Shown here: piece after piece, positions 1 through 64,000 of the stretch
How positions within the stretch are numbered: the first letter of the stretch is position 1
Layout of the letters: the number at the start of each line of letters is the position of its first letter
NCBI GenBank assembly: GCA_944322755.1
Contig: CALUPY010000008.1
Location: 1 to 64,000, forward strand
DNA length: 64,000 nucleotides
Source: Candidatus Gastranaerophilales bacterium
GTDB taxonomy: Bacteria; Cyanobacteriota; Vampirovibrionia; Gastranaerophilales; Gastranaerophilaceae
Reading direction: 5' to 3'
The notes under the pieces: generated by a model
What the model was told of the DNA's origin: nothing
The model's database searches: none
The model's input: only the letters and a program-made list of their open reading frames with translations
Program-made: the position numbers and the translations under genes

Positions 1-440
1 ACAGACGCGATTGTTGTGGCGTTCACGATTTTGCGCTTCAGGATGACAGTCTATGCTGTTTTTATGGATTGCCGCGCCCTCGTTCCTCTGGCTCGCAATG
101 ACGAGCTATTTGGGGCTTTCACTTTTCGTCATTGCGAGGAGCGGAATCGGACGGGCACGCCGTGCGAGGCAAAGCCGAGCCCAGTGCCCTTGCGAGGGGA
201 AACCACGTTTTCCCGAGCGTCCGATTTCAAGACGCGGATTTTCTTCTCGCTCGAACCTGTTGTTCACTTGGCTTACGCCAGTGTTCACTTCGGTTCTCGC
301 TCCCCGGGCTGGGTTCACTTCGTTCACACGGCGCCCGTCCGTGTCACTATTTACAGTTTGCAGGCTGGGCTTTCAGTCCAGCAATAATCTACACCCTTCT
401 CTTTGGAAAAAAATCTGCAGTAAACAGTGCGTTAATTAAC
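1..440. repeat. non-coding repeat-rich intergenic stretch
   Basis: No credible gene is visible before 511. The stretch holds a palindrome (92-138), a copy of the intergenic repeat family also seen at 13405-13508 (here about 162-238), and small hairpins, for example arms ACACGG/CCGTGT near 325-345 and GCTGG/CCAGC near 363-382. The base composition is more GC-rich than in the genes around it. Open frames through it overlap one another in several frames and look like accidental frames across repeat DNA. Confidence 0.6.
92..138. repeat. inverted repeat of the CTCGCAATGACG type
   Basis: The arms CTCGCAATGACG (92-103) and CGTCATTGCGAG (127-138) are exact reverse complements separated by 23 bases. 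This resembles the short palindromic intergenic repeats with a CGTCATTGCGAG core seen in many bacterial genomes. Function is unknown. It could form a stem-loop in RNA or DNA. Confidence 0.75.
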
Positions 441-510
441 CCCAGCTACTTGTCATAACTCAGAATTTATTATAAATTGTAGTTAGGCTTATTACGGAGG
501 AATTAACTGC

Positions 511-1296
511 ATGAAAAAGATTTTTCTAAACCTTTTGATATTTTCGCTATTGACATCTCCTGCACTGGCAAAATCTATAAAAGTATCATCTCTACAGACT
601 TTTGGAACAGAAAATCCGTCAGAAACGCTTAAAGTCATGGCCCTTGAGACTGTTGAATTCAAAAATGGAGTTGTTTTCAGAGACGGCGGAATCATAAAAG
701 GAAAAGTCTTTGATGTAACTGACCCAAAACGCGCAAAACGCAATGCTTCCTTTAAATTTATGCCGATAGAATACACTTACAACGGAAAAACTACTGTTTT
801 AAACGATGAAGAGTTTGTTGCCCGTTATGCGCCTTTAATGGACAAAGGCGATGTTGCAATAAGCGCAGCTTCCACAGCAGGTGGAATTCTTTTAAATGTT
901 CCACTGTTCGGACAGGCAGTATCTTTTGTTAAAGGTGCAGTTAAAGACCCGGACGAAAATCGTCTTAAATCAGGAGTAAAACAGATTTACAAAGATTCGC
1001 CGCTTTCTTATATTGAAGAGGGCAAAGAGGTAGTGCTTACACAGGACAGTATTTTTGTCCTCAAATTCAAAACAGGCAAAGACGATGAACATGAAATGTA
1101 TGAAGGCGAACCACCGCAGGAGCCTGACACTACAGAAGAAAAAAACTCACCTGAAGAACAAAAACCTGCTGCAGAAAAAACGCCTTTGCCGGAAAACATT
1201 GAACATGAGGCTGTTATGGACGAACCTCTTCTCAAACCCTTTGACCCGTATGCAGTTTTAAGAGAAATTGAGACAAAAAGCAGAAAGAAGACATAA
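511..1296 (+). CDS. exported protein of the 511/32497/38917 paralogous family
   Basis: This 261-residue protein starts with a signal peptide (lysines, hydrophobic core, cleavage after ALA near residue 20). The start is set by an AGGAGG-like ribosome site about 13 bases upstream. Residues about 60-110 carry a short beta-rich module (G-x-I-x-G-K-V pattern followed by a basic loop). A glycine/small-residue hydrophobic segment follows near 115-140, and the C-terminal 80 residues are acidic, Pro/Glu/Lys-rich and low in complexity. The same layout occurs in the proteins at 32497-33612 and 38917-39606, so I read them as paralogues. The fold faintly recalls the VirB10/TrbI beta module. The biochemical role is unknown; periplasm or envelope is inferred from the signal peptide. 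Confidence 0.8.
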   Translation: MKKIFLNLLIFSLLTSPALAKSIKVSSLQTFGTENPSETLKVMALETVEFKNGVVFRDGGIIKGKVFDVTDPKRAKRNASFKFMPIEYTYNGKTTVLNDEEFVARYAPLMDKGDVAISAASTAGGILLNVPLFGQAVSFVKGAVKDPDENRLKSGVKQIYKDSPLSYIEEGKEVVLTQDSIFVLKFKTGKDDEHEMYEGEPPQEPDTTEEKNSPEEQKPAAEKTPLPENIEHEAVMDEPLLKPFDPYAVLREIETKSRKKT

Positions 1297-1551
1297 ATAC
1301 CCCCCCTTGAAAAAGCTGCAATCCAACACGTAAACTCACTTTAAAATTGGCTTACATCAGACAGCGGCTACAGGTTAGAAAATTTACAGTGCATGTAGAT
1401 TTTTCAACAATTCAATTGCCTTTTACTTATCTTTTCTTTCCCGGTAGTCCCCAAAATACGTAATGCAGAATCTGTCAGATGTGTGGAATAAGAGTTAATA
1501 AAATGTTTTATTCAATAACATTGTTTTATTTGTTTATGCTATCCTTTTCTT
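1297..1551. other. intergenic region before tsaE
   Basis: These 255 bases hold no gene I can support. The last 60 bases are very AT-rich with a small inverted repeat (AATAAAA/TTTTATT), and they probably contain the tsaE-tsaB promoter. I cannot place -35 and -10 boxes with confidence. tsaE itself lacks an obvious Shine-Dalgarno sequence. Confidence 0.4.
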
Positions 1552-2034
1552 ATGGAAAAGATTTTTTCAACAACCGTGCATAACCTCGAAGAAACAGAAC
1601 ACCTTGCACAAATATTTGCGGAACTTGTGAAAAACAAAGGTGCTTTTGTGTGCCTGTATGGTGACATTGGTGCCGGCAAAACAGCGTTCTCAAGGCTTTG
1701 CGCAAAACATCTGCATGTAAAAGAAAAAGTAACCAGCCCGAGTTTTGTTATAATAAACGAATATCATTCTGGAGATTTGCCGGTGTACCATTTTGACCTG
1801 TACAGACTGGAAAAAGAGGGTGTAAAAACCATAACGGACGAACTCACTGAATACTCAAAAGAGGGCATGCTGACACTCGTTGAATGGGCGGAGTTTTCTG
1901 ATATGGAACTGCCTTTTGACCGCATAGAAATAAAAATAAACTACATTGATGACACGGTTAGAACTTTTGATTTTTATGCACTCGGCGATTACAACAAAAA
2001 GATAGTTGAGGATTTGAAACAACAATGCTGCTGA
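1552..2034 (+). CDS. tsaE: TsaE, ATPase of tRNA t6A37 synthesis
   Basis: The P-loop protein works with TsaB and TsaD in adding threonylcarbamoyl to A37 of ANN-decoding tRNAs. Length (160 residues) fits the family. Walker A is G37-DIGAGK-T44. A Ser-Pro-Ser-Phe switch-like motif follows at about residues 62-66, then the HFDLYRL segment around 84-90 and a hydrophobic strand ending in VEWAEF (about 107-112) that acts as the Walker B region. The stop overlaps the tsaB start by 10 bases, so the two are probably translationally coupled. No strong ribosome site precedes the ATG, but the next upstream codons add nothing family-like. tsaD is not in this window. Confidence 0.96.
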   Translation: MEKIFSTTVHNLEETEHLAQIFAELVKNKGAFVCLYGDIGAGKTAFSRLCAKHLHVKEKVTSPSFVIINEYHSGDLPVYHFDLYRLEKEGVKTITDELTEYSKEGMLTLVEWAEFSDMELPFDRIEIKINYIDDTVRTFDFYALGDYNKKIVEDLKQQCC

Positions 2035-2681
2035 CATTTGATACCTGTCTTAATAAAACTTATGTGACTCTATCTGATAAAGACAAAATTCTGGATTCTA
2101 GAGTTATCGAAAACAAAAATGAAAAATATCATTCTGCTTTTTTAATATCCACAATTGCTGATATTCTAAAAAACCATAATCTCAAAATGCAGGATATCAA
2201 CGCAATCGGAACAAACATCGGCCCCGGTAGCTTTACGGGAATAAGAGCCTGTGTTACGGTTGCGAGAGTAATCGCACAGCAGCTGGAATGCCCGCTGGCC
2301 GGAGTGTCATCTTTGGAAATTCTGTCGCATTTGAATAAAAATGGCGGAAAAACAGCAGTAATGCTCGACGCAAGAAAAAATCAGTTTTACCTTGCAGTGT
2401 ATGATGAAGACAAAAAAGCTTTGACAGAACCGAAACTTATTCATTCAGAAGAAGCTCTAAATTACAAAGACTGTACGATTATCTCTGATGAAGCAGTGAA
2501 CAAATTTCTTTCGCAAAACGGACTTACATCGGAATTGTACACTGATTTTTCCGACGACCTTGGCATAGTTTTGAACAGAATTGCGTCAGAAAAATTAATA
2601 TCCCAAGACAACCACTGGGCAAAACTCAAACCGCTCTATCTGCAGGCCCCTCCGATTTCAAAACCAAAAGCCGTAAAATAA
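2025..2681 (+). CDS. tsaB: TsaB, scaffold subunit of the t6A complex
   Basis: TsaB is an inactive ASKHA-fold paralogue of TsaD and binds TsaD and TsaE in the cytoplasm. The N-terminal LLTFDTCLNK strand replaces the usual ILAIDTS. The diagnostic GPGSFTGIRA motif sits at about residues 66-75, followed by the G-V-S-S-L-E segment typical of the family. At 218 residues it is normal length. The gene overlaps tsaE by 10 bases. The C-terminal third is divergent, as is common for TsaB. Confidence 0.95.
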   Translation: MLLTFDTCLNKTYVTLSDKDKILDSRVIENKNEKYHSAFLISTIADILKNHNLKMQDINAIGTNIGPGSFTGIRACVTVARVIAQQLECPLAGVSSLEILSHLNKNGGKTAVMLDARKNQFYLAVYDEDKKALTEPKLIHSEEALNYKDCTIISDEAVNKFLSQNGLTSELYTDFSDDLGIVLNRIASEKLISQDNHWAKLKPLYLQAPPISKPKAVK

Positions 2682-3004
2682 ATCAGAATTGCGGGTGTTA
2701 TACATATTTCCATCAAATAAATGTAATTCCGAACTTGTTTTGAAATCTTACCACAGGCAAACCCCTGTGAAAACCGGACATTTTGCACGAAATCAAAGAT
2801 TTCAGAAAAAGCAGTCATAAAAGTCCATGATGAGAATTTTAGCCACTGTCAGCGGAATGCGCTATATAAGTCACGAAATTCTTTTCTTGCATGGCACAAC
2901 TGTTTCGGGTAAACTTTGTTTTGCATAAAAAAAATTCTTAAAAAGTTCTAAAAAAATTTTACATGTTTTTAGTATAATATTTTTTGTAGCAAGTGAGGAT
3001 GCGT
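2682..3004. other. intergenic region with degenerate repeat
   Basis: There is no supported gene in these 323 bases. Near 2778-2818 a stretch reads GGACATTTTGCACGAAATC followed by AAAGATTTC, closely matching 13320-13365 (GGACATTTTGAACGAAATC), so it is another piece of the intergenic repeat family. A TATAAT hexamer at 2974-2979 lies 26 bases before the next start, without a clear -35 partner. Confidence 0.5.
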
Positions 3005-3649
3005 ATGCAGGATTTAATACATTCATTTTTTATATATTTTTCAAAACTTTTCGTCACATTAGACGGTATCGGGCTTGCTCCGGTGTATATAGCACTTGCC
3101 GGAAATGCGCCGAGAAGATGGAAAAATATAATGATAAACAAGAGTATTATCATTGCATTTTTTATACTTCTTTTCTTTGGATTCACGGGTGCTGTTATTT
3201 TGGACTTGCTGGGAATCAGCCTCAATGCACTGAGAATTGCAGGCGGTATTTTGCTTTTGCTTATGGCAATTGACCTTGTTCTGGCAAATCCGACTCCGGG
3301 CATGACATCTGAAAATAAAGAAGAACGCAAAGAATCCTTAAAAAGAACGGATATCTCTGTGTTTCCGCTGGCAATTCCGCTGCTTTCCGGCCCCGCAACC
3401 ATCACTATGCTCACTATCTGTATGAAAAGCTCGCAGGGCAGTATTATTCATCAGGGTCTTATTGTTCTGGCGCTTGCTGTTAACCTTTTTGTGTGCTGGC
3501 TTATTTTAAAGTTTGCAAACAAAGTCAGCCAGCTTCTGGGGAAAACCGGTATCAGCGTAATTAACAGGATTTTCGGAATACTTTTGACCGCACTTTCCTG
3601 CCAGTTCTTTATAGACGGAGTCATTGACATCGTAAAAGGACTTCAATAA
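3005..3649 (+). CDS. MarC-family (UPF0056) integral membrane protein
   Basis: A 214-residue hydrophobic protein with about six membrane spans. The first helix carries the family-typical D-G-I-G-L-A-P-V-Y segment (about residues 20-28) and a second conserved block PLAIPLLSGPATIT lies near 121-134. MarC-like proteins are inner-membrane proteins whose substrate is not settled; the old link to multiple antibiotic resistance has been questioned. In-frame GTG (2993) and ATG (2999) codons precede this start. I chose 3005 because GTGAGG (2993-2998) then sits 6 bases upstream as a ribosome site. nadA begins 30 bases after the stop and may be co-transcribed. Confidence 0.85.
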   Translation: MQDLIHSFFIYFSKLFVTLDGIGLAPVYIALAGNAPRRWKNIMINKSIIIAFFILLFFGFTGAVILDLLGISLNALRIAGGILLLLMAIDLVLANPTPGMTSENKEERKESLKRTDISVFPLAIPLLSGPATITMLTICMKSSQGSIIHQGLIVLALAVNLFVCWLILKFANKVSQLLGKTGISVINRIFGILLTALSCQFFIDGVIDIVKGLQ

Positions 3650-3679
3650 TTTATCGAAATTAAAACAGGCAAAATAATA

Positions 3680-4588
3680 ATGGATAATAAAATAATTATA
3701 GAAAAAATAAAAAAACTAAAGAAAGAAAAAAATGCAATAGTTCTTGCGCATACATATCAGAATGTTGAAATAGATGAAGTTGCGGATTTTTCGGGGGATT
3801 CACTGTATCTAAGCAGAATGGCCGCTAATACAGACGCAAAAATTATCGTTTTTGCAGGGGTTTATTTTATGGCTGAGACTGCAAAAATTCTCTCTCCCGA
3901 CAAAAAAGTACTCCTCCCGAACATGAATTCAGGCTGCCTTATGGCGGATATGATTAACTTAAAACAGCTTAGAGAATTCAAACAAAAACACCCGGGAATC
4001 CCTGTAGTATGCTATGTCAACTCAACAGCTGAGGTTAAAGCGGAATCAGATGTCTGCTGTACCAGTGCAAACGCAGTAAATGTAGTCAGAGCCCTGGGTG
4101 CAAAAGAAGTTCTTTTTGTGCCTGACACATACCTTGGGTCTTATGTCGGCTCGCAGCTTAAAGATGTGCATGTGATTACTTATCCGGGACACTGCCCGAC
4201 TCACCTGCGTATACGACCTGAGGATATAATTGAAAAGAAAAAAATATTCCCTGATGCAAAAGTGCTTGTACATCCTGAATGCCACGGCGAAGTCGTAAAA
4301 CTTGCGGATTTTGTCGGTTCAACTACAGCTATTATGAAATATGCGTCAGAAAGCAAGGACAAGAGCTTTATTATTGTCACAGAAAAGGGCGTTGTGGACA
4401 GACTTAAAAGAGATTATCCCGAGAAAGATTTTATTCTTATTTCAGACAAAGCTGTTTGTCCGAATATGAAATGGAACAAACTCGAAGATATTTTGAATGT
4501 GCTTGAGCAAGAAACAAATGAAATTGACGTAGACCTTGCTACAGCGAAACGCGCCTTTGAAACAATTGACAGAATGCTAAAGCTGTAA
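3680..4588 (+). CDS. nadA: quinolinate synthase NadA
   Basis: NadA condenses iminoaspartate (from NadB) with dihydroxyacetone phosphate to quinolinate in de novo NAD synthesis. The 302-residue length and motifs fit the family. The expected [4Fe-4S] ligands are C86 (NSGC), C172 (PGHCPTH) and C260 (AVCPN), spaced 86 and 88 residues apart. A substrate-binding HPEC segment lies at 198-201, and LAHTYQ (22-27) opens the first repeat of the triplicated fold. nadB and nadC are not nearby. A bidirectional terminator follows. Confidence 0.97.
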   Translation: MDNKIIIEKIKKLKKEKNAIVLAHTYQNVEIDEVADFSGDSLYLSRMAANTDAKIIVFAGVYFMAETAKILSPDKKVLLPNMNSGCLMADMINLKQLREFKQKHPGIPVVCYVNSTAEVKAESDVCCTSANAVNVVRALGAKEVLFVPDTYLGSYVGSQLKDVHVITYPGHCPTHLRIRPEDIIEKKKIFPDAKVLVHPECHGEVVKLADFVGSTTAIMKYASESKDKSFIIVTEKGVVDRLKRDYPEKDFILISDKAVCPNMKWNKLEDILNVLEQETNEIDVDLATAKRAFETIDRMLKL

Positions 4589-4626
4589 TCAAGAATCGGA
4601 CAAAAAATTTTCCGGTTTTAAATAAC

Positions 4627-4662
4627 AAAAAAATGACCCTGTTAGACACAGAAGTCATTTTT
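4627..4662. terminator. bidirectional terminator between nadA and rpsR
   Basis: The arms AAAAAATGAC and GTCATTTTTT are complementary around a 16-base loop. The A-run on one side and the T-run on the other let it work for nadA (plus) and for rpsF-ssb-rpsR (minus), which converge here. Confidence 0.8.
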
Positions 4663-4716
4663 TACTTTAATACTTGTTTTATAAACTATCATTTAAAATT
4701 GTGCGCTTATTGAAAA

Positions 4717-4947
4717 TTAGTCATAAACGTAATTAATCAAAGCAGCTTCTCTGGCTCTTTTTACAGCACGAGCAAGCTCTCTCTGGTGCTCTGCACAAGT
4801 ACCGGTAATTCTTCTCGGAAGAATTTTGCCTGCTTCTGTTAAATATCTTCTGATTTTCTGTGCGTCTTTATAATCAATAACTTCTACTTTGTCTGCACAG
4901 AAGTTGCAGTTTTTACGTTTTTTCTTGTCTGATTGTTCTCTTGCCAT
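4717..4947 (-). CDS. rpsR: 30S ribosomal protein S18
   Basis: This 76-residue basic protein has the family features: a Cys-containing N-terminus (NCNFC), a central [13 protein letters not shown] helix and the [22 protein letters not shown] block that contacts 16S rRNA with S6. It is the third gene of the rpsF-ssb-rpsR order, 33 bases after ssb. Both cysteines of the N-terminal CxxC are present, which suggests the zinc-binding (C+) form. Confidence 0.97.
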
Positions 4948-4980
4948 ATTTTTATCCTTTACTTTTTATTATTCTAATAT

Positions 4981-5382
4981 TTAAAAAGGTATTTCGTCTT
5001 CACCAATCAAATCATCTGAAAATTCTGGCTGACCGAACTGAACAATACTGTCAGATTTGTTTTGACTACTGTTTGCAGTAGGTTCAGAGCCAGCCAGATG
5101 TTCAATAGCAAATGCATCGATTTCGACTATTTTTCTTTCAGTTCCGTCTTCTGATTTTACAGTGTTTGTTTGAAGTCTTCCTTCCACAACAATCCGGTCA
5201 GATTTATGCACGGTGCTTTCAACTGTTTCAGCAAAATTTCCCTTAGCAATAACCCTGACCAGAGATTCTTCATTGTCTGAAATGTTCAAAGCAAATGCGG
5301 TAATAGGCACATTATTAGAAGTAAAGCGTTTTTCCGGCGCTCTGTAGACTGTTCCTGATATTACTGCTTTTGCTAAGCTCAT
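4981..5382 (-). CDS. ssb: single-stranded DNA-binding protein
   Basis: SSB coats single-stranded DNA in replication and repair. Residues 1-100 form an OB fold (start SLAKAVISGTVYRAPEKRFT; VRVIAKGNFAE core). A short Ser/Asn/Gln-rich linker follows, and the tail ends in an acidic tip closing with IPF, which docks partner proteins. At 133 residues it is slightly short, with a reduced linker. It sits between rpsF and rpsR, the common bacterial arrangement. Confidence 0.95.
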   Translation of the reverse strand: MSLAKAVISGTVYRAPEKRFTSNNVPITAFALNISDNEESLVRVIAKGNFAETVESTVHKSDRIVVEGRLQTNTVKSEDGTERKIVEIDAFAIEHLAGSEPTANSSQNKSDSIVQFGQPEFSDDLIGEDEIPF

Positions 5383-5401
5383 TTTCCACTCCTGACTTGA
5401 C

Positions 5402-5698
5402 TTATGCTTTGACTTTTGATTCTTCCATAAACATTGTTCTCAAAAGATTGTCGTTAAGTCTCAACTGTCTTTTGAATTCAAAAACTTTGTCTTCGGGAAG
5501 TTCCATTTTCTGTGCAACATAGTGACCATCTCTAAAATTTTGAATATCGTGAGCAAGTTTCTTTCTGCCCATTTTGTCTGTTTCATAGACATTTCCGCCC
5601 ATAGATTTAACAGTTTCTTCAATTTTTGCAATCACTTTGTCAGCTTCTTCGACGTCCATATTTGGTTTTATGATTGATAATAATTCGTATTTTTTCAA
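5402..5698 (-). CDS. rpsF: 30S ribosomal protein S6
   Basis: A 98-residue ferredoxin-like fold protein starting MKKYELLSIIKPNMD, with the GRKKLAHDIQ and G-H-Y-V segments typical of S6 (strands that bind 16S rRNA and S18). It is the first gene of the minus-strand rpsF-ssb-rpsR operon; ssb starts 19 bases downstream. An SD-like AGGAG precedes the ATG on the minus strand. There is no poly-glutamate tail. Confidence 0.96.
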   Translation of the reverse strand: MKKYELLSIIKPNMDVEEADKVIAKIEETVKSMGGNVYETDKMGRKKLAHDIQNFRDGHYVAQKMELPEDKVFEFKRQLRLNDNLLRTMFMEESKVKA

Positions 5699-5874
5699 TT
5701 TTTTGCTCCTTAATTCATAATTAACCAGTATGTGAAATGTAACACAAACATATTTTGATTACAAATATTTTTCTCTAAATGAAGCCACAGCTCTTAAAGA
5801 AAGTTAAAATATTTGCAGTTACCGGTTTTCTGGTGACAGCTTTTAGTAAAAATTTTTAAAATTCAATGTAAAAT

Positions 5875-6411
5875 TTATTTTTTCTTTACTTTTTGCTTTT
5901 CAGTTTCATTAGTTTCTTCATTTTGAAGATTTTCTTCAGTATTGGCTTCTTCCTCTGAAATCACTGATTCTTCAGCATTCCCGGACTCATCAGAATCTTT
6001 AGTATTTTTTTCTGTTTCTTCTGATTCATCAGAAGAACCCTCGGCATCTTCCTGTTCCTCAGCATCTTTAGCAGCCTTCTGGGCAAGTTCTTCCTCTTCA
6101 GCTTTTTCAATTGCCTCAATTTCTTCGAGAGTTCTCGCTCTGATTACAGGAATGTTCAGCATAAGAGCAATTGCATCTCCTTCACCCTCAAGATTTAAGT
6201 CCAATGCCTCCTGATCAATTTCAATATATCTTGAAATGACTTTTATCAGCTGTTCTCTCATTTTTTGCATAGTGAGAGTGTCAAGGTTCGTTCTGTCGTG
6301 CATAAGAACGAGTTTCAGACGATTCGAGGCAATGACTTTGGAAGAATCTCCTTTTTCTGCCTGGAAAAAGCCGATAACTTTGTTATAAAGATTGGTAAAA
6401 ATATCTTTCAT
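5875..6411 (-). CDS. minE: MinE with long acidic tail
   Basis: MinE stimulates the MinD ATPase and drives pole-to-pole oscillation of MinCD. Residues 1-20 form an amphipathic membrane helix, 30-45 contain the RLKLVLMHDRTNL contact helix/strand, and 50-85 the dimerisation domain. The family is usually about 85-110 residues; here roughly 90 extra residues (about 90-178) form a Glu/Asp/Ser/Asn-rich tail ending in KQKVKKK. The tail's composition resembles the acidic linker of the neighbouring MinC. It lies 11 bases after minD, third in minC-minD-minE. Confidence 0.93.
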   Translation of the reverse strand: MKDIFTNLYNKVIGFFQAEKGDSSKVIASNRLKLVLMHDRTNLDTLTMQKMREQLIKVISRYIEIDQEALDLNLEGEGDAIALMLNIPVIRARTLEEIEAIEKAEEEELAQKAAKDAEEQEDAEGSSDESEETEKNTKDSDESGNAEESVISEEEANTEENLQNEETNETEKQKVKKK

Positions 6412-6422
6412 CAGCTTCCCTC

Positions 6423-7232
6423 CTATGCCTTAGCCTTAATTTTGAAGAATTTCTTAATTTTATCGATAAAGCCGTGCGGCTCATCAATATCAAGAAAAGG
6501 AACTTCTTCACCCTGTATTCTCAAAGCAACATTTTTGTAAGCTTTACCGGCCATTGAATTTTCATCGTTGACAATCGGCTCGCCTCTGTTTGTTGAGGTA
6601 ATTATACCAGTATCTTCCGGAATTATACCGATAAGATTACAAGAAAGAATATCCACAACATCATCTACGCTCATCATGTCATTTGCTTTGATTAAGTTTG
6701 GTCTTACGCGGTTAATGAGGAGTTTGTAGGATTTTATTTCTTCTTTCGCCTCAAGCAGTCCGATAATCCTGTCTGCATCTCTGACCGCAGACATTTCAGG
6801 CGTAGTCACCACAATAGCCTCAGAGGCACCGCTTATTGCAGTCTGAAAACCGTGTTCAATACCCGCAGGGCAGTCGACAAGAATAAAATCGTAATCCTCC
6901 TGCAATTCCTCGCAAATTTCTTTTAGCTGCTCTGCAGTGACTGCGGTTTTGTCACGCGTTTGTGCGGCAGCGAGAAGGCAGAGATTCGGATTTTTCTTGT
7001 CTTTGACAAGAGCCTGTTTCAGCTTGCATCTTTCTTCTACAACATCCACAAGTGTATAAACAATACGGTTTTCAAGACCCAGCAAAAGGTCAAGGTTTCT
7101 AAGCCCGATATCTGTATCAATCAGTACTACTTTTGCGCCGCTTTTGGCAAGTGCAGTACCGATGTTTGCGCTGGTAGTAGTTTTTCCTACCCCGCCTTTT
7201 CCTGAAGTAATTACTATTACTCGCCCTGTCAT
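6423..7232 (-). CDS. minD: septum-site ATPase MinD
   Basis: A ParA-type ATPase that recruits MinC to the membrane. The deviant Walker A GKGGVGKTT spans residues 11-19 (signature lysine K12, catalytic K17). The switch DTDIGLRNLD lies at about 39-48 and the Walker B-like LVDCPAGIEHG at about 116-126. The C-terminus is a basic amphipathic helix (FIDKIKKFFKIKAKA) serving as membrane-targeting sequence. Normal length (269). Gap to minC is 34 bases and to minE 11 bases. Confidence 0.98.
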   Translation of the reverse strand: MTGRVIVITSGKGGVGKTTTSANIGTALAKSGAKVVLIDTDIGLRNLDLLLGLENRIVYTLVDVVEERCKLKQALVKDKKNPNLCLLAAAQTRDKTAVTAEQLKEICEELQEDYDFILVDCPAGIEHGFQTAISGASEAIVVTTPEMSAVRDADRIIGLLEAKEEIKSYKLLINRVRPNLIKANDMMSVDDVVDILSCNLIGIIPEDTGIITSTNRGEPIVNDENSMAGKAYKNVALRIQGEEVPFLDIDEPHGFIDKIKKFFKIKAKA

Positions 7233-7266
7233 TATTTTTCTACTCCTTATTAATATGTGTAAATTT

Positions 7267-8367
7267 TTATTTATCGTTTAGTCTGAGGATTACAATGTTA
7301 TCGTTAAGTATACGCGCTTCCTCGGGTGTGAAAGTACTCGTTTTTTCAGCGTACATATTGTTTAAAGAATCAGGTCTCCTTGCGTAGAACTGTGCAATTC
7401 TTAACTGAATTGCATTCAAATTCAGCGCACGTATGCGTGCTTTTCTGTTGCCTTTAGCGCCGGCATGGGCAATACCTCCGAGCACACCCCACACAGTTAT
7501 ATCGCCTGATGCAATAATTTCAGAGCCCGGGTGGCAGTCTCCTATTATAACAACATTCCCGTCGTAGTTCACAACCTGACCGGAACGCACGGTCTGTTTG
7601 TAGGATTTTGTTGGCATTTCCATAATTGCATAATCCTCTTCCGTGTATTCTTCGTCGGGTATGTCGTAGTCTGGAATTTCTATTTTTACGGAGACTCCGT
7701 CAGCAGGGATGTTTTCAGGTCTTCCCTCCTGTTCTTCAAAAAGTTTTTCAAGTTTTTGCTCAGAATCAAAAATACTTCCGAGTTTTACTGGTTCTACACC
7801 GTCGTCAGAGTTGTCATACAGTGCGTCCAGTCCTGATTTTATTTCATCAGGTGTTTCTTCAACAGGTTTATTAAGCTCTTCTTCTATTTCTTTTTCTTCG
7901 ATGTACTCTGTTGCTTTTTCAGTTTGGACATCATTTTGAGAACTTTCAGCCTCCGTTAAAGTATCTGATTCATTTTCTGCTATTTCTGATTCATCCTGTG
8001 CATCTTCCTGTACAGATTCAGTTTCTAGCACCGCGGTTTCTATATGCTCAGTCATAGGAACATACTGTGCGGATTCGGGTCTGGGCTCATTGTTGTCTAT
8101 AACAATACCGAGTGCCATAGCAGCCTGCTGTGTTTGGGCAGAAACTGATGAAAGAGTCACAAGCGACGAGTTAATTCCATTTATAAGAGATTTAATGCTC
8201 AGAAGCTGAGACTGATTCAGATCAACATCACCGAGATTCAGAACGACTTTTTTGTTGCAAGCCGCTTCATTTTCAATAACAGAGCTAAGTTCAAAGACTA
8301 CGTCGGCAGGTGTTTTTGTGTACGATAAGTCAATTAGATAGGTATTTTCTGCCGTTTTATTTTCCAT
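7267..8367 (-). CDS. minC: septum-site inhibitor MinC with expanded linker
   Basis: MinC blocks FtsZ polymerisation away from midcell. Residues about 1-105 look like the MinC N-domain; residues about 255-345 are the C-terminal beta-helix, with GQVVNYDGNVVIIGDCHPGSEI and DITVWGVLGGIAHAGAKGN, which binds MinD. Between them lies a roughly 150-residue acidic linker rich in Glu, Asp, Ser and Thr, much longer than the short linker of model MinC proteins. The gene heads the minCDE operon. Confidence 0.93.
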   Translation of the reverse strand: MENKTAENTYLIDLSYTKTPADVVFELSSVIENEAACNKKVVLNLGDVDLNQSQLLSIKSLINGINSSLVTLSSVSAQTQQAAMALGIVIDNNEPRPESAQYVPMTEHIETAVLETESVQEDAQDESEIAENESDTLTEAESSQNDVQTEKATEYIEEKEIEEELNKPVEETPDEIKSGLDALYDNSDDGVEPVKLGSIFDSEQKLEKLFEEQEGRPENIPADGVSVKIEIPDYDIPDEEYTEEDYAIMEMPTKSYKQTVRSGQVVNYDGNVVIIGDCHPGSEIIASGDITVWGVLGGIAHAGAKGNRKARIRALNLNAIQLRIAQFYARRPDSLNNMYAEKTSTFTPEEARILNDNIVILRLNDK

Positions 8368-8541
8368 TTTTATCTCCCGCTAATTTTAAACAAGACTCTA
8401 GTAGCCGTATTTAAAGGATATATTAAATATTTGCAGATTACAAATATTTATGTTGTTTTGTATCGAAATGTATATGTAAATTTTTATTATGTTTTGAAAT
8501 AAGAAACATGAAAATAGTTTTCTTAATGAACAGTTCGTTAA

Positions 8542-8600
8542 GCTTTTGGCGAACATCTGATTTCAAAAGAGCCGGCAGCAACTGCGACACTAGATTATAT
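8542..8600. repeat. intergenic repeat copy
   Basis: These 59 bases align without gaps to 13450-13508, with 7 mismatches by eye. They lie in the gap between minC and the nuclease gene. A weaker third relative lies near 205-238. Both good copies end in a GATTATAT block. Function unknown. Confidence 0.7.
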
Positions 8601-8625
8601 TTTGGCACAAATTGTTGTTATAAAA

Positions 8626-9285
8626 TCACCAGTAAGGACATAATTTTAAGTAACGGCAGGTTTTGCATTTTTCACTTTTGTAGCAAAAATAGTTTTCCCC
8701 TGACTCAATTTTGTCAATAAGTCCGAGAATCTTATTTCTGCATTGCATAAAAAGCTCCTCGCTGAATGCAATTTTTATACTGGTTCCGGTATTTAAAAGC
8801 ACATACCTTAAAGAAAACGAATCATAGCTGACCGGAATATGTTTTTGCTTGTAGACTTCATACAATGCACATAAATAAAACATGGTTTGAAAACGCTCAT
8901 TTTCATCAGAAATTTCGCCTGTTTTCCAATCAACTATAACATACTCGCCTTCTGTCTCAAAAAGTGCGTCTATTCGTCCTGTAAGCCGTGCCTGGCCGAA
9001 TTGCACATCGAAAGAGTATTCGCTTTCAAGAAAATGGTATTTTAAAACAGCGGAGTTAAGAAAATGGTGCCATAGAAGTTTGTCGCTTTTATCAAGCTGT
9101 GCAACTATTTTCGAGACATCTTTACCGTTTAGATAGTAGTTTATAAGTGCATGAATTTTCACGCCGGTATCGGTTTTTGCACTTTTTGACTCTGAAAATT
9201 TAAGATTGTCTACATAAATAAACTTGTATTTTTGCGGACATTCTTCAAAAGTTTTCAGCATATTTATGGTATAAGTCTTTTCCAC
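8626..9285 (-). CDS. PD-(D/E)XK exonuclease with Fe-S cluster motif (Cas4/AddB-like)
   Basis: A 219-residue stand-alone nuclease. Catalytic residues fit the RecB/Cas4 family: H45, D106 (GRID), D119 and K121 (VDWKTG). Four cysteines, C16, C207, C210 and C216, match the C...CxxC-x5-C pattern that holds a [4Fe-4S] cluster in Cas4 and AddB. The gene starts 11 bases after the large helicase gene, so the two proteins probably act together as a split AddAB-like end-processing enzyme. No CRISPR array or other cas genes are nearby, so I do not call it Cas4. Confidence 0.85.
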   Translation of the reverse strand: MEKTYTINMLKTFEECPQKYKFIYVDNLKFSESKSAKTDTGVKIHALINYYLNGKDVSKIVAQLDKSDKLLWHHFLNSAVLKYHFLESEYSFDVQFGQARLTGRIDALFETEGEYVIVDWKTGEISDENERFQTMFYLCALYEVYKQKHIPVSYDSFSLRYVLLNTGTSIKIAFSEELFMQCRNKILGLIDKIESGENYFCYKSEKCKTCRYLKLCPYW

Positions 9286-9296
9286 AATTATCTCCT

Positions 9297-12200
9297 TTAA
9301 CAGTGCACCTGCGCAAGTTCGAAAAATAAAGACGGCACTTCTTCTTTAATTTTAGAAAACTTTTTATACTTTCCGGCAGAAGTAATAAAAAGTCCCTGCT
9401 TTGCCCTTGTTATAGCTACATAAAGAAGCCTCATATTTTCTTCTAAAATATTTGTCTTTAGCTCTAATTCGGTTTTCTTTGCATATTCGGGATTAAGTGC
9501 TTTAACACACTCAATAAAGCGTTCCTGTGCTTTGACTTTTACATTTTCCGATTTTAAGGGCAGCACATCCTCAGTCAGCTGCGGAATAAACACATAATCA
9601 AATTCGTCACCCTTAGACTTATGGTAAGTCATCAGCATAATTTTGCCCTTTTCCTCAACAGATTTTTCTTCTCCGAAAAACCGGAATCTGCTCGCTGCCG
9701 CAGGCTTTTTCGAAATTTCTTCCAGCTTTTCTGTCAGATCTGTCTTATACTGATTAGACAATTTTTTAATAAAAATTGAAATCATATAAACGTTTGAAAT
9801 TTCAATATCGGAATTGTAATAATACAAGCCGGATTTTAGCGCAAATTCCCCGGGCTCGAGTTCAGAAGACTCAAGCCAGTAGCCCAAATCCCAGTGCAGC
9901 TGGGTAAGCGCCTCTGATTCAAAAACATCCGGGTCACTTGAAATAAACGGTTCTTTCAAAGCTTCAACAAATTGCCTGTCAGCAGGAGTAAACCGAGCAA
10001 GCCTCTGCTCTGAGAGAATATCAATCATATTCAGCACATTTGCATTATCCCAAGGCGAGCGCACAAACTTCATCAACCCCAGAATCAATCTGAACGCAGG
10101 CTGGCGCTCCAGGGTGTCAGAACGGGTTACGACGTCAAATCCGGAGTCAGACAAAAAACGGGAATACTCTTCAATTTGAAAATTACGCCTTAACAGTATT
10201 GCAATATCTGCATTTCTGTCTTTTGAATATATATCTCTTATTTTTGAAATAATATAGCTGCGTTCATCAGAATAACTTTCAAAATTTTCAAGACGTACAG
10301 CGTCAAGAGAAACCGGATTCTTACCTTCAACCGGAAGCATAACCGTAGGATAAAACGCGTTTTTTAACTCGGGCAAGACTTTAGACGTCGACACAAGAGT
10401 GTTTGCCAGCATATAAATATCCTTTGCACAACGCTGCGAGCACTCCATTTTTACACACTGATTTTTTTCCGCAAAATCCCTGAATCCGCGCATATCAGAG
10501 TTTGTGAAAGTTGTTGTGATTGACTGGTTAATGTCCCCGCAGCGGATAAGATTTCCGTGCCTTTCAGATAGTATATTCAAAAGATTTTGCTGTACTTTTG
10601 AGGAGTCCTGAGCTTCATCCTCAATTATATATTTACATATTGTTTGATAGTGTCTTTTTACGTCCGGATTTTTTTCTAGGAGAATTACAGATAGACGTAA
10701 CATGTCATCATAATCAATAATATTGCGGACTTTTAAAGTCCTGTTATAAACTTTAAAAAGCTGCAGGAAATCTTTGATTTCTTTAAATTTCGGCTGAATC
10801 AGCTTTTTTGCACCAGAGAGCTTTAAAGCAGAGATAGCCTTTTCATATTTGTCATAGTCATCATGATTTAAGCCAAGAAAAGTTATTGATTCCCTTATAA
10901 TTTTTTGGCGCTCGCTCTCGTCGCACACCTCAAAATCAGAGCTTAGACCGATTCTTGAGAAATTGGAATTTTCCTTTATAATTCTCAGGGCCAGACCGTG
11001 AATAGTTGAAATATTCGGAAGCGAATCCGAGTCCGGACAAAGATTTTTTATGCGCTCCTTGAAATTTCTGGCAGCAGAGTCCATGTAAGTCAGCACAAAA
11101 ATATTTTCGGGATTCACGCCCTGATTTATCAGTTTCACAACCAGAGCGAGCAGAATAGTAGTCTTGCCGGCACCGGGAACAGCAGATACTGCGAGTTTAC
11201 CGCCGGTATAAGCAAGCACGGGTTTCTGGTCGTCGCGGGGAACGAAATTAAACCCGACCCGCGTTTTCTTTTCTTCCCGTTCAAAATCCAGAAAATCAAC
11301 TATCCCGCCCTGATTTTCGAGTCCGTTTATATCAAAAAGCGATGAATATGCAAAAATTTTCTCACCAGAGAGCAGTGAAAGCTTTCGAAGTACGCGCTCA
11401 GTCTTTTTGTGCGAAAGTTCAAGATTGTCCTCAAAAGAAAACGAGTCTTTATTCCACGAAGGCTGGAAAACCCAGGAATTGTATATTGTGCCGGTATCCT
11501 CGCGCGTCCAGGCTTCACCGGAAATATCAATCCACAGCTGATATTTTGATTTTATATTTAAATCAATAAGCTTCTGGGCAGTCGCAATACACAGTGCGTC
11601 GGGTTCAACAATCGGCGAATCAGACGGATTTTCCGAAATTATTGTATTTTCCAGCTGAACTATAATATTTCGCTGAAAAGTCTTGTCCGGGGCTTTTTCT
11701 GTGAAAATCGTTTCAAAATCACGAACCTGTTTTATTAAAAAATTAATTTTTGTCACATCCGAAATATCTTTTGTGTTTACGAGCATGCTATATATAGTCT
11801 CAATCTGTTCAGAGAGAAGCATTTTCGAATCTTTTATTTTATTCACCACATCCAATAGAAGCCCATATCTGACGTTATATGACGTGTTATTAAAAGCACC
11901 ACCATCTTTTAAGACGCCATGTGTCTTGTACGCAATTACAGCAGGAAGAGTATCTTTAAAGGGGATTCCGAGAATTGAATGCAAAACCGCTCTGAACTCA
12001 ACCGGTGTAATTTTTCCCTCATAATCAGGATGAGCAAGTTTCAAAACTGTTAAAATATTTTTTACTGTTTTATTTTGTGCAAGTTTTTCACTGCCTGAAA
12101 AAATCTGATATTTCAAATTTTTTGCACCAAAAATCTCCGATGCAAAGAATTTTACTGCGCTGTTTGTCTCTGGAACAGCAATTGCAACATCGTCAGCGGA

Positions 12201-13100
12201 TAATCCGTTTTCTTTTATAAGTACAGATGCTTGCTCGAATGCATTTTTAACCATTTCAACGTACTTTGAACACGAAACATGAGAAACTTTTACACGTGAA
12301 ATATCTATGTCATCAAGAACAGTAATTTCATCCCCGAAAAGCTTCTCAATTCGTTCAGGAATAGTAAAGTCGCCGCATAGAAAACCGGCTCTCGAAACAC
12401 CTGATTTGTCCATGCCCACATACCAGTCGTTTAACGACGGCTTTAAAAATTCAAGCAAATCGAATTCGGCATTTGTGATTTCATCAGCGTCATCAATTAT
12501 CAGATACTTTATATTTTTTAACAAAACAGAGTTTTCTTTAATACTTTTGAAAACTGCGCACTGGCGTATATAATCAAATGCTCTGTATTTTAAAGTAAGC
12601 CGTTTGAATCTGTCGATTGCATTTTTTGCGTCATCAGCAAAGGTTTCACCAAGAATCATCGACCGTCGCAATACGTCCTTATCAGAAAGATTGTTTTGAA
12701 CAATCAACGAATAACGTCTGAATAACTGGTGAAGAAGATTTATTTTTGAATTATAGTCAAGAAATCCTGCCTCTTTCACGCACTGCTTAAACAAAAACTG
12801 AGAGATTTCAAGCCCGGTTAAATTCGGTATAATATAAGAGTTTTCGTCAGGGATTCTGTTTTCGATATCCGGCCAGTCCAGTTTTATTGTGTTATAAACA
12901 AGACCAAAAAACGTGTAAATCTTAGGGTTTTCAAGTACAGGCAGCGAGTCTTTTATTTTTTCTACGAACATCTGTTTTTTATGACGGTTTTGCAAAAGCA
13001 CAAGAATCTGAGGTGCCGGTATACCGCTTCGCACCAGTTCAATGTATTTTTCAGCAAGGATTTCTGACCTGTTTGTTCTTGATGACCCCGTTAAAATCAT
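9297..13100 (-). CDS. double-motor UvrD/AddA-like SF1 helicase
   Basis: A 1267-residue protein with two helicase-like halves. The C-terminal half is an intact UvrD/AddA motor: Walker A VPGAGKTT (about 638-645), STIHGLALRII (motif Ia region), DEAQDSS (motif II, about 829), GDINQSITTTF (motif III) and LLYVAITRAKQGLF (motif VI, about 1230). The N-terminal half begins like a helicase (MILTGSSRTN), but the loop lacks GK[ST]; a YLIIDDADEI segment near 200 resembles a Walker B. This recalls AddB/AddA fused head to tail, with the nuclease supplied by the next gene. Likely role: processing of double-strand DNA ends for recombination. Confidence 0.85.
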   Translation of the reverse strand: MILTGSSRTNRSEILAEKYIELVRSGIPAPQILVLLQNRHKKQMFVEKIKDSLPVLENPKIYTFFGLVYNTIKLDWPDIENRIPDENSYIIPNLTGLEISQFLFKQCVKEAGFLDYNSKINLLHQLFRRYSLIVQNNLSDKDVLRRSMILGETFADDAKNAIDRFKRLTLKYRAFDYIRQCAVFKSIKENSVLLKNIKYLIIDDADEITNAEFDLLEFLKPSLNDWYVGMDKSGVSRAGFLCGDFTIPERIEKLFGDEITVLDDIDISRVKVSHVSCSKYVEMVKNAFEQASVLIKENGLSADDVAIAVPETNSAVKFFASEIFGAKNLKYQIFSGSEKLAQNKTVKNILTVLKLAHPDYEGKITPVEFRAVLHSILGIPFKDTLPAVIAYKTHGVLKDGGAFNNTSYNVRYGLLLDVVNKIKDSKMLLSEQIETIYSMLVNTKDISDVTKINFLIKQVRDFETIFTEKAPDKTFQRNIIVQLENTIISENPSDSPIVEPDALCIATAQKLIDLNIKSKYQLWIDISGEAWTREDTGTIYNSWVFQPSWNKDSFSFEDNLELSHKKTERVLRKLSLLSGEKIFAYSSLFDINGLENQGGIVDFLDFEREEKKTRVGFNFVPRDDQKPVLAYTGGKLAVSAVPGAGKTTILLALVVKLINQGVNPENIFVLTYMDSAARNFKERIKNLCPDSDSLPNISTIHGLALRIIKENSNFSRIGLSSDFEVCDESERQKIIRESITFLGLNHDDYDKYEKAISALKLSGAKKLIQPKFKEIKDFLQLFKVYNRTLKVRNIIDYDDMLRLSVILLEKNPDVKRHYQTICKYIIEDEAQDSSKVQQNLLNILSERHGNLIRCGDINQSITTTFTNSDMRGFRDFAEKNQCVKMECSQRCAKDIYMLANTLVSTSKVLPELKNAFYPTVMLPVEGKNPVSLDAVRLENFESYSDERSYIISKIRDIYSKDRNADIAILLRRNFQIEEYSRFLSDSGFDVVTRSDTLERQPAFRLILGLMKFVRSPWDNANVLNMIDILSEQRLARFTPADRQFVEALKEPFISSDPDVFESEALTQLHWDLGYWLESSELEPGEFALKSGLYYYNSDIEISNVYMISIFIKKLSNQYKTDLTEKLEEISKKPAAASRFRFFGEEKSVEEKGKIMLMTYHKSKGDEFDYVFIPQLTEDVLPLKSENVKVKAQERFIECVKALNPEYAKKTELELKTNILEENMRLLYVAITRAKQGLFITSAGKYKKFSKIKEEVPSLFFELAQVHC

Positions 13101-13614
13101 ACAAATATTTTAACACAGAGAGAGAGAAAAGCTTAGAGAATGTCCGAGAAAAATTCATGATAAGACTCTGCCGAACAAAACAATCCTGTGAATTGTTTTG
13201 TGAGAGATAAATGACGTGAAAGCATTTTTTGATAAAGCGAACACGCACAGCGAAGCGAGCAGTAGTGAGCCTGTCTTTGAAACGCAGTGCAGGTGAGTGT
13301 CACTTTTTCACTATAAGTGAGGACATTTTGAACGAAATCAAAGATTTGACAAAAGAAGTCAATGGTGAGCCGGTGCAGCCTGAGTTACGCGGAACCAGAC
13401 AGACACACAGTGTGAGGCAAAGCCGAGTGCCCATGTGAGCAAAAACCATGCTTTTGGTGAACGTCTGATTTCACGAGAGCCAGCGGCAACTGCGACACTG
13501 GATTATATAATTATCAATTTTTTATCAACAATTTTTCAAACATAATTGAACATAATGGTATATTAATTTTTTTGTTGTAAAATTTTTATATAAGCAGTCT
13601 TAGAGGAAATTATC
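13101..13614. other. repeat-rich intergenic region before alaS
   Basis: The 514 bases hold no convincing gene. An open frame at 13229-13438 runs through sequence that also occurs, degenerate, at 162-238, 2778-2818 and 8542-8600, so I treat it as repeat DNA. The last 100 bases are AT-rich and should carry the alaS promoter; AGAGGAAA just upstream of 13615 is the ribosome site. I see no T-box-like specifier or terminator. Confidence 0.5.
13450..13508. repeat. intergenic repeat copy
   Basis: A 59-base block matching 8542-8600 with 7 mismatches and no gaps. The sequence upstream of it (13405-13449) also matches 162-205, including the shared GAGGCAAAGCCGAG core. It lies about 100 bases upstream of alaS. 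Confidence 0.7.
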
Positions 13615-16287
13615 ATGTCTGAAATAACAAAACAAAATGTACTTACAGGCGCTGAGATTAGAGAAGCGTTTTTGAAATTTTTTGAAGAAAAACACCAGTC
13701 AACAAGAGTTGCAAGCTCGAGCCTCGTTCCGGACAATCCGACGGTTCTCCTGACTACAGCAGGCATGCTCCAGTTTGTACCATATTTTCTGGGCTATGAA
13801 GAGTGCCCGTATGACCCTAAAAGAATAACAACCTGCCAGAAATGCGCAAGAGCTGGCGGAAAGGATTCAGACATTGAAAACGTCGGCAGAACTCCGAGAC
13901 ATCACACATTCTTTGAAATGCTCGGCAATTTCAGTTTCGGCGATTATTACAAAAAAGACGTTATTCCCTGGGCATGGGATTTTGTCACAAACTATCTTAA
14001 ACTCGACAAAAACAGACTTTACGTAACAATATATGAAACAGACGACGAGGCCTTTGACATCTGGACAAAGGACGTTGGCGTGCCTGCAGAAAGAATTTTC
14101 AGAAAAGGCAAAAAGGACAATTTCTGGGGGCCTGTTTCAGACGTTGGTTCCTGCGGCCCTTGCTCCGAAATACATTATGACCTCGGAGAAGAGCTGAAAT
14201 GTTCTGACAACTGCTCTGTTGCTACCTGTGAATGTGACAGATGGGTCGAAATATGGAATCTGGTTTTCACTGAACTTTTTAAAGACAAAGACGGAAACTA
14301 CACCCCGCTTGAAAAGAAAAATGTGGATACAGGCATGGGGCTCGAGCGTATAACGATGGTTGTTCAAGGCAAAACATCGACTTTTGAAACAGACCTTCTT
14401 ATGCCTATCCTTAATCAGGTTTGCGAAATGTCGGGTAAAAAGTACAAAGACAACGAAAAAACAGACATTTCACTGAGAATTATTACAGACCATGCCCGCT
14501 GCGTGACATTTATGATTTCAGACGGAATCCTACCCGGCAATGAGGGTCGAAATTATGTTCTGAGAATGATTCTGAGACGTGCACTCAGACACGGAAAAAT
14601 GCTCGGACTCGAGCTTCCGTTCCTGCACAAGCTTGTTGATGTTGTGGTTGACAATTACAAAGAAGCATACTCCGAGCTTGAAACAAATTGCGCAAAAATC
14701 AAAGCTATTATCAAAAAAGAAGAAGAAAAATTTAAACAAACTCTCGACAGAGGACAGAAACTTCTCGATGATGTCATGGAAACAGCAAAAAATTCAACAA
14801 AAACAATTTCAGGCGAAGACGCATTCAAACTCTATGACACATACGGTTTTCCGCTTGAGCTTACTGTTGAAATTGCAGAAGAAAACGGCTTAACAGTCGA
14901 CAAAGACGGATTCGCGCAACAGATGAAAGAGCAGAAAGAGCGTGCAAAAGCTGCTGCGCAAAAAATTATTTTAACTGATGACCTTGTATACATTGACATT
15001 GAAAAACAGCACGGTGAAACAGAATTTATCGGTTATACAGACAGCTCTTCCAAATCAAAAGTTGTATCAATGGTGTCTGATACAAAAATCATTGACTCGG
15101 CAGATGAAGGTGAGACTGTAGACATAATTCTTGATAAAACTCCGTTCTATGCTGAATCAGGCGGTCAGGTCGGCGATACAGGGATTATCCTGGGCAAAAA
15201 CTTGAAAGCAGAAGTTTTGAACACCTTTAAAGTTGACAAACTCTGGGCGCACAGAGTTAGAATCCTTGATGGCGACGTAAAAACAGGAGACACCGTAATA
15301 GCGGAAATAGATACTGAAAGAAGAAAGCAGATAACCGCTCATCATACGAATGCCCACCTTCTGCAGGCTGCGCTTATAAGAGTTCTCGGAAACGAAGTCA
15401 AACAGGCCGGTTCGCAGGTCGAGCCGGACAAAACAAGATTCGACTTTTCTTTTAACCGGGCAATGACAAAGTCCGAAATCGAGCAGGTTGAAGAAATAAT
15501 GAACGAGTGGATTTCAGAAGGCATAGAGCGCACTACGGAAGTTATGGACACGGAAGAAGCACAAAAAACGGGTGCAATGGCATTGTTCGGCGAGAAATAC
15601 GGCGATAAAGTACGTGTTGTTTCTGTCGGAAATGTGTCTAAAGAACTCTGCGGCGGTACGCACGTAAACAATACATCAGAAATCAGACTGGCTAAAATTG
15701 TGTCAGAATCCGCAATTTCTGCAGGTTCTCGCCGTATAGAGGCAGTATGTTCCGATGCTGCTTTTAAATACCTTAATGAAAAAGCTGAAGAAATCGACAG
15801 ACTTGCACACAGGTTTAAATCAAAACCATCGGAAGTTGAAGAACGTGTTGAAAAACTCGTTGATGAAAACAAAGCTCTGAACAAAAAAATCGAAGAGCTG
15901 CAGCAGCTTGCCGCAAAAGCCAGATACTCCACTATTGCAAGCAAGTCACAGGTTGTAAACGGCGGAAAATTCGTTATCTCAAAAATCGAAGATTTTGAAC
16001 CGGCAATGATAAAAACTGCGGTGGATATGCTCTCAGACAGCCTGAAAGAGTGCATAATTGTTCTTGTTTCGGTCAAAAAAGACGGACTTTTTGCAATGGT
16101 TAAAGTTTCTGATAATTTTGTTCAAAAAGGAATAAATGCAGGAAAAATCGTCGCAGAAATTACATCAGCTTGCGGCGGCAAAGGCGGAGGAAGACCGAAT
16201 TTTGCTCAAGGCGCTGCAAAAGACCCGTCAAAACTCGATACAATTCTTGCAAAAGTTGAAGCAGATATCAAAAATCAGCTGAAATAA
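13615..16287 (+). CDS. alaS: alanyl-tRNA synthetase
   Basis: Charges tRNA-Ala. The full 890-residue protein starts near EIREAFLKFFEEKHQ, the usual N-terminus. The class II catalytic core has TTAGMLQFVPYF and RTPRHHTFFEMLGNFSFGDY (motif 2 area) in the first 100 residues and GMGLERI (motif 3) near 242. The editing domain carries the zinc-binding HHTNAH (about 581-586) and CGGTHV (about 680). A coiled coil and the C-Ala domain with GGKGGGRPNFAQG (about 859-871) close the protein. Domain order is complete. Ribosome site AGAGGAAA lies 6 bases upstream. Confidence 0.98.
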   Translation: MSEITKQNVLTGAEIREAFLKFFEEKHQSTRVASSSLVPDNPTVLLTTAGMLQFVPYFLGYEECPYDPKRITTCQKCARAGGKDSDIENVGRTPRHHTFFEMLGNFSFGDYYKKDVIPWAWDFVTNYLKLDKNRLYVTIYETDDEAFDIWTKDVGVPAERIFRKGKKDNFWGPVSDVGSCGPCSEIHYDLGEELKCSDNCSVATCECDRWVEIWNLVFTELFKDKDGNYTPLEKKNVDTGMGLERITMVVQGKTSTFETDLLMPILNQVCEMSGKKYKDNEKTDISLRIITDHARCVTFMISDGILPGNEGRNYVLRMILRRALRHGKMLGLELPFLHKLVDVVVDNYKEAYSELETNCAKIKAIIKKEEEKFKQTLDRGQKLLDDVMETAKNSTKTISGEDAFKLYDTYGFPLELTVEIAEENGLTVDKDGFAQQMKEQKERAKAAAQKIILTDDLVYIDIEKQHGETEFIGYTDSSSKSKVVSMVSDTKIIDSADEGETVDIILDKTPFYAESGGQVGDTGIILGKNLKAEVLNTFKVDKLWAHRVRILDGDVKTGDTVIAEIDTERRKQITAHHTNAHLLQAALIRVLGNEVKQAGSQVEPDKTRFDFSFNRAMTKSEIEQVEEIMNEWISEGIERTTEVMDTEEAQKTGAMALFGEKYGDKVRVVSVGNVSKELCGGTHVNNTSEIRLAKIVSESAISAGSRRIEAVCSDAAFKYLNEKAEEIDRLAHRFKSKPSEVEERVEKLVDENKALNKKIEELQQLAAKARYSTIASKSQVVNGGKFVISKIEDFEPAMIKTAVDMLSDSLKECIIVLVSVKKDGLFAMVKVSDNFVQKGINAGKIVAEITSACGGKGGGRPNFAQGAAKDPSKLDTILAKVEADIKNQLK

Positions 16288-16335
16288 GCCGCTGAACATC
16301 TTCACTTTACATATTAAAACAGAGAGGAGCATAAC

Positions 16336-17601
16336 ATGCCAAGACCGATGACAATTACCGAAAAAATATTTGCGGCACATGCCGGACTTGATGAAGTAAA
16401 AGCAGGCGACCTTATCACGGCAAAAGTGGATGTCACGCTTGCAAACGACATTACAGGCCCTGTTGCAATCAAAGAATTTCGAAAAATCGGTGTTTCAAAG
16501 GTTTTTGACAAAGACCGCGTTATGTTTGTGCCTGACCACTTTGTTCCGAACAAAGACATAAAATCAGCAGAACAGGTCAAAATGATTAGAGAGTTTGCCC
16601 GCGAACAGGGACTGACAAACTTCTTTGAAGTCGGAAGAATGGGAATTGAACACGCATTGCTTCCGGAAAAAGGACTTGTTACAGCAGGCGACCTTGTGAT
16701 AGGCGCAGACTCCCATACCTGCACATACGGCGCTCTTGGCGCATTTTCTACAGGTGTGGGCTCAACTGACCTTGCCTGTGCAATGGCGTCGGGTGAAACC
16801 TGGTTTAAAGTTCCTTCCGCAATTAAGGTGGAATTCACGGGCAAGCTCAACAAATGGGTTTGTGCAAAAGATTTAATCCTCCATCTAATCGGTGATATAG
16901 GGGTAGACGGTGCGCTCTACAAAACCATTGAAGTTGGAGGAAATGTCATTGAAGAAATGGATATGGACGGCAGATTTACGTTCTGCAATATGGCAATAGA
17001 AGCAGGAGCCAAAAACGGAATAATCGTTCCTGACAAAATTACCGAAGAATATTTGAAAAACCGCTCTGTTCGTCCGCCGAAATTTTACACCTCCGATGCG
17101 GACGCAGAGTATGAAAGAGTTATCAGATACGATGTGTCGGATATTGAGCCGACCGTTGCTTTTCCGCACCTGCCCGAAAATACAAAACCTATTTCACAGG
17201 CAAGCGGCATAAAAATTGACCAGTCAGTAATCGGAAGCTGTACGAACGGCAGACTCTCCGACCTGAAAGTAACAGCAGAAATCCTGAAAGGCAGAAAGGT
17301 TCATCCGGATGTGCGCCTGATTGTGTTCCCCGGCACACAAAAAATCTACCTCGACGCAATAGAAAAAGGATATATTCAGACTATTGTCGAGGCTGGCGGC
17401 GCTGTTTCGACTCCTACCTGCGGCCCATGCCTCGGCGGGCATGCCGGAATTCTCGCTGCGGGAGAACGGGCAATATCAACAACAAACAGAAATTTTGTCG
17501 GCAGAATGGGACACGTTGACAGCGAAGTTTATCTGGCTTCTCCCGCCATAGCAGCTGCCAGCGCTGTAGCCGGAAAAATTTCATCTCCCGATGAATTATA
17601 A
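16336..17601 (+). CDS. leuC: 3-isopropylmalate dehydratase large subunit
   Basis: LeuC with LeuD isomerises 2- to 3-isopropylmalate in leucine synthesis. At 421 residues it is the shorter LeuC/HacA-like form found in archaea and many anaerobes. The [4Fe-4S] ligands are expected at the Cys of GSCTNGR (about 300) and the two Cys of [13 protein letters not shown] (about 360 and 363). [13 protein letters not shown] (about 130-142) is the substrate-binding block. A related homoaconitase role cannot be excluded from sequence alone. The partner leuD is about 17 kb away (34809-35309) rather than adjacent. Confidence 0.93.
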
Positions 17602-17614
17602 AAACTTTTCAATT

Positions 17615-17640
17615 TGCGCCTGAAACAGGCGCATTTATTT
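17615..17640 (+). terminator. terminator after leuC
   Basis: TGCGCCT and AGGCGCA pair across a five-base loop and are followed by TTTATTTT. It is 13 bases past the leuC stop and separates leuC from asd. Confidence 0.85.
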
Positions 17641-17735
17641 TATCAGGAGAGCATAATTCTGGTGCGTTGTTTTTTTTGTATTATAATAAAACTGTAAAAA
17701 TTGAAAAATCAAATACATAGCGTGAGGAACGGAAG

Positions 17736-18752
17736 ATGAGAAAACCGAATATAGCAGTTCTTGGTGCAACAGGAGTTGTGGGCAGAGAAATATTGAAAAT
17801 ACTTGCGGAAAATAAAGTTCCGTACAATGAAATAAAATTTCTTGCCAGTGCAAAAAGCGCCGGTAAAAAAATCAAATTTGAAGGCAGAGACTACACAATC
17901 ATTGAAGCTACACCGGACGCTTTTGAGGGTGTCAACATCGTACTCGCCTCAGCCGGAGGGTCAACATCTCTGAAACTCGCACCGGAAGCAGTAAAACGCG
18001 GTGCCGTATATATCGACAACTCCAGTGCCTTCCGCATGGATAAGGATGTTCCGCTTGTTATTGCGGGTGTAAATGATGATGACTTAAAAAAACATCACGG
18101 CATTATTGCAAACCCTAACTGCTCTACTTCCCAGCTAATGCTTGTTCTGAAACCGCTTCATGACTACGCAAAAATCAAAAGAATGGTTGTAAGCACATAT
18201 CAGGCAGTATCAGGCGCAGGTCTCGCCGCAATAAACGAGCTTAGAGAAAATACCATTGCAGAAAACGATGGAAAAAGTTTTGAAAATGTTAAATTTAAAA
18301 AACCGATTGCTTATAACGTAATTCCGCAAATAGACGTGTTCTGCGACAACGGTTACACAAAAGAAGAAATGAAAGTAACCAACGAAACAAAAAAAATCCT
18401 TCATCTTGACGAAGATACAAGAATCGCCTGTACAGCAGTAAGAGTGCCTGTTTTCCACGGACACTCGGAGGCTGTTAATATAGAATTTGAGAAAGCAATA
18501 ACACCCGAAAAAGCGCGTGAACTTCTTGAACATGCGTGGGGAGTTGAAGTTGTGGACGATATTGAAAATTATGTTTACCCGACCCCGAGAGATGCTGCCG
18601 GCAAAAACCCTGTGTACGTCGGAAGAATAAGAAAAGACCTTGTTTTTGATAACGGCATTGCTCTCTGGTGTGTTGCTGACAACATTCGAATCGGCGCTGC
18701 CCTCAACACGGTAAGACTTGCCGAAAAAGTTATTGAAATGCAGTTATTTTAG
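17736..18752 (+). CDS. asd: aspartate-semialdehyde dehydrogenase
   Basis: Reduces aspartyl phosphate to aspartate semialdehyde for lysine, threonine, methionine and diaminopimelate synthesis. The N-terminal NADP-binding motif is GATGVVG (about residues 9-15). The catalytic Cys lies in NPNCSTSQL near residue 129, and the VFHGHSEAV segment holds the later catalytic His. The length of 338 residues is typical. queA begins 27 bases downstream. Confidence 0.96.
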   Translation: MRKPNIAVLGATGVVGREILKILAENKVPYNEIKFLASAKSAGKKIKFEGRDYTIIEATPDAFEGVNIVLASAGGSTSLKLAPEAVKRGAVYIDNSSAFRMDKDVPLVIAGVNDDDLKKHHGIIANPNCSTSQLMLVLKPLHDYAKIKRMVVSTYQAVSGAGLAAINELRENTIAENDGKSFENVKFKKPIAYNVIPQIDVFCDNGYTKEEMKVTNETKKILHLDEDTRIACTAVRVPVFHGHSEAVNIEFEKAITPEKARELLEHAWGVEVVDDIENYVYPTPRDAAGKNPVYVGRIRKDLVFDNGIALWCVADNIRIGAALNTVRLAEKVIEMQLF

Positions 18753-18779
18753 TGCGGTGAACTCCGCCGGAGCCGGAAA

Positions 18780-19841
18780 ATGAAAGAGACAAAAGAATTT
18801 ATACCCGTATCAGAATTTGATTACAAACTTCCCGAGGAGCTTATTGCCCAAACTCCCTCTGAAAAAAGAGAAAACGCACGGATGATGGTGCTGGACAGAA
18901 GAGCTGAAACAATAGAGCACAAACACTTTTATGATATTGTTGACTACTTTGATGAAAATGATGTAATAGTTCTGAACAATACAAGGGTCATTCCGGCAAG
19001 GCTTTACGGGCATAAAGAAACAGGTGCACTGCTCGAGGTATTTTTGCTAAAACAGATTGCCGGCAAAACATGGCAGGTTCTTCTCAATCCATCCAAACGG
19101 GTCAAAGAAGATATGATAATAAAAATCTCTGACGAGCTGTCTTTAAAAGTTTTGACACGTGAAGATCAGGGAAAATGGCTTGTCGAAATGTTTTATGACG
19201 GCAATTTCTATGAAATCCTCGACAGCGTAGGCAAAATTCCGCTTCCGCCGTATATTGAAAGAAGTATGACAGATGACCAGCTGAGCAGTCTTGATTATGA
19301 GCGATACCAGACGGTTTATGCGCAAAGACGCGGTTCTGTTGCTGCACCTACGGCAGGCCTTCATTTTACTGAAGAAATTCTTGAAAAACTCAAAGAAAAA
19401 GGCGTACAAATCTGCTATGTTACCCTTAACGTAGGGCTTGGCACTTTCAGACCTGTAAAGTCCGAAAACATTCTTGAGCATAAAATGGATTCGGAAGAAT
19501 ACGAAATTTCTAAAGAAACTGCAGAAATAATAATGAATGCAAGAAAAACAGGCAAAAAAATCACAGCTGTCGGAACCACCACTGTTCGTACGCTCGAAAC
19601 CTGCATGCAGAAGTTCGATGAAATACTTGAGGTCATTGACGATTCTAACCTCTTTATTTACCCTGGCTTTAAATTCCGCATTGTAGACAGGCTTTTAACA
19701 AACTTCCATCTGCCTAAATCCACACTCATAATGCTTGTGTCAGCCTTTGCGGGGAAAGAGTTTGTATTCAGGGCATATGATGAAGCCATACGCGAAAAAT
19801 ACCATTTTTACAGCTACGGCGACTGCATGCTTATAAACTAA
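18780..19841 (+). CDS. queA: S-adenosylmethionine:tRNA ribosyltransferase-isomerase
   Basis: Makes epoxyqueuosine on tRNA from preQ1 by transferring the ribosyl part of SAM. Family blocks are clear: FDYKLPEELIAQTP near the start, the NNTRVIPARLYG segment at about 62-73, APTAGLHFTEE near 190-200 and TNFHLPKSTLIMLVSAFAG near 306-324. The 353-residue length is normal. It follows asd at 27 bases, so it is likely co-transcribed, though the pathways are unrelated. A GGAGCCGGA sequence is the probable ribosome site. Confidence 0.96.
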   Translation: MKETKEFIPVSEFDYKLPEELIAQTPSEKRENARMMVLDRRAETIEHKHFYDIVDYFDENDVIVLNNTRVIPARLYGHKETGALLEVFLLKQIAGKTWQVLLNPSKRVKEDMIIKISDELSLKVLTREDQGKWLVEMFYDGNFYEILDSVGKIPLPPYIERSMTDDQLSSLDYERYQTVYAQRRGSVAAPTAGLHFTEEILEKLKEKGVQICYVTLNVGLGTFRPVKSENILEHKMDSEEYEISKETAEIIMNARKTGKKITAVGTTTVRTLETCMQKFDEILEVIDDSNLFIYPGFKFRIVDRLLTNFHLPKSTLIMLVSAFAGKEFVFRAYDEAIREKYHFYSYGDCMLIN

Positions 19842-19927
19842 AGGCGCTTTTAAAACCCAAACCTGAACTTATTCGAGACCTTTCGGATGAAAAGGGGGCT
19901 TTATAAAAGAAGCGGGATGATTAAAAG

Positions 19928-20377
19928 CTAGACATTCTTGTTCACAAGCGCGCCTGAAAATTCAGACAGATTTTTCAGCGCATGTGCAGCCTCTTCGGGC
20001 GAAATAGTTCCGACCACTTTATCCCCCTCACAAATCTCAATCATTCCGTCTTTATTAAATTCGAAATGATATTTTGAAACATCTTCTTCTGTAGGCTCTT
20101 TCTGATTTTGCGGCTGCTTTTGTGATTCTGGCTGTTCTCCTTCCTGCTCCTGCTCTTGATTTTGTTCTTCGTCTTTTATAAGAACCATCCTGCCGTTAAA
20201 CGCTGCATCAGGATCTTTTCGTCCTGCCTTTTGCTTTCTGGATATCCCGTCTACATCAACAATATCATCTTCTGTTCCCTGACGGGCAGTCACTTCCGCA
20301 TCCTGCGCCATTTGCTGGGAGCTCAGGTTTCTGTTTACGCCGGGTAAGTTTGCCATTGAAAATCCGTCTATGCCCAT
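19928..20377 (-). CDS. small acidic protein of unknown function
   Basis: I do not recognise this 149-residue protein. It starts MGIDGFSMANLPGVN, is polar throughout, has a Gln/Glu-rich low-complexity centre (about 72-95), and ends with a small folded-looking segment (about 96-145: two strands around EICEGDKVVGTISPEEA and a helix). No signal peptide or membrane span is present. An AAGGGA sequence upstream on the minus strand supports the start. It diverges from the next gene. It is probably lineage-specific. Confidence 0.7.
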   Translation of the reverse strand: MGIDGFSMANLPGVNRNLSSQQMAQDAEVTARQGTEDDIVDVDGISRKQKAGRKDPDAAFNGRMVLIKDEEQNQEQEQEGEQPESQKQPQNQKEPTEEDVSKYHFEFNKDGMIEICEGDKVVGTISPEEAAHALKNLSEFSGALVNKNV

Positions 20378-20464
20378 GAGTTTTTCATCCCTTTATACTA
20401 TTTATAACGGTTTGAACTTTATGATATTATACCATATGTAGATAGAAAAATTAAGGTAAAAGAA

Positions 20465-21229
20465 GTGGGAAGTTACGGCAATTTAGTTAAAACAATTTTA
20501 GATGCGCCATTTTGGGTGCAGGAAGCTTTGTTTATTGATTTTTTAGAATCTTTTGAAATAAAACTCGGTGTAAAAACAGATATAAAAAAAGAAGATATTT
20601 ACACTCACTACGTCCCTGAACTTACGTTTAAAGGGAAAAAGGAGTTTGATTCACATGAGCATGGACATGAGCCTAATCTTTACAAACTCCTCCAGTCAGC
20701 CCTTTTAAAAAAACGTGTTGTGGACATTACCATAGACAATTTTATGTCGCTTGAAGATACTTCCAAACTTATCAGTGAATGTATCAAACTGGAATACTTA
20801 AACCCGCCTGCAAACGACGTTGTAAGCGCTTCAGTATACTATATGAGCGGAGAAATCAGACTTGGAGAATATGCAAAAAGAGCAAAACTGATTGATGTTG
20901 TACAGCTGGACAGCGCAATGCGACGCCAGAAAGAGTTAAATATGACATCAGGTAAAGTTATCCCGATTGGCGAGGTGCTTGTTGAGCTGGGATTTTTAAC
21001 AAAAGAAGATATATCAAAAATTATTCTGATAAAAGACGACAGCAAAAGAAGATTTGTCTTCGGCGGCACAGCATCACCGGCTGCCCCACAGTCAGATGAT
21101 GTTGCGCAGAGCAGAATGAATATAGAAATGCAGCAGATGAAAATGCAGCTCCAAAGATACGCGCAGGAAAATCAGATTCTGAAAGAAAAATTAAGAGCTG
21201 TATTCAATCTGCAGAATAAGAATAAATAA
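20465..21229 (+). CDS. hypothetical protein with T2SSE-N-like segment and coiled-coil end
   Basis: A 254-residue protein starting at GTG, with AAGG nine bases upstream. Residues about 130-195 contain two hydrophobic-patterned helices around IGEVLVELGFLTKEDI, a phrase typical of the small N-terminal domain of type II/IV pilus assembly ATPases (MshEN/GspE-N-like) and related regulators. The last 45 residues are a Gln/Met-rich coiled coil. No membrane segment is seen. Its last base is the first base of the next gene's ATG, so the pair is translationally coupled. Function is not known. Confidence 0.75.
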   Translation: MGSYGNLVKTILDAPFWVQEALFIDFLESFEIKLGVKTDIKKEDIYTHYVPELTFKGKKEFDSHEHGHEPNLYKLLQSALLKKRVVDITIDNFMSLEDTSKLISECIKLEYLNPPANDVVSASVYYMSGEIRLGEYAKRAKLIDVVQLDSAMRRQKELNMTSGKVIPIGEVLVELGFLTKEDISKIILIKDDSKRRFVFGGTASPAAPQSDDVAQSRMNIEMQQMKMQLQRYAQENQILKEKLRAVFNLQNKNK

Positions 21230-22200
21230 TGCAGATAAATTTCTATCCGGAAGTACTTTTAATACAAACAAGAAACGGTTTAACAGAACTGGAGTTTTCT
21301 GGTTTTGTTGTATATTGCGACGGCACGAAAAATATAAAAACAATCGGCAATCCGAACCGCTACCCGTTCTTCCAGCGTTCTTGCGCAAAACCGATGCAGG
21401 CATCTTTAATTACGGATTTTGACACAAAGAACTATTTCTCACTTACGGACAAAGAAATTGCACTGTGCTGCGGCTCACATACAGGTGAACCCGTTCATCT
21501 GGAAATTTTAAGAGGGTTACTGAAAAGAGCGGGTCTTTGCGAGAAAAATTTAAAATGTCCGGCTGTTGCGCCTCTGAATAAAGAAGAACAGAAAAAATTC
21601 AGTGAATACTCTCCTCTTCACAACAACTGTTCCGGCAAACATACTCTTATGCTGCTTCTCTGCAGGCAAAACGGATGGGATATAGAAAACTACCTTGACT
21701 TTGAACATCCACTTCAAAAACTTATATACAAAAGGATAAAAGAGCTTTGCGAAACAGAATCGGAACTTCCGTCCACAAGAGACGGCTGCGGCGCGCCAAA
21801 CTGGGCTGTACCTCTAGAGCAGCAGGCAATGGGTTTTTTAAATTTGTTTTGCGATGAAAAATATGCGGAGATTAAAAATGCAATGCTTGAAAATCCTTAC
21901 ATGGTCGGAGGATACGACAGGCAGGATACAGATATTATGACTTATACTGAAGGGATTGCGGCAAAAGCCGGAGCAGGCGGATTGCTTAGTCTTGTGAACA
22001 CAAATACGAGAGAATCCCTCATGATAAAACTTATAGATGCTGATATGAAAGCCAGAATCATCATTGCTATTGAACTGCTTAAACAACTTAACTGGGCTGA
22101 CAGTAATTCCATAAAAAATCTCCTTAATCTTTATCCGAAAAATGTTTTGACAGAAAACGGCGAATATGTGGGCGAGTTTGTTCCCCAATTCTCATTCTGA
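21229..22200 (+). CDS. L-asparaginase of the asparaginase_II (Rhizobium ReAV-like) family
   Basis: Likely hydrolyses L-asparagine to aspartate and ammonia, using a serine beta-lactamase-like fold. Conserved pieces align in order with the ReAV enzyme as I recall it: S51-x-x-K54 (RSCAKPMQ), S83 (CGSHTGEP), C134 (NNCSGKH), C187 (DGCGAPNW) and a Lys near 246 (AAKAGAGG). Length (323) is a little short. There is no signal peptide, so it is cytoplasmic. It overlaps the preceding gene by one base and converges with the next. Confidence 0.85.
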   Translation: MQINFYPEVLLIQTRNGLTELEFSGFVVYCDGTKNIKTIGNPNRYPFFQRSCAKPMQASLITDFDTKNYFSLTDKEIALCCGSHTGEPVHLEILRGLLKRAGLCEKNLKCPAVAPLNKEEQKKFSEYSPLHNNCSGKHTLMLLLCRQNGWDIENYLDFEHPLQKLIYKRIKELCETESELPSTRDGCGAPNWAVPLEQQAMGFLNLFCDEKYAEIKNAMLENPYMVGGYDRQDTDIMTYTEGIAAKAGAGGLLSLVNTNTRESLMIKLIDADMKARIIIAIELLKQLNWADSNSIKNLLNLYPKNVLTENGEYVGEFVPQFSF

Positions 22201-22203
22201 ATT

Positions 22204-22884
22204 TTAAGCGAATGTTTTAAAGGTCTCCTCGATGTTTTTGTCGATAACTTTTTTAACAGAATCCATTTCTGTTTCGATTGCTTTCTGTTCATTCTTTAGC
22301 TGGTCAAGACGCATATCAAACTGCTTGTCCTGATTCTGCAGACGCTCTACTTTTGCCTCGTAGTCAGCAAGACCTGCAGTCATTTCTTCTTCGTCAATGC
22401 CTTGATAGATATAAGCACTGCCGTCCACAGACACATCAGTCCATTGACCGTTGGCGAAAAGGTTGGCCTCCTGCATTCTCCAGTTACAGCCAAAAAGCTG
22501 TTCTTCAAAATAGTCAGCCTGATTACATTTCGGGTCAATAACGTAGTCGTCTGCCGTCTTGCCTTCGGGAAGCGGGTTAGGAAGAGAGGGGACAACCATT
22601 CTTCCGGATGCGTCTACGACACGCATTCCGAGCCCGCCGTCTGCCGGCTGCGACGTAACAGCTTGATAAGTTAAACGTGGAAGGTTGCTTGTATCTCCGG
22701 CAATACCGTCTTTTGCGTAGTAAAGATGTTTTGTGTTCATCTTTTCATTCCAGAGTTTAGCTTCACCCTCAATTTCATTTGCCAGCATCATTTTTGCCTG
22801 AGTCGTCTGTTGTGCCTCAAACTCTATGTTGCTTTTTCTTGCGGTTAGCTGTAAATATCTTGCTTGTGACGCTGACAGTCCCAT
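22204..22884 (-). CDS. hypothetical protein starting MGLSASQAR
   Basis: A 226-residue protein: a helical N-terminus (MGLSASQARYLQLTARKSN, then EFEAQQ), a central Gly/Pro/Tyr-rich part (about 55-145) and a long C-terminal coiled coil (about 165-226). I associate this N-terminal pattern with proteins that recur in gut Melainabacteria; that is recall, not a search. There is no signal peptide or membrane span. Its stop is three bases from that of the asparaginase gene. The function is unknown. Confidence 0.75.
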   Translation of the reverse strand: MGLSASQARYLQLTARKSNIEFEAQQTTQAKMMLANEIEGEAKLWNEKMNTKHLYYAKDGIAGDTSNLPRLTYQAVTSQPADGGLGMRVVDASGRMVVPSLPNPLPEGKTADDYVIDPKCNQADYFEEQLFGCNWRMQEANLFANGQWTDVSVDGSAYIYQGIDEEEMTAGLADYEAKVERLQNQDKQFDMRLDQLKNEQKAIETEMDSVKKVIDKNIEETFKTFA

Positions 22885-23056
22885 AATTCGGTGATACTCC
22901 TTATCTTGATATATATATCGGCACTCCGGAGATGATTCTTTAGTATATTTAATGCAAATTTTACAAATGTTTACATAATTTGAATGAGAGTTATAATTAC
23001 TTCCCTGTTTTTAATGTATAATTACGATATTAAAATAGTCTACGGAGAGGCAAAAA

Positions 23057-24529
23057 ATGAACATAAACGACCTGCTGAAAAAAACGGCGAAAGAACAGAG
23101 AGAAGCACTGCTGAACAAAGACGTTTCCGCTGTGGAACTCGTTAACGCCACATATGAAAATATAGAAAAACACGATGACACAATAGGCGCATACAATTCT
23201 CTGTGCAAAGAAAAAGCACTCGAAACAGCAAAAGCTGTTGATGAAAAAATTGCAAAAAACGAAGAATTACCGAAACTCGCAGGCATACCGCTTGCACTTA
23301 AAGATAATATAAATTACAAGGGATACAAAACAACAGCCTCGAGCAAAATTCTCGAAAACTTTGTTTCTCCCTATGACGCAACAGTCACGGAGAAGCTGAA
23401 AGCAAACATGATTCCAATCATAGGAAAAGCTAACCTCGACGAATTTGCTATGGGCTCATCAAACGAAAACTCTGCGTTTAAACCGGTAAGAAACCCCTGG
23501 AATCTGAATAAAGTTCCGGGCGGAAGCTCCGGCGGTTCGGCTGCTGCTGTTGCCAGCTATGAAGCGGCTCTCGCTCTGGGTTCTGACACCGGCGGAAGTA
23601 TCAGGCTGCCTGCAAGTTTCTGCGGGATTGTCGGGCTGAAACCTACTTACGGCAGGGTATCCAGATACGGACTTATTGCATTCGCCTCCTCGCTTGACCA
23701 GATTGGTCCGTTCGGACGTTCTGTAGAAGATGCGGCCATGCTTCTCGAGGCAATAAGCGGATATGACAGATGGGATTCAACATCTTTGAATCTGCCTGTT
23801 CCCGAGTATAGCAAAAACCTGAATAAGGATATAAAAGGACTCAGAATAGGATACATTAAAGAACTGTTTGCAGAAGGCGTTGATGCTGATGTAAAAAAAG
23901 CAGTCGAGTCAGCTATCCAGACATACAAAGAACTGGGTGCAGAGATTGTTGAAATATCGCTGCCGCTTTTAAAACACTCCATCGGTGTGTACTACATCAT
24001 CGCAACTGCCGAAGCAAGTTCAAACCTCGCAAGATTTGACGGTGTTAAATACGGTCACAGAACCCAAAACGCAAAAAATCTTCTGGAAATGTACACAAAA
24101 ACCAGAGCAGAAGGTTTTGGAGACGAAGTAAAAAGACGTATCATGCTCGGAACATATGCGCTTAGTTCCGGATATTATGACGCTTACTACAAAAAAGCCC
24201 AGCAAATCAGACAGCTTATAAAACAGGATTTTGACAGGGCATTTGAAAAAGCGGATGTGCTGGTTTCACCAACCTGTCCGAATACTGCATTCGATATCGG
24301 TTCAAAAATCGAAGACCCACTTAGCATGTACCTCACAGATATCGGTACTATAAGTGCAAACCTTGCCGGAATTCCCGGAATGAGTCTGCCGTGCGGATTT
24401 GATTCAGACGGAATGCCTGTCGGCATGCAGCTTTTGTCGCCGGCATTGACCGAAGAAAGACTGTTGAATGCGGCTTACAAATTCGAAGCTGCAACAGAAT
24501 ACCACAACAAAAAGGTATGTTTAGCATAA
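23057..24529 (+). CDS. gatA: Asp-tRNA(Asn)/Glu-tRNA(Gln) amidotransferase subunit A
   Basis: The amidase subunit that releases ammonia from glutamine for GatB. The Ser-cisSer-Lys triad of amidase-signature enzymes is visible: Lys in [11 protein letters not shown] (near 80), cis-Ser in [12 protein letters not shown] (near 155) and the nucleophile Ser in [15 protein letters not shown] (near 179). The length of 490 residues is standard for GatA rather than for other amidases. gatB and gatC are not in the window. GGAGAGG lies 8 bases upstream of the ATG. Confidence 0.95.
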
Positions 24530-24544
24530 CTTAGGAGAAAAAAA

Positions 24545-25381
24545 GTGAAGAAATTTTTAGTTTTATGCGGAATGTTTTTATGTATCTCAGGCGGAGCAGC
24601 ATTAGCCGCACCGTCAGAAGGCGGAATGTATTACAATGACGGTCTTGACTATTACGCCAAAGGCGAATACACAAAAGCTATTGACTCTTTCAAAGAAGCT
24701 GTTGCAAAAGACCCGACTCTCGTAGACGGATACTACAATCTCGGCTCTCTGTTTGAGTATTTAAAAAGCTATCAGACTGCTATAATCTATTACACAAAGG
24801 TAACACAGCTTGACCCTAATGATATGGAAACTGTGCTTAAGCTTGCAGAGCTTTATAACAGAACAGGCAGCTATGAAAAAGCTATGTTTTATGTAAACAA
24901 AATTCCTGCAGAAAGCGAACTCGCACAGCGCGCAGCCCAGCTTAAAACAGTGATTCAGTCCAGCGCAGAAAAAGCAGAAGCAAAGAAAATTGCCTCCGCT
25001 ACTTCCACAGCTAAAGAAGCTAACAAAACGGTCATAAACCGTTTTTCCGGCCCGACCGGTGTCGCAATGGACTCTAAAGGCAATCTTTATGTCGCAAGCT
25101 ACTCTGATAACAGCATATACAAAGTTACACCAAACGGACAAACCCAGCTTTACTCAAAAAGTCCGATGATTAACGGCCCTATCGGTCTTGCCGTTGACTC
25201 TCAGGACAACCTGTATGTTGCTAACTACAACAAAAACAATATCCTTAAAATCAACAAAGCAGGACAGATTGTTATCTTTATGAACAGAATCACAAATCCC
25301 TACTACCTGCTCATAAAAGGCAACAACATGTACATTTCGGAACAGGGCAACAACACTGTTATCAAATACCGTTTGTACTAA
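24545..25381 (+). CDS. exported TPR plus NHL/beta-propeller-repeat protein
   Basis: The start is GTG, with AGGAG seven bases upstream. A signal peptide (about 1-22, ending ALAAP) is followed by three TPR units (about 25-130, for example YTKAIDSFKEAVAKDP and VDGYYNLGSLFEYLK) and a short linker. Four NHL/SMP30-like blades follow (about 165-278), with repeated G-V-A-M-D-S-K-G-N-L-Y-V-A patterns. Four blades are too few for a closed propeller, so it may oligomerise. The gene starts 15 bases after gatA. Periplasmic scaffold or binding role is inferred. Confidence 0.8.
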   Translation: MKKFLVLCGMFLCISGGAALAAPSEGGMYYNDGLDYYAKGEYTKAIDSFKEAVAKDPTLVDGYYNLGSLFEYLKSYQTAIIYYTKVTQLDPNDMETVLKLAELYNRTGSYEKAMFYVNKIPAESELAQRAAQLKTVIQSSAEKAEAKKIASATSTAKEANKTVINRFSGPTGVAMDSKGNLYVASYSDNSIYKVTPNGQTQLYSKSPMINGPIGLAVDSQDNLYVANYNKNNILKINKAGQIVIFMNRITNPYYLLIKGNNMYISEQGNNTVIKYRLY

Positions 25382-25389
25382 AAATTTTC

Positions 25390-25420
25390 GTCCCCTGTCT
25401 CTTTGAACAGGGGACTTTTT
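25390..25420 (+). terminator. terminator after the TPR/NHL gene
   Basis: GTCCCCTGT and ACAGGGGAC form a perfect 9-bp GC-rich stem and are followed by TTTTT. It closes the gatA-TPR unit before the two-component genes. Confidence 0.92.
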
Positions 25421-25491
25421 CAAAAAACATGCCGTGTTGCTCACAAAACAGCTCCTACGGCTAAAACAATTCACGCGGGGGGCGGTAATAA

Positions 25492-26205
25492 ATGCAGAGA
25501 AAAATTCTTATAGTAGATGATGACAATGAAATCAGAGAACTGCTCGAATTTGACCTTGCGCAGAGCGGGTATATTGTGGACACTGCAGCAAACGGTCTTG
25601 ACGGGCTTAACAAAGCTTTGAACAACTACTATGACATAGTTCTTCTGGATGTTATGATGCCGAAAATGAACGGCTATGACGTATGCAAAAACATAAGAAA
25701 AACAAAACCGGATATGCCTGTCCTTTTGTTGACAGCAAAAGGCACGATTGATGATAAAACACAGGGATTTGACTGCGGGGCGGATGATTATCTGGTGAAA
25801 CCGTTTGACATTCAGGAGGTTCTGCTAAGAGTCAGGGCTCTTCTCAGAAGAAATACAGACTCTAACAAAGAACAGCTCCTGAAAAATGAAATTCTAAAAG
25901 TCGGTGATATCGAACTGTTTCCTGACTCGCTGGAAACACTTGTTGTTAATAAAAAAATAAAACTCACGCCTACAGAGTTTGAAATTCTCTACTGCCTGAT
26001 GCAGCATTTTAACAACCCCGTATCTCTTGCCACTCTGCTAGATGAAGTCTGGGGATATGATTCAGACGAAGACGTAAGAATGGTAAGGGTGCATGTTGGC
26101 GGGCTGCGCCAAAAAATTGAAGAAGATACAAAAAACCCGAAATATCTGCATACAGTCACGAATGTGGGCTATAAACTCACTCCTTTTAGTGAAGAGGTTG
26201 AATAA
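25492..26205 (+). CDS. OmpR/PhoB-type response regulator
   Basis: Receiver domain 1-120 with acidic pocket D9-D11, phospho-acceptor D53 (LLDVMMPKMNG) and the conserved Lys of DYLVKPFD near 104. The winged-helix DNA-binding domain spans about 135-232 (TPTEFEILYCLMQ; VRVHVGGLRQKIE; GYKL near the end). A G-rich ribosome site sits upstream of ATG 25492. The histidine kinase gene starts 50 bases downstream, and the two form a cognate pair by position. The signal sensed cannot be told from sequence. Confidence 0.95.
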   Translation: MQRKILIVDDDNEIRELLEFDLAQSGYIVDTAANGLDGLNKALNNYYDIVLLDVMMPKMNGYDVCKNIRKTKPDMPVLLLTAKGTIDDKTQGFDCGADDYLVKPFDIQEVLLRVRALLRRNTDSNKEQLLKNEILKVGDIELFPDSLETLVVNKKIKLTPTEFEILYCLMQHFNNPVSLATLLDEVWGYDSDEDVRMVRVHVGGLRQKIEEDTKNPKYLHTVTNVGYKLTPFSEEVE

Positions 26206-26255
26206 AACAACAATCCAGGTCTGAAAGTGTTTAAGTACAATCCTGAAGAGGTCTA

Positions 26256-27941
26256 ATGAAAAAAGCCAGAGCAATTAAAAGATTTAAAATAGTAGAGCAG
26301 ATGATTGTCGTAATTCTGCTTGCTGTGCTTGCTCCGATGATTGTCAGTGCAATTATTATCAATAATGTAAACCAGCACGCAGTCAGAAATGAGCTCCAGT
26401 ACTCAGCCCTGACTATATCTGAATCTATTGCATCGAATATAAAGACCTTTCTAGCGTCTGGCAGTGACGAAATTGATGAAATAGTGCTTGCTCTGAAATA
26501 TATAAAAACAGATTATGCAAAAGACGTTTACATTAAAGATTTGCTCCTGCACACAAACATCTTTAACTCAATAGATGTCAAGGAAATGAAAGAGGATATC
26601 GGGTTCGGGAAGAATGACGAGATTGTGTATCTTGACGAGCATGGCCGCTCAATGAAAATCCTCAAAAAAATCAATGACAAAATATATCTGGATGCGAATA
26701 TTGACCTCAATCAGTTTAAAAACAAAGTTTTTAACATCTTTAAAGAAGATGACAGGCAGATTTATATTTTAAATAAGGACAAAAAACTTATTGCTGCGCA
26801 CAATTTTGATGAAAAAGATTTTAACAGGGTGACTTATGCGCTGCCAAAAGATTTAAAAACTGACGATTCCGTTATTTTCGGAAAGGTAAAAAACCAGCCT
26901 CTTGCATATTTTAAAATGCTTAACCCCGAAATAATAATAATTGTAAATACGACCCATCAGATTACAAAAACCACAATAAATACAGCCAGATTCAAAATTC
27001 TCGCTGCCCTGTTTTTGTCAGCACTTTTTATAATATCGGTTGTCGGGTTGTACACATATTACCTGTATATCAATATACGCCAGCTTTTTAAAGCAATAAT
27101 GGCGCTCTCGATGGGAAACTATAACAGAAAAATAAGACTTTTAACCAGCGTCTTCACTCCGTATGAAATAATGTTTCTCGCGGATGAGTTTAACAAAATG
27201 ATTACGGAAATCAACATGTCATACCGTGAACTCAAGCACAAAAACAAAGAACTCAAAAAACTCGACGAATTCCGCGCAAACCTTGTTGACGCAGTAAGCC
27301 ACGAATTCAGAACCCCGCTGACCAGTATAAAAGGCTACACCTCCAGACTTTTAAGGCAGGATATAAAACTCGATGAAGAAACAAAACAAAAATCATTAAA
27401 AATTATAAAAAACCAGTCAGAACGTTTGAGCAGGATGGTGGAAGACTTGCTTGTAATCCCGGATATAGAAGGTGCAAGACTTAAACTGAATATAGAACCT
27501 GTTAATCTTCCGGAATCCGTTAATGACTCTCTGCTGTCCGTAAAAAATCATGAAACAAGAGAGCTGAATATCGACATACCTCATGACTTTCCGCTTATTA
27601 TGGCTGACAATGACAGGCTTGAACAGGTTTTAATAAATCTGATTGATAATGCAATAAAATACTCCGAAGATGACACTCCGGTAAGTATTACAGCTGTTCA
27701 AGAGGGCAGCAGGGCAGTTATTAAAGTAACGAACCTGTCTGACTATATTCCTCCCGATGTTTTGAATAAACTGTTCGGAAAATTTATAAGGGTGGATGAT
27801 AAAACAACAAGAACAACCCGCGGTACAGGGCTTGGTCTGTTTATTGTAAAAGGTCTTGTGCTTGCGATGGGCGGAAGTATCGAGTTAATATCCCTGCCGT
27901 CAGGCGAATTCAGCGTAGTACTTAAGTTTAATCTCGCTTAA
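26256..27941 (+). CDS. membrane sensor histidine kinase
   Basis: Of the 561 residues, TM1 is at about 14-36 and a periplasmic sensor region at about 37-245. TM2 lies at about 248-272, followed by HAMP (about 273-325) and a short coiled coil. HisKA has the phospho-His at 349 in VSHEFRTPLTS. The ATP-binding domain shows NLIDNAIKYSED (N box, about 461-472) and TRGTGLGLFIVKGL (G box, about 525). The periplasmic part is about 210 residues and could be a double-Cache-like fold; that is a guess from length. Partner of the upstream response regulator. Confidence 0.94.
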   Translation: MKKARAIKRFKIVEQMIVVILLAVLAPMIVSAIIINNVNQHAVRNELQYSALTISESIASNIKTFLASGSDEIDEIVLALKYIKTDYAKDVYIKDLLLHTNIFNSIDVKEMKEDIGFGKNDEIVYLDEHGRSMKILKKINDKIYLDANIDLNQFKNKVFNIFKEDDRQIYILNKDKKLIAAHNFDEKDFNRVTYALPKDLKTDDSVIFGKVKNQPLAYFKMLNPEIIIIVNTTHQITKTTINTARFKILAALFLSALFIISVVGLYTYYLYINIRQLFKAIMALSMGNYNRKIRLLTSVFTPYEIMFLADEFNKMITEINMSYRELKHKNKELKKLDEFRANLVDAVSHEFRTPLTSIKGYTSRLLRQDIKLDEETKQKSLKIIKNQSERLSRMVEDLLVIPDIEGARLKLNIEPVNLPESVNDSLLSVKNHETRELNIDIPHDFPLIMADNDRLEQVLINLIDNAIKYSEDDTPVSITAVQEGSRAVIKVTNLSDYIPPDVLNKLFGKFIRVDDKTTRTTRGTGLGLFIVKGLVLAMGGSIELISLPSGEFSVVLKFNLA

Positions 27942-27993
27942 GCTCTTTAACTCGCTGCATTAAACCTGTTGCAAAACCCGTTGGGCTTCAGGC

Positions 27994-30900
27994 CTAAATT
28001 TTTGCCGGAGGAATATTGTACTTCAGGTTTGCGAGTGTCACATGAGGATTCAATCCCTTAAAAGAAACATCTTTTCTCTTTTCGAGCATGTTGTTGCCAT
28101 TGAAATCATACACTCTAAGGAGAGCCAATCCGTATGCACCTATACAAATTTTTTCTCCGCCTTTTTTCACAATTTCACGTCCGTTGTCCGCAACGACGAA
28201 TCTTTCCGACGGGTTAAGCGCATTGTAGTACTCGGTGCCGGCAGGAAGACCGGATGGCAGTCCGTACGGCGCAGCACCGTGCTGTTCAAGGCTTATGCAG
28301 TCAACATATCTTGTTTTATCAGAACGGTCGGGCTGTGCATTGTAGCCTGAATTGTGCAGCACACATACTGCATCAGTTTTGTCGTTATAACGATAGAAGG
28401 CAGCAGCCATGTTAGTGCCGTTAGTTGCATTGTGTGTGAGTGGCGCAAGCGGAACAGTAGAACCGTTTACGAGTGCGGACGCGCCGGGCTGATTTCTGAT
28501 ATTAAATATATCCGCACACTCTCTGCGTTTTGCTTTCAACCAGTCGTAGTCTTTGTCAGTAAGCCATTCCCAGTGAATACGGTTTCTGTTAGCCTGTTTT
28601 TCGTTCTTTGCTTTAGTTTCCCAGCCGGTTTCACCCATTTCATCGCCGATGTAGTTCGTCGGCGTGCCGGGCATGACAGTGTGCATAAAGAGCATGGCTT
28701 TATAAACATCTATTGCTGGCACAATTATGTCTTTAAATGCTGATATTTTAATTTTTTTCTCATCTTCCGGATGTTTTTCCAGATGTTCTTTGAAAGCCTT
28801 AGACGAATGTTTTGCCTCTTCAATTACATCGTCAATGTTTACATCAAACGGGGTTGAGCCGAAATTTTCAGCATCGTAATAGATTTTTTCACCGTTCTTC
28901 GATGTTGCAATACCGGAAGCAAGTCTGATTACTGCATCTCTGAGAGCTGCTCTGCATTCGTTTGGCAGTGCTGCACAATCCTGCAGGTGACCTTCGTTAA
29001 GAAGAGTATTTTTCATGACTTCTGCTTTGTTGTCTTTAAACCTGTAAACATCGTCAATTGCAAGCATATGAAGGATTCTTGGTTTATCATGGTTGCCGAC
29101 AAACAGGTGTGAGAAATTTACGTTATCCAAAAATCCTGAGAAGAGGTACGGAACATCATTATCTTTGTTGTACAGTATTTGCTGTACAAGATTGTCCATG
29201 TTGTCATTTCTCTGTTTGTACTCATCACCCGGTTCTGTGACCATAGTGAAGGCACGGTATGGATTTGAATAAAGATATCTATAGTTCGATTGTGTAGTAA
29301 ATCCGCCCTTGCCGACAAACTCAGCTTCTTTCGTGCCCCAATCCCAGTTCGACGGAATGTCATTTGTTAACTCGCCTATACTGTACTTTTTCGGGTTGTA
29401 TTTATTAATTCCTTCATTAAATCTGCCCCAGAATTTTATAACCTTTTTCATGCACTCATCCGGCGACATAAGGTTTCTTTGAACAGAATCCCAGTCTCCG
29501 ACGTCTTTAGAAGCGTCAATTCTCCAGTCCAAACCTGATTCTGTTTTTTCAATAACAAGTTTTGCAACATTAATCGCATCTGAATCAAGATTTTTTAGTC
29601 TGTTGTAAAGGTGTTCCACAATATATGCACGTTTCTTTTCAGAAATATTGCGCAGGCCGCTGTCTAATTTATCAAGCAGTTTATCTGCGGTAGCCTCGGG
29701 AGAATGTTCAAATTGAAGATTCAGTGATTCAAGCGATACTTCTTTAAGTTTGTCAACCGGGTAGCCGAAAAATTTGTCTTTTGAATCAAAAATCATATCC
29801 GGAGCTAAAGCTGAAACAACAAGGTATTTCACAATATCAGGTGCAATGATTGCATAAACTTCGCGGCCGTCCTGAGTCAATTCACCGTTTTCATCCAGCA
29901 ATGTGCCGTCAAATTTATCCTCATCATCAAGTAGCCGCATTATTTCTTTTGCTTTTACAGTCATGACGCCGGCAAAAATTTTGTCAGCTTTTTCATAAAC
30001 TCTGCGGTAGTCTTCCGGCATTTTAGAGTAATATTTGTCACCGTCTTTGTACATTTCATATCTGGATTTGCCGACATAATCATCCGACACAGCAAGATTT
30101 TTTATGTACGGATAAGCAAGAACCGTCGTCAAATCAGGCGCAAATTCGATAGATTCCAGCGGTAAAGACATAACGCCGTCTGTTATATTTTCTGGCATGA
30201 CTGCTGCAGAAAGTTTGTATTTTCTGTTTCCGTCTGCGCCAAACTCCAGAAGGTTTTCAAGCGCAGAAGGCTCTTTTCCGTTCTTTTCAAAAGCAGCTGC
30301 GGCAGCCTGCGGGATTTTGTTCTCCCAGATTAATTCTTTCAGGGCATCTTCGTATGATACAGGAGTGCCGGTTAAGGATTTTATTTCTTTTATCTGGTCT
30401 TCAGAGAATTTGTTTTCCTTAATAAAAGTTTGCACAGCATTTTCAAAGGCATCTCCGTCGGTTATTTTTTCATAGAGTTTGTCTGCCTGATTTTTCGAAA
30501 TTTTTTCTTCCCAGATAAGTTCTTCAACAGCGGTTTTGTAATCTTTGCCGCTTTTTGTTTTTTCTTTAATCAGCGGTGCCAATTCATCTTTTTTCAATAG
30601 ATTTTCAGCATCCATTTCATTAACAGCATTTTCAAATGCAAGTGATTTGAGTTTGTTTTCTGTGTCGCCGCTGATTTTGTTATCCCAGATTAAAGAGACA
30701 ACCGCGTCTTTTTCAGATTTTACACCCGAAACTTTTTTTGCAACTTCATCTGCTGTATATTCAACCAGGGTACGCTGAACTTCGTTTGTTAAATATTTTG
30801 CGACCTGAATAATGTCGTCCTGCGTCTGGTACTGACCGGCAATCATTTTTGCGATTTTTTCAGGGTTTCCGGCTATCTCATCTGCATTAAGCGCAGATTC

Positions 30901-32292
30901 AGGAAACATAAATCTTTTTTTAGCAATGTCGGTATTTCCTACCCAAAGAGCGATACCGCCGTCTTTATTCGATGGGACAATTTCGTAATTTTTCCATATA
31001 GTTAAAAAGTCTTTAGGTGTACCGATTTTTGTATTTTTGTATTTTTTATAATTTCTTTCGACTTCGGTCGGGGATACCCTGAAAAACATCGCAGGAATAG
31101 TATCTTTCTTTTCGTAATATTTGCGTTTATTGTCAGCAAGCTTTTTGCCGTAAACATTGAAAGGTTTTTCAGAAAGAATCTGCTGCTCAGTCACCATTTC
31201 ATCGTTAAAGACCTGAACAAAGGTCGGTTTTGCGGGGTCAAAGTTTTCATTTTTAACCATGCCTGTATCATCAAAGCCGCCTGTTGCATTTTCTTTAAAA
31301 TTAACTTTGTACGGGCCGTTAATAACTGCAATTTTTACGTTTTTGTCCAGTTCTTTTGAACGCGGACGAATACCCATGGCGAGTTTTTCATTTTCGAGGT
31401 TTTTCGTCTCGAACTGATAAACAAACGGAGATTTGTCTCTCCAGGTTACAATATCTGAAATATGTATACCTTGAAGACCTTCGTTTACATATGCTCCGTC
31501 ATTGACCCAGTGCATGCCCATTTTGTAAATATCGAGCATGAGTTCTTTAAAATCCTTTAGAGTACCGAGATTTTCTGTCACCTGATACGGGTTTTCAGTC
31601 CAGTAGCCGTGGCTTGAAACATTATTATTTCCTGTAATCGGGCAGGAAATTACGCCGTTTGCACCGAATTCTTTGAGTTTCGGCAGTTTTTCCCGTATGC
31701 CCGGAATTGTGCCTCCGAGGTGATTAAAAGGAGTTCTTCTGATTTTTTCATTCTGTTCAGATATCTGCATATCGCTGACCGGAGCTTGTTTTCCTTCTTT
31801 TGTAAGAAATTTGTCAGGTTTTACATTAAAAGAATCGGGAAATATGTGCACCATCTGGCGGGGAAGCAGATGTGCGGAGTGATTTACAGGAGTAGCAATA
31901 TTGTACTGGTATTCAGGATTTCCGATTTTTACTCCGTTTAAAAGTGTATAGTCATGATAGATTTTGCCGTTTACACGAAATCTGTAACCGAGAAGATTGT
32001 CTTTTGAAAGGGGCAAATCCTCTTTTGTAATAGTTATTGAAGAAAAACCTTCGGGCATGGATTTTTTAATAGGATTATCCAAAACTTTTTCTATATTTCC
32101 GTTTTCATTATAATAAAACGGCATCAACTCTATCTCAGCACCCTTTGGCGCATTAGGAAGGTTAATCGTGTATATTTTTTCTCCCTTATTGTCCGTTGTC
32201 AAAACATGGTGCCCGAAATTCGGTCTGGACATAGTTTTTTTCTGTCTGTAGGCAGATTTGTTAATTGAGTTTTCCCCGGTAATCTTCAGCAT
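27994..32292 (-). CDS. giant GH13 (alpha-amylase superfamily) protein with helical insertion
   Basis: 1432 residues. An N-terminal Ig-like region (about 40-130) precedes a split (beta/alpha)8 barrel. GH13 landmarks: a region I-like MHWVNDGAYVNEG (about 258-270), region II WRIDASKDVGD with the nucleophile Asp (about 922), region IV VGNHDKPR (about 1067) and TNYIGDEMGE (about 1215). Between regions I and II lie about 600 extra residues, including three helical units with an L-IW-[DE][EN]KI core about 58 residues apart (near 536, 594 and 653). No signal peptide is seen. It may be a glycogen/maltodextrin-acting enzyme or a modified, possibly non-catalytic relative; region III is not obvious. The C-terminus has an FKG motif. 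Confidence 0.75.
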   Translation of the reverse strand: MLKITGENSINKSAYRQKKTMSRPNFGHHVLTTDNKGEKIYTINLPNAPKGAEIELMPFYYNENGNIEKVLDNPIKKSMPEGFSSITITKEDLPLSKDNLLGYRFRVNGKIYHDYTLLNGVKIGNPEYQYNIATPVNHSAHLLPRQMVHIFPDSFNVKPDKFLTKEGKQAPVSDMQISEQNEKIRRTPFNHLGGTIPGIREKLPKLKEFGANGVISCPITGNNNVSSHGYWTENPYQVTENLGTLKDFKELMLDIYKMGMHWVNDGAYVNEGLQGIHISDIVTWRDKSPFVYQFETKNLENEKLAMGIRPRSKELDKNVKIAVINGPYKVNFKENATGGFDDTGMVKNENFDPAKPTFVQVFNDEMVTEQQILSEKPFNVYGKKLADNKRKYYEKKDTIPAMFFRVSPTEVERNYKKYKNTKIGTPKDFLTIWKNYEIVPSNKDGGIALWVGNTDIAKKRFMFPESALNADEIAGNPEKIAKMIAGQYQTQDDIIQVAKYLTNEVQRTLVEYTADEVAKKVSGVKSEKDAVVSLIWDNKISGDTENKLKSLAFENAVNEMDAENLLKKDELAPLIKEKTKSGKDYKTAVEELIWEEKISKNQADKLYEKITDGDAFENAVQTFIKENKFSEDQIKEIKSLTGTPVSYEDALKELIWENKIPQAAAAAFEKNGKEPSALENLLEFGADGNRKYKLSAAVMPENITDGVMSLPLESIEFAPDLTTVLAYPYIKNLAVSDDYVGKSRYEMYKDGDKYYSKMPEDYRRVYEKADKIFAGVMTVKAKEIMRLLDDEDKFDGTLLDENGELTQDGREVYAIIAPDIVKYLVVSALAPDMIFDSKDKFFGYPVDKLKEVSLESLNLQFEHSPEATADKLLDKLDSGLRNISEKKRAYIVEHLYNRLKNLDSDAINVAKLVIEKTESGLDWRIDASKDVGDWDSVQRNLMSPDECMKKVIKFWGRFNEGINKYNPKKYSIGELTNDIPSNWDWGTKEAEFVGKGGFTTQSNYRYLYSNPYRAFTMVTEPGDEYKQRNDNMDNLVQQILYNKDNDVPYLFSGFLDNVNFSHLFVGNHDKPRILHMLAIDDVYRFKDNKAEVMKNTLLNEGHLQDCAALPNECRAALRDAVIRLASGIATSKNGEKIYYDAENFGSTPFDVNIDDVIEEAKHSSKAFKEHLEKHPEDEKKIKISAFKDIIVPAIDVYKAMLFMHTVMPGTPTNYIGDEMGETGWETKAKNEKQANRNRIHWEWLTDKDYDWLKAKRRECADIFNIRNQPGASALVNGSTVPLAPLTHNATNGTNMAAAFYRYNDKTDAVCVLHNSGYNAQPDRSDKTRYVDCISLEQHGAAPYGLPSGLPAGTEYYNALNPSERFVVADNGREIVKKGGEKICIGAYGLALLRVYDFNGNNMLEKRKDVSFKGLNPHVTLANLKYNIPPAKI

Positions 32293-32460
32293 AACTATCC
32301 TTTTTTACACACTGTACATACAATAATTCTAAAAAGAAAAATAAAAAAACTTGCTACCCGCATGGTGAAATATAAAAACTTTGTTACATTTTTTTATAAA
32401 CCGCCGGAACCATAGAGCAATAAGCCTCTCCCGTCAGTTGAGACTCGTTCTTGGAATCTT

Positions 32461-32489
32461 TTGATATAAAAGAAATTATGATGTAAAAT
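32461..32489 (+). promoter_or_regulatory. sigma70-type promoter, probably giving a leaderless mRNA
   Basis: TTGATA (32461-32466), 17-base spacer, TAAAAT (32484-32489). Only seven bases separate the -10 box from ATG 32497, so the expected start site falls on or next to the A of the start codon. No Shine-Dalgarno sequence fits in the gap. Confidence 0.7.
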
Positions 32490-32496
32490 TATAAAT

Positions 32497-33612
32497 ATGA
32501 AAAAGATATTTATTTATTTCCTGCTTCTGGTGTTCGGTTTTATGAATTTTCCGGTTGCAGTGGCGGCGGAGGAGACCTTTCAGGGGCATGCCGAATATAC
32601 AGATAAAATGCATAAAGAAAACGAAAACCTGTTTACGGGCGAAGTGGACTCACTTGACTCAAAAGATGTCATAAAAATGACTGTATCACAGGTTTTGAGC
32701 TCTGGATATACAGAAGAGGGCGATGAATTTTTTGCGGAAATTTCAAACGAAGTCAGCGGAGACAAAGGCGTAATCCTTCCTGCAGGCACAATTGCCCACG
32801 GTCAGGTCAGAGAGATTCAAGAATCTAAACGCCTCGGCCGTGACGGATGGATTGAGGTGAGTTTTGACTATCTTGTGACTCCTGACGGCAGAGAAATACC
32901 AATAGAAGGCAAAATGTCCACGAAAATGAATCCGGTTCTCGGCACAGGGAAAGTTGTTGCCCAGAACATAGGCTACACTGCTGCAGGCGGAGTGGTCGGC
33001 GGTCTGGTTGCACTCAATCTCTTCGGACTCCCTGCCGCAATCTCCAGCAACGGTACAACCTTAGCCGGAGGTGCTGCAGTAGGCGGGGTTGTGGGGCTTG
33101 GCATGGCGCTTTACCGTAAGGGCAAGGATGTTCTCATTTCCCCGGGTGATGAAATAAGAGTTAAAGTGACAAGCTCCGTAAAGCTTCCTGTTTTTACCGA
33201 AGAAGCTCTCAGGCAGGAGGAGATAAAATACGACGGGCTTAACGTAAAAATTACAAACGTTGCAATAGAAAAAGACCCGTTCGGCGTTGAAAACACTATC
33301 ACGATTTCTCTTGTAATCACAAACCTTACAGACAAATACTTTACAGGTTTTGATATAGCACTGATGAATGACATGAACGCCGTGTTTTATCCGTCCGTAT
33401 TCGGTGACACGGGGCTTATGTTTTCAAAAATAAAACCCGGGGACCGCGTAACGGGGAAAATCTCATTTGCGGTAGACAATGTAAAACGCAAGCACTGGCT
33501 TGTGTTCAGTGACAGAATGGAAAGAAAACCGGTCGCAAAACTTTCTATCGATAATGCAAAACGAGATATTGCAAACAAAAAAAAGAAGAAAAAGAAAAAA
33601 GACAAATCCTAA
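32497..33612 (+). CDS. exported protein, paralogue of 511 and 38917 genes
   Basis: 371 residues with a signal peptide (about 1-24, cleavage after AVAA). Residues 35-150 form a beta module with LPAGTIAHGQVREIQESKRLGRDG and a VTPDGREIPIEGKM strand pair. The same order occurs in 38917-39606 (IAPSGSTVNGTVIQVKKAGR; LTPYGQMIPISGKI). A Gly/Ala-rich hydrophobic stretch follows (about 160-210), then a second beta domain (about 240-350) and a poly-Lys tail. The layout resembles the TrbI/VirB10 beta-barrel fold but is too weak to name. Probably an envelope protein. Confidence 0.8.
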   Translation: MKKIFIYFLLLVFGFMNFPVAVAAEETFQGHAEYTDKMHKENENLFTGEVDSLDSKDVIKMTVSQVLSSGYTEEGDEFFAEISNEVSGDKGVILPAGTIAHGQVREIQESKRLGRDGWIEVSFDYLVTPDGREIPIEGKMSTKMNPVLGTGKVVAQNIGYTAAGGVVGGLVALNLFGLPAAISSNGTTLAGGAAVGGVVGLGMALYRKGKDVLISPGDEIRVKVTSSVKLPVFTEEALRQEEIKYDGLNVKITNVAIEKDPFGVENTITISLVITNLTDKYFTGFDIALMNDMNAVFYPSVFGDTGLMFSKIKPGDRVTGKISFAVDNVKRKHWLVFSDRMERKPVAKLSIDNAKRDIANKKKKKKKKDKS

Positions 33613-33729
33613 GCCTGTTTGTGGCCGGACTCTGTCCTATTTGCGCCCGTATATACCATTCATACAAGCAAGCCGCACTCGAACAATATTTAAGTTTTGT
33701 TTCAATTTAAGGGCCATATATCTTTTTGC

Positions 33730-34767
33730 ATGACAATTTTTTTGCTGTTTTGTTTTCATACGGATATGAATTTATCGCAGACAGTATCATTTAGTCAGGC
33801 GCAATCAAAAAATTTGCTTGCAGCCCTGAAAATGAGTCAGGATAACAGACTTAAACTCCAGGCAGACGAAGCCTCGAAAGAAGGCTACTTTGAGCGTGCA
33901 ATTGAGCTGTATGAAAAAGCTCTCGAAATAAATCCGGACAACACATCAGTTTTTATTCCTCTGGCAAAAACCTATAAGTTCAATAATGACTTTAAAAATG
34001 CAATAAAATACTTTGAAAAAGCGCTGGCAATAGAACCGGATGATGTTGAAAACAGAACCCTTCTCGGTGAATGTTATAAAAATAACGGTCAATATTCAAA
34101 AGCAAAACTCCAGTTTGAACAGGTGCTCGGGCAGCGTCCGAATTATGATTTTGCAAAAAGAAATCTTCTTGAAACAGAAAACTACATGCTTGCTCTGATT
34201 GACCCGCAGCAAGCAAGAGAAGAAAAACAGGCAGCAGCGCAGGCAAATCTAACTCAAGCAGTAAAGCTTGCATGCAGCTTTTTTCCGAAGAGATTTTTTA
34301 AAGACATGCAAGATATTACAGTCTCTTTTAACAAAACAGCGAGCATGGCAGGCCGTTCAAATATCGCACAGTACGAGCATAACAAGCGAGAAATCACTGT
34401 CATGGAAGACTATGTGTATGCAAACCCCACTCTTGTCGCGAGTTATATAGTCCATGAAAATATTCACGCTAAAGACAATGACCCGTACACCTCAATACGC
34501 GAAGAGCAGGACGCATACAGAAAGCAGTGCGAATTCTGGATAAAACACGGACAGGGAATAGAAGATCCGGAGATGGATTTTGTTGTGGGATTATACAAAA
34601 AATCAGCGGAGGATTTGGACAAAAGAGTAGCGGAAGTATACAGATTGCGAGACAAAAATATTCCTGAAACCTCTTACAATCACCCGCCCGCAAACAAAAA
34701 AATTGCGGCAACCGTGTCTTTGACCGGCGGTGCAAAAACGCTTAAAGCATATGACATAATTGCATAA
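33730..34767 (+). CDS. TPR protein with C-terminal HExxH motif
   Basis: 345 residues from ATG 33730; a TTG start at 33697 would add 11 residues but has no ribosome site. A short hydrophobic N-terminus could be a signal or anchor. Three TPR units lie at about 50-150 (YFERAIELYEKALEINPDN; FKNAIKYFEKALAIEPDD; YSKAKLQFEQVLGQRPN). The C-terminal domain contains H242-ENI-H246 preceded by a YIV strand and followed by EEQDAY about 15 residues on. This matches the HExxH...E layout of gluzincin-type zinc proteases. Substrate unknown. Confidence 0.75.
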   Translation: MTIFLLFCFHTDMNLSQTVSFSQAQSKNLLAALKMSQDNRLKLQADEASKEGYFERAIELYEKALEINPDNTSVFIPLAKTYKFNNDFKNAIKYFEKALAIEPDDVENRTLLGECYKNNGQYSKAKLQFEQVLGQRPNYDFAKRNLLETENYMLALIDPQQAREEKQAAAQANLTQAVKLACSFFPKRFFKDMQDITVSFNKTASMAGRSNIAQYEHNKREITVMEDYVYANPTLVASYIVHENIHAKDNDPYTSIREEQDAYRKQCEFWIKHGQGIEDPEMDFVVGLYKKSAEDLDKRVAEVYRLRDKNIPETSYNHPPANKKIAATVSLTGGAKTLKAYDIIA

Positions 34768-34779
34768 ATGTGTTATAAT
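34751..34779 (+). promoter_or_regulatory. leuD promoter
   Basis: ATGACA (34751-34756), 17-base spacer, perfect TATAAT (34774-34779). The promoter overlaps the end of the preceding TPR gene. AGAGGGGGAG upstream of 34809 is the ribosome site. Confidence 0.65.
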
Positions 34780-34808
34780 AGCGCTGAAATACAGAGGGGG
34801 AGTTTTAA

Positions 34809-35309
34809 ATGTCATACAGAGGAAAAGCTTTTAAATTCGGAGACAACATTAGCACAGACCACATTGCACCGGGCAGACTGTTTCACCTACGCTCAAACCT
34901 TGAAGAATTTGCAAAACACGTTCTTGAAGATGCAGATGAAACATTCGCTTCAAGAATGGAAAAAGGTGATTTTGTCGTCGCTGGGAACAACTTCGGTCTC
35001 GGGTCATCAAGAGAGCATGCTCCGCAGATAATAAAAATTGCCGGTGTCAGAGCAGTTCTCGCAAAATCATTTGCCAGAATTTTCTACAGAAATGCCATCA
35101 ATATCGGGCTTTTGCTTATTGAATGCGACACTGACGGAATTGATGCCGGTGACGAACTCGACGTGGATATAAAAGCAGGTGTTGTTAAAAATCTTACTCA
35201 GGGAACAGAAATAAAAATTACGCCGCTGCCTGATGTTATGATAAAACTGCTCGATGACGGCGGACTCATTGAACACATAAAGAAAAACGGCGATTTTAAA
35301 CTGGTATAA
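34809..35309 (+). CDS. leuD: 3-isopropylmalate dehydratase small subunit
   Basis: LeuD supplies the swivelling domain of isopropylmalate isomerase. Signature pieces are FGDNISTDHIAPGR (about 11-24), GNNFGLGSSREHAP (about 59-72), which binds substrate, and AKSFARIFYRNAINIGL (about 84-100). The length of 166 residues fits the short archaeal-type LeuD that pairs with the 421-residue LeuC at 16336. It is expressed from its own promoter and ended by its own terminator, away from leuC. Confidence 0.94.
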   Translation: MSYRGKAFKFGDNISTDHIAPGRLFHLRSNLEEFAKHVLEDADETFASRMEKGDFVVAGNNFGLGSSREHAPQIIKIAGVRAVLAKSFARIFYRNAINIGLLLIECDTDGIDAGDELDVDIKAGVVKNLTQGTEIKITPLPDVMIKLLDDGGLIEHIKKNGDFKLV

Positions 35310-35329
35310 ACAAAGTGCTTTTTGAATAA

Positions 35330-35368
35330 TAAAAGAGCAGATTGAATATTCAGTCTGCTCTTTTTTAT
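35330..35368. terminator. bidirectional terminator after leuD
   Basis: AAAAGAGCAGA and TCTGCTCTTTT pair around an AT-rich loop, with an A-run before and a T-run after. It serves leuD (plus) and the converging SLOG gene (minus). Confidence 0.88.
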
Positions 35369-35387
35369 TATAACTTTAGATATTTCA

Positions 35388-35957
35388 CTAATCCAGATAA
35401 AAAGCTGTAATAACTTTATGCGATTCTTCCGCATACTCAATAGCTTTGTGAAGAGTGTTAGAGGTATGCGAAAGGAAACATATAAGCTGCTGGCATTCGT
35501 CAATGATTTCTCTGTTGCAGATACGGCTTGCGTCAGCGAGCGTCATCATAGCCCTGTCTGCATGTTCAATAATATTCGGAACACCGATTAACTGATCCTG
35601 AACGTCAGATGGCTGCTGTCCGATAGTCTGGGGCAAAATAACTTTCAAATTATTAGGTTCGGTTTTCATTGCACCGCGGATAGCAGCAGCGTTAGTACCG
35701 CTTGAACCGCCGCTAGTGATAATAGTATTGCCCAAACCCACAAGCGCAGAAGACAACGTCTCAATAATCTGCTGGTGCGTAATCGGAAGATTACGGCTGC
35801 CGATTATCGCAATGCGCTTTGCTGTCTGCTGTATAGTCGCGAGCTCCATTGCAAGCTGGTCTACTGTATTCACTTTGTCTTCAGGAATTGTGTCCAAATC
35901 ATCTGTGGGAACCATAATAGTTGGTTGCTGCTGGTTTTCTTTGTTATCTTCTGACAT
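35388..35957 (-). CDS. SLOG/DprA-like Rossmann protein
   Basis: 189 residues. A polar N-terminus (1-45) precedes a DprA/LOG-type Rossmann domain: RIAIIGSRNLPI (strand and GSR nucleotide-binding loop, about 48-59), TIITSGGSSGTNAAAIRGA (about 78-96, the S-G-G-x-x-G-x-x motif), then LICFLSHTSNTLHKAIEYA (about 158-176). Full DprA proteins are about 300-370 residues with extra domains, so this is a stand-alone SLOG protein of the type annotated in cyanobacteria as DNA recombination-mediator protein A. A nucleotide-derived ligand or ssDNA role is possible. Confidence 0.75.
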   Translation of the reverse strand: MSEDNKENQQQPTIMVPTDDLDTIPEDKVNTVDQLAMELATIQQTAKRIAIIGSRNLPITHQQIIETLSSALVGLGNTIITSGGSSGTNAAAIRGAMKTEPNNLKVILPQTIGQQPSDVQDQLIGVPNIIEHADRAMMTLADASRICNREIIDECQQLICFLSHTSNTLHKAIEYAEESHKVITAFYLD

Positions 35958-36216
35958 TCATCTACCCTATTATCTAATACTTAACTTTTCTTTATTTTAC
36001 TAAAAAAAATATTTCGTTTATTATAATAGCATAAATTATCAAATTTTCAAATTTTGTCCGCGAAAAATTCGTGATAAATAACGCTAAGTCGAACTATAGC
36101 CTGACTTTACGGAATTTATAAGCGGCAGGATAAGAAGGAATTTTGAGCGGGATATAAAAAATGCACCGGCTGCAGGACTGCTGCGCCGCAGGATTAGATT
36201 ATAGTAAAAGGCAGAA

Positions 36217-38646
36217 ATGAAAAAGAACATACTAGAGGGACTAAACGAAAAACAGCGGGAGGCTGTTGAGGAGAAAGAGGGAACACTTCTCGTGCTTGCG
36301 GGCGCGGGCAGCGGAAAGACAAAGGTTTTAACGAGCAGGATTGTTAATCTGGTTCAGTCGGGCATAAACCCGTATAAAATTCTTGCAGTAACGTTTACAA
36401 ACAAAGCGGCTAAAGAAATGAAAGAACGTCTTGCGAAAATGCTCGGCGAAGAAGTTGTAAAAAAAATGTGGGTCGGCACATTCCACAATATCTGCGGACG
36501 AATTCTCAGATTTGACCTTGAAAATTACAAGTCCGAAGACGGCAAAGTCTGGAACAACAACTACGTTATATATGACGAAAATGACTCAATGGCTCTCATC
36601 AAAGGCGCTATTAAAAAACTCAATCTTGACGAAAAAATGTATCAGCCAAAACTTGTAAAAGCAGCAATAAGTAATGCTAAAAGCAAAATGCAGGATTCAT
36701 ACACTTTTTCAACCAGAGCAAGAGACTACCGCACCCAGAAAATTGCAGAAATCTACGATGATTACGAAAAACAGCTTTATGCGAACAATGCCATAGACTT
36801 TGACGATATGCTGCTTTTGACTGTTAATCTTTTAAACACAAATGAAGAGGTCAGAAAAAAATACTTTGAAAGATTTACCCACATACTGGTAGACGAGTTT
36901 CAAGACACGAACATCAGCCAGTACCAGCTTATTAAGAACATATACACGAACAACCTCACCGAAGGAGAGCTTGAACACAGAAGTCTCTGCGTTGTGGGAG
37001 ATGTCGACCAGTCCATTTACAGCTGGAGGGGCGCTGATTACAAAATCATTCTTAATTTTCAGGTTGATTTCAAAAATGCAAAACTTATTAAACTTGAACA
37101 GAATTACCGCTCTGTCGCAACTATTCTTAATGCGGCAAATGCAATCATTGTAAACAACACTGAACGTGTCAGCAAAAACCTCTACTCCACAAAAGGAGAA
37201 GGCGACAGAATCGAAATATATGAAGCAACTGACGAGGGTAATGAGGCAAATTACATTGCATCAAAAATAAAATACGGACTCTCAAAACTCAATGACTATG
37301 CGGTTTTGTACCGTACAAACTCCCAGTCCAGAGCCATAGAAGAAGCTCTAATAGCCCAGGGGATTCAGTACAGAATGGTCGGAGGTCTGAAATTCTATGA
37401 CAGAAAAGAGATTAAAGACCTCATAGCATATCTGAAACTGCTTTACAATCCCGACGACTCCCAGAGTCTCAGACGTATTATAAATGTGCCCAAACGCTCA
37501 ATCGGCGAAACAACAATGGGCAAAGTTCAAGAGCTGGCAAACTCACAGGACTGCTCGCTCTTTCAAATTATCTCGAATATAAATGAGTACGACGAATTTT
37601 CTCCTAAAATAAAAGCAAAATTCGCAGACTTTCTTGAGCTTTTTGCAAGGCTTTCGCAGCGAAAAAACGTCCTGCCTCTGCCTGAATTTATTGCAGAACT
37701 GCTCGAAGAATCAGGTTATTTAAGAGAGCTGCAGGAAGAAGACACTGACGAGTCAAGAGCACGTATAGACAACCTGCAGGAGTTGATTAATGTTGCGCGC
37801 GAGTTTGAGCCGACAGAAGAAGACAATGTTCTCGGAGAATTTCTTGCGCAGGTTGCTCTGGTAAGCGACCTTGACGAAACAGCCGACACTGACAATGCTG
37901 TTACTCTCATGACACTCCACGCCGCAAAGGGGCTTGAGTTCAAAAATGTTTTTCTCGCAGGACTCGAGGAAGGTATCTTCCCCCACAGCCGCTCTCTCAA
38001 CAGCAACAGCGAAATGGAAGAAGAAAGAAGGCTGATGTATGTCGGTGTTACACGTGCGGAAGAAAAACTTTATATCTCCTACGCAAAACGCCGCCAGATG
38101 TGGGGTGAAACCAGATACTACAATCCCAGCCGCTTTCTTTCGGAAATTCCCGACAACCTTACAGCCAAAAGAAAACCCTCGGGAGAATATAAAAGCGGTG
38201 CGACATTTAAAAATGCAATTGAAAAAATTAAAACAGACCGCTCGGGCTATGTCAGAGAAACAAAAACATTTGGTTCAGGGTTTGTTGCGCCTTCTTCAAA
38301 TGCAACAACAAAGGTTGTAAAAAAACAGCCCACACACGTACACCGTGACCCGATTATCGTTAAAAGCGCACAGAACAAAGCTAACGATGAAGAAAAAGTA
38401 AAAAGCATACTTGAAGACAATCCGATAAAACGAAAACTCGAGGAAAAAAGAAAAAGAGAAGCCGCAATGAACGGGGGCTCTTCAACAACATTCTCCGTAG
38501 GAGACAGAGTTTTTCATGAAAAATTCGGAATCGGAAATATTGAAGAAATAAAACAAATCGGCTCCTCGTCTATGTATGTAATTGACTTTGGAAAGTACGG
38601 AAAAAAAGCCGTAGATTCATTATACGTGAACTTAAAGAAGTTTTGA
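36217..38646 (+). CDS. pcrA: PcrA/UvrD-type DNA helicase
   Basis: An SF1A 3'-5' helicase for repair and removal of RecA filaments. All motifs appear in order in the 809-residue protein: LNEKQREAV (Q motif, about 9-17), AGAGSGKT (about 29-36), FTNKAAKEM (Ia), VDEFQDTN (II, about 225), GDVDQSIYSWRGA (III, about 260), LEQNYRS (IV), VTLMTLHAAKGLEF (V, about 566) and YVGVTRAEEKL (VI). The C-terminus has the Tudor-like GDRVFHEKFGIGNIEEI segment (about 764-780) that contacts RNA polymerase in PcrA. A second, distinct SF1 helicase lies at 9297-13100. Confidence 0.96.
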   Translation: MKKNILEGLNEKQREAVEEKEGTLLVLAGAGSGKTKVLTSRIVNLVQSGINPYKILAVTFTNKAAKEMKERLAKMLGEEVVKKMWVGTFHNICGRILRFDLENYKSEDGKVWNNNYVIYDENDSMALIKGAIKKLNLDEKMYQPKLVKAAISNAKSKMQDSYTFSTRARDYRTQKIAEIYDDYEKQLYANNAIDFDDMLLLTVNLLNTNEEVRKKYFERFTHILVDEFQDTNISQYQLIKNIYTNNLTEGELEHRSLCVVGDVDQSIYSWRGADYKIILNFQVDFKNAKLIKLEQNYRSVATILNAANAIIVNNTERVSKNLYSTKGEGDRIEIYEATDEGNEANYIASKIKYGLSKLNDYAVLYRTNSQSRAIEEALIAQGIQYRMVGGLKFYDRKEIKDLIAYLKLLYNPDDSQSLRRIINVPKRSIGETTMGKVQELANSQDCSLFQIISNINEYDEFSPKIKAKFADFLELFARLSQRKNVLPLPEFIAELLEESGYLRELQEEDTDESRARIDNLQELINVAREFEPTEEDNVLGEFLAQVALVSDLDETADTDNAVTLMTLHAAKGLEFKNVFLAGLEEGIFPHSRSLNSNSEMEEERRLMYVGVTRAEEKLYISYAKRRQMWGETRYYNPSRFLSEIPDNLTAKRKPSGEYKSGATFKNAIEKIKTDRSGYVRETKTFGSGFVAPSSNATTKVVKKQPTHVHRDPIIVKSAQNKANDEEKVKSILEDNPIKRKLEEKRKREAAMNGGSSTTFSVGDRVFHEKFGIGNIEEIKQIGSSSMYVIDFGKYGKKAVDSLYVNLKKF

Positions 38647-38901
38647 TAGATTTTTTCATACAGTCAACCGACTGTGCTTGAATCAAGTCCGTTAGCACAT
38701 GAAAAAGTTCAAGATGACATTTGCGCAAAATGTCAGACTCTACGCTATTGGCGCCCGGTGTACACTCTCGGGTACGAAGTTATACTCAAACAGGATTCTC
38801 ACAATTCCGGCTTGCAGCATAAATCTTTCCAAAATATTTACAAAAATAAAAAAATGAACAAAAATTTTTTTATTACGTTATAATACATGTAAGGTTAATT
38901 T
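38647..38901. other. intergenic region with hairpin
   Basis: This region holds no gene. GACATTT and AAATGTC flank a small loop near 38716-38734, and the sequence around it is GC-richer, like the other intergenic repeats. A TATAAT at 38879-38884 is the likely -10 box for the next gene. Confidence 0.45.
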
Positions 38902-38916
38902 ATGGAGGTAAGAGAT

Positions 38917-39606
38917 TTGACAAAAAAGCTAGTGTTATCAGCCGTTTTGGGGCTTTCGCTGATTGCATTCGGTGCAGTCGTGACAGAACAAAGCGTCTCT
39001 GCTGCTACTGTTCAACCGCTCCAGGGTAAGGTAGTCATGGTGCCGTCTGGTACTTCTATTCCGGCTATGACGACTATTCAGCTCTCATCGTCACAGCTTT
39101 CTCTGGGACAGGGTGTATCTTTTTCAATCCCGCAGAATTTCTATTATAACAATACCCTGATTGCACCTTCAGGAAGTACAGTAAACGGAACTGTAATTCA
39201 GGTCAAAAAGGCAGGCAGAGCCGGTATAAACGGCCAGCTTATGCTTAAATTTACAAATATATTAACGCCATACGGACAAATGATTCCTATATCCGGAAAA
39301 ATTCAGACTGAAGACGGAACAGGACTTCTTGTCGGCGGAACAAAAGGTGATACAGCAAAAGCATACGCAAAAGATATTGCAGTAGGCACAGCTGTAGGCG
39401 CGGTAGGCGGTACTATTATGGGGCCGCTTTCCGGAGGTAAAGTAGGCAAAGGTGCTGCTATGGGCACAGCTGTAGGCGCTGTCGCAGGACTCGGAAAATC
39501 TCTCTGGGACAAAGGTATTGATGTTGAAATCAATCCGGGCACCCAGATGAATATTGTGATAGACCAGCCCGCAACTGTCAATCCACAGCCGCAATACAGT
39601 TATTAA
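38917..39606 (+). CDS. exported glycine-zipper protein, paralogue of 32497
   Basis: The start is ambiguous. ATG 38902 has AAGG seven bases upstream, but a perfect GGAGGT lies at 38904-38909, seven bases before an in-frame TTG at 38917, which I prefer. From TTG the protein has 229 residues with a normal signal peptide (TKKLVLSAVLG... ending VSA). The mature part has the beta module shared with 32497-33612 (APSGSTVNGTVIQVKKAGR; TPYGQMIPISGKI), then a Gly/Ala-rich stretch with G-x3-G spacing (about 145-190, glycine-zipper-like) and a beta-rich end. Envelope location inferred. Confidence 0.75.
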   Translation: MTKKLVLSAVLGLSLIAFGAVVTEQSVSAATVQPLQGKVVMVPSGTSIPAMTTIQLSSSQLSLGQGVSFSIPQNFYYNNTLIAPSGSTVNGTVIQVKKAGRAGINGQLMLKFTNILTPYGQMIPISGKIQTEDGTGLLVGGTKGDTAKAYAKDIAVGTAVGAVGGTIMGPLSGGKVGKGAAMGTAVGAVAGLGKSLWDKGIDVEINPGTQMNIVIDQPATVNPQPQYSY

Positions 39607-39610
39607 ATAC

Positions 39611-39679
39611 AATGAAAAAGAATGAACTCCTTTTTCATTAAGTTAAGGCCATCCGGTTGCCTATTCCGGTCAACCGGAT
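39611..39679 (+). terminator. two hairpins after 39606, probable terminator region
   Basis: Hairpin 1: AATGAAAAAG (39611-39620) with CTTTTTCATT (39630-39639). Hairpin 2: ATCCGGTTG (39651-39659) with CAACCGGAT (39671-39679), both perfect. The first supplies its own T-rich 3' arm but no long T-run follows, so termination strength is uncertain. Confidence 0.55.
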
Positions 39680-39774
39680 TAATGCCGGATATAACAGACA
39701 ATAAGCCAATCAGCTAATTTGTTTTAAGGTCAGCTTTCTGCTAGACTATGACAAAAATAAAGCTTGGGGAAAAA

Positions 39775-41028
39775 ATGACAATATTAGGAAACAATCCATT
39801 CATAACGGAAGAACCGCAATCAGAGGAAAGAGAAAGCAATTACACAGGGGCGCTCTACAAAAAAGAGCCAGAAGAAATACCTTTAAAAACCTGTGTCTTT
39901 ATTGCTGCATTGCTTCACCCTGTGACTCTCGGCTTGATATGGCTTACTATTTTCATTCTTGCAATACTCGGGGTAAACTTCGCTGTATTCAACAAACCTG
40001 AGCCAAAACCGAAAGATATTGAATTCGTACTTGTTCAAAAAGAAGCAGAACCTATAAATAAAAATACAAGATACAGAGCTGACAGAAACTCACGCGCGGG
40101 CGGAATTCATGACCCGAAACGTGCAGTATCCCTGCCTTCTGCTGCTCCTTCTCCTGCACCAAAATCATCAGCAGCACCGGCGCAGCCGCAAAGGCAGCAA
40201 AGGGCTCAAAAACCTGCTCAAAAGCAGCCTGTTCAGCAGCCAAGAAGACAGCAGCAGCCTAAAAAACAAGTTCAGAAAGCGCCAACCCCGACTAAAAAAC
40301 CTCTGACAATGCCCTGGGATACGCCGCCGGCACCAAAACCCGTACAAAAACCGGTTGAACCGCAAAAACCGCAGGGAACTACAGAAGAAAAAGTTCAGAC
40401 TCCGGCGCCGAGACCGGCACTAAAGCCGACTGCTCCGAGAACGGTACAAAAGCCAAAAGGTTCATTTAATATGCCAGTTCCAAAAACAACAGCACCGAGA
40501 GTTGCAGGCCCGACAGGCGGCCCGGTAACTGGTTCACCAAGCGGCGGAAGCACGGGTGCGGGTAAGTCAGGGGGCGGCAGATTTGCACCGTCACCGAGTT
40601 TTTCACCGGCAGGTTCGGGCGGAGCTTCCAGCGCAAGACGTTCAGGAACAGGCAGAGGCGGTTCCGGAGGAAGTGTAGGCAATCCAGGCCCCGGCAATCC
40701 AAAAGGCGCACCAGGTATTGATGCATTAAAAGAACCGGATTTCGGGCCTTACATGCGCGAGCTGCAAAGACGAATAAAAATGAACTGGGATCCGCCAAAA
40801 GGAAATGAAAGCAAACGTGTTGTTCTTATGTTCAGGATTGGCAGAGACGGAAGACTTTTATCCAACAGAGTTTTGAAATCCTCCGGTCTTCCGGCAGCGG
40901 ACAGCGCGGCAAAACATGCAGTTGAGCTCACTGCGCCGTTCAAACCACTGCCGCCGGAATATAAAGGCGACAGCGTAGATATCCAGTTTACGTTTGACTA
41001 CAACGTATTCGGCGCATCAATGTACTAA
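39775..41028 (+). CDS. TonB/TolA-like energy-transducing protein
   Basis: 417 residues from ATG 39775, chosen because TTGGGGA lies six bases upstream; ATG 39748 has no ribosome site. Order: a cytoplasmic N-terminus, one membrane helix (about 45-70, LIWLTIFILAILGVNFAVF), a long Pro/Lys/Gln- then Gly/Ser-rich periplasmic spacer (about 90-310), and a TonB_C-type domain (about 320-417: YMRELQRRIKMNWDPPKG; VVLMFRIGRDGRL; AVELTAPFKPLPPEY). It is followed by exbB and two exbD genes, so it probably couples proton motive force to outer-membrane work. TolA versus TonB role is open. Confidence 0.9.
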   Translation: MTILGNNPFITEEPQSEERESNYTGALYKKEPEEIPLKTCVFIAALLHPVTLGLIWLTIFILAILGVNFAVFNKPEPKPKDIEFVLVQKEAEPINKNTRYRADRNSRAGGIHDPKRAVSLPSAAPSPAPKSSAAPAQPQRQQRAQKPAQKQPVQQPRRQQQPKKQVQKAPTPTKKPLTMPWDTPPAPKPVQKPVEPQKPQGTTEEKVQTPAPRPALKPTAPRTVQKPKGSFNMPVPKTTAPRVAGPTGGPVTGSPSGGSTGAGKSGGGRFAPSPSFSPAGSGGASSARRSGTGRGGSGGSVGNPGPGNPKGAPGIDALKEPDFGPYMRELQRRIKMNWDPPKGNESKRVVLMFRIGRDGRLLSNRVLKSSGLPAADSAAKHAVELTAPFKPLPPEYKGDSVDIQFTFDYNVFGASMY

Positions 41029-41082
41029 TTAAACAAATAATACATGAAGATAACAGGCAAATAATAAAGAAAGAGGAAAACT

Positions 41083-41730
41083 ATGGAATTACTACTGAAC
41101 GCAATGATAGAGGATATCTGGATTGTCGCGCCGATACTTATCTGTTCGTTTTTGACAATCGGTGTTGCAATTAACAGGTTCAACTACTACAACAGAAACA
41201 AAAGAGATGTTGTATTATTCATTCCTAAAATACAGAAAGAGCTTGCCAGAAACAACCTCGAAGGTGCGCAGAACCTAAGCGTTCAGCTCGGGGGGATTAT
41301 AGGCGAAGTTACGGAAGAAGCTGTCAGAATCTTTTCCGAACAGAAAAACGGATTCTCACGTTCTTTTGATATTGCAGCCAGCCTTGCCACACGTAAGCTC
41401 GAAAGTCATCTTACCATTCTCGGTACAATAGGCGGTGTTTGTCCGTTCTTAGGTCTGTTCGGAACAGTTGTCAGAATCCTTTACACATTCCAGGATTTGG
41501 CTGTTCAGGGTAATCAATCTGCAGCAGTTGCATCAGGTATTGCATCAGCGCTTATTGCTACTGCACTAGGTTTGGGTGTTGCTATTGTTGCTGTTATCTT
41601 CTACAACTACTTCCAGTCTACGGTAAAAAGATTTGAAGATGATTTCCAGCTCATAAAACTGCTCTTCCTCAGCTTTGTAGATAGCGAAGATGATGTTACA
41701 CTCCAGCAGCAGACAAATATTGCTCTTTAA
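41083..41730 (+). CDS. exbB: ExbB/TolQ-type motor protein
   Basis: 215 residues, three membrane helices (about 12-32, 112-140 and 150-180). The family-specific ATRKLESHLTILGTIGGVCPFLGLFGTV block (about 105-132) and SGIASALIATALGLGVAIVAV (about 152-172) line the proton channel formed with ExbD. GAGG precedes the ATG. It lies 54 bases after the TonB-like gene and 59 before the first exbD, in one operon. Confidence 0.93.
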   Translation: MELLLNAMIEDIWIVAPILICSFLTIGVAINRFNYYNRNKRDVVLFIPKIQKELARNNLEGAQNLSVQLGGIIGEVTEEAVRIFSEQKNGFSRSFDIAASLATRKLESHLTILGTIGGVCPFLGLFGTVVRILYTFQDLAVQGNQSAAVASGIASALIATALGLGVAIVAVIFYNYFQSTVKRFEDDFQLIKLLFLSFVDSEDDVTLQQQTNIAL

Positions 41731-41789
41731 TATCAACTACAGCAATACATTCAAAAAAAGCATTGTAAAAAATAAACAAGGAAACTAAA

Positions 41790-42269
41790 ATGGCTTTTAA
41801 AACTTCAAAAGGAAAAGAAGCGCTATTCACTGAAATTAATATAACCCCGCTGACTGATATATTTCTGGTGCTGCTAATTATCATGATGGTTATTGCTCCG
41901 ACATTTCAGTCTGTTGATAACAACATCAAAGTGCCTGAAATAAACAGCGGTCTTTCTGTTGAAGCCAAGGATGCTATTGTTGCAGTCACAAAAGACGGTT
42001 CACTGTTCGTCAACGGAAAAAAAATCACTGAAGAACAGCTTGTACCGGAGCTTCTTGCTCTGAAACCAACGCTCGAGAAAAAAGAAGTCGTTGTAAAGGC
42101 AGATGAAAGCGCAAAGAGCAAAGAGATTATGAAAATTATGCAGGCTGCGCAGTCTGCAGAGTTTGAGAAGCTGATTGTCGCCGGCGAACCTTTATCAAAG
42201 AAAGAGCAGAAAAAACTTGAAAAAAGTTCAACCAGGAGAACCACGGGCGAAATCCCGTCTGAGGAATAA
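41790..42269 (+). CDS. exbD: ExbD/TolR, first copy
   Basis: 159 residues: a cytoplasmic start, one membrane helix (about 20-42) holding the proton-carrying Asp in NITPLTDIFLVLLIIMM, and a periplasmic domain to about 135 (VTKDGSLFVNGKKIT; VVVKADESAKSKEIMKIMQAA). A basic, charged tail of about 25 residues is absent from the second copy. The 4-base gap to the next gene implies tight coupling. Confidence 0.93.
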   Translation: MAFKTSKGKEALFTEINITPLTDIFLVLLIIMMVIAPTFQSVDNNIKVPEINSGLSVEAKDAIVAVTKDGSLFVNGKKITEEQLVPELLALKPTLEKKEVVVKADESAKSKEIMKIMQAAQSAEFEKLIVAGEPLSKKEQKKLEKSSTRRTTGEIPSEE

Positions 42270-42272
42270 ATT

Positions 42273-42659
42273 ATGTCAAGAGAACGAAATACTTTTAATG
42301 AAATAAATATAACGCCGTTAACAGATATATTTCTTGTGCTGTTGATTATTATGATGGTAATTGCGCCGCTTCTTGACCAGCAGGGATTGAATCTGTCGGT
42401 GCCTGAAAATGTAGAGGTGACGCAAATCAAAGACAGCAAGCTCCTTAATATTACAGTCACAAATGATGACAGGTTTTTCCTTGGCGATAATGAAATTCGT
42501 CCGGAGAAGCTGGAGGCGCTCATAAGAGACAGCTCAAAAGATTTTCCCGACGGTGTAATGATACTTGCCCAGCCTGAATCGACCCATGGCGCAGTTGTGA
42601 AAGTCATGGATTCTGCCAGAAACGCCGGTGTATCGAACGTGTCTATTACAGAAAGTTAA
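42273..42659 (+). CDS. exbD: ExbD/TolR, second copy
   Basis: 128 residues with the same membrane segment as the first copy (EINITPLTDIFLVLLIIMMV) and its channel Asp, but a divergent periplasmic domain (VTNDDRFFLGDNEI; MILAQPESTHGAVVKVMDSARNAG). The two may form a hetero-ExbD pair in one motor or serve different states. It converges with gcvH, nine bases apart, with no visible terminator between. Confidence 0.93.
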   Translation: MSRERNTFNEINITPLTDIFLVLLIIMMVIAPLLDQQGLNLSVPENVEVTQIKDSKLLNITVTNDDRFFLGDNEIRPEKLEALIRDSSKDFPDGVMILAQPESTHGAVVKVMDSARNAGVSNVSITES

Positions 42660-42668
42660 AAGACCGTA

Positions 42669-43052
42669 CTACATTCCAAAATCGTCACGATAGTCGGTAT
42701 ATTCCAGTAAGTCACCTGACTCTTCATCAACAGAGTCTGATGTGATTTTTACAAGCCAGCCGTCTTCATACGGGCTTTCATTAATTAGCTCTGGACTTTC
42801 AATAAGCTTTTCATTTACTTCAATAATTTTACCGGAAGCCGGCATATAGAGTTCTGTTGCGGCACGAACAGATTCGATAGTTGCAAAGACTTCGCCTTTT
42901 ACAAATTCGGTACCAACCTCGGGCAGTTCAACAAAAACTATATCACCGAGCTGTTCAAGACCGTAATCAGTCAACCCGATTTTACAATCATTTCCTTCAT
43001 CCAGCAAGTATTCATGGTTTTTCGTGCATAAAATACCCTCAGGTATCAACAT
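42669..43052 (-). CDS. gcvH: GcvH-like protein lacking the lipoyl lysine
   Basis: 127 residues with the full hammerhead fold of glycine cleavage H protein: HEYLLDEGNDCKIGLTDYGLEQLGDIVFVELP (about 13-44), VFATIESVRAATELYMPASGKI (about 55-76), ESPYEDGWLVKI (about 94-105). The lipoylated Lys of the usual ESVKA motif is Arg63 here (codon CGT read on the minus strand). It therefore cannot carry lipoate in the usual way. No gcvT or gcvP is nearby. It may be a non-lipoylated paralogue with another job, or a diverged gene. Confidence 0.85.
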   Translation of the reverse strand: MLIPEGILCTKNHEYLLDEGNDCKIGLTDYGLEQLGDIVFVELPEVGTEFVKGEVFATIESVRAATELYMPASGKIIEVNEKLIESPELINESPYEDGWLVKITSDSVDEESGDLLEYTDYRDDFGM

Positions 43053-43331
43053 TTTATTCTCCTTTACTGTGTAACGATATCTGACAGCTAATGTCCGGAG
43101 GCTGTATTAGCCAACCCTAAAACCTTTATATAATATTTTTAAAATATTTTTTCACACATGTCAAGTCAGATTCGGATATATTTTTTAATTAAAGAGCACA
43201 AGTAAAATTTCTGTGCTATAATTATGTTGCTGGTATGAAAAATACAGGCAGTTTAGTCTCGGAAAGCAGCGCTCGCGATTTTAAATTTATAGCGCCAGCC
43301 TGCACATCCGCGTTTTGACAACTAAATATTT
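43053..43331. other. intergenic region upstream of the tRNA-Arg repeats
   Basis: These 279 bases hold no gene. From about 43255 to 43331 there is a degenerate version of the tandem unit that follows, with a shared CTCGCGATTTT...TAGCG...CAG pattern, suggesting an older copy of the tRNA-derived duplication. Confidence 0.45.
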
Positions 43332-43504
43332 GCCTCGGTAGCCGGAGCGAGCGAAGCTTGCGACTTTTTGATTTTTAGCGGCAGCTCTATCCAACCGTGG
43401 CAAGAATGCAAAAAATTTGCCTCGGTAGCCGGAGCGAGCGAAGCTTGCGACTTTCTGATTTTAGCGGCAGCTCTATCCAACCGTGGCAAGAATGCAAAAA
43501 TTTT
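43332..43504 (+). repeat. two tandem 86-87 bp units derived from the tRNA-Arg 5' end
   Basis: Units start at 43332 and 43419, each beginning GCCTCGGTAGC, the first 11 bases of the tRNA gene at 43505. The units are nearly identical (a few differences in the T-runs). Each also contains GCTCTATCCAAC (43384-43395 and 43470-43481), the exact reverse complement of GTTGGATAGAGC from the tRNA D-arm (43519-43530). A GCGAGC-GAA-GCTTGC hairpin lies between them. Confidence 0.85.
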
Positions 43505-43578
43505 GCCTCGGTAGCTCAGTTGGATAGAGCGATAGCGTCCTAAGCTGTGCGTCGTTGGTTCGAGTCCAATCCGGGGTA
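43505..43578 (+). tRNA. tRNA-Arg (anticodon CCU)
   Basis: The 74-base cloverleaf folds cleanly. Acceptor GCCTCGG pairs with CCGGGGT (with G-U pairs), D-stem GCTC/GAGC, anticodon stem ATAGC/GCTGT, and loop GTCCTAA gives anticodon CCT, reading AGG as Arg. The variable loop is 5 bases, the T-stem GTTGG/CCAAT, the T-loop TTCGAGT and the discriminator A. CCA is not encoded. G at position 32 is uncommon. Its 3' end is repeated downstream at 43834 and 44390, and its 5' end is repeated upstream, so this is an insertion hot spot. Confidence 0.93.
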
Positions 43579-43767
43579 AATTTTTTTTGCGGAATTAAAA
43601 AACTGAATAATCTCGGATTATTACTTTACGCCTTCAAGTTGTTCGCTATGTTTTGCTTAGGCAAAACAGCCGCTCACTATTTCGGCGTTTTTTCGGCTTT
43701 TGCTCGCTTCACTCGCACAGCCTACGTAAAATCCGCCTCTCACGATTCGGATTTTCTGTCGGAAAAT
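43561..43767. repeat. direct repeat R1 (tRNA 3' end plus hairpin block)
   Basis: Starts inside the tRNA T-arm (CGAGTCCAATCC) and runs 207 bases. It matches R2 (44390-44597) with only a few differences. Its 3' 160 bases also match R3 (46465-46633). It contains perfect hairpins AATAATC-TCG-GATTATT and TGTTTTGC-TTAG-GCAAAACA, and at its end GGATTTTC-TGTCG-GAAAATCC. Frames that read through it are artefacts. Confidence 0.88.
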
Positions 43768-43833
43768 CCTCACTGGTTCTACCCTTCGGGCATCCTGATG
43801 CGTACGGCTCGTGTCTCTCGCCTACGCCTCAAG

Positions 43834-43860
43834 CGAGTCCAATCCGGGGTAAATTTTTTT
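43834..43860. repeat. second copy of the tRNA-Arg 3' end
   Basis: CGAGTCCAATCCGGGGTA followed by AATTTTTTT repeats 43561-43587 exactly. The hairpin block does not follow this copy; an AT-rich tract and then unrelated sequence do. It resembles an attachment site left by insertion at the tRNA 3' end. Confidence 0.85.
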
Positions 43861-44026
43861 TATATTTTTTTTGCCTCTCACTCGCATATGTACGCAAACA
43901 GTTTATTTTATTGTCCAGTTTATTGCTGGTTGAATGAAGTGTACCCCTAAAAATAGAACAAATTGGTAGGAAATTTTAAAATAAAATAGTAAAAATACTA
44001 AAATTGTGTATGTAAAACCCCGCCGA

Positions 44027-44200
44027 CCTTTGCATAGCGAGTTACAGAAAGTTAATTAAACAAGGGTTAGTCTCATCTGTTTGAGCAGCCTGTAATTATT
44101 TTCAAGGTCTTTAATGTTTTTATATGTTTTTGCGGAAATATGGGCTGCGAGTTATGAGACTCAGGTTTAATTTACTTTCTGTATGAGCGGAGCAACAGGT
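44027..44200. repeat. long inverted repeat inside the MITE-like element
   Basis: The left arm, about 44027-44090 (GCCGACCT... ACAGAAAGTTAATTAAAC ...GAGCAGCC), pairs with the right arm, about 44141-44200 (GGGCTGC ... GTTTAATTTACTTTCTGT ... AGGTCGGC). Pairing runs for about 60 bases per arm with mismatches. The transcript would fold into a long hairpin with an AT-rich loop of about 50 bases. Confidence 0.7.
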
Positions 44201-44218
44201 CGGCATGTTTCTTGGGCT

Positions 44219-44249
44219 CCACCCGTTCTTTGCGTCAAAGAATGGGTGG
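44219..44249. repeat. perfect-stem hairpin
   Basis: CCACCCGTTCTTTG and CAAAGAATGGGTGG pair (one G-U) around CGT. No T-run follows. It lies between the long inverted repeat and the right TIR. Confidence 0.7.
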
Positions 44250-44389
44250 AACATACAGCAATAATCGTATTTTGAGACATAATAGTTTTTATAAAAAATA
44301 CAGAATTATCCTACTCATCGATTATGTTTTTAAGGGTACACTTCAGAAAACCCAACCTACTTAATTATTCATTGCCTAGAATTCCTTTG

Positions 44390-44597
44390 CGAGTCCAATC
44401 CGGGGTAAATTTTTTTTTGCGGAATTAAAAAACTGAATAATCTCGGATTATTACTTTACGCCTTCAAGTTGTTCGCTATGTTTTGCTTAGGCAAAACAGA
44501 CGCTCACTATTTCGGCGTTTTTTCGGCTTTTGCTCGCTTCACTCGCTCAGCCTACGTAAAATCCGCCTCTCACGATTCGGATTTTCTGTCGGAAAAT
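44390..44597. repeat. direct repeat R2 (third tRNA 3' end copy plus hairpin block)
   Basis: 208 bases, near-identical to 43561-43767 (one extra T, and single changes near CAGACGCTC and CGCTCAGCC). It breaks off after GTCGGAAAAT; what follows is the 3' end of the mTERF-like gene, so the third hairpin loses its pairing arm. Confidence 0.88.
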
Positions 44598-44607
44598 GGC
44601 AATTAAA

Positions 44608-46428
44608 CTACACAATATTGAATGTGAACGAAACCTTATTGTCAAGTTCCGAAGCCAATATTTTCGCAAATTCACTTAAATTTTCAGTTACACCCTGATT
44701 GTAATTTATATTAAACTCATAATTTCCTGTATTTTTATTCAAAAATTCTTTTAATTGTTCATATTTAGTGGAATATACTGAGTTAAAGGTCTTGTCGGTT
44801 TGTTGATTGATCAAAAAGCCAAGAACCTGTGCTAGTAAATGTTTATCTGCTCTGAGATTTATACAATCAATTAAATTTGTAGACTTAATGCCTTTTAATT
44901 CTTTATAATAAGAATAAATACGTGCTTTTTTTACCAGTGTTTCCGGAGAGACTGTGAAAATTACAGGTTGCCTTAGTGCCATTTCAAGAAGTTCTCTTTT
45001 ATTAACTCCTAATTCTTTTGCGGCGTTAGAAATATTTTGCTCCAACGATTCAGGAGATCTATAGAATAAATTCGAATGTTTTAATGCTGCATCTATAAAA
45101 TGTTGCTTGTCTACGTCAAAACGTTTCGCACACTCGGTAATATTTTTGTATAATGTCTGTGGCTGTTGCGTAAAAATGTTCGGAGATTGCAGTGCACATC
45201 GAATGAGAAGATTTCTATCAACATTAAAAAGCATAGCTGTATTGTCAATATTACTGTTGAGTGTTTGAGGGGCCCGATAAAATAAAGAGGGGTGTTTTAT
45301 TGCTGCTTTTAAAAAGTCACTTTTACTTATCCCGAAAAGATTTGCAGATTCAGTGATATTTTTGTCCAGTGTTTTCGCAGATTGATAGAACAACTGTGGT
45401 TGTTTTACGGCTGATTTTATGTAAGTCTTTTTGTCTATACCTAAGCATTTTACCGCATCTTTTATGTTTTGCTCTAAAGTTTCTGGCGATTGAATACAAA
45501 GTTGTGGTTGTTTTATTGCTAATTTTAATACAAACTTTTTGTCCTGATTCAAAACTTTTGCAAATCCTTCAATATTTTTCTCAAGAGTATCTGACTTCAT
45601 CTGAAATAGCTGAGAGTAATTCAAGGCTAATTTTAAAAATGTATTTTTATCTACACCGAAATATTTTGCTGATTCCGAAAGATTTTTATTAAGTACATCA
45701 AAAGAAGTGACAAAAAGACTAGGTTTGTTCATCGCTGCACTAATAAAAACCTTTCTATTCAATCCGAATTTTTCCGCACATTCTGAAACATTTTTTTCAA
45801 GAGTTTCAGTTGGAATGTAAAAAAGAAATGGATACCTGAGTGCAGTTTTAGTAAACGTTGTCAGTTCGATATCGAATTTTTTTACAGAATTTAGTACATT
45901 TTGATACAAAGTTTGTGGTGAATAACAAAACAGGCTAGGATGTTTTAATGCTGCAGCCACAAAATCCTCTTTTGCAATTTGAAAGAGTGCTGCAGAGGTT
46001 GTTACATTATTATTTAGAGATTCAGTCGACTGATAAAATAGCTGTGGTTGGCGTAAAGCTGCCTTAACAAATACTTTTTTTTCCAAACCGAAACATTCCG
46101 CAGATTTACTGATCGTTTTATCAAGAAAATCTATATCTTTCTCAAAAAATTTTGGAGTTTTTAGTGCAATCTGCTCAAATTTTTCGGGTTCTACTTCAAA
46201 CCTTTTTGAAAAAATTTCAATTTTTTTAATAGTTTTGGGTGAAAGTTCATTGGCTTTTTTGTTTTGCAACGCAACGTGAGCAGCATTTGCAACAGTTATT
46301 TGCGACATAAGATTCTCGCTTGTATCATTAATCTCATGTTTAGTTTGTTTTGCTTGTTGTTTTGCTTTGAAAACAGGTCTTTCGAAGTGCCTATTAGTAT
46401 TAATAATTAAAGTTTCAGAAATTTTCAT
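44608..46428 (-). CDS. protein of twelve 36-residue mTERF-like repeats
   Basis: 606 residues from ATG 46428, chosen because AAGGTG lies six bases upstream; a longer frame would start inside R3. After an 83-residue N-terminus (with a FERPVFKAK segment) come twelve tandem units of exactly 36 residues (about 84-513; DNA 44890-46179). The consensus is F-x-x-A-A-L-K-x-P-x-L-F-Y-x-S-P-E-T-L-x-x-N-I, then x3-AKxFGVDK. The P-x-L-F...L pattern resembles mTERF repeats, helical solenoids that bind nucleic acid in organelles. The last 90 residues are non-repeated. It sits between R2 and R3. Confidence 0.8.
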   Translation of the reverse strand: MKISETLIINTNRHFERPVFKAKQQAKQTKHEINDTSENLMSQITVANAAHVALQNKKANELSPKTIKKIEIFSKRFEVEPEKFEQIALKTPKFFEKDIDFLDKTISKSAECFGLEKKVFVKAALRQPQLFYQSTESLNNNVTTSAALFQIAKEDFVAAALKHPSLFCYSPQTLYQNVLNSVKKFDIELTTFTKTALRYPFLFYIPTETLEKNVSECAEKFGLNRKVFISAAMNKPSLFVTSFDVLNKNLSESAKYFGVDKNTFLKLALNYSQLFQMKSDTLEKNIEGFAKVLNQDKKFVLKLAIKQPQLCIQSPETLEQNIKDAVKCLGIDKKTYIKSAVKQPQLFYQSAKTLDKNITESANLFGISKSDFLKAAIKHPSLFYRAPQTLNSNIDNTAMLFNVDRNLLIRCALQSPNIFTQQPQTLYKNITECAKRFDVDKQHFIDAALKHSNLFYRSPESLEQNISNAAKELGVNKRELLEMALRQPVIFTVSPETLVKKARIYSYYKELKGIKSTNLIDCINLRADKHLLAQVLGFLINQQTDKTFNSVYSTKYEQLKEFLNKNTGNYEFNINYNQGVTENLSEFAKILASELDNKVSFTFNIV

Positions 46429-46464
46429 AAAAAACACCTTTTTAGAGGAATAAAAACTTGTGAA

Positions 46465-46633
46465 AAATTTTTTTTGCGCAATTAAAAAACTCAATAATCC
46501 CGGATTATTACTTTACGCCTTCAAGTTGTTCGCTATGTTTTGCTTAAGCCAAACAGACACTCACTATTTCAGCGTTTTTTCGGCTTTTGCTCGCTTCACT
46601 CGCTCAGCCTACGTAAAATCCGCTCAGATTCGA
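46465..46633. repeat. direct repeat R3 (hairpin block only)
   Basis: Matches the 3' 160 bases of R1/R2 at roughly 90-95% by eye, without the tRNA portion. The AATAATC/GATTATT hairpin is kept (loop CCG); the TGTTTTGC hairpin has one mismatch (GCCAAACA). It lies between the start of the mTERF-like gene and the fic gene, and may hold both promoters. Confidence 0.82.
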
Positions 46634-46668
46634 GTTAGTTTATGTTATAATATAATAAAGAGGATTAT

Positions 46669-47277
46669 ATGGTATTAGATAATAAACTTGGAATAACCGA
46701 ATCAGCAGAACTCGCAAGAGAAGAAGAAAAAATAAGCAAGAAAAAGGCTTTAGAACTTTTTGAGAGCGGAGTTCTTAATTCTCTGGAAGCCGGTAAATTT
46801 GAATCCTTATCTCAAATTCATAAATATTTATTTGATGAAATATATGATTTTGCAGGTGAAGTGAGAAATATAAATATTGCCAAGGGAAATTTCAGATTTG
46901 CCCCTGTAATGTATCTAAAACAATCATTAGAACATATAGACAATATGCCGCAGTCAACATATGAAGAAATTATAGAAAAATATGTTGAAATGAATGCGGC
47001 TCATCCTTTTAGAGAAGGAAACGGACGTAGTACACGTATTTGGCTGGATTTAATACTAAAAAAAGAACTCGGGAAAGTTGTTAACTGGTCTAAAGTAGAT
47101 AAAGAAGATTATCTTCTGGCAATGGAAAGAAGCCCGATAAAGGATATCGAAATTAAAGAGTTATTGAAACACGCACTAACTTCAGATATAGACAATAGAG
47201 ATGTTTATATGAAAGGAATTGATGCCAGCTATTGTTACGAAGGCTATTTCGCTTATAAAACCAGTGAGTTAAAATAA
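46669..47277 (+). CDS. fic: class III Fic-domain protein (AMP transferase)
   Basis: 202 residues. The Fic motif H112-PFREGNG-R120-STR123 has every catalytic residue, and the flap region lies at about 66-80. Near the C-terminus S187-x3-E191-G192 matches the inhibitory S/T-x3-E-G/N motif, which places it in class III (self-inhibited, relieved by oligomer change), so no separate antitoxin is needed. AAGAGG lies six bases upstream of ATG 46669. Targets could include gyrase, as for NmFic-like proteins, but this is not shown here. It follows R3. Confidence 0.92.
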
Positions 47278-47393
47278 ATATCTTAAAAAAAGCCATGAAA
47301 TCTTTTGTTGGCAGATAATATTAATCCGGATTAGCTACACTCTACATGAATCAAAAGAACTACCTGCTGATTCTGCCATAAAAATTTTACGCT

Positions 47394-49172
47394 CTATAGC
47401 TCGCCTTCAACATAATCAATCGGTGCACCGACTACTTTTTCCAAATTTGCAGCGGCTATGTTATACTGCATCAAAGTGTTGTAGTAGCTTAGCTGGGAAT
47501 TTCTGTATGTCGTTTCAGCGTCCTTAAGCTCAATTGCATCACCCATACCGACTTTGTAACGGCCGCTCGCAAGTTCATACTGTTCTTTGGCAACCATCAT
47601 GGATGAACGTGCAACAGGGACGGACTCCTGTGCATTCATTAAGTCAATATAAGCCTGTTTTACCTGCAAATAAACATTTTGGCGGGCTGTTTCATAGTCA
47701 GCCTGATCTTTTTTGTATGTAAGCTTTGCTTCATCGAGCTGTTTTTTCAAAAGGTAAAGGTTTGTGCCTGTATAAGAGAGCTGTGCACCGATTTGATAAC
47801 CATAGTCAGTATCAGGAGTTTTACCGCCCTGGGTAAAGTTTCCGACTCCTCTTAAGTCAGGTAAAAAAGCATATTTTGACGCTTTAATTAATATTTTTGA
47901 ACCTTCCATTTTCTTTTTCGCTGCAAGCAGTTCAGGTCTTTGCTCAAAAGATTTGTTCAAAACTTCGTCAAATTCTACCTCGTATTTTTTAGAGTCCAAA
48001 CGCTCGCTTATATTGTAATCCGCAAACTCAGGAACACCCATTGCGTTATTTAGATTTGCATAAGCCGTTTTTACCGTATTTTTTGCCTGAATAAGACTTA
48101 ACTGGGCATTATCAAGATTGTACTTTGCAGTGGATACGTCGATTTTTGCCTTTGTACCGATGTCATAGTAGGCTTGAGCCTGTTTAAGGTGAACTTCATA
48201 GTTCATAACCGTATCTTCATACACGTTCACCTGCTGCATTGCAAAAAGCAGATTGTAATATGCAGTTTTTACCTGACAGATAATATCGTTAATGTTTTCC
48301 TGCAATGTATCGCCGGCTGCTTCATAAGTCTTACGAGCCACACCGGCCTGCGCACTTGTTTTTCCAAAGTCAAACAAAAGCCAGTCAAAACCGACGTTCG
48401 GTGTATTGTACAAGTTATACTGCTGCATCGGGAAGCGGAAGTTCGTTACCATCATATCATTTCTTGAATAGCTGACGCCGAGGTTCAGGGTCGGGAAGTA
48501 GTTTGCCCACGCTTGTGCAATTTTGTTCTGGTAAATATCCTTGCTCATCATCTGAGACATAATACGCGGGTTATTTTCAAGCGCTATTTTGACGCAGTCA
48601 TCAACTGTAACAACTTTGTTCGCAGTGACAGCACCTTCGACAACCTGCTCGCCTTCAAAAGCGTCTCTTGGCTGGATTGCAGGAGTTTCTTCAACGGTTT
48701 TGTTTACCTCTTCTTTATTCTTTTTGTCTTTTCTTCCAAAAAGTCTGAATTTTTTCTTTTCTTTTTCCTGTGAAACCTTAGGATTTTCTTCCGCAGGTTT
48801 CAATTTTTCAATGTCTTTTGTCTCATCTTCAACCTGCACGACATCAATGTCAGAACCGGCATTTACTTCTACATTATTTTCTTCTTTTTGTTTTTTTTGC
48901 TCTTTTGATTTTGGTTTAAAGAAGTTTAGAAATTTATTATCAGCAATTTTTTCTGTTTCAGTTTCTTCTGCTGTGTCAAAATCAGGCTCATTGAGCTGTA
49001 TCAGATTTATATCACCGTTTTCTGACGGAATTGCGATATCCGGTGCGATGTTTGTGTTGTTTATAAAATTATTAAGCTTCTCTTTAAACGCAAATGCACT
49101 AACCGGTTCACTGCAGCAGACCCCGACAGCTACCGAAAGAAAAATAAGTGATGTAAACAGTTTTTTATTCAT
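47394..49172 (-). CDS. TolC-family outer-membrane channel with acidic N-terminal extension
   Basis: 592 residues: a signal peptide (about 1-26), then about 160 residues rich in Glu, Lys and Asn not found in usual TolC proteins. The outer-membrane factor domain follows (about 175-590), with two coiled-coil repeats (QVKTAYYNLLFAMQQVNVYE; QVKQAYIDLMNAQESV) and the paired N-x-x-A-L-x-N-N-P / RPELLAAKK phrases. It is the third gene after the RND adaptor and pump on the same strand and probably forms their exit duct. Confidence 0.9.
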   Translation of the reverse strand: MNKKLFTSLIFLSVAVGVCCSEPVSAFAFKEKLNNFINNTNIAPDIAIPSENGDINLIQLNEPDFDTAEETETEKIADNKFLNFFKPKSKEQKKQKEENNVEVNAGSDIDVVQVEDETKDIEKLKPAEENPKVSQEKEKKKFRLFGRKDKKNKEEVNKTVEETPAIQPRDAFEGEQVVEGAVTANKVVTVDDCVKIALENNPRIMSQMMSKDIYQNKIAQAWANYFPTLNLGVSYSRNDMMVTNFRFPMQQYNLYNTPNVGFDWLLFDFGKTSAQAGVARKTYEAAGDTLQENINDIICQVKTAYYNLLFAMQQVNVYEDTVMNYEVHLKQAQAYYDIGTKAKIDVSTAKYNLDNAQLSLIQAKNTVKTAYANLNNAMGVPEFADYNISERLDSKKYEVEFDEVLNKSFEQRPELLAAKKKMEGSKILIKASKYAFLPDLRGVGNFTQGGKTPDTDYGYQIGAQLSYTGTNLYLLKKQLDEAKLTYKKDQADYETARQNVYLQVKQAYIDLMNAQESVPVARSSMMVAKEQYELASGRYKVGMGDAIELKDAETTYRNSQLSYYNTLMQYNIAAANLEKVVGAPIDYVEGEL

Positions 49173-49234
49173 GGTTTATAAAATCTTCCTCACATTTTAT
49201 TCGTAAAGTTTTTAGCAACATTATTCATCATAAA

Positions 49235-52200
49235 TCATAGTTTTTCTTCTGAATGTTTCTTTTTATTCATAACTTTTTCAACAAGATGCTGGATTATGAC
49301 ATAGAATGCCGGTGTCATGATTGTACCAAGAGTACCTGCCGCAAGCATACCTCCAAATACAGTACTGCCGACCGAAATTCGGCTGGAAGCACCGGCGCCG
49401 TGAGCAAGAACCAGAGGCACCATACCGACAACGAATGCAACAACCGTCATCATAATGGCTCTGAACCTTATCTTCGACGCTTCGACTGCGGCTTCTTCTA
49501 TACTCTTGCCGTCTTCTTCATGCAAAACCTTTGCGAATTCAACAATCAAAATCGCCTGTTTTGCAGCAAGACCGATAAGCATAATCATACCTACCTGTGA
49601 ATAAAGGTCAAATGATTGTCCCATCATTAACTGGAACACCAACGCGCCGACAGCAGCGAGAGGACAAATCAACAGTACAGCAAACGGTATAGACCAGCTT
49701 TCATACAGTGCGACAAGGAATAAATATACAAAGGTCAGAGCCAGTGTAATAATGGTCGTTGTTTGTCCGCTGGATTCGAGTTCTTGTTTCGAAGTACCCG
49801 ACCACTCAAACCCGATATCCGACGGCATGGTTTCTTTTGTAACCATTTCCATTGCCTTCATAGCATCACCGGAGCTCTTACCCTGAGCCGGGCTTCCTGA
49901 AATTTGTACGTTTCTGTACTGGTTGTAACGGGTAATTGAACCTGCGCCTACGCTCTGTTTCAAAGTCACGACAGTTGTTACGGGAACCATTTTGCCTGAA
50001 CTGTTTTTGACATAAATATTTGTCAGGTCAGCAGCTTTTCTTCTGAACTTTTGTTCTGCCTGAAGCTGTACCCTGAATACACGACCGAGTTTGTTGAAGT
50101 CGTTAACATAATATGTACCCAGAGTTGAAGAAAGTGTGCTGTAAAGTTCCTGAAGGTCAATACCCTGCGCAAGAGCTTTTTCGTAGTCAATTTCCACAAT
50201 ATACTGGAGCATGTTAGCCTGATACTGGGTATAAACGTTAGACAAAGCCTTGTTCTGGTTTGCTGCACCGACAAGCTGGTTTGCCAGTTTTTCCATATCC
50301 TGCGGAGTATGTTCGCCCTTAGAAAGCATCTGGAACTCGAAACCGCCCAGCATACTCATACCGGAGATAGCAGGAGGTGAGAATACGCCGATTCTTGCTT
50401 CTTTCAATTGTCCGAATTCAGCTCTGATTCTGCCGAGTATCGCATTCAGAGAAAGGTCTGTCTCTTTACCCTGAATTTTTCTAATTATTTTCTGGAAAAG
50501 ATTAAACTCTCTTTTGCTCCACTCATCCAGCCTGATAACCATAAAGGCTTCGTTAGACGGGCCCATGCCGACAAAAACAATTCTTCCTTCCACACCTTCG
50601 ATGTTTTCAAGAATTTTTTCCATCTTGTCGGTAAGGTCTGTTGTTCTGGCAATCGAGGCACCAGCAGGAAGGCTTATTTGCGCCATCAGTACTGCCTGGT
50701 CTTCATCAGGTATAAATCCTGTCGGAATAATCTTGAACAGAACGAGCATAAGCACAATTATACTGCCGTACACAATCAGTGTAAGCTTTTGATTGTATAC
50801 GAATTTTTTTACGTAATGAAGATATATATCAGTCAGTTTCTGGAAATAAACGTTGAATTCCATAAACAGCCATTTAATAGCTGCAGAAGCTTTATTCGAC
50901 GGTTTTCTGTTCGGATCCTCGTGTCTGAGAATAATTGAACACAAAGCCGGAGACAGAGTCAGCGCGCATACAGCAGACAAAGCAATAGAAACCGCGATAC
51001 ACACAGCAAACTGTTTGTACATCAAACCTGAAAGACCCGGCATAAAGCTGACAGGAACGAATACTGCCATAAGTACCAAGGCCATAGAAACCAACGCTCC
51101 GCCGATTTCCTTCATGGTGAGCTGTGTTGCTTCTACAGGCGATTTGCCTTCTTCTAGGTGCCTTTTGACGTTTTCTATTACAACAATCGCGTCATCGACA
51201 ACAGTCGCAACAGCAAGAACCATCGCGAACAAGGTCAAAAGGTTTATTGACATATCAAAAACAGGCAGCGTCGCAAATGTACCTATCAGAGATACAGGTA
51301 TTGCAATCAGAGGAACCAGCGTCGCACGCGGATCGCCAAGGAAAATAAATATAATAGCAACAACGATTATGGAGGTTTCTATAATCGTTTTCACAACCTC
51401 TTTCATTGATTCACGGATAAATTCTGTATCATCGTGAACCATAGCCAGTTTCATACCATCCGGGATTGTGCCTTCGATTTCTGCCATCTTTTTCTCAACA
51501 GCGTTGACGATTTCGATTGCGTTTGCACCCGGAATCTGGATAATTTGCATAAGCGCAGCGGGTTTACCATCGACTTTACCGTTTCTCGAGTAAGTTTCAG
51601 ACCCTAGTTCAACTCTTGCAACGTCTTTTATTCTTATATTTGAGCCGTCCACATTTGAGCGGACAATAATATTTTCAAATTCTTTCGGCTCAAGCAGTCT
51701 GCCTTTTGTTCTCAGAGTAATTTGAAAACGCTGTTTGTCCGGCCCCGGCTCCTGACCGAGAGCGCCTGCTGATACCTGTATGTTCTGCGTAGTTATTGCT
51801 TTTTGAATTTCAGAAACCGAGACATTAAGGTTTGCCATTTTTTCAGTGTCGAGCCATATTCTCATAGAATAGTTGCCGGCACCGTAAACACCAACTTCAC
51901 CGACGCCGGGCAGACGGGCAATTTCGTCTTTAATAAAGATAGATGCGTAGTTTGTTACATCCAGCTGTGAATACCTGTTGTCGGTAGACGCAAGGTTAAG
52001 GATTGCAACACCGGCGCCTGATACCTGCTGTTTTGCGGTAACGCCGAGTCTTTTAACATCCTCCGGCAGTTTAGGTTCAATCTGCTGGATTCTGTTTTGT
52101 ACGTTTACTAGGTCGATATTTCTGTCCGAACCGACCTTGAAATAAATTTGTAATCTGTAAGATTCATCGGAGCTTGTTGAAATCATATACAACATGTCTT

Positions 52201-52468
52201 CAACACCGTTGACCTGGGATTCAATAAGCGATGCAACAGAAGATTCAACAACATCTGCGCTTGCACCCGGATAAGAAGCACTGACCACGATTTGCGGAGG
52301 GGTGATATCAGGATATTTTTCAAGTTTCAGCCCCATCATCGCAATAAAACCGACGAGAGTAATAAAAATCGATATAACGATTGCGAATCTTGGTTTTCTT
52401 ATAAAAAAGTATAACTCTTCGTTATTTTGCTTATTTTTTTCGTTTGGATTATTTTGATTGTTCTGCAT
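49235..52468 (-). CDS. RND multidrug efflux pump (HAE1, AcrB/MexB type)
   Basis: 1077 residues, full size, with twelve membrane helices and two large periplasmic loops. The N-terminus has the RPRFAIVISIFITLVGFIAM-like first helix. TM4 carries the proton-relay Asp pair in ATVVDDAIVVIENV (about 417-430). A signature GDPRATLVPLIAIPVSL block is near 387 and SFMPGLSG near 481. The start overlaps the adaptor stop by 20 bases. Likely exports hydrophobic drugs or bile-like compounds; the substrate is inferred from the family only. Confidence 0.95.
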   Translation of the reverse strand: MQNNQNNPNEKNKQNNEELYFFIRKPRFAIVISIFITLVGFIAMMGLKLEKYPDITPPQIVVSASYPGASADVVESSVASLIESQVNGVEDMLYMISTSSDESYRLQIYFKVGSDRNIDLVNVQNRIQQIEPKLPEDVKRLGVTAKQQVSGAGVAILNLASTDNRYSQLDVTNYASIFIKDEIARLPGVGEVGVYGAGNYSMRIWLDTEKMANLNVSVSEIQKAITTQNIQVSAGALGQEPGPDKQRFQITLRTKGRLLEPKEFENIIVRSNVDGSNIRIKDVARVELGSETYSRNGKVDGKPAALMQIIQIPGANAIEIVNAVEKKMAEIEGTIPDGMKLAMVHDDTEFIRESMKEVVKTIIETSIIVVAIIFIFLGDPRATLVPLIAIPVSLIGTFATLPVFDMSINLLTLFAMVLAVATVVDDAIVVIENVKRHLEEGKSPVEATQLTMKEIGGALVSMALVLMAVFVPVSFMPGLSGLMYKQFAVCIAVSIALSAVCALTLSPALCSIILRHEDPNRKPSNKASAAIKWLFMEFNVYFQKLTDIYLHYVKKFVYNQKLTLIVYGSIIVLMLVLFKIIPTGFIPDEDQAVLMAQISLPAGASIARTTDLTDKMEKILENIEGVEGRIVFVGMGPSNEAFMVIRLDEWSKREFNLFQKIIRKIQGKETDLSLNAILGRIRAEFGQLKEARIGVFSPPAISGMSMLGGFEFQMLSKGEHTPQDMEKLANQLVGAANQNKALSNVYTQYQANMLQYIVEIDYEKALAQGIDLQELYSTLSSTLGTYYVNDFNKLGRVFRVQLQAEQKFRRKAADLTNIYVKNSSGKMVPVTTVVTLKQSVGAGSITRYNQYRNVQISGSPAQGKSSGDAMKAMEMVTKETMPSDIGFEWSGTSKQELESSGQTTTIITLALTFVYLFLVALYESWSIPFAVLLICPLAAVGALVFQLMMGQSFDLYSQVGMIMLIGLAAKQAILIVEFAKVLHEEDGKSIEEAAVEASKIRFRAIMMTVVAFVVGMVPLVLAHGAGASSRISVGSTVFGGMLAAGTLGTIMTPAFYVIIQHLVEKVMNKKKHSEEKL

Positions 52469-53633
52469 TTTCGCTTATACCTTCTTGTGCATTTTCGTCG
52501 GCCGGAAGTTCAGGTGCGACAGTTATACCGTCTCTTAATGTCTGGAAGCCTTTTGTTATGACCTTTTCCCCGACAGAAAGACCTTCTTTGACAATCCACT
52601 TGTCACCTTCCTGATTAGATATTTTTATGAATTTCTGTTTTGCAACATTTTTGTCATCAACAACCCAGACATAAGTTCCCTGTGTGCTTTCTGATACTGC
52701 AATCTGCGGAACCAGCACAACTCTTTTCGGTTTTGTTGCTTCTGCAACAACATTAACAAAATCTCCCGGAACAAGGAATCTGTCTTTGTTTTCAAATGTT
52801 GCACGAAGGGAAATAGTGCCTGCGGTCGGGTCAACTTCGTTGTTCACAAATTCAAGCTTTCCTTCTTCGTGATAAATTGAACCGTCCGAAAGTTTTATAA
52901 ATACCTTTGTATCGCCGAGGTCATTCTGGGCCTCGGCTTCTGCCTTTTTAAACTTTAAGTAGTCTTCGCTCTTTAAGTTAAAATAGACGTAAATCGGACT
53001 TGTCGAAACAATTCTCGCAAGAGTTCCGGACTGCGCATTAACAAGGTTGCCCTCTGTAATGATAATTTTACCGATTTTGCCGTCAACAGGAGCCTTAATC
53101 TGTGTATAAGAAAGATTCAGCTTTGCATTGGCAAGACTTGCCTTGTTAGCGTCCAGCTGAGCTTTATTCTGGTCTCTGGTTGCAAGTGCCTGGTCAAAGT
53201 ATGACTTACTTACAAAATCATTTTTTACAAGTTCTCTTGCTCTTGTCAGTTCTTTTTCTGCATTTACAAGAGCAGCCTCAGACTGTCTGACAGCGGCTTG
53301 TGCCTGCTGTACCGCAATCTGGTATTCATGCGGCTGGATTAAAAACAGAGTCTGGCCTTTTTTAACGTAATTGCCTTCTTTAAAATAGCTCTTCTGAAGC
53401 CAGCCGTTAATACGAGCCACAACATCAACAGAATATTTTGCCTCAATCCTTCCGACAGATTCTGTTTTCGGATAATAATCCCCGTCGACAACCGCTCCTA
53501 TTTCAACAGCCGGCGGTTTTGCACTCATTTTCGCCATGATTTTTGCACTGACAAAAGTCATGACTTTATTAAAAACTATCGGCAGTACAATCAAAGCAAT
53601 AATTATACCAATGATTAACTTCTTTTTATTCAT
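52449..53633 (-). CDS. RND efflux periplasmic adaptor (AcrA type)
   Basis: 394 residues with an N-terminal membrane anchor (about 5-30), a lipoyl half-motif (VDVVARINGWLQKSYFKEGNYVKKGQTLFLI, about 70-100), an alpha-hairpin, the second lipoyl half (LSYTQIKAPVDGKIGKI), a beta barrel and a membrane-proximal domain. No lipobox Cys is seen, so it is anchored by the helix. It is the first gene of adaptor-pump-TolC, behind a promoter and palindrome at 53669-53701. Confidence 0.94.
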   Translation of the reverse strand: MNKKKLIIGIIIALIVLPIVFNKVMTFVSAKIMAKMSAKPPAVEIGAVVDGDYYPKTESVGRIEAKYSVDVVARINGWLQKSYFKEGNYVKKGQTLFLIQPHEYQIAVQQAQAAVRQSEAALVNAEKELTRARELVKNDFVSKSYFDQALATRDQNKAQLDANKASLANAKLNLSYTQIKAPVDGKIGKIIITEGNLVNAQSGTLARIVSTSPIYVYFNLKSEDYLKFKKAEAEAQNDLGDTKVFIKLSDGSIYHEEGKLEFVNNEVDPTAGTISLRATFENKDRFLVPGDFVNVVAEATKPKRVVLVPQIAVSESTQGTYVWVVDDKNVAKQKFIKISNQEGDKWIVKEGLSVGEKVITKGFQTLRDGITVAPELPADENAQEGISENAEQSK

Positions 53634-53668
53634 ATTAACTAATCCTCTAGGTTCCGGTCATACATGTT

Positions 53669-53682
53669 GTTATTATAATAAC
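53669..53682. promoter_or_regulatory. palindromic operator of the RND operon
   Basis: GTTATTATAATAAC is a perfect 14-base palindrome, 36-49 bases before the adaptor ATG, and it overlaps the -10 box. It differs by one base from the core of the palindrome at 57179-57204 next to the MarR gene, suggesting the same regulator. Confidence 0.7.
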
Positions 53683-53701
53683 ATTAATAATACACTATCA
53701 A
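53672..53701 (-). promoter_or_regulatory. RND operon promoter
   Basis: On the minus strand TTGATA (53701-53696), an 18-base spacer and TATAAT (53677-53672). The -10 box lies inside the palindrome, so a bound repressor would block RNA polymerase. Confidence 0.7.
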
Positions 53702-53798
53702 AAAGTTTACAATAGTATACATGGTTGATGAATTTTTGAAATCTTTTTGAACTCCTACCCTAAAGGCATGCCATTGCGGTATATTAACAAATTACTCT

Positions 53799-55343
53799 TT
53801 ATTTTTTATTTTTTATTTTAAGAAAAAACGCCCAGGGAATCAGGAAAAATGCAATAAGCGCAAATATTTCAAAGACATCTACATAAGCCATAAGCCTTGA
53901 CTGTTCCTGAAGGGAGACATACATCATTGCCTGCGCTTTGTGGTTTGCAAAAACTGAATATCCGGACATGAACTTGTGCGCAAGCGCTGAAACACGCTGC
54001 TGGAATATTGGATTAAACGGTGAAACATTCTCTACAAGATAGGTCTGGTGAACCTGCGAAAGTCTTGCAACAAGCGTCGATGAAAGAGATATAACAAATG
54101 CTGTAGTCACACATTTTGCCAGACTGTGAAGCCCTGCACCGTTTGAAAGTTCACTTTTAGGCAGCGTTGCAAGTACAAGCCCGGATATCGGTATAAATGT
54201 CATGATTACGCCGATACCCATAAGTATATTAGGAATAACAACATAGCCAAATGATATCGAAAGGTTTAAATTCGCATACATAATTGTTGAAATTGCGAGA
54301 AACAAAAATCCTGTGGAAACCAGAATCCTGTTGTCGATTTTTTCAACCATAGGCCCGATAAGCACGAGCATGACTATACAGGACAAAACACGCGGAGCAA
54401 GCGACATACCGCCGAGAGTCGCTGTGTAGCCCATCATCCTCTGCAAAAACTGGGGCAGAAGTACGATTGTTACATAAATAATCATATTTACGGACGAGCC
54501 GAGCACTGTGCCTATGAAAAAGTTTTTGTCCTTAAAAACCCTGAGATTTACAACTGCCATATCACTGTCGCACTCCAGCTCCCAGACAATGAAAAAGATA
54601 AATGAAAAAACAGAAATTGCCGTCAAAATACAAACCCATGGAGTGCCGAACCAGTCATACTGCTGGCCTTTATCCAGAACAACCTGCATTGTTAAAAGCC
54701 AGATTGTGAGTGAAATAAGTCCGACAACATCCACTTTCTTTGGAATAACTCTGTTTTCCTGGTCTTTGACGTTACAGTGAATAAGTATTATAGAAAAAAT
54801 TCCAACAGGTATATTTACAAGGTAAATCCATTGCCACGAAAGATTGTCCACAATATAACCGCCGAACGTCGGTCCCATAATTGAAAATACCATAACTGCA
54901 AAAGCAAAAAGAGCCATTGCCTGACCTCGTTTTTCAAACGGAAACGCAGCAATAAGAATTGCCTGAGAAATAGGCATCATCGGCCCGCCGCCAATTCCCT
55001 GAATAAGCCTGCCCACAACCATCATGTTCAAACTGTGGGCAAATGCGCACACAACAGAACCGAGTGTAAACAGAGCAATAAAGATTTTCAAAAATTTGTT
55101 GCGCCCGAGAAGATTTTCAAGCCAGCCTGTGAGCGGGATAAGAATCGCGTTTGCAATCATGTAGCTCGTGATGACCCAGTTTGCCTCGTCGAGCGTAGAG
55201 CCAAAAAAGCCTGCAATATGTGGGATTGCAACGTTTGTCGCAGAAGTTGCAAGCATTGCAAACGATGTCGGCAAAAGGATTGTGAACGCAATCAGCCAGA
55301 GCGGTACATCATTTTGTTTTGCTGTAACGGAATTTACTGCCAT
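53799..55343 (-). CDS. MFS drug efflux transporter, DHA2 (EmrB) type
   Basis: 514 residues with about 14 membrane helices. Typical EmrB/QacA phrases are visible: TSATNVAIPHIAGFFGSTLDEANWVITSYMIANAI (TM1-2, the D-E-A-N-W-V-x-T-x-Y phrase), GRNKFLKI (motif A loop) and GRLIQGIGGGPMMPISQA (motif near TM4, about 112-129). It follows the EmrA-like gene by 12 bases. A substrate such as hydrophobic uncouplers or dyes is expected from the family. Confidence 0.93.
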   Translation of the reverse strand: MAVNSVTAKQNDVPLWLIAFTILLPTSFAMLATSATNVAIPHIAGFFGSTLDEANWVITSYMIANAILIPLTGWLENLLGRNKFLKIFIALFTLGSVVCAFAHSLNMMVVGRLIQGIGGGPMMPISQAILIAAFPFEKRGQAMALFAFAVMVFSIMGPTFGGYIVDNLSWQWIYLVNIPVGIFSIILIHCNVKDQENRVIPKKVDVVGLISLTIWLLTMQVVLDKGQQYDWFGTPWVCILTAISVFSFIFFIVWELECDSDMAVVNLRVFKDKNFFIGTVLGSSVNMIIYVTIVLLPQFLQRMMGYTATLGGMSLAPRVLSCIVMLVLIGPMVEKIDNRILVSTGFLFLAISTIMYANLNLSISFGYVVIPNILMGIGVIMTFIPISGLVLATLPKSELSNGAGLHSLAKCVTTAFVISLSSTLVARLSQVHQTYLVENVSPFNPIFQQRVSALAHKFMSGYSVFANHKAQAMMYVSLQEQSRLMAYVDVFEIFALIAFFLIPWAFFLKIKNKK

Positions 55344-55355
55344 GTCTGAAATCCT

Positions 55356-56450
55356 TTATTTTACCTTCACTTCTGGAACAACGGACATGCCGGGTACTAT
55401 ATTGTATTTTGAAATATCTTCCGTGAATACGATTTTTACAGGCACACGCTGTACTATTTTTACGTAGCTGCCTACAGCATTTTCAGGCGGGAACAGACTG
55501 GATTTTGCGCCTGTGGCTCTTTGGATGCTGTCCACTTTGCCTTTGAATTTTTTGCCGCGGTAGGTGTCAACTTTAATTGTGACAGGCTGGCCTTTTTTCA
55601 TATTAGCAAGCTGTGTTTCTTTAAAGTTAGCCACAATCCACATATTTTCAGGAACTATCGCGAACATCGGCTGTGCCGTTTGTACATAGTTTCCCTGCTC
55701 AACGGTTCTGGAAGTAATGTTTCCGTCTTCAGGCGCGTAGATTTTTGTGTAAGAGAGATTGAGTTTCGCTTCTTCAACTTCGGCTTCGAGTCTTTTAATT
55801 TCCGCAACAGTCGCATCTTTTTTTGCTTTGGCTGACTGCAAAGCTGAATGAGCAGCATTTTCTCTGTCCATTGCCGCTTTATGAGCGGATTTTGCAACAG
55901 TCAGCGCTGTTTTGCTGGAGTCATATTCCTGTTTTGAGGAAATACCCTCTTTGTACATATCATTGTATCTTTTGTAATCTTTTTGGGCAAAATCCAGTTT
56001 TGAACGCGTTGCATGTATGTCCTGCGCGGACTGGCTTAAATTCGATTCTGCCTGATTAATCTGTTTCTCGGAAATGTTTAAAGAAGCCTTTGCTTCTTCC
56101 AGTCTTGCCTCTTTCTGTTTCAGAACGGCTTCATAGTCATTCGGGTCAATAACAAGAAGCAAATCCCCTTTTTTAACCGGCTGGTTATCAGTAATAAGAA
56201 GTTCTTTAACCTGACCGGACACACGGGGCGCAATCGATATAATGTGTCCCTCAACAAACGCGTCATCCGTCGATTGGAAGTGAATCGAATGGATTGCAAA
56301 GTAAATCCCGAGTATTACAAATAAAACAGCCGCAACTGACGGGACTATAACCCTTTTTTTCATGTAGCTCGGTCTGTCGTCTTCTTCGTTCTTTGTTATG
56401 CTTTTAAGTTCATCTTTTTCTGTTTCGTTAGTGCTCATAAATTTCTCCAT
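55356..56450 (-). CDS. HlyD/EmrA-type membrane fusion protein
   Basis: 364 residues. One N-terminal membrane helix (about 33-53), a lipoyl/barrel start at about 60-110 (DDAFVEGHIISIAPRVSGQVKELLI, QPVKKGDLLLVIDPNDY), and a long alpha-helical hairpin (about 115-235) shaped to reach an outer-membrane channel. The second lipoyl half contains LNLSYTKIYAPEDGNITSRTVEQGNYV. It links the EmrB-like pump (12 bases downstream) to the NodT-like channel (57278). It starts 8 bases after marR. Confidence 0.93.
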   Translation of the reverse strand: MEKFMSTNETEKDELKSITKNEEDDRPSYMKKRVIVPSVAAVLFVILGIYFAIHSIHFQSTDDAFVEGHIISIAPRVSGQVKELLITDNQPVKKGDLLLVIDPNDYEAVLKQKEARLEEAKASLNISEKQINQAESNLSQSAQDIHATRSKLDFAQKDYKRYNDMYKEGISSKQEYDSSKTALTVAKSAHKAAMDRENAAHSALQSAKAKKDATVAEIKRLEAEVEEAKLNLSYTKIYAPEDGNITSRTVEQGNYVQTAQPMFAIVPENMWIVANFKETQLANMKKGQPVTIKVDTYRGKKFKGKVDSIQRATGAKSSLFPPENAVGSYVKIVQRVPVKIVFTEDISKYNIVPGMSVVPEVKVK

Positions 56451-56458
56451 TATAATAT

Positions 56459-56917
56459 TTACCAGATTTGCAATTTAGCATGTTTTTCAAGATTGTCACG
56501 CATTTTGTCCATTACATTTAAACAGGTCTCAAGGTCGCTTACGGGTATATTTTCAGTCGCCTTGTCACGGAGGTTTAGCATAAAAGGTTTAATGCGGGCA
56601 TGAAGAGCTTTGCCCTCTTCTGTTACCACAATTTTAAAAACCTTCCTGCCGTTAACGTCCGGGACTCTTTTTACCATCCCGTCTTTTTCAAGAATATTAA
56701 TAAGCCTCGTCATATTCGGGCGGTCTTTGTAACTCATTTCACAGATTTGTCTCTGATAGAGCTCGCCTGATTCAACAAGGATAGAAAGGATAAAATACTG
56801 CTCCGGCGTGATTTCGAATTCTTCACGCGCAAACATCCTGAGCGTCGCAACTTTCGAGAGAAGCCCCGCCACCATAAGGTTAAATAAGACTTTTTTGTTT
56901 AAAAAACTGTTCGGCAT
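56459..56917 (-). CDS. MarR-family transcription regulator
   Basis: 152 residues, winged helix-turn-helix: EFEITPEQYFILSILVESGELYQRQICEM (about 30-58), recognition helix around SYKDRPNMTRLINILEKDGMVKR (about 59-81) and wing VPDVNGRKVFKIVVTEEG (about 82-99). It heads marR-emrA-emrB. The palindrome at 57179-57204 and its near twin before the RND operon are its likely operators, so it probably represses both pumps until a ligand binds. Confidence 0.92.
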   Translation of the reverse strand: MPNSFLNKKVLFNLMVAGLLSKVATLRMFAREEFEITPEQYFILSILVESGELYQRQICEMSYKDRPNMTRLINILEKDGMVKRVPDVNGRKVFKIVVTEEGKALHARIKPFMLNLRDKATENIPVSDLETCLNVMDKMRDNLEKHAKLQIW

Positions 56918-57178
56918 AGTTATTCTATCTTTCAGACAGCAAGTGTATATGTTTTAGCAGAAAGTATTCATACTGAGGTTTTTGGAGCCGCATTTCCCTG
57001 AAATAGTCCAAGGCGTCTGTCCCAACTGGAATTAGGCGGAATTTTGAGCGTACCTGTTGTGCCTTTCTGCTTTGGTTAGTTTGGATTAGCAGCATGCCTG
57101 CGTGAGGTTTTCTGCTAGGCATAAGCATTTTCGCCCCTGCCCCAATTATTTTAAAAGATTTGTCTTGTGTTAAAATCT
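56918..57178. other. marR leader region
   Basis: About 260 bases between the operator and marR. A minus-strand frame (57128-56925, 67 codons, ATG with GGGGCG just upstream, stop seven bases before marR) could be a leader peptide, but its sequence has no recognisable features and overlaps repeat-like DNA (GGAATTTTGAGCG is shared with 36141-36153). I leave it uncalled. Confidence 0.4.
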
Positions 57179-57192
57179 TTTTGTGTTATTAT
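57165..57192 (+). promoter_or_regulatory. promoter of the NodT-type gene
   Basis: TTGTGT (57165-57170), a 16-base spacer, TATTAT (57187-57192). The -10 box lies inside the palindrome 57179-57204, the same design as at the RND promoter. Confidence 0.55.
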
Positions 57193-57204
57193 GATAACAC
57201 AAAA
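57179..57204. promoter_or_regulatory. palindromic operator in the marR / NodT divergent region
   Basis: TTTTGTGTTAT and ATAACACAAAA are perfect 11-base arms around TATG. A half-site-like TTGTGTTAAAA lies just upstream (57165-57175). Its GTTATTATGATAAC core matches 53669-53682 at 13 of 14 positions. Confidence 0.8.
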
Positions 57205-57277
57205 ACACAAAAATCAACAAAAGATAAAAATTTTTAAAATTTATTATCAGACACTAGACACATTGGGACAAAACATT

Positions 57278-58651
57278 ATGAAAAAGATTATTATTGCAAT
57301 GCTTATCACTGTAATGCTTACACCTGCTGCTTTTGCAAAGAAGAAAGAAAAAGAGCCCGAGCAGGCTGTACAGTACATGAACCTCAGCTGGTGGGAAAAA
57401 TACAATGACCCGGTTCTTACCGAGTATGAAACCCGGCTTTATGAAAAAAATCCTGATTTAAAAATCGCGTCGTTGAAAGTCAAAGAGGGTGAAAAAATCG
57501 TAAAAATATCTTTTGCGAACGAACTTCCACAGCTTAGCTTTGACGGTCAATTGAACAGAAATTTTAAATCAAGCGACCTCTATTTCGGACAGATGGCAAT
57601 CCCGAGTTTTAAACAGAGCGAGCTTCAACTGCCGTTAACAATGAGTTATGAAATCGACATATGGGGTACAAACCGATTCAGAACAAAGAGCGTTGAAAAA
57701 CGTCTGGAAATGGTAAAGCAGGACGAGCGCGCAAGCTATATTATGCTGACATCAGCTTTTGCCGCTGACTATTTTAATCTGATAAGGGTGGATAAACTGC
57801 TCGAACTCCAGAAACAAATCGTTGACATTCAGGAAGAAATCGTAAAAAAGACAGAAATAAAATTCAAAAACGGACTCTGTTCAAAAACTGACCTGCTAAA
57901 TGAGCAAAAGGCACTGACTTACTTGAAAGAAGAATACAATTCACTCGAGGACAGGCAGGCGCTTTTAACAAACCAGCTCAGAACCTATCTTGCAGCAGGT
58001 GCTGACGAGGAAATAAAACGAACTGATTTTGACTCGGTTTCTGCGCCTGAGGGATTGCCTGAAAGTTTTGAGTCAAATGTTATTGAATACAGACCGGACT
58101 ACCTGAGAGCAGAAGCTAATATAAAACGCGCCGGCTACGATGTAAAAGTCGCACGGCGGGAATTTTTACCAAAGTTCGTTATTTTCGGACAAATCGGATT
58201 TAACGCATATCAGTTTGCGAACCTCTTTAGTTCACCTGCACAAATGGCTGCTGCCGGAATTTTGCCGCAGTTTGATTTATTCACTGGCGGACGAAAATTT
58301 GCTGTTTTGAAACTGAGAAAACTCGAATATGATGAGGCGCTCCAGGTTTATCAAAAAGCAATACTTAACTCATTCCGTGAAGTGAATGACAGCCTGAGTA
58401 TGGCACACACTGCGGAAAAAACTTATGCAGAAGATATAGACAGACTCAACTATCAAAATGAAATGTTTGACCTTCTGACCAAAAAATCAAAAATCGGCGC
58501 TGCCTCTAATCTCGAAGTCTTATACGGAAGACAGGCAAAACTTTTCACCGAAAAAGAAGCTGTAAGCGGCAAGATCAACGTTATCATAGCCTCCATTAAT
58601 ATGTATAAAGCGGTAGGCGGCAGAGATTTGTATGAAATAAGCAATCTGTAA
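57278..58651 (+). CDS. NodT/TolC-type outer-membrane factor of the EmrAB-like system
   Basis: 457 residues from ATG 57278, where a standard signal peptide begins (MKKIIIAMLITVMLTP, then AAFA); the frame opens at 57167 but the extra 37 residues look untranslated. Features of outer-membrane factors: NLSWWEKYNDPVLTEYE near the mature N-terminus, MSYEIDIWGTNRFRTKS (about 118-134), EYRPDYLRAEANIKRAGYDVKVARREFLPKF (about 268-298) and FNSFREVNDSL-like helices. No lipobox Cys is seen. It is divergent from marR-emrAB and probably their partner channel. Confidence 0.9.
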   Translation: MKKIIIAMLITVMLTPAAFAKKKEKEPEQAVQYMNLSWWEKYNDPVLTEYETRLYEKNPDLKIASLKVKEGEKIVKISFANELPQLSFDGQLNRNFKSSDLYFGQMAIPSFKQSELQLPLTMSYEIDIWGTNRFRTKSVEKRLEMVKQDERASYIMLTSAFAADYFNLIRVDKLLELQKQIVDIQEEIVKKTEIKFKNGLCSKTDLLNEQKALTYLKEEYNSLEDRQALLTNQLRTYLAAGADEEIKRTDFDSVSAPEGLPESFESNVIEYRPDYLRAEANIKRAGYDVKVARREFLPKFVIFGQIGFNAYQFANLFSSPAQMAAAGILPQFDLFTGGRKFAVLKLRKLEYDEALQVYQKAILNSFREVNDSLSMAHTAEKTYAEDIDRLNYQNEMFDLLTKKSKIGAASNLEVLYGRQAKLFTEKEAVSGKINVIIASINMYKAVGGRDLYEISNL

Positions 58652-58682
58652 CGCCCGCATAACGAACAGAATAGCTTTGTTA

Positions 58683-58728
58683 TAATCGTTACTGTTTTTC
58701 ATAATATCATGAATAATAGTAACGATTA
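58683..58728. repeat. perfect inverted repeat before purA
   Basis: TAATCGTTACT (58683-58693) and AGTAACGATTA (58718-58728) are exact complements; a nested TTCAT/ATGAA sits in the loop. There is no T-run after it, so it is a poor terminator. It may be a regulatory or operator-like site. Confidence 0.6.
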
Positions 58729-58861
58729 CATAGCATGAAAAATGTGCTGACAACATAAATTTTTCTTTAAACACTTGAAATCATACATAACACAGGTAGC
58801 ATAATTTGCCTCTGCAAACTATTTTGTTTGTAATATAATATTATTTGCAAAAGGAGAATGA

Positions 58862-60145
<1,284 letters not shown>

Positions 60146-60256
60146 TTCTGTGATTATCTAAACCAATGCGGCAGATGCCACCGGCTATCTTAAAATACGG
60201 TCACTTCACATTATTCCTTATCTCGAATTTTTTCCGGACAACATAATAATGCAATC

Positions 60257-60412
60257 TTATTTATAACTCTTTTCCAGACTGCGTTTAAGCTGGATAAGCT
60301 CATCTTTCGTCAAATATCTCGAAATTCTGACGAACTCTTGCATTGCATCATCAAAAGAATACCGGCGCATTTCAACATTCCGCAGCCATTCATTTACTTC
60401 ACGGGTAATCAT
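60257..60412 (-). CDS. 51-residue protein coupled to trxB
   Basis: The frame starts three bases after the trxB stop and encodes 51 residues: MITREVNEWLRNVEMRRYSF, then a helical, charged sequence ending LKRSLEKSYK. Codon use looks like the neighbours. No clear ribosome site is present apart from the coupled position. It has no recognisable domain. It could bind another protein as a small helical pair. The gap to purA on the other strand is about 110 bases. Confidence 0.55.
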   Translation of the reverse strand: MITREVNEWLRNVEMRRYSFDDAMQEFVRISRYLTKDELIQLKRSLEKSYK

Positions 60413-60415
60413 AAC

Positions 60416-61384
60416 TTATTCTGCCTGAAGCACCTGTGCCGGAGCCTTTTCCTTTCTTTCTTCAAGGTATTTTATTGCATAACAGCCTGCCACAGCACCA
60501 TCAGCAGCAGCGGTAATAACCTGCCTAAGAGGGGTTGTACGTACATCGCCTACCGCAAACACACCGTTTACCGACGTCTTCATTGTCTCATCCGTGACAA
60601 TAAAGCCGGCCTCATCTTGTTCCAACTGGGCATTTATATACTCAATGTTAGGTGTAAATCCGATATACGGGAATACACCGTCCACTTTCAGTTCAGATGT
60701 TATGCCCGTTTTTACATTTTTAACAACAAGAGTTTCAACGCTCTGCCCGCCTTTGATTTCTACAGGAACAGTATCATACACAAATTCAACCTTATCATTT
60801 TTAAATGCTCTTTCCTGTGCAATTTTATCTGCTCTCAATGCATCGCGTCTATGTATTATATAAACTTTTTCAGCAAATTTTGTAAGGTATGTACCTTCTT
60901 CGACAGCAGCATTTCCTCCACCCACAACAGCAACAACTTTATCCTTATAAAATGCGCCGTCACACACCGCACAGTAGCTTACGCCGCGGCCAAGAAACTC
61001 TTTTTCTCCAGAGATACCAAGTTTTCTGGCCTGAGCACCTGTCGCGATAATAACAACAGGCGTCTTGAAAACATATTCGAGCGTTCCTATTGTTTTAATA
61101 TCAGGCTGCAAATCAATATTCTGAATCTCCTGCATAGGATACTTATCGATATTAAACATATCGGCATGTTCTTCGAATTTTTCCATCATGTCATACCCGC
61201 CGATTTTTCCGAAACCCGGATAATTCTCGAGTTCCAGATAGTTTGACGGCTGGCCGCCAAGCATGGAAATATCTATTACTGCTGTTTTTGCAGCACCTCT
61301 GGCTGCATAAATTGCCGCTGAAAGCCCAGCAGGGCCGCCGCCCAAAATCACTACGTCATATTCCAAAACTTTTTTCTCAGTCAT
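60416..61384 (-). CDS. trxB: thioredoxin reductase
   Basis: An FAD/NADPH flavoenzyme reducing thioredoxin. 322 residues: FAD-binding GGGPAG (15-20), a GGQPSNYLELENYPGF block (43-58), redox pair C138-AV-C141, NADPH-binding GGGNAAVEE (about 155-163) and the C-terminal FAD motif GVFAVGDVRTTPLRQVITAAADGA (about 275-298). It is followed at three bases by a 51-residue frame. AGAGGG precedes the ATG on the minus strand. Confidence 0.96.
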   Translation of the reverse strand: MTEKKVLEYDVVILGGGPAGLSAAIYAARGAAKTAVIDISMLGGQPSNYLELENYPGFGKIGGYDMMEKFEEHADMFNIDKYPMQEIQNIDLQPDIKTIGTLEYVFKTPVVIIATGAQARKLGISGEKEFLGRGVSYCAVCDGAFYKDKVVAVVGGGNAAVEEGTYLTKFAEKVYIIHRRDALRADKIAQERAFKNDKVEFVYDTVPVEIKGGQSVETLVVKNVKTGITSELKVDGVFPYIGFTPNIEYINAQLEQDEAGFIVTDETMKTSVNGVFAVGDVRTTPLRQVITAAADGAVAGCYAIKYLEERKEKAPAQVLQAE

Positions 61385-61402
61385 TTGAAAATCCCTCTTA
61401 TA

Positions 61403-61903
61403 CTATCTGACGCCCAAAATCTTTCCTGCTCCGTCTCCCGAAACTTTTACCGCGTCTATTCTGTACTCGACGATGTCTGTACTTATCAGTTCACCGTATT
61501 TGTATTTTTCTATAACTATTCTATCAGTTCCAGAAAAATTTTCACCATTTAACGTCAATGTCGGTGTTTCCGTTACATTTTCGTTACTTTCGGTTTTTCT
61601 TCTGGTAAATGTTATCTGATTGTTTTTGACTTCTTTTACAGTCACAGACGCAATTGCGCCCGAAACAGGATTTGACAATGTTATGACGTCATCTTCTTTT
61701 GATAAGTTCCAATAATCAGTACTTCTTTCTGTAAACAGCATGGGATTGTTTGTATAAGTCTGGACAGAAGTAACTTTCCACGTTCCGAAAAAACCTTTCG
61801 GCACCCTGTCAGACAGTTCAACTCCACCCCTGATTACAGTCTCTGCAACCACGGGCATGCCAATAGTCAATACGCTGAATATCATTATCAATGCACGTTT
61901 CAT
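61403..61903 (-). CDS. small exported protein of unknown function
   Basis: 166 residues with a signal peptide (about 1-20, ending VVAET). The mature part is a run of predicted beta strands (FGTWKVTSVQTYTN; ITLSNPVSGAIASVTVKEV; QITFTRRK; LTLNGENFSGTDRIVIEKY), resembling a small lipocalin-like or beta-barrel fold. No cysteines remain in the mature protein. It starts upstream of trxB with an 18-base gap and may be in the same transcript. I do not recognise it further. Confidence 0.75.
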   Translation of the reverse strand: MKRALIMIFSVLTIGMPVVAETVIRGGVELSDRVPKGFFGTWKVTSVQTYTNNPMLFTERSTDYWNLSKEDDVITLSNPVSGAIASVTVKEVKNNQITFTRRKTESNENVTETPTLTLNGENFSGTDRIVIEKYKYGELISTDIVEYRIDAVKVSGDGAGKILGVR

Positions 61904-62106
61904 AATTTTATATATAACGTTTATTTTTGCATTTTCAATTGTTTTTTAAGGCAAAATCATCGTATATTTTGTAAACTATTTAAATAATAACGCTCTCACA
62001 ATCTTGACACTTCTCTGTGTGCTTGTTATATTCAAGAAGGTATTAGATGGGCAAGCTGTCTACAAATGCCCGGGGGCTGTAACAAGGTAACCCGACTGAC
62101 AAAGAA
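61904..62106. other. intergenic region before the tandem repeat
   Basis: About 200 bases, AT-rich, without a gene. A partial, diverged unit of the tandem repeat that follows (GTAACCCGACTGACAAAGAA) sits at about 62085-62106. Confidence 0.5.
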
Positions 62107-62324
62107 AAGTCCGATTGACGCAAAGCCAACAAGGCGACCCGTTTGACAAAAGGAAGTCCGATTGACGCAAAGCCAACAAGGCGACCCGTTTGACAAAAGG
62201 AAGTCCGATTGACGCAAAGTCAACAAGGCGACCCGTTTGACAAAAGGAAGTCCGATTGACGCAAAGCCAACAAGGCGACCCGTTTGACAAAAGGAAGTCC
62301 GATTGACGCAAAGCCAACAAGGCG
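62107..62324. repeat. 47-bp direct tandem repeat, four full copies plus one partial
   Basis: Units begin at 62107, 62154, 62201, 62248 and 62295 (the last is cut after 30 bases). Only one base differs among the full copies (GCAAAGTCAAC at 62215-62225). There are no spacers, so it is not a CRISPR array. Each unit holds TTGACA and TTGACG hexamers. It ends about 90 bases upstream of rplU. Frames through it are artefacts, since 47 is not a multiple of 3. Confidence 0.93.
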
Positions 62325-62415
62325 GTGCGGTCTGATTAACAAAAGTCGATTGTTACAGCAGAATTATTGAAAAATCGTCCCGCGGCTACAGCACCCGATG
62401 TGAAAGGAAAGAAAA

Positions 62416-62775
62416 ATGTACGCAATAGTTGAAACAGGCGGAAAACAGTACAAACTTGAAGAAGGCCGCTACACCGATATCGAATTGCTTGACGGCAATG
62501 CTGATGAAAAAGTCGTTTTTGACAAAGTTATTATGCTCGTTAACGGCAAAAAATCAAAAATCGGCCAGCCATATGTTGAAAAAGCTTCTGTTGAAGGTGT
62601 TATCGTAAAACATGACAAAGCAAAAAAAGTTATAGTCTACAAACAGAGAGCTAAAAAAGGCTACAGAAAAAAACAAGGTCACAGACAGGCTTTCACAAGA
62701 GTTATGATTAACAAAATCAGAACTACTGCATCAAGAGCTAAAGCAGCAGCTGAAACAGAAACTACTGAAGAATAA
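62416..62775 (+). CDS. rplU: 50S ribosomal protein L21
   Basis: 119 residues. Starts [17 protein letters not shown], the classic L21 opening; the [20 protein letters not shown]-like basic block (about 75-98) contacts 23S rRNA, followed by an IRTTAS segment and a 12-residue acidic/Ala end. GAAAGGAAAG is the ribosome site. rpmA follows at 22 bases. Confidence 0.97.
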
Positions 62776-62797
62776 ATAATTTAAAGGAGATAATAAA

Positions 62798-63055
62798 ATG
62801 GCACATAAGAAGGGCGTAGGTTCATCAAAGAACGGACGCGACAGCGAAAGTAAGCGATTAGGCGTAAAAAAATTCGGCGGTGAAATTGTTAAAGCCGGAA
62901 ACATTATTGTACGTCAGAGAGGAACTAAGTTCCACCCAGGTAATAATGTAGGTATCGGCAAAGACGACACACTCTTTGCTCTCACAGACGGCAAAGTTGT
63001 GTTTGAACCCTACAGAAGAGACCGTCGACAGGTTAGCGTTTACGCTGCAGGATAG
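62798..63055 (+). CDS. rpmA: 50S ribosomal protein L27
   Basis: 85 residues. The N-terminus [20 protein letters not shown] reaches the peptidyl transferase centre. It begins directly with AHKKG, so no Firmicutes-type cleaved extension is present. [21 protein letters not shown]-like and GKDDTLFAL segments complete the fold. AAAGGAG lies upstream. Confidence 0.97.
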
Positions 63056-63095
63056 TCTTTAAATAAATAAAATTTACGCATATAAATACACATAC

Positions 63096-63124
63096 AACGG
63101 ACTTGCAAAAGTCCGTTTTTTTTT
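63096..63124 (+). terminator. terminator of rplU-rpmA
   Basis: AACGGACT and AGTCCGTT form a perfect stem around TGCAAA and are followed by seven further T residues. Placed 40 bases after the rpmA stop. Confidence 0.93.
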
Positions 63125-63234
63125 GATTTTAAGTTATTTGGATATGCATCGTGTGATGAATTGTACAAATTGCAGAAACTGTACTTTATGAAGGTTCGCT
63201 ATAGCTTAAAACACGACATTGCAGAAAAATAACC

Positions 63235-64000
63235 CTAATGATGAATATGCCAGAACGGGAAATGACCTTTTGATTTTGCGTTTACATTACTTTTTAAAAG
63301 GTTCTTTGCATACGATACAGCAGCTTTTTCATCATAAAATATTTTATTTTCGCCAATCTGTTCTGTTATCTTTAAATTTTTCAGCTGCTCTGCAACCCTG
63401 TCACTCTTAATAACAAGCATGACCTCTATTTTTTGAGCCAGTAATCTTACAATAATATCTTCGAGTGCAAAAACAGCAGAAATATCCAGAGTATCCGCTG
63501 ATTCATAATTTAATATCATGTATTTTGTACCTAACATCTCATCAAAATGAGAAATAATTCTCGTTGCACTGCCAAAAAAGAATTGCCCGTTAATGTGAAC
63601 CACTCTTATTTTATGGTGAGAACTTTTTTCAAGAGCAGCTTCGTACTGCATAGTCTCTTTGTCAGTAATGTCTTTAACTCCAAGATTCGCACGGTCTGCA
63701 CATCTTTTTGCATAAAGAAGAGAGGCAAGTATGATTCCGCATGCAACTGCAAAAATAAGATTGTAAAAAACAGTAAGCAAAAATACTATTGCCAGCACAT
63801 ATAAATCATCCCGCGGAGCATATTTTATCACTTTTAAAAACTTCGTATCTATTATATCGTATCCGATTTTTATAAGAATTCCGGCAAGTACAGCAAGCGG
63901 AATCTCTGATGCAAGATTTCCGAATTTTAAAAGGATTACCAGCAGAACCAGTCCGCTAATCACAGCAGACCAGCGGCTGACTGCACCGTTTTTGATTGCC
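63235..64000 (-). CDS. SulP-family anion transporter, partial (C-terminal part)
   Basis: The frame enters from the right edge, so the start lies outside. The 255 residues seen start with the NGAVSRWSAVISGL segment typical of SulP/SLC26, then the last membrane helices (about residues 13-120 of this fragment, with ASEIPLAVLAGILI and DDLYVLAIVFLLTVF), then a C-terminal STAS domain (about 140-240) with the ESADTLDISAVFALEDI phrase. SulP proteins carry sulfate, bicarbonate or dicarboxylates; the substrate is not readable from this part. The tail is His-rich at the end. Confidence 0.88.
   Translation of the reverse strand, partial: AIKNGAVSRWSAVISGLVLLVILLKFGNLASEIPLAVLAGILIKIGYDIIDTKFLKVIKYAPRDDLYVLAIVFLLTVFYNLIFAVACGIILASLLYAKRCADRANLGVKDITDKETMQYEAALEKSSHHKIRVVHINGQFFFGSATRIISHFDEMLGTKYMILNYESADTLDISAVFALEDIIVRLLAQKIEVMLVIKSDRVAEQLKNLKITEQIGENKIFYDEKAAVSYAKNLLKSNVNAKSKGHFPFWHIHH

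Follow-up and report, generated by a model that had tools for sequence, protein, structure and literature searches.

A mobile twelve-unit mTERF-repeat protein in a Gastranaerophilales bacterium, with relatives whose sigma-like modules suggest a family of DNA-targeting transcription regulators

Background

What does a protein built of twelve tandem mTERF-type units bind in a bacterium, and does it act on transcription? The question is raised by gene P0001, which is encoded in the window (G000:C8), the whole 64,000-nucleotide stretch of DNA that was analysed, derived from a Candidatus Gastranaerophilales metagenome-assembled genome (MAG). The features of the locus are given in Table 1. P0001 is the sole copy detected in its own genome, where no second such gene was found, and it is intact in two further genomes (G033 and G064) with a protein identity of 99 %. 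By analogy with human MTERF1 and the published bacterial pTERF proteins, P0001 may be expected to bind nucleic acid. It is probably a sequence-specific regulator of transcription that binds double-stranded DNA (dsDNA). P0001 itself would act by simple occupancy, and the fused relatives by docking the polymerase.

Table 1 Features of the P0001 gene and its surroundings in the window
Feature	Position	Strand	Basis and remarks
mTERF-repeat protein gene P0001 (606 aa plus stop codon)	44608..46428	-	ATG at 46428; stop codon 44608-44610
N-terminal leader (residues 1-59), predicted disordered/low confidence, start MKISETLIINTNRHFERPVFKAK, without sigma-like domain	46252..46428	-	pLDDT <50 for residues 1-59; no match to sigma-like HMM
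Twelve 36-residue mTERF-type units (residues 72-503), three helices apiece	44920..46215	-	Exact spacing, secondary structure, Pfam PF02536, Foldseek
C-terminal alpha/beta domain, family-specific (residues 504-606)	44611..44919	-	Alignments A1 and A5; predicted helices and two strands
2.1-kb mobile block (2100 bp), P0001 its only gene	44389..46488		99 % identical in G033 and G064; absent from G092
tRNA-Arg (CCT)	43504..43579	+	ARAGORN; Rfam tRNA, E = 9e-10
29-nt direct repeat of tRNA-Arg 3' end (family D2), copy 1	43560..43588	+	Other copies at 43833-43861 and 44389-44417
195-nt direct repeat (family D1), one flank of P0001	44403..44597	+	Another copy at 43573-43767
195-nt direct repeat (family D1, 81 %), other flank of P0001	46460..46654	+	Repeat search
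Fic-domain protein gene	46669..47277	+	Pfam Fic, 1.3e-13

The repeat array of P0001

The original prediction described P0001 as an exact twelvefold repeat of 36 residues, and this is borne out. The twelve anchor prolines, two of which are replaced by serine, occur at residues 92, 128 and onwards to 488 (92+36n), with every spacing exactly 36 and no indels. Compared with itself at lag 36, the protein reaches an identity of 0.36, far above chance: the other lags between 28 and 45 give 0.03-0.09, and 1000 shuffles gave no more than 0.12. The predicted frame, P-x-L-F...T-L-x-x-N-I...A-K-x-F-G-V, is recovered in outline, with conserved columns at and after the proline (P, 10/12 units; F at +3, 11/12; L at +10, 12/12; N at +13, 10/12) and ahead of it (A at -18, 9/12; K at -17, 7/12; F at -15, 9/12; G at -14, 6/12). 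However, the variable sites had been placed two before the P and two after the LF, and this part of the description had to be revised: position -2 is a conserved basic residue (K/R in 9/12 units), and the variable positions around the proline are -1, +1, +4 and +5. By composition the array appears basic (pI 9.3; 61 K+R versus 45 D+E, with the basic column at -2), and the wholly acidic groove that had been named as evidence against nucleic-acid binding was thus not encountered.

Neither Pfam nor the sigma-like HMM detected a sigma-like domain in P0001, and the Pfam search returned no match in the C-terminal domain, which is found in nearly all relatives. The N-terminus of P0001 (window 46366-46428) contains a motif, M-K/Q/N-I/V ... 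S/P-F-K/T/G-A/G, which is found at the start of many family members and also of a few proteins unrelated to them (L034:9373-9996, L037:7674-8663 and L066:5305-6717). A loose pattern of this motif occurs in 21/348 neighbourhood ORFs, against one in a shuffle, and it may represent a lineage-wide signal.

Predicted fold and mTERF membership

P0001 matches the Pfam mTERF family (PF02536) with 71.8 bits (E = 6.1e-20), above the gathering cut-off of 23.1. A search of the PDB with the family profile matched MTERF3 (1.2e-5), MTERF1 and the ciliate mitoribosomal protein mS93. The AlphaFold2 model of P0001, for which 14 window and locus sequences served as input, has a mean pLDDT of 85, with mostly 90-97 in the repeats and three helices per unit, while residues 1-59 are of low confidence and the last 100 residues are alpha/beta. 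In this model the array is predicted to form a superhelix of three-helix motifs, with proline or serine at all of the S-loop anchors. Ten PDB entries were matched by Foldseek at E<=1e-3 (target-normalised TM 0.36-0.62), all of which are mTERF proteins, and the best of them is an MTERF1-DNA complex. The mTERF-like character proposed for the repeats is therefore supported. The rival folds which had been set against it, TPR and LRR, did not appear among the Foldseek matches listed. Nor did a TALE-like fold, with no TALE in the top 50 Foldseek matches and none in Pfam. Weak matches of the repeats to NUMOD1, AIRC, the Fis family and a recombination directionality factor (Pfam, NCBIfam and PHROG) were rejected as repeat-driven or due to chance.

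Distribution and array variation of the relatives

PF02536 is present in 36/288 genomes of the same GTDB family, distributed over 17/41 genera. No PF02536 match was found outside the source organism's own family in a sample of the class (82 genera) and of the phylum (142 genera), nor was there a match in fourteen control genomes. Within the phylum, the sampled matches are confined to the Gastranaerophilaceae, in which they are patchily distributed. No relatives of P0001 were found in phage records, plasmid records or viral contigs, and none of L052, another family member, in viral contigs.

Iterated searches with repeat and sigma HMMs gathered 57 distinct members. Their units are 36, 39, 40 or 41 residues long, with the length usually constant inside one protein, and in 264/291 cases the spacing is an exact multiple of the modal period of the protein concerned. 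Family-wide, the anchor proline is kept in 199/226 units and position -2 is basic in 161/226. Certain arrays are near-identical at the DNA level, with periods of 117-120 nt, and two relatives with 78 % identity contain eight and five units, respectively, from which it follows that the arrays expand and shrink. A clade with four units (spacings 39, 39 and 36) shares chromosomal neighbours that recur across about ten genomes, whereas the long arrays are patchy in distribution. Tandem clusters of family genes, all with sigma-like N-termini, are found in G245 (L035:4515-10528; three consecutive genes), G702 (L138; three) and G651 (L137; two). Two ORFs of 818 and 1014 aa in G655 (L140 and L141) likewise combine a sigma-like N-terminus with mTERF units, but these are irregular, with gaps of about 181-214 residues, in contrast to the exact arrays of other members.

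The sigma-like module of the relatives

A full sigma-like N-terminus, comprising regions 2, 3.2 and 4, precedes the array in 33/57 distinct members, with a partial one in a further five. Comparison by TIGR02937, hhalign and Foldseek shows this module to be homologous to sigma factors from region 2 to region 4. TIGR02937 matches the N-terminus of the relatives from position 10 to position 162 of its 165-position model (E = 5.7e-10), with a score of 39.1 bits that falls below the curated NCBIfam cut-off of 42.9, and the module is thus divergent and may not support initiation. Region 4 of L052 alone passes the Pfam cut-off (Sigma70_r4; 31.5 versus 24.1), and a PHROG sigma family matches the N-terminus at 2e-11. 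By hhalign, the module was aligned over the finger of region 3.2 (SISLDTPI...IADD) and over region 4, both to ECF sigma factors drawn from four related genomes (E = 4.7e-8) and to the RpoD-like protein of the window genome (E = 2.4e-7). Furthermore, the region 2.2 core D/E-x-x-Q is retained in the alignment in 16/18 relatives. When the fusion protein L041 was compared using Foldseek, mTERF proteins occupied ranks 1-10, while SigH, SigB, SigE, AlgU and SigK were matched with a probability of 0.93-1.00. The sigma-like profile is found at E<=1e-15 in 29/383 genomes, and these include arrays missed by PF02536. An order-wide search for stand-alone copies of the domain recovered the fusions and otherwise mostly short matches such as ordinary sigma factors give, those fetched being RpoD-like or ECF. 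One ORF of 1487 aa (G151 contig 28; L146:1463-5926) begins with a stretch of the sigma-like N-terminus of approximately 106 residues and contains no mTERF units, the module here being joined to something else.

Given that the array is usually preceded by a sigma-like module, the family most likely acts on transcription, and the fusions suggest a family of transcription regulators which choose their DNA targets by means of the repeat array. No earlier report of a sigma-mTERF fusion was found in the literature covered, which consisted mostly of papers outside subscription journals.

The mTERF proteins matched by the profile and Foldseek searches include the ribosome-bound mS93 and MTERF4-NSUN4, and a plant mTERF functions in intron splicing (PMC4005652). 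The array could accordingly bind a transcript or rRNA, as do plant mTERFs and MTERF4, and act post-transcriptionally. This is nevertheless unlikely, as the top structural match is the MTERF1-DNA complex, the relatives carry sigma-like modules, and the sole bacterial analogue that has been tested, pTERF, binds dsDNA (PMC11417379). Far less probable still is a host-directed effector, i.e. a secreted nucleomodulin which enters animal cells and binds host or mitochondrial DNA and for which the disordered N-terminus serves as export signal. While the gut origin of the bacterium, the otherwise mainly organellar occurrence of mTERF and the short N-terminal motif common to certain unrelated proteins of these genomes would fit such a role, the sigma-like modules of most relatives point to the bacterial RNA polymerase, and the conserved chromosomal neighbourhoods of the four-unit clade also argue against it.

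Candidate DNA-reading residues and proposed mode of action

In MTERF1 the S-loop prolines follow the DNA major groove, and the bases are read by R162, R202, R251, R350 and R387, with W383 standing in for the proline in the unit containing R387 (PMC4705650). In a register counted from printed alignments and fixed by the F243A mutant structure (PDB 5crk), R202, F243 and R350 are located at Pro+1, R387 at +4 from W383, R251 at +9 and R162 at -2. Within the family, P0001 was compared with L069, a protein from another genus which has the same twelve units and is 54 % identical to it. Between these two proteins, same-unit identity exceeds cross-unit identity most strongly, and by a wide margin, at positions +1, +4 and +5 (permutation p = 0.0001, 0.0007 and 0.0001, respectively). 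This trio ranks first among 816 trios of variable columns, while most of the other exposed positions have little or no such excess. Position +4 is also the most variable within homogeneous arrays. In the same test this trio did not stand out in the four-unit clade, and its pooled signal was weak in other pairs of long arrays, few of which are clearly orthologous. The residue code raised in the original prediction thus has a counterpart at +1, +4 and +5 in one pair, where these positions behave suggestively like specificity residues, but it did not clearly replicate in other pairs and is not established.

Tandem repeats of one exact length are a common feature of scaffold proteins. The array might hence be a structural or protein-binding scaffold that merely resembles mTERF, its exact unit length resulting from recent repeat duplication, as the near-identity of certain arrays in DNA would allow. 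This appears improbable in light of the specific mTERF matches in both sequence and fold, the basic composition of the array and the conservation, unit by unit, of positions overlapping with those used by MTERF1.

If P0001 is a dsDNA-binding regulator, as preferred here, its solenoid would wind along the major groove and bind a specific site, with each 36-residue unit offering its proline loop to the bases. Positions +1, +4 and +5, and perhaps -1, would set the base preference, and the basic residue at -2 would contact the backbone or bases. In the fused relatives the array would pick the place and the sigma-like part would dock RNA polymerase, while P0001, without this module, would be a bare DNA binder, acting as roadblock, terminator or repressor, on a small mobile block. 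A more far-reaching version, in which the fusions are natural sigma factors with promoter choice by a modular mTERF array, a readable code (+1/+4/+5) and growth or shrinkage by unit duplication, and P0001 is a derivative without the sigma part that spreads with a mobile block, can be entertained but is rather doubtful. If this reading of the relatives is correct, a repeat-based DNA reader is coupled to a sigma-like module in gut bacteria related to the cyanobacteria. This would represent a new means of specifying transcription start or stop sites and might yield programmable bacterial regulators.

The mobile block and its genomic surroundings

The flanking repeats and neighbouring Fic gene noted in the original prediction are real. 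The copy of the block in G033 is located at the same site, while that in G064 is on a different contig, with no tRNA gene within the stretch read. Identity to G033 is 98-100 % through the Fic gene, which lies with the block in one high-identity segment (99-100 % up to about 47250), and then drops to 74-94 %. The D1 repeat occurs genome-wide only at 43573, 44403 and 46460, aside from a short fragment, while the D2 repeats resemble copies of a target site left by integration directed to the tRNA. Within the 2.1-kb block no integrase was identified. The near-identical copies in G033 and G064, the absence of the block from G092, the drop in flanking identity and the tRNA-end repeats indicate that the block has recently moved, apparently directed to a tRNA site. 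An 86-bp unit repeated in tandem immediately upstream of tRNA-Arg (window 43324-43515), which holds copies of the tRNA 5' end (GCCTCGGTAGC), again points to recurrent events at this tRNA gene.

Several further features were observed in the window. A stretch of 258 bp (44016-44273) has an 88 % match beside efflux genes on contig 1 of G064 (L089:2768-3023) and is perhaps a small insertion element. A tandem array with a 47-bp unit (5.2 copies, 95 % matches) is located at 62081-62324, and an ORF of 1432 aa (27994-32292) matches an alpha-amylase catalytic domain only near its N-terminus (residues 150-266).

Comparison with known systems

The pTERF proteins are bacterial tandem mTERF-like proteins with 3-11 three-helix units, which were described from metagenome-assembled genomes (Hu et al. 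2024, PMC11417379). pTERF1 binds dsDNA with a Kd of 1.87 nM, its dsDNA motif differs from that of pTERF2 (PMC11417379), and DNA binding by bacterial mTERF-like proteins is therefore already known. P0001 is similarly bacterial and composed of tandem three-helix mTERF-like units, as evidenced by Pfam, the exact spacing and the AlphaFold2 model. However, the canonical proline pattern of mTERF is missing from pTERF1, pTERF homologs were reported mostly from Bacillota, and neither sigma factors nor Gastranaerophilaceae appear in the main text of that paper (PMC11417379). By this published description, the P0001 family is set apart by its retention of the proline, its Gastranaerophilaceae hosts and its mostly sigma-like N-terminus.

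With human MTERF1 and PF02536 the family shares the fold, motif and S-loop proline, and base-reading by MTERF1 likewise involves +1 and +4. MTERF1 differs in being mitochondrial and in having eight degenerate units of about 33 residues, whereas the P0001 family has exact 36-, 39-, 40- or 41-mers, another C-terminal domain and often a sigma-like N-terminus. The kept proline and MTERF1-like contact positions make the family a natural data set for tests of an mTERF residue code. With none in the other members of the phylum sampled, the family also constitutes a bacterial comparison point for the origin of organellar mTERFs. The N-terminus of the relatives aligns with the sigma-70 family (ECF and others) over regions 2.2, 3.2 and 4, from which it differs in its divergence (below the curated cut-off) and the repeat array behind it, while P0001 is without this module. 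TAL effectors and TALE-like proteins are comparable in their way of working only, through exact-length tandem helical units, localised variable residues and evolving arrays, while the fold of the P0001 family is that of the three-helix mTERF unit.
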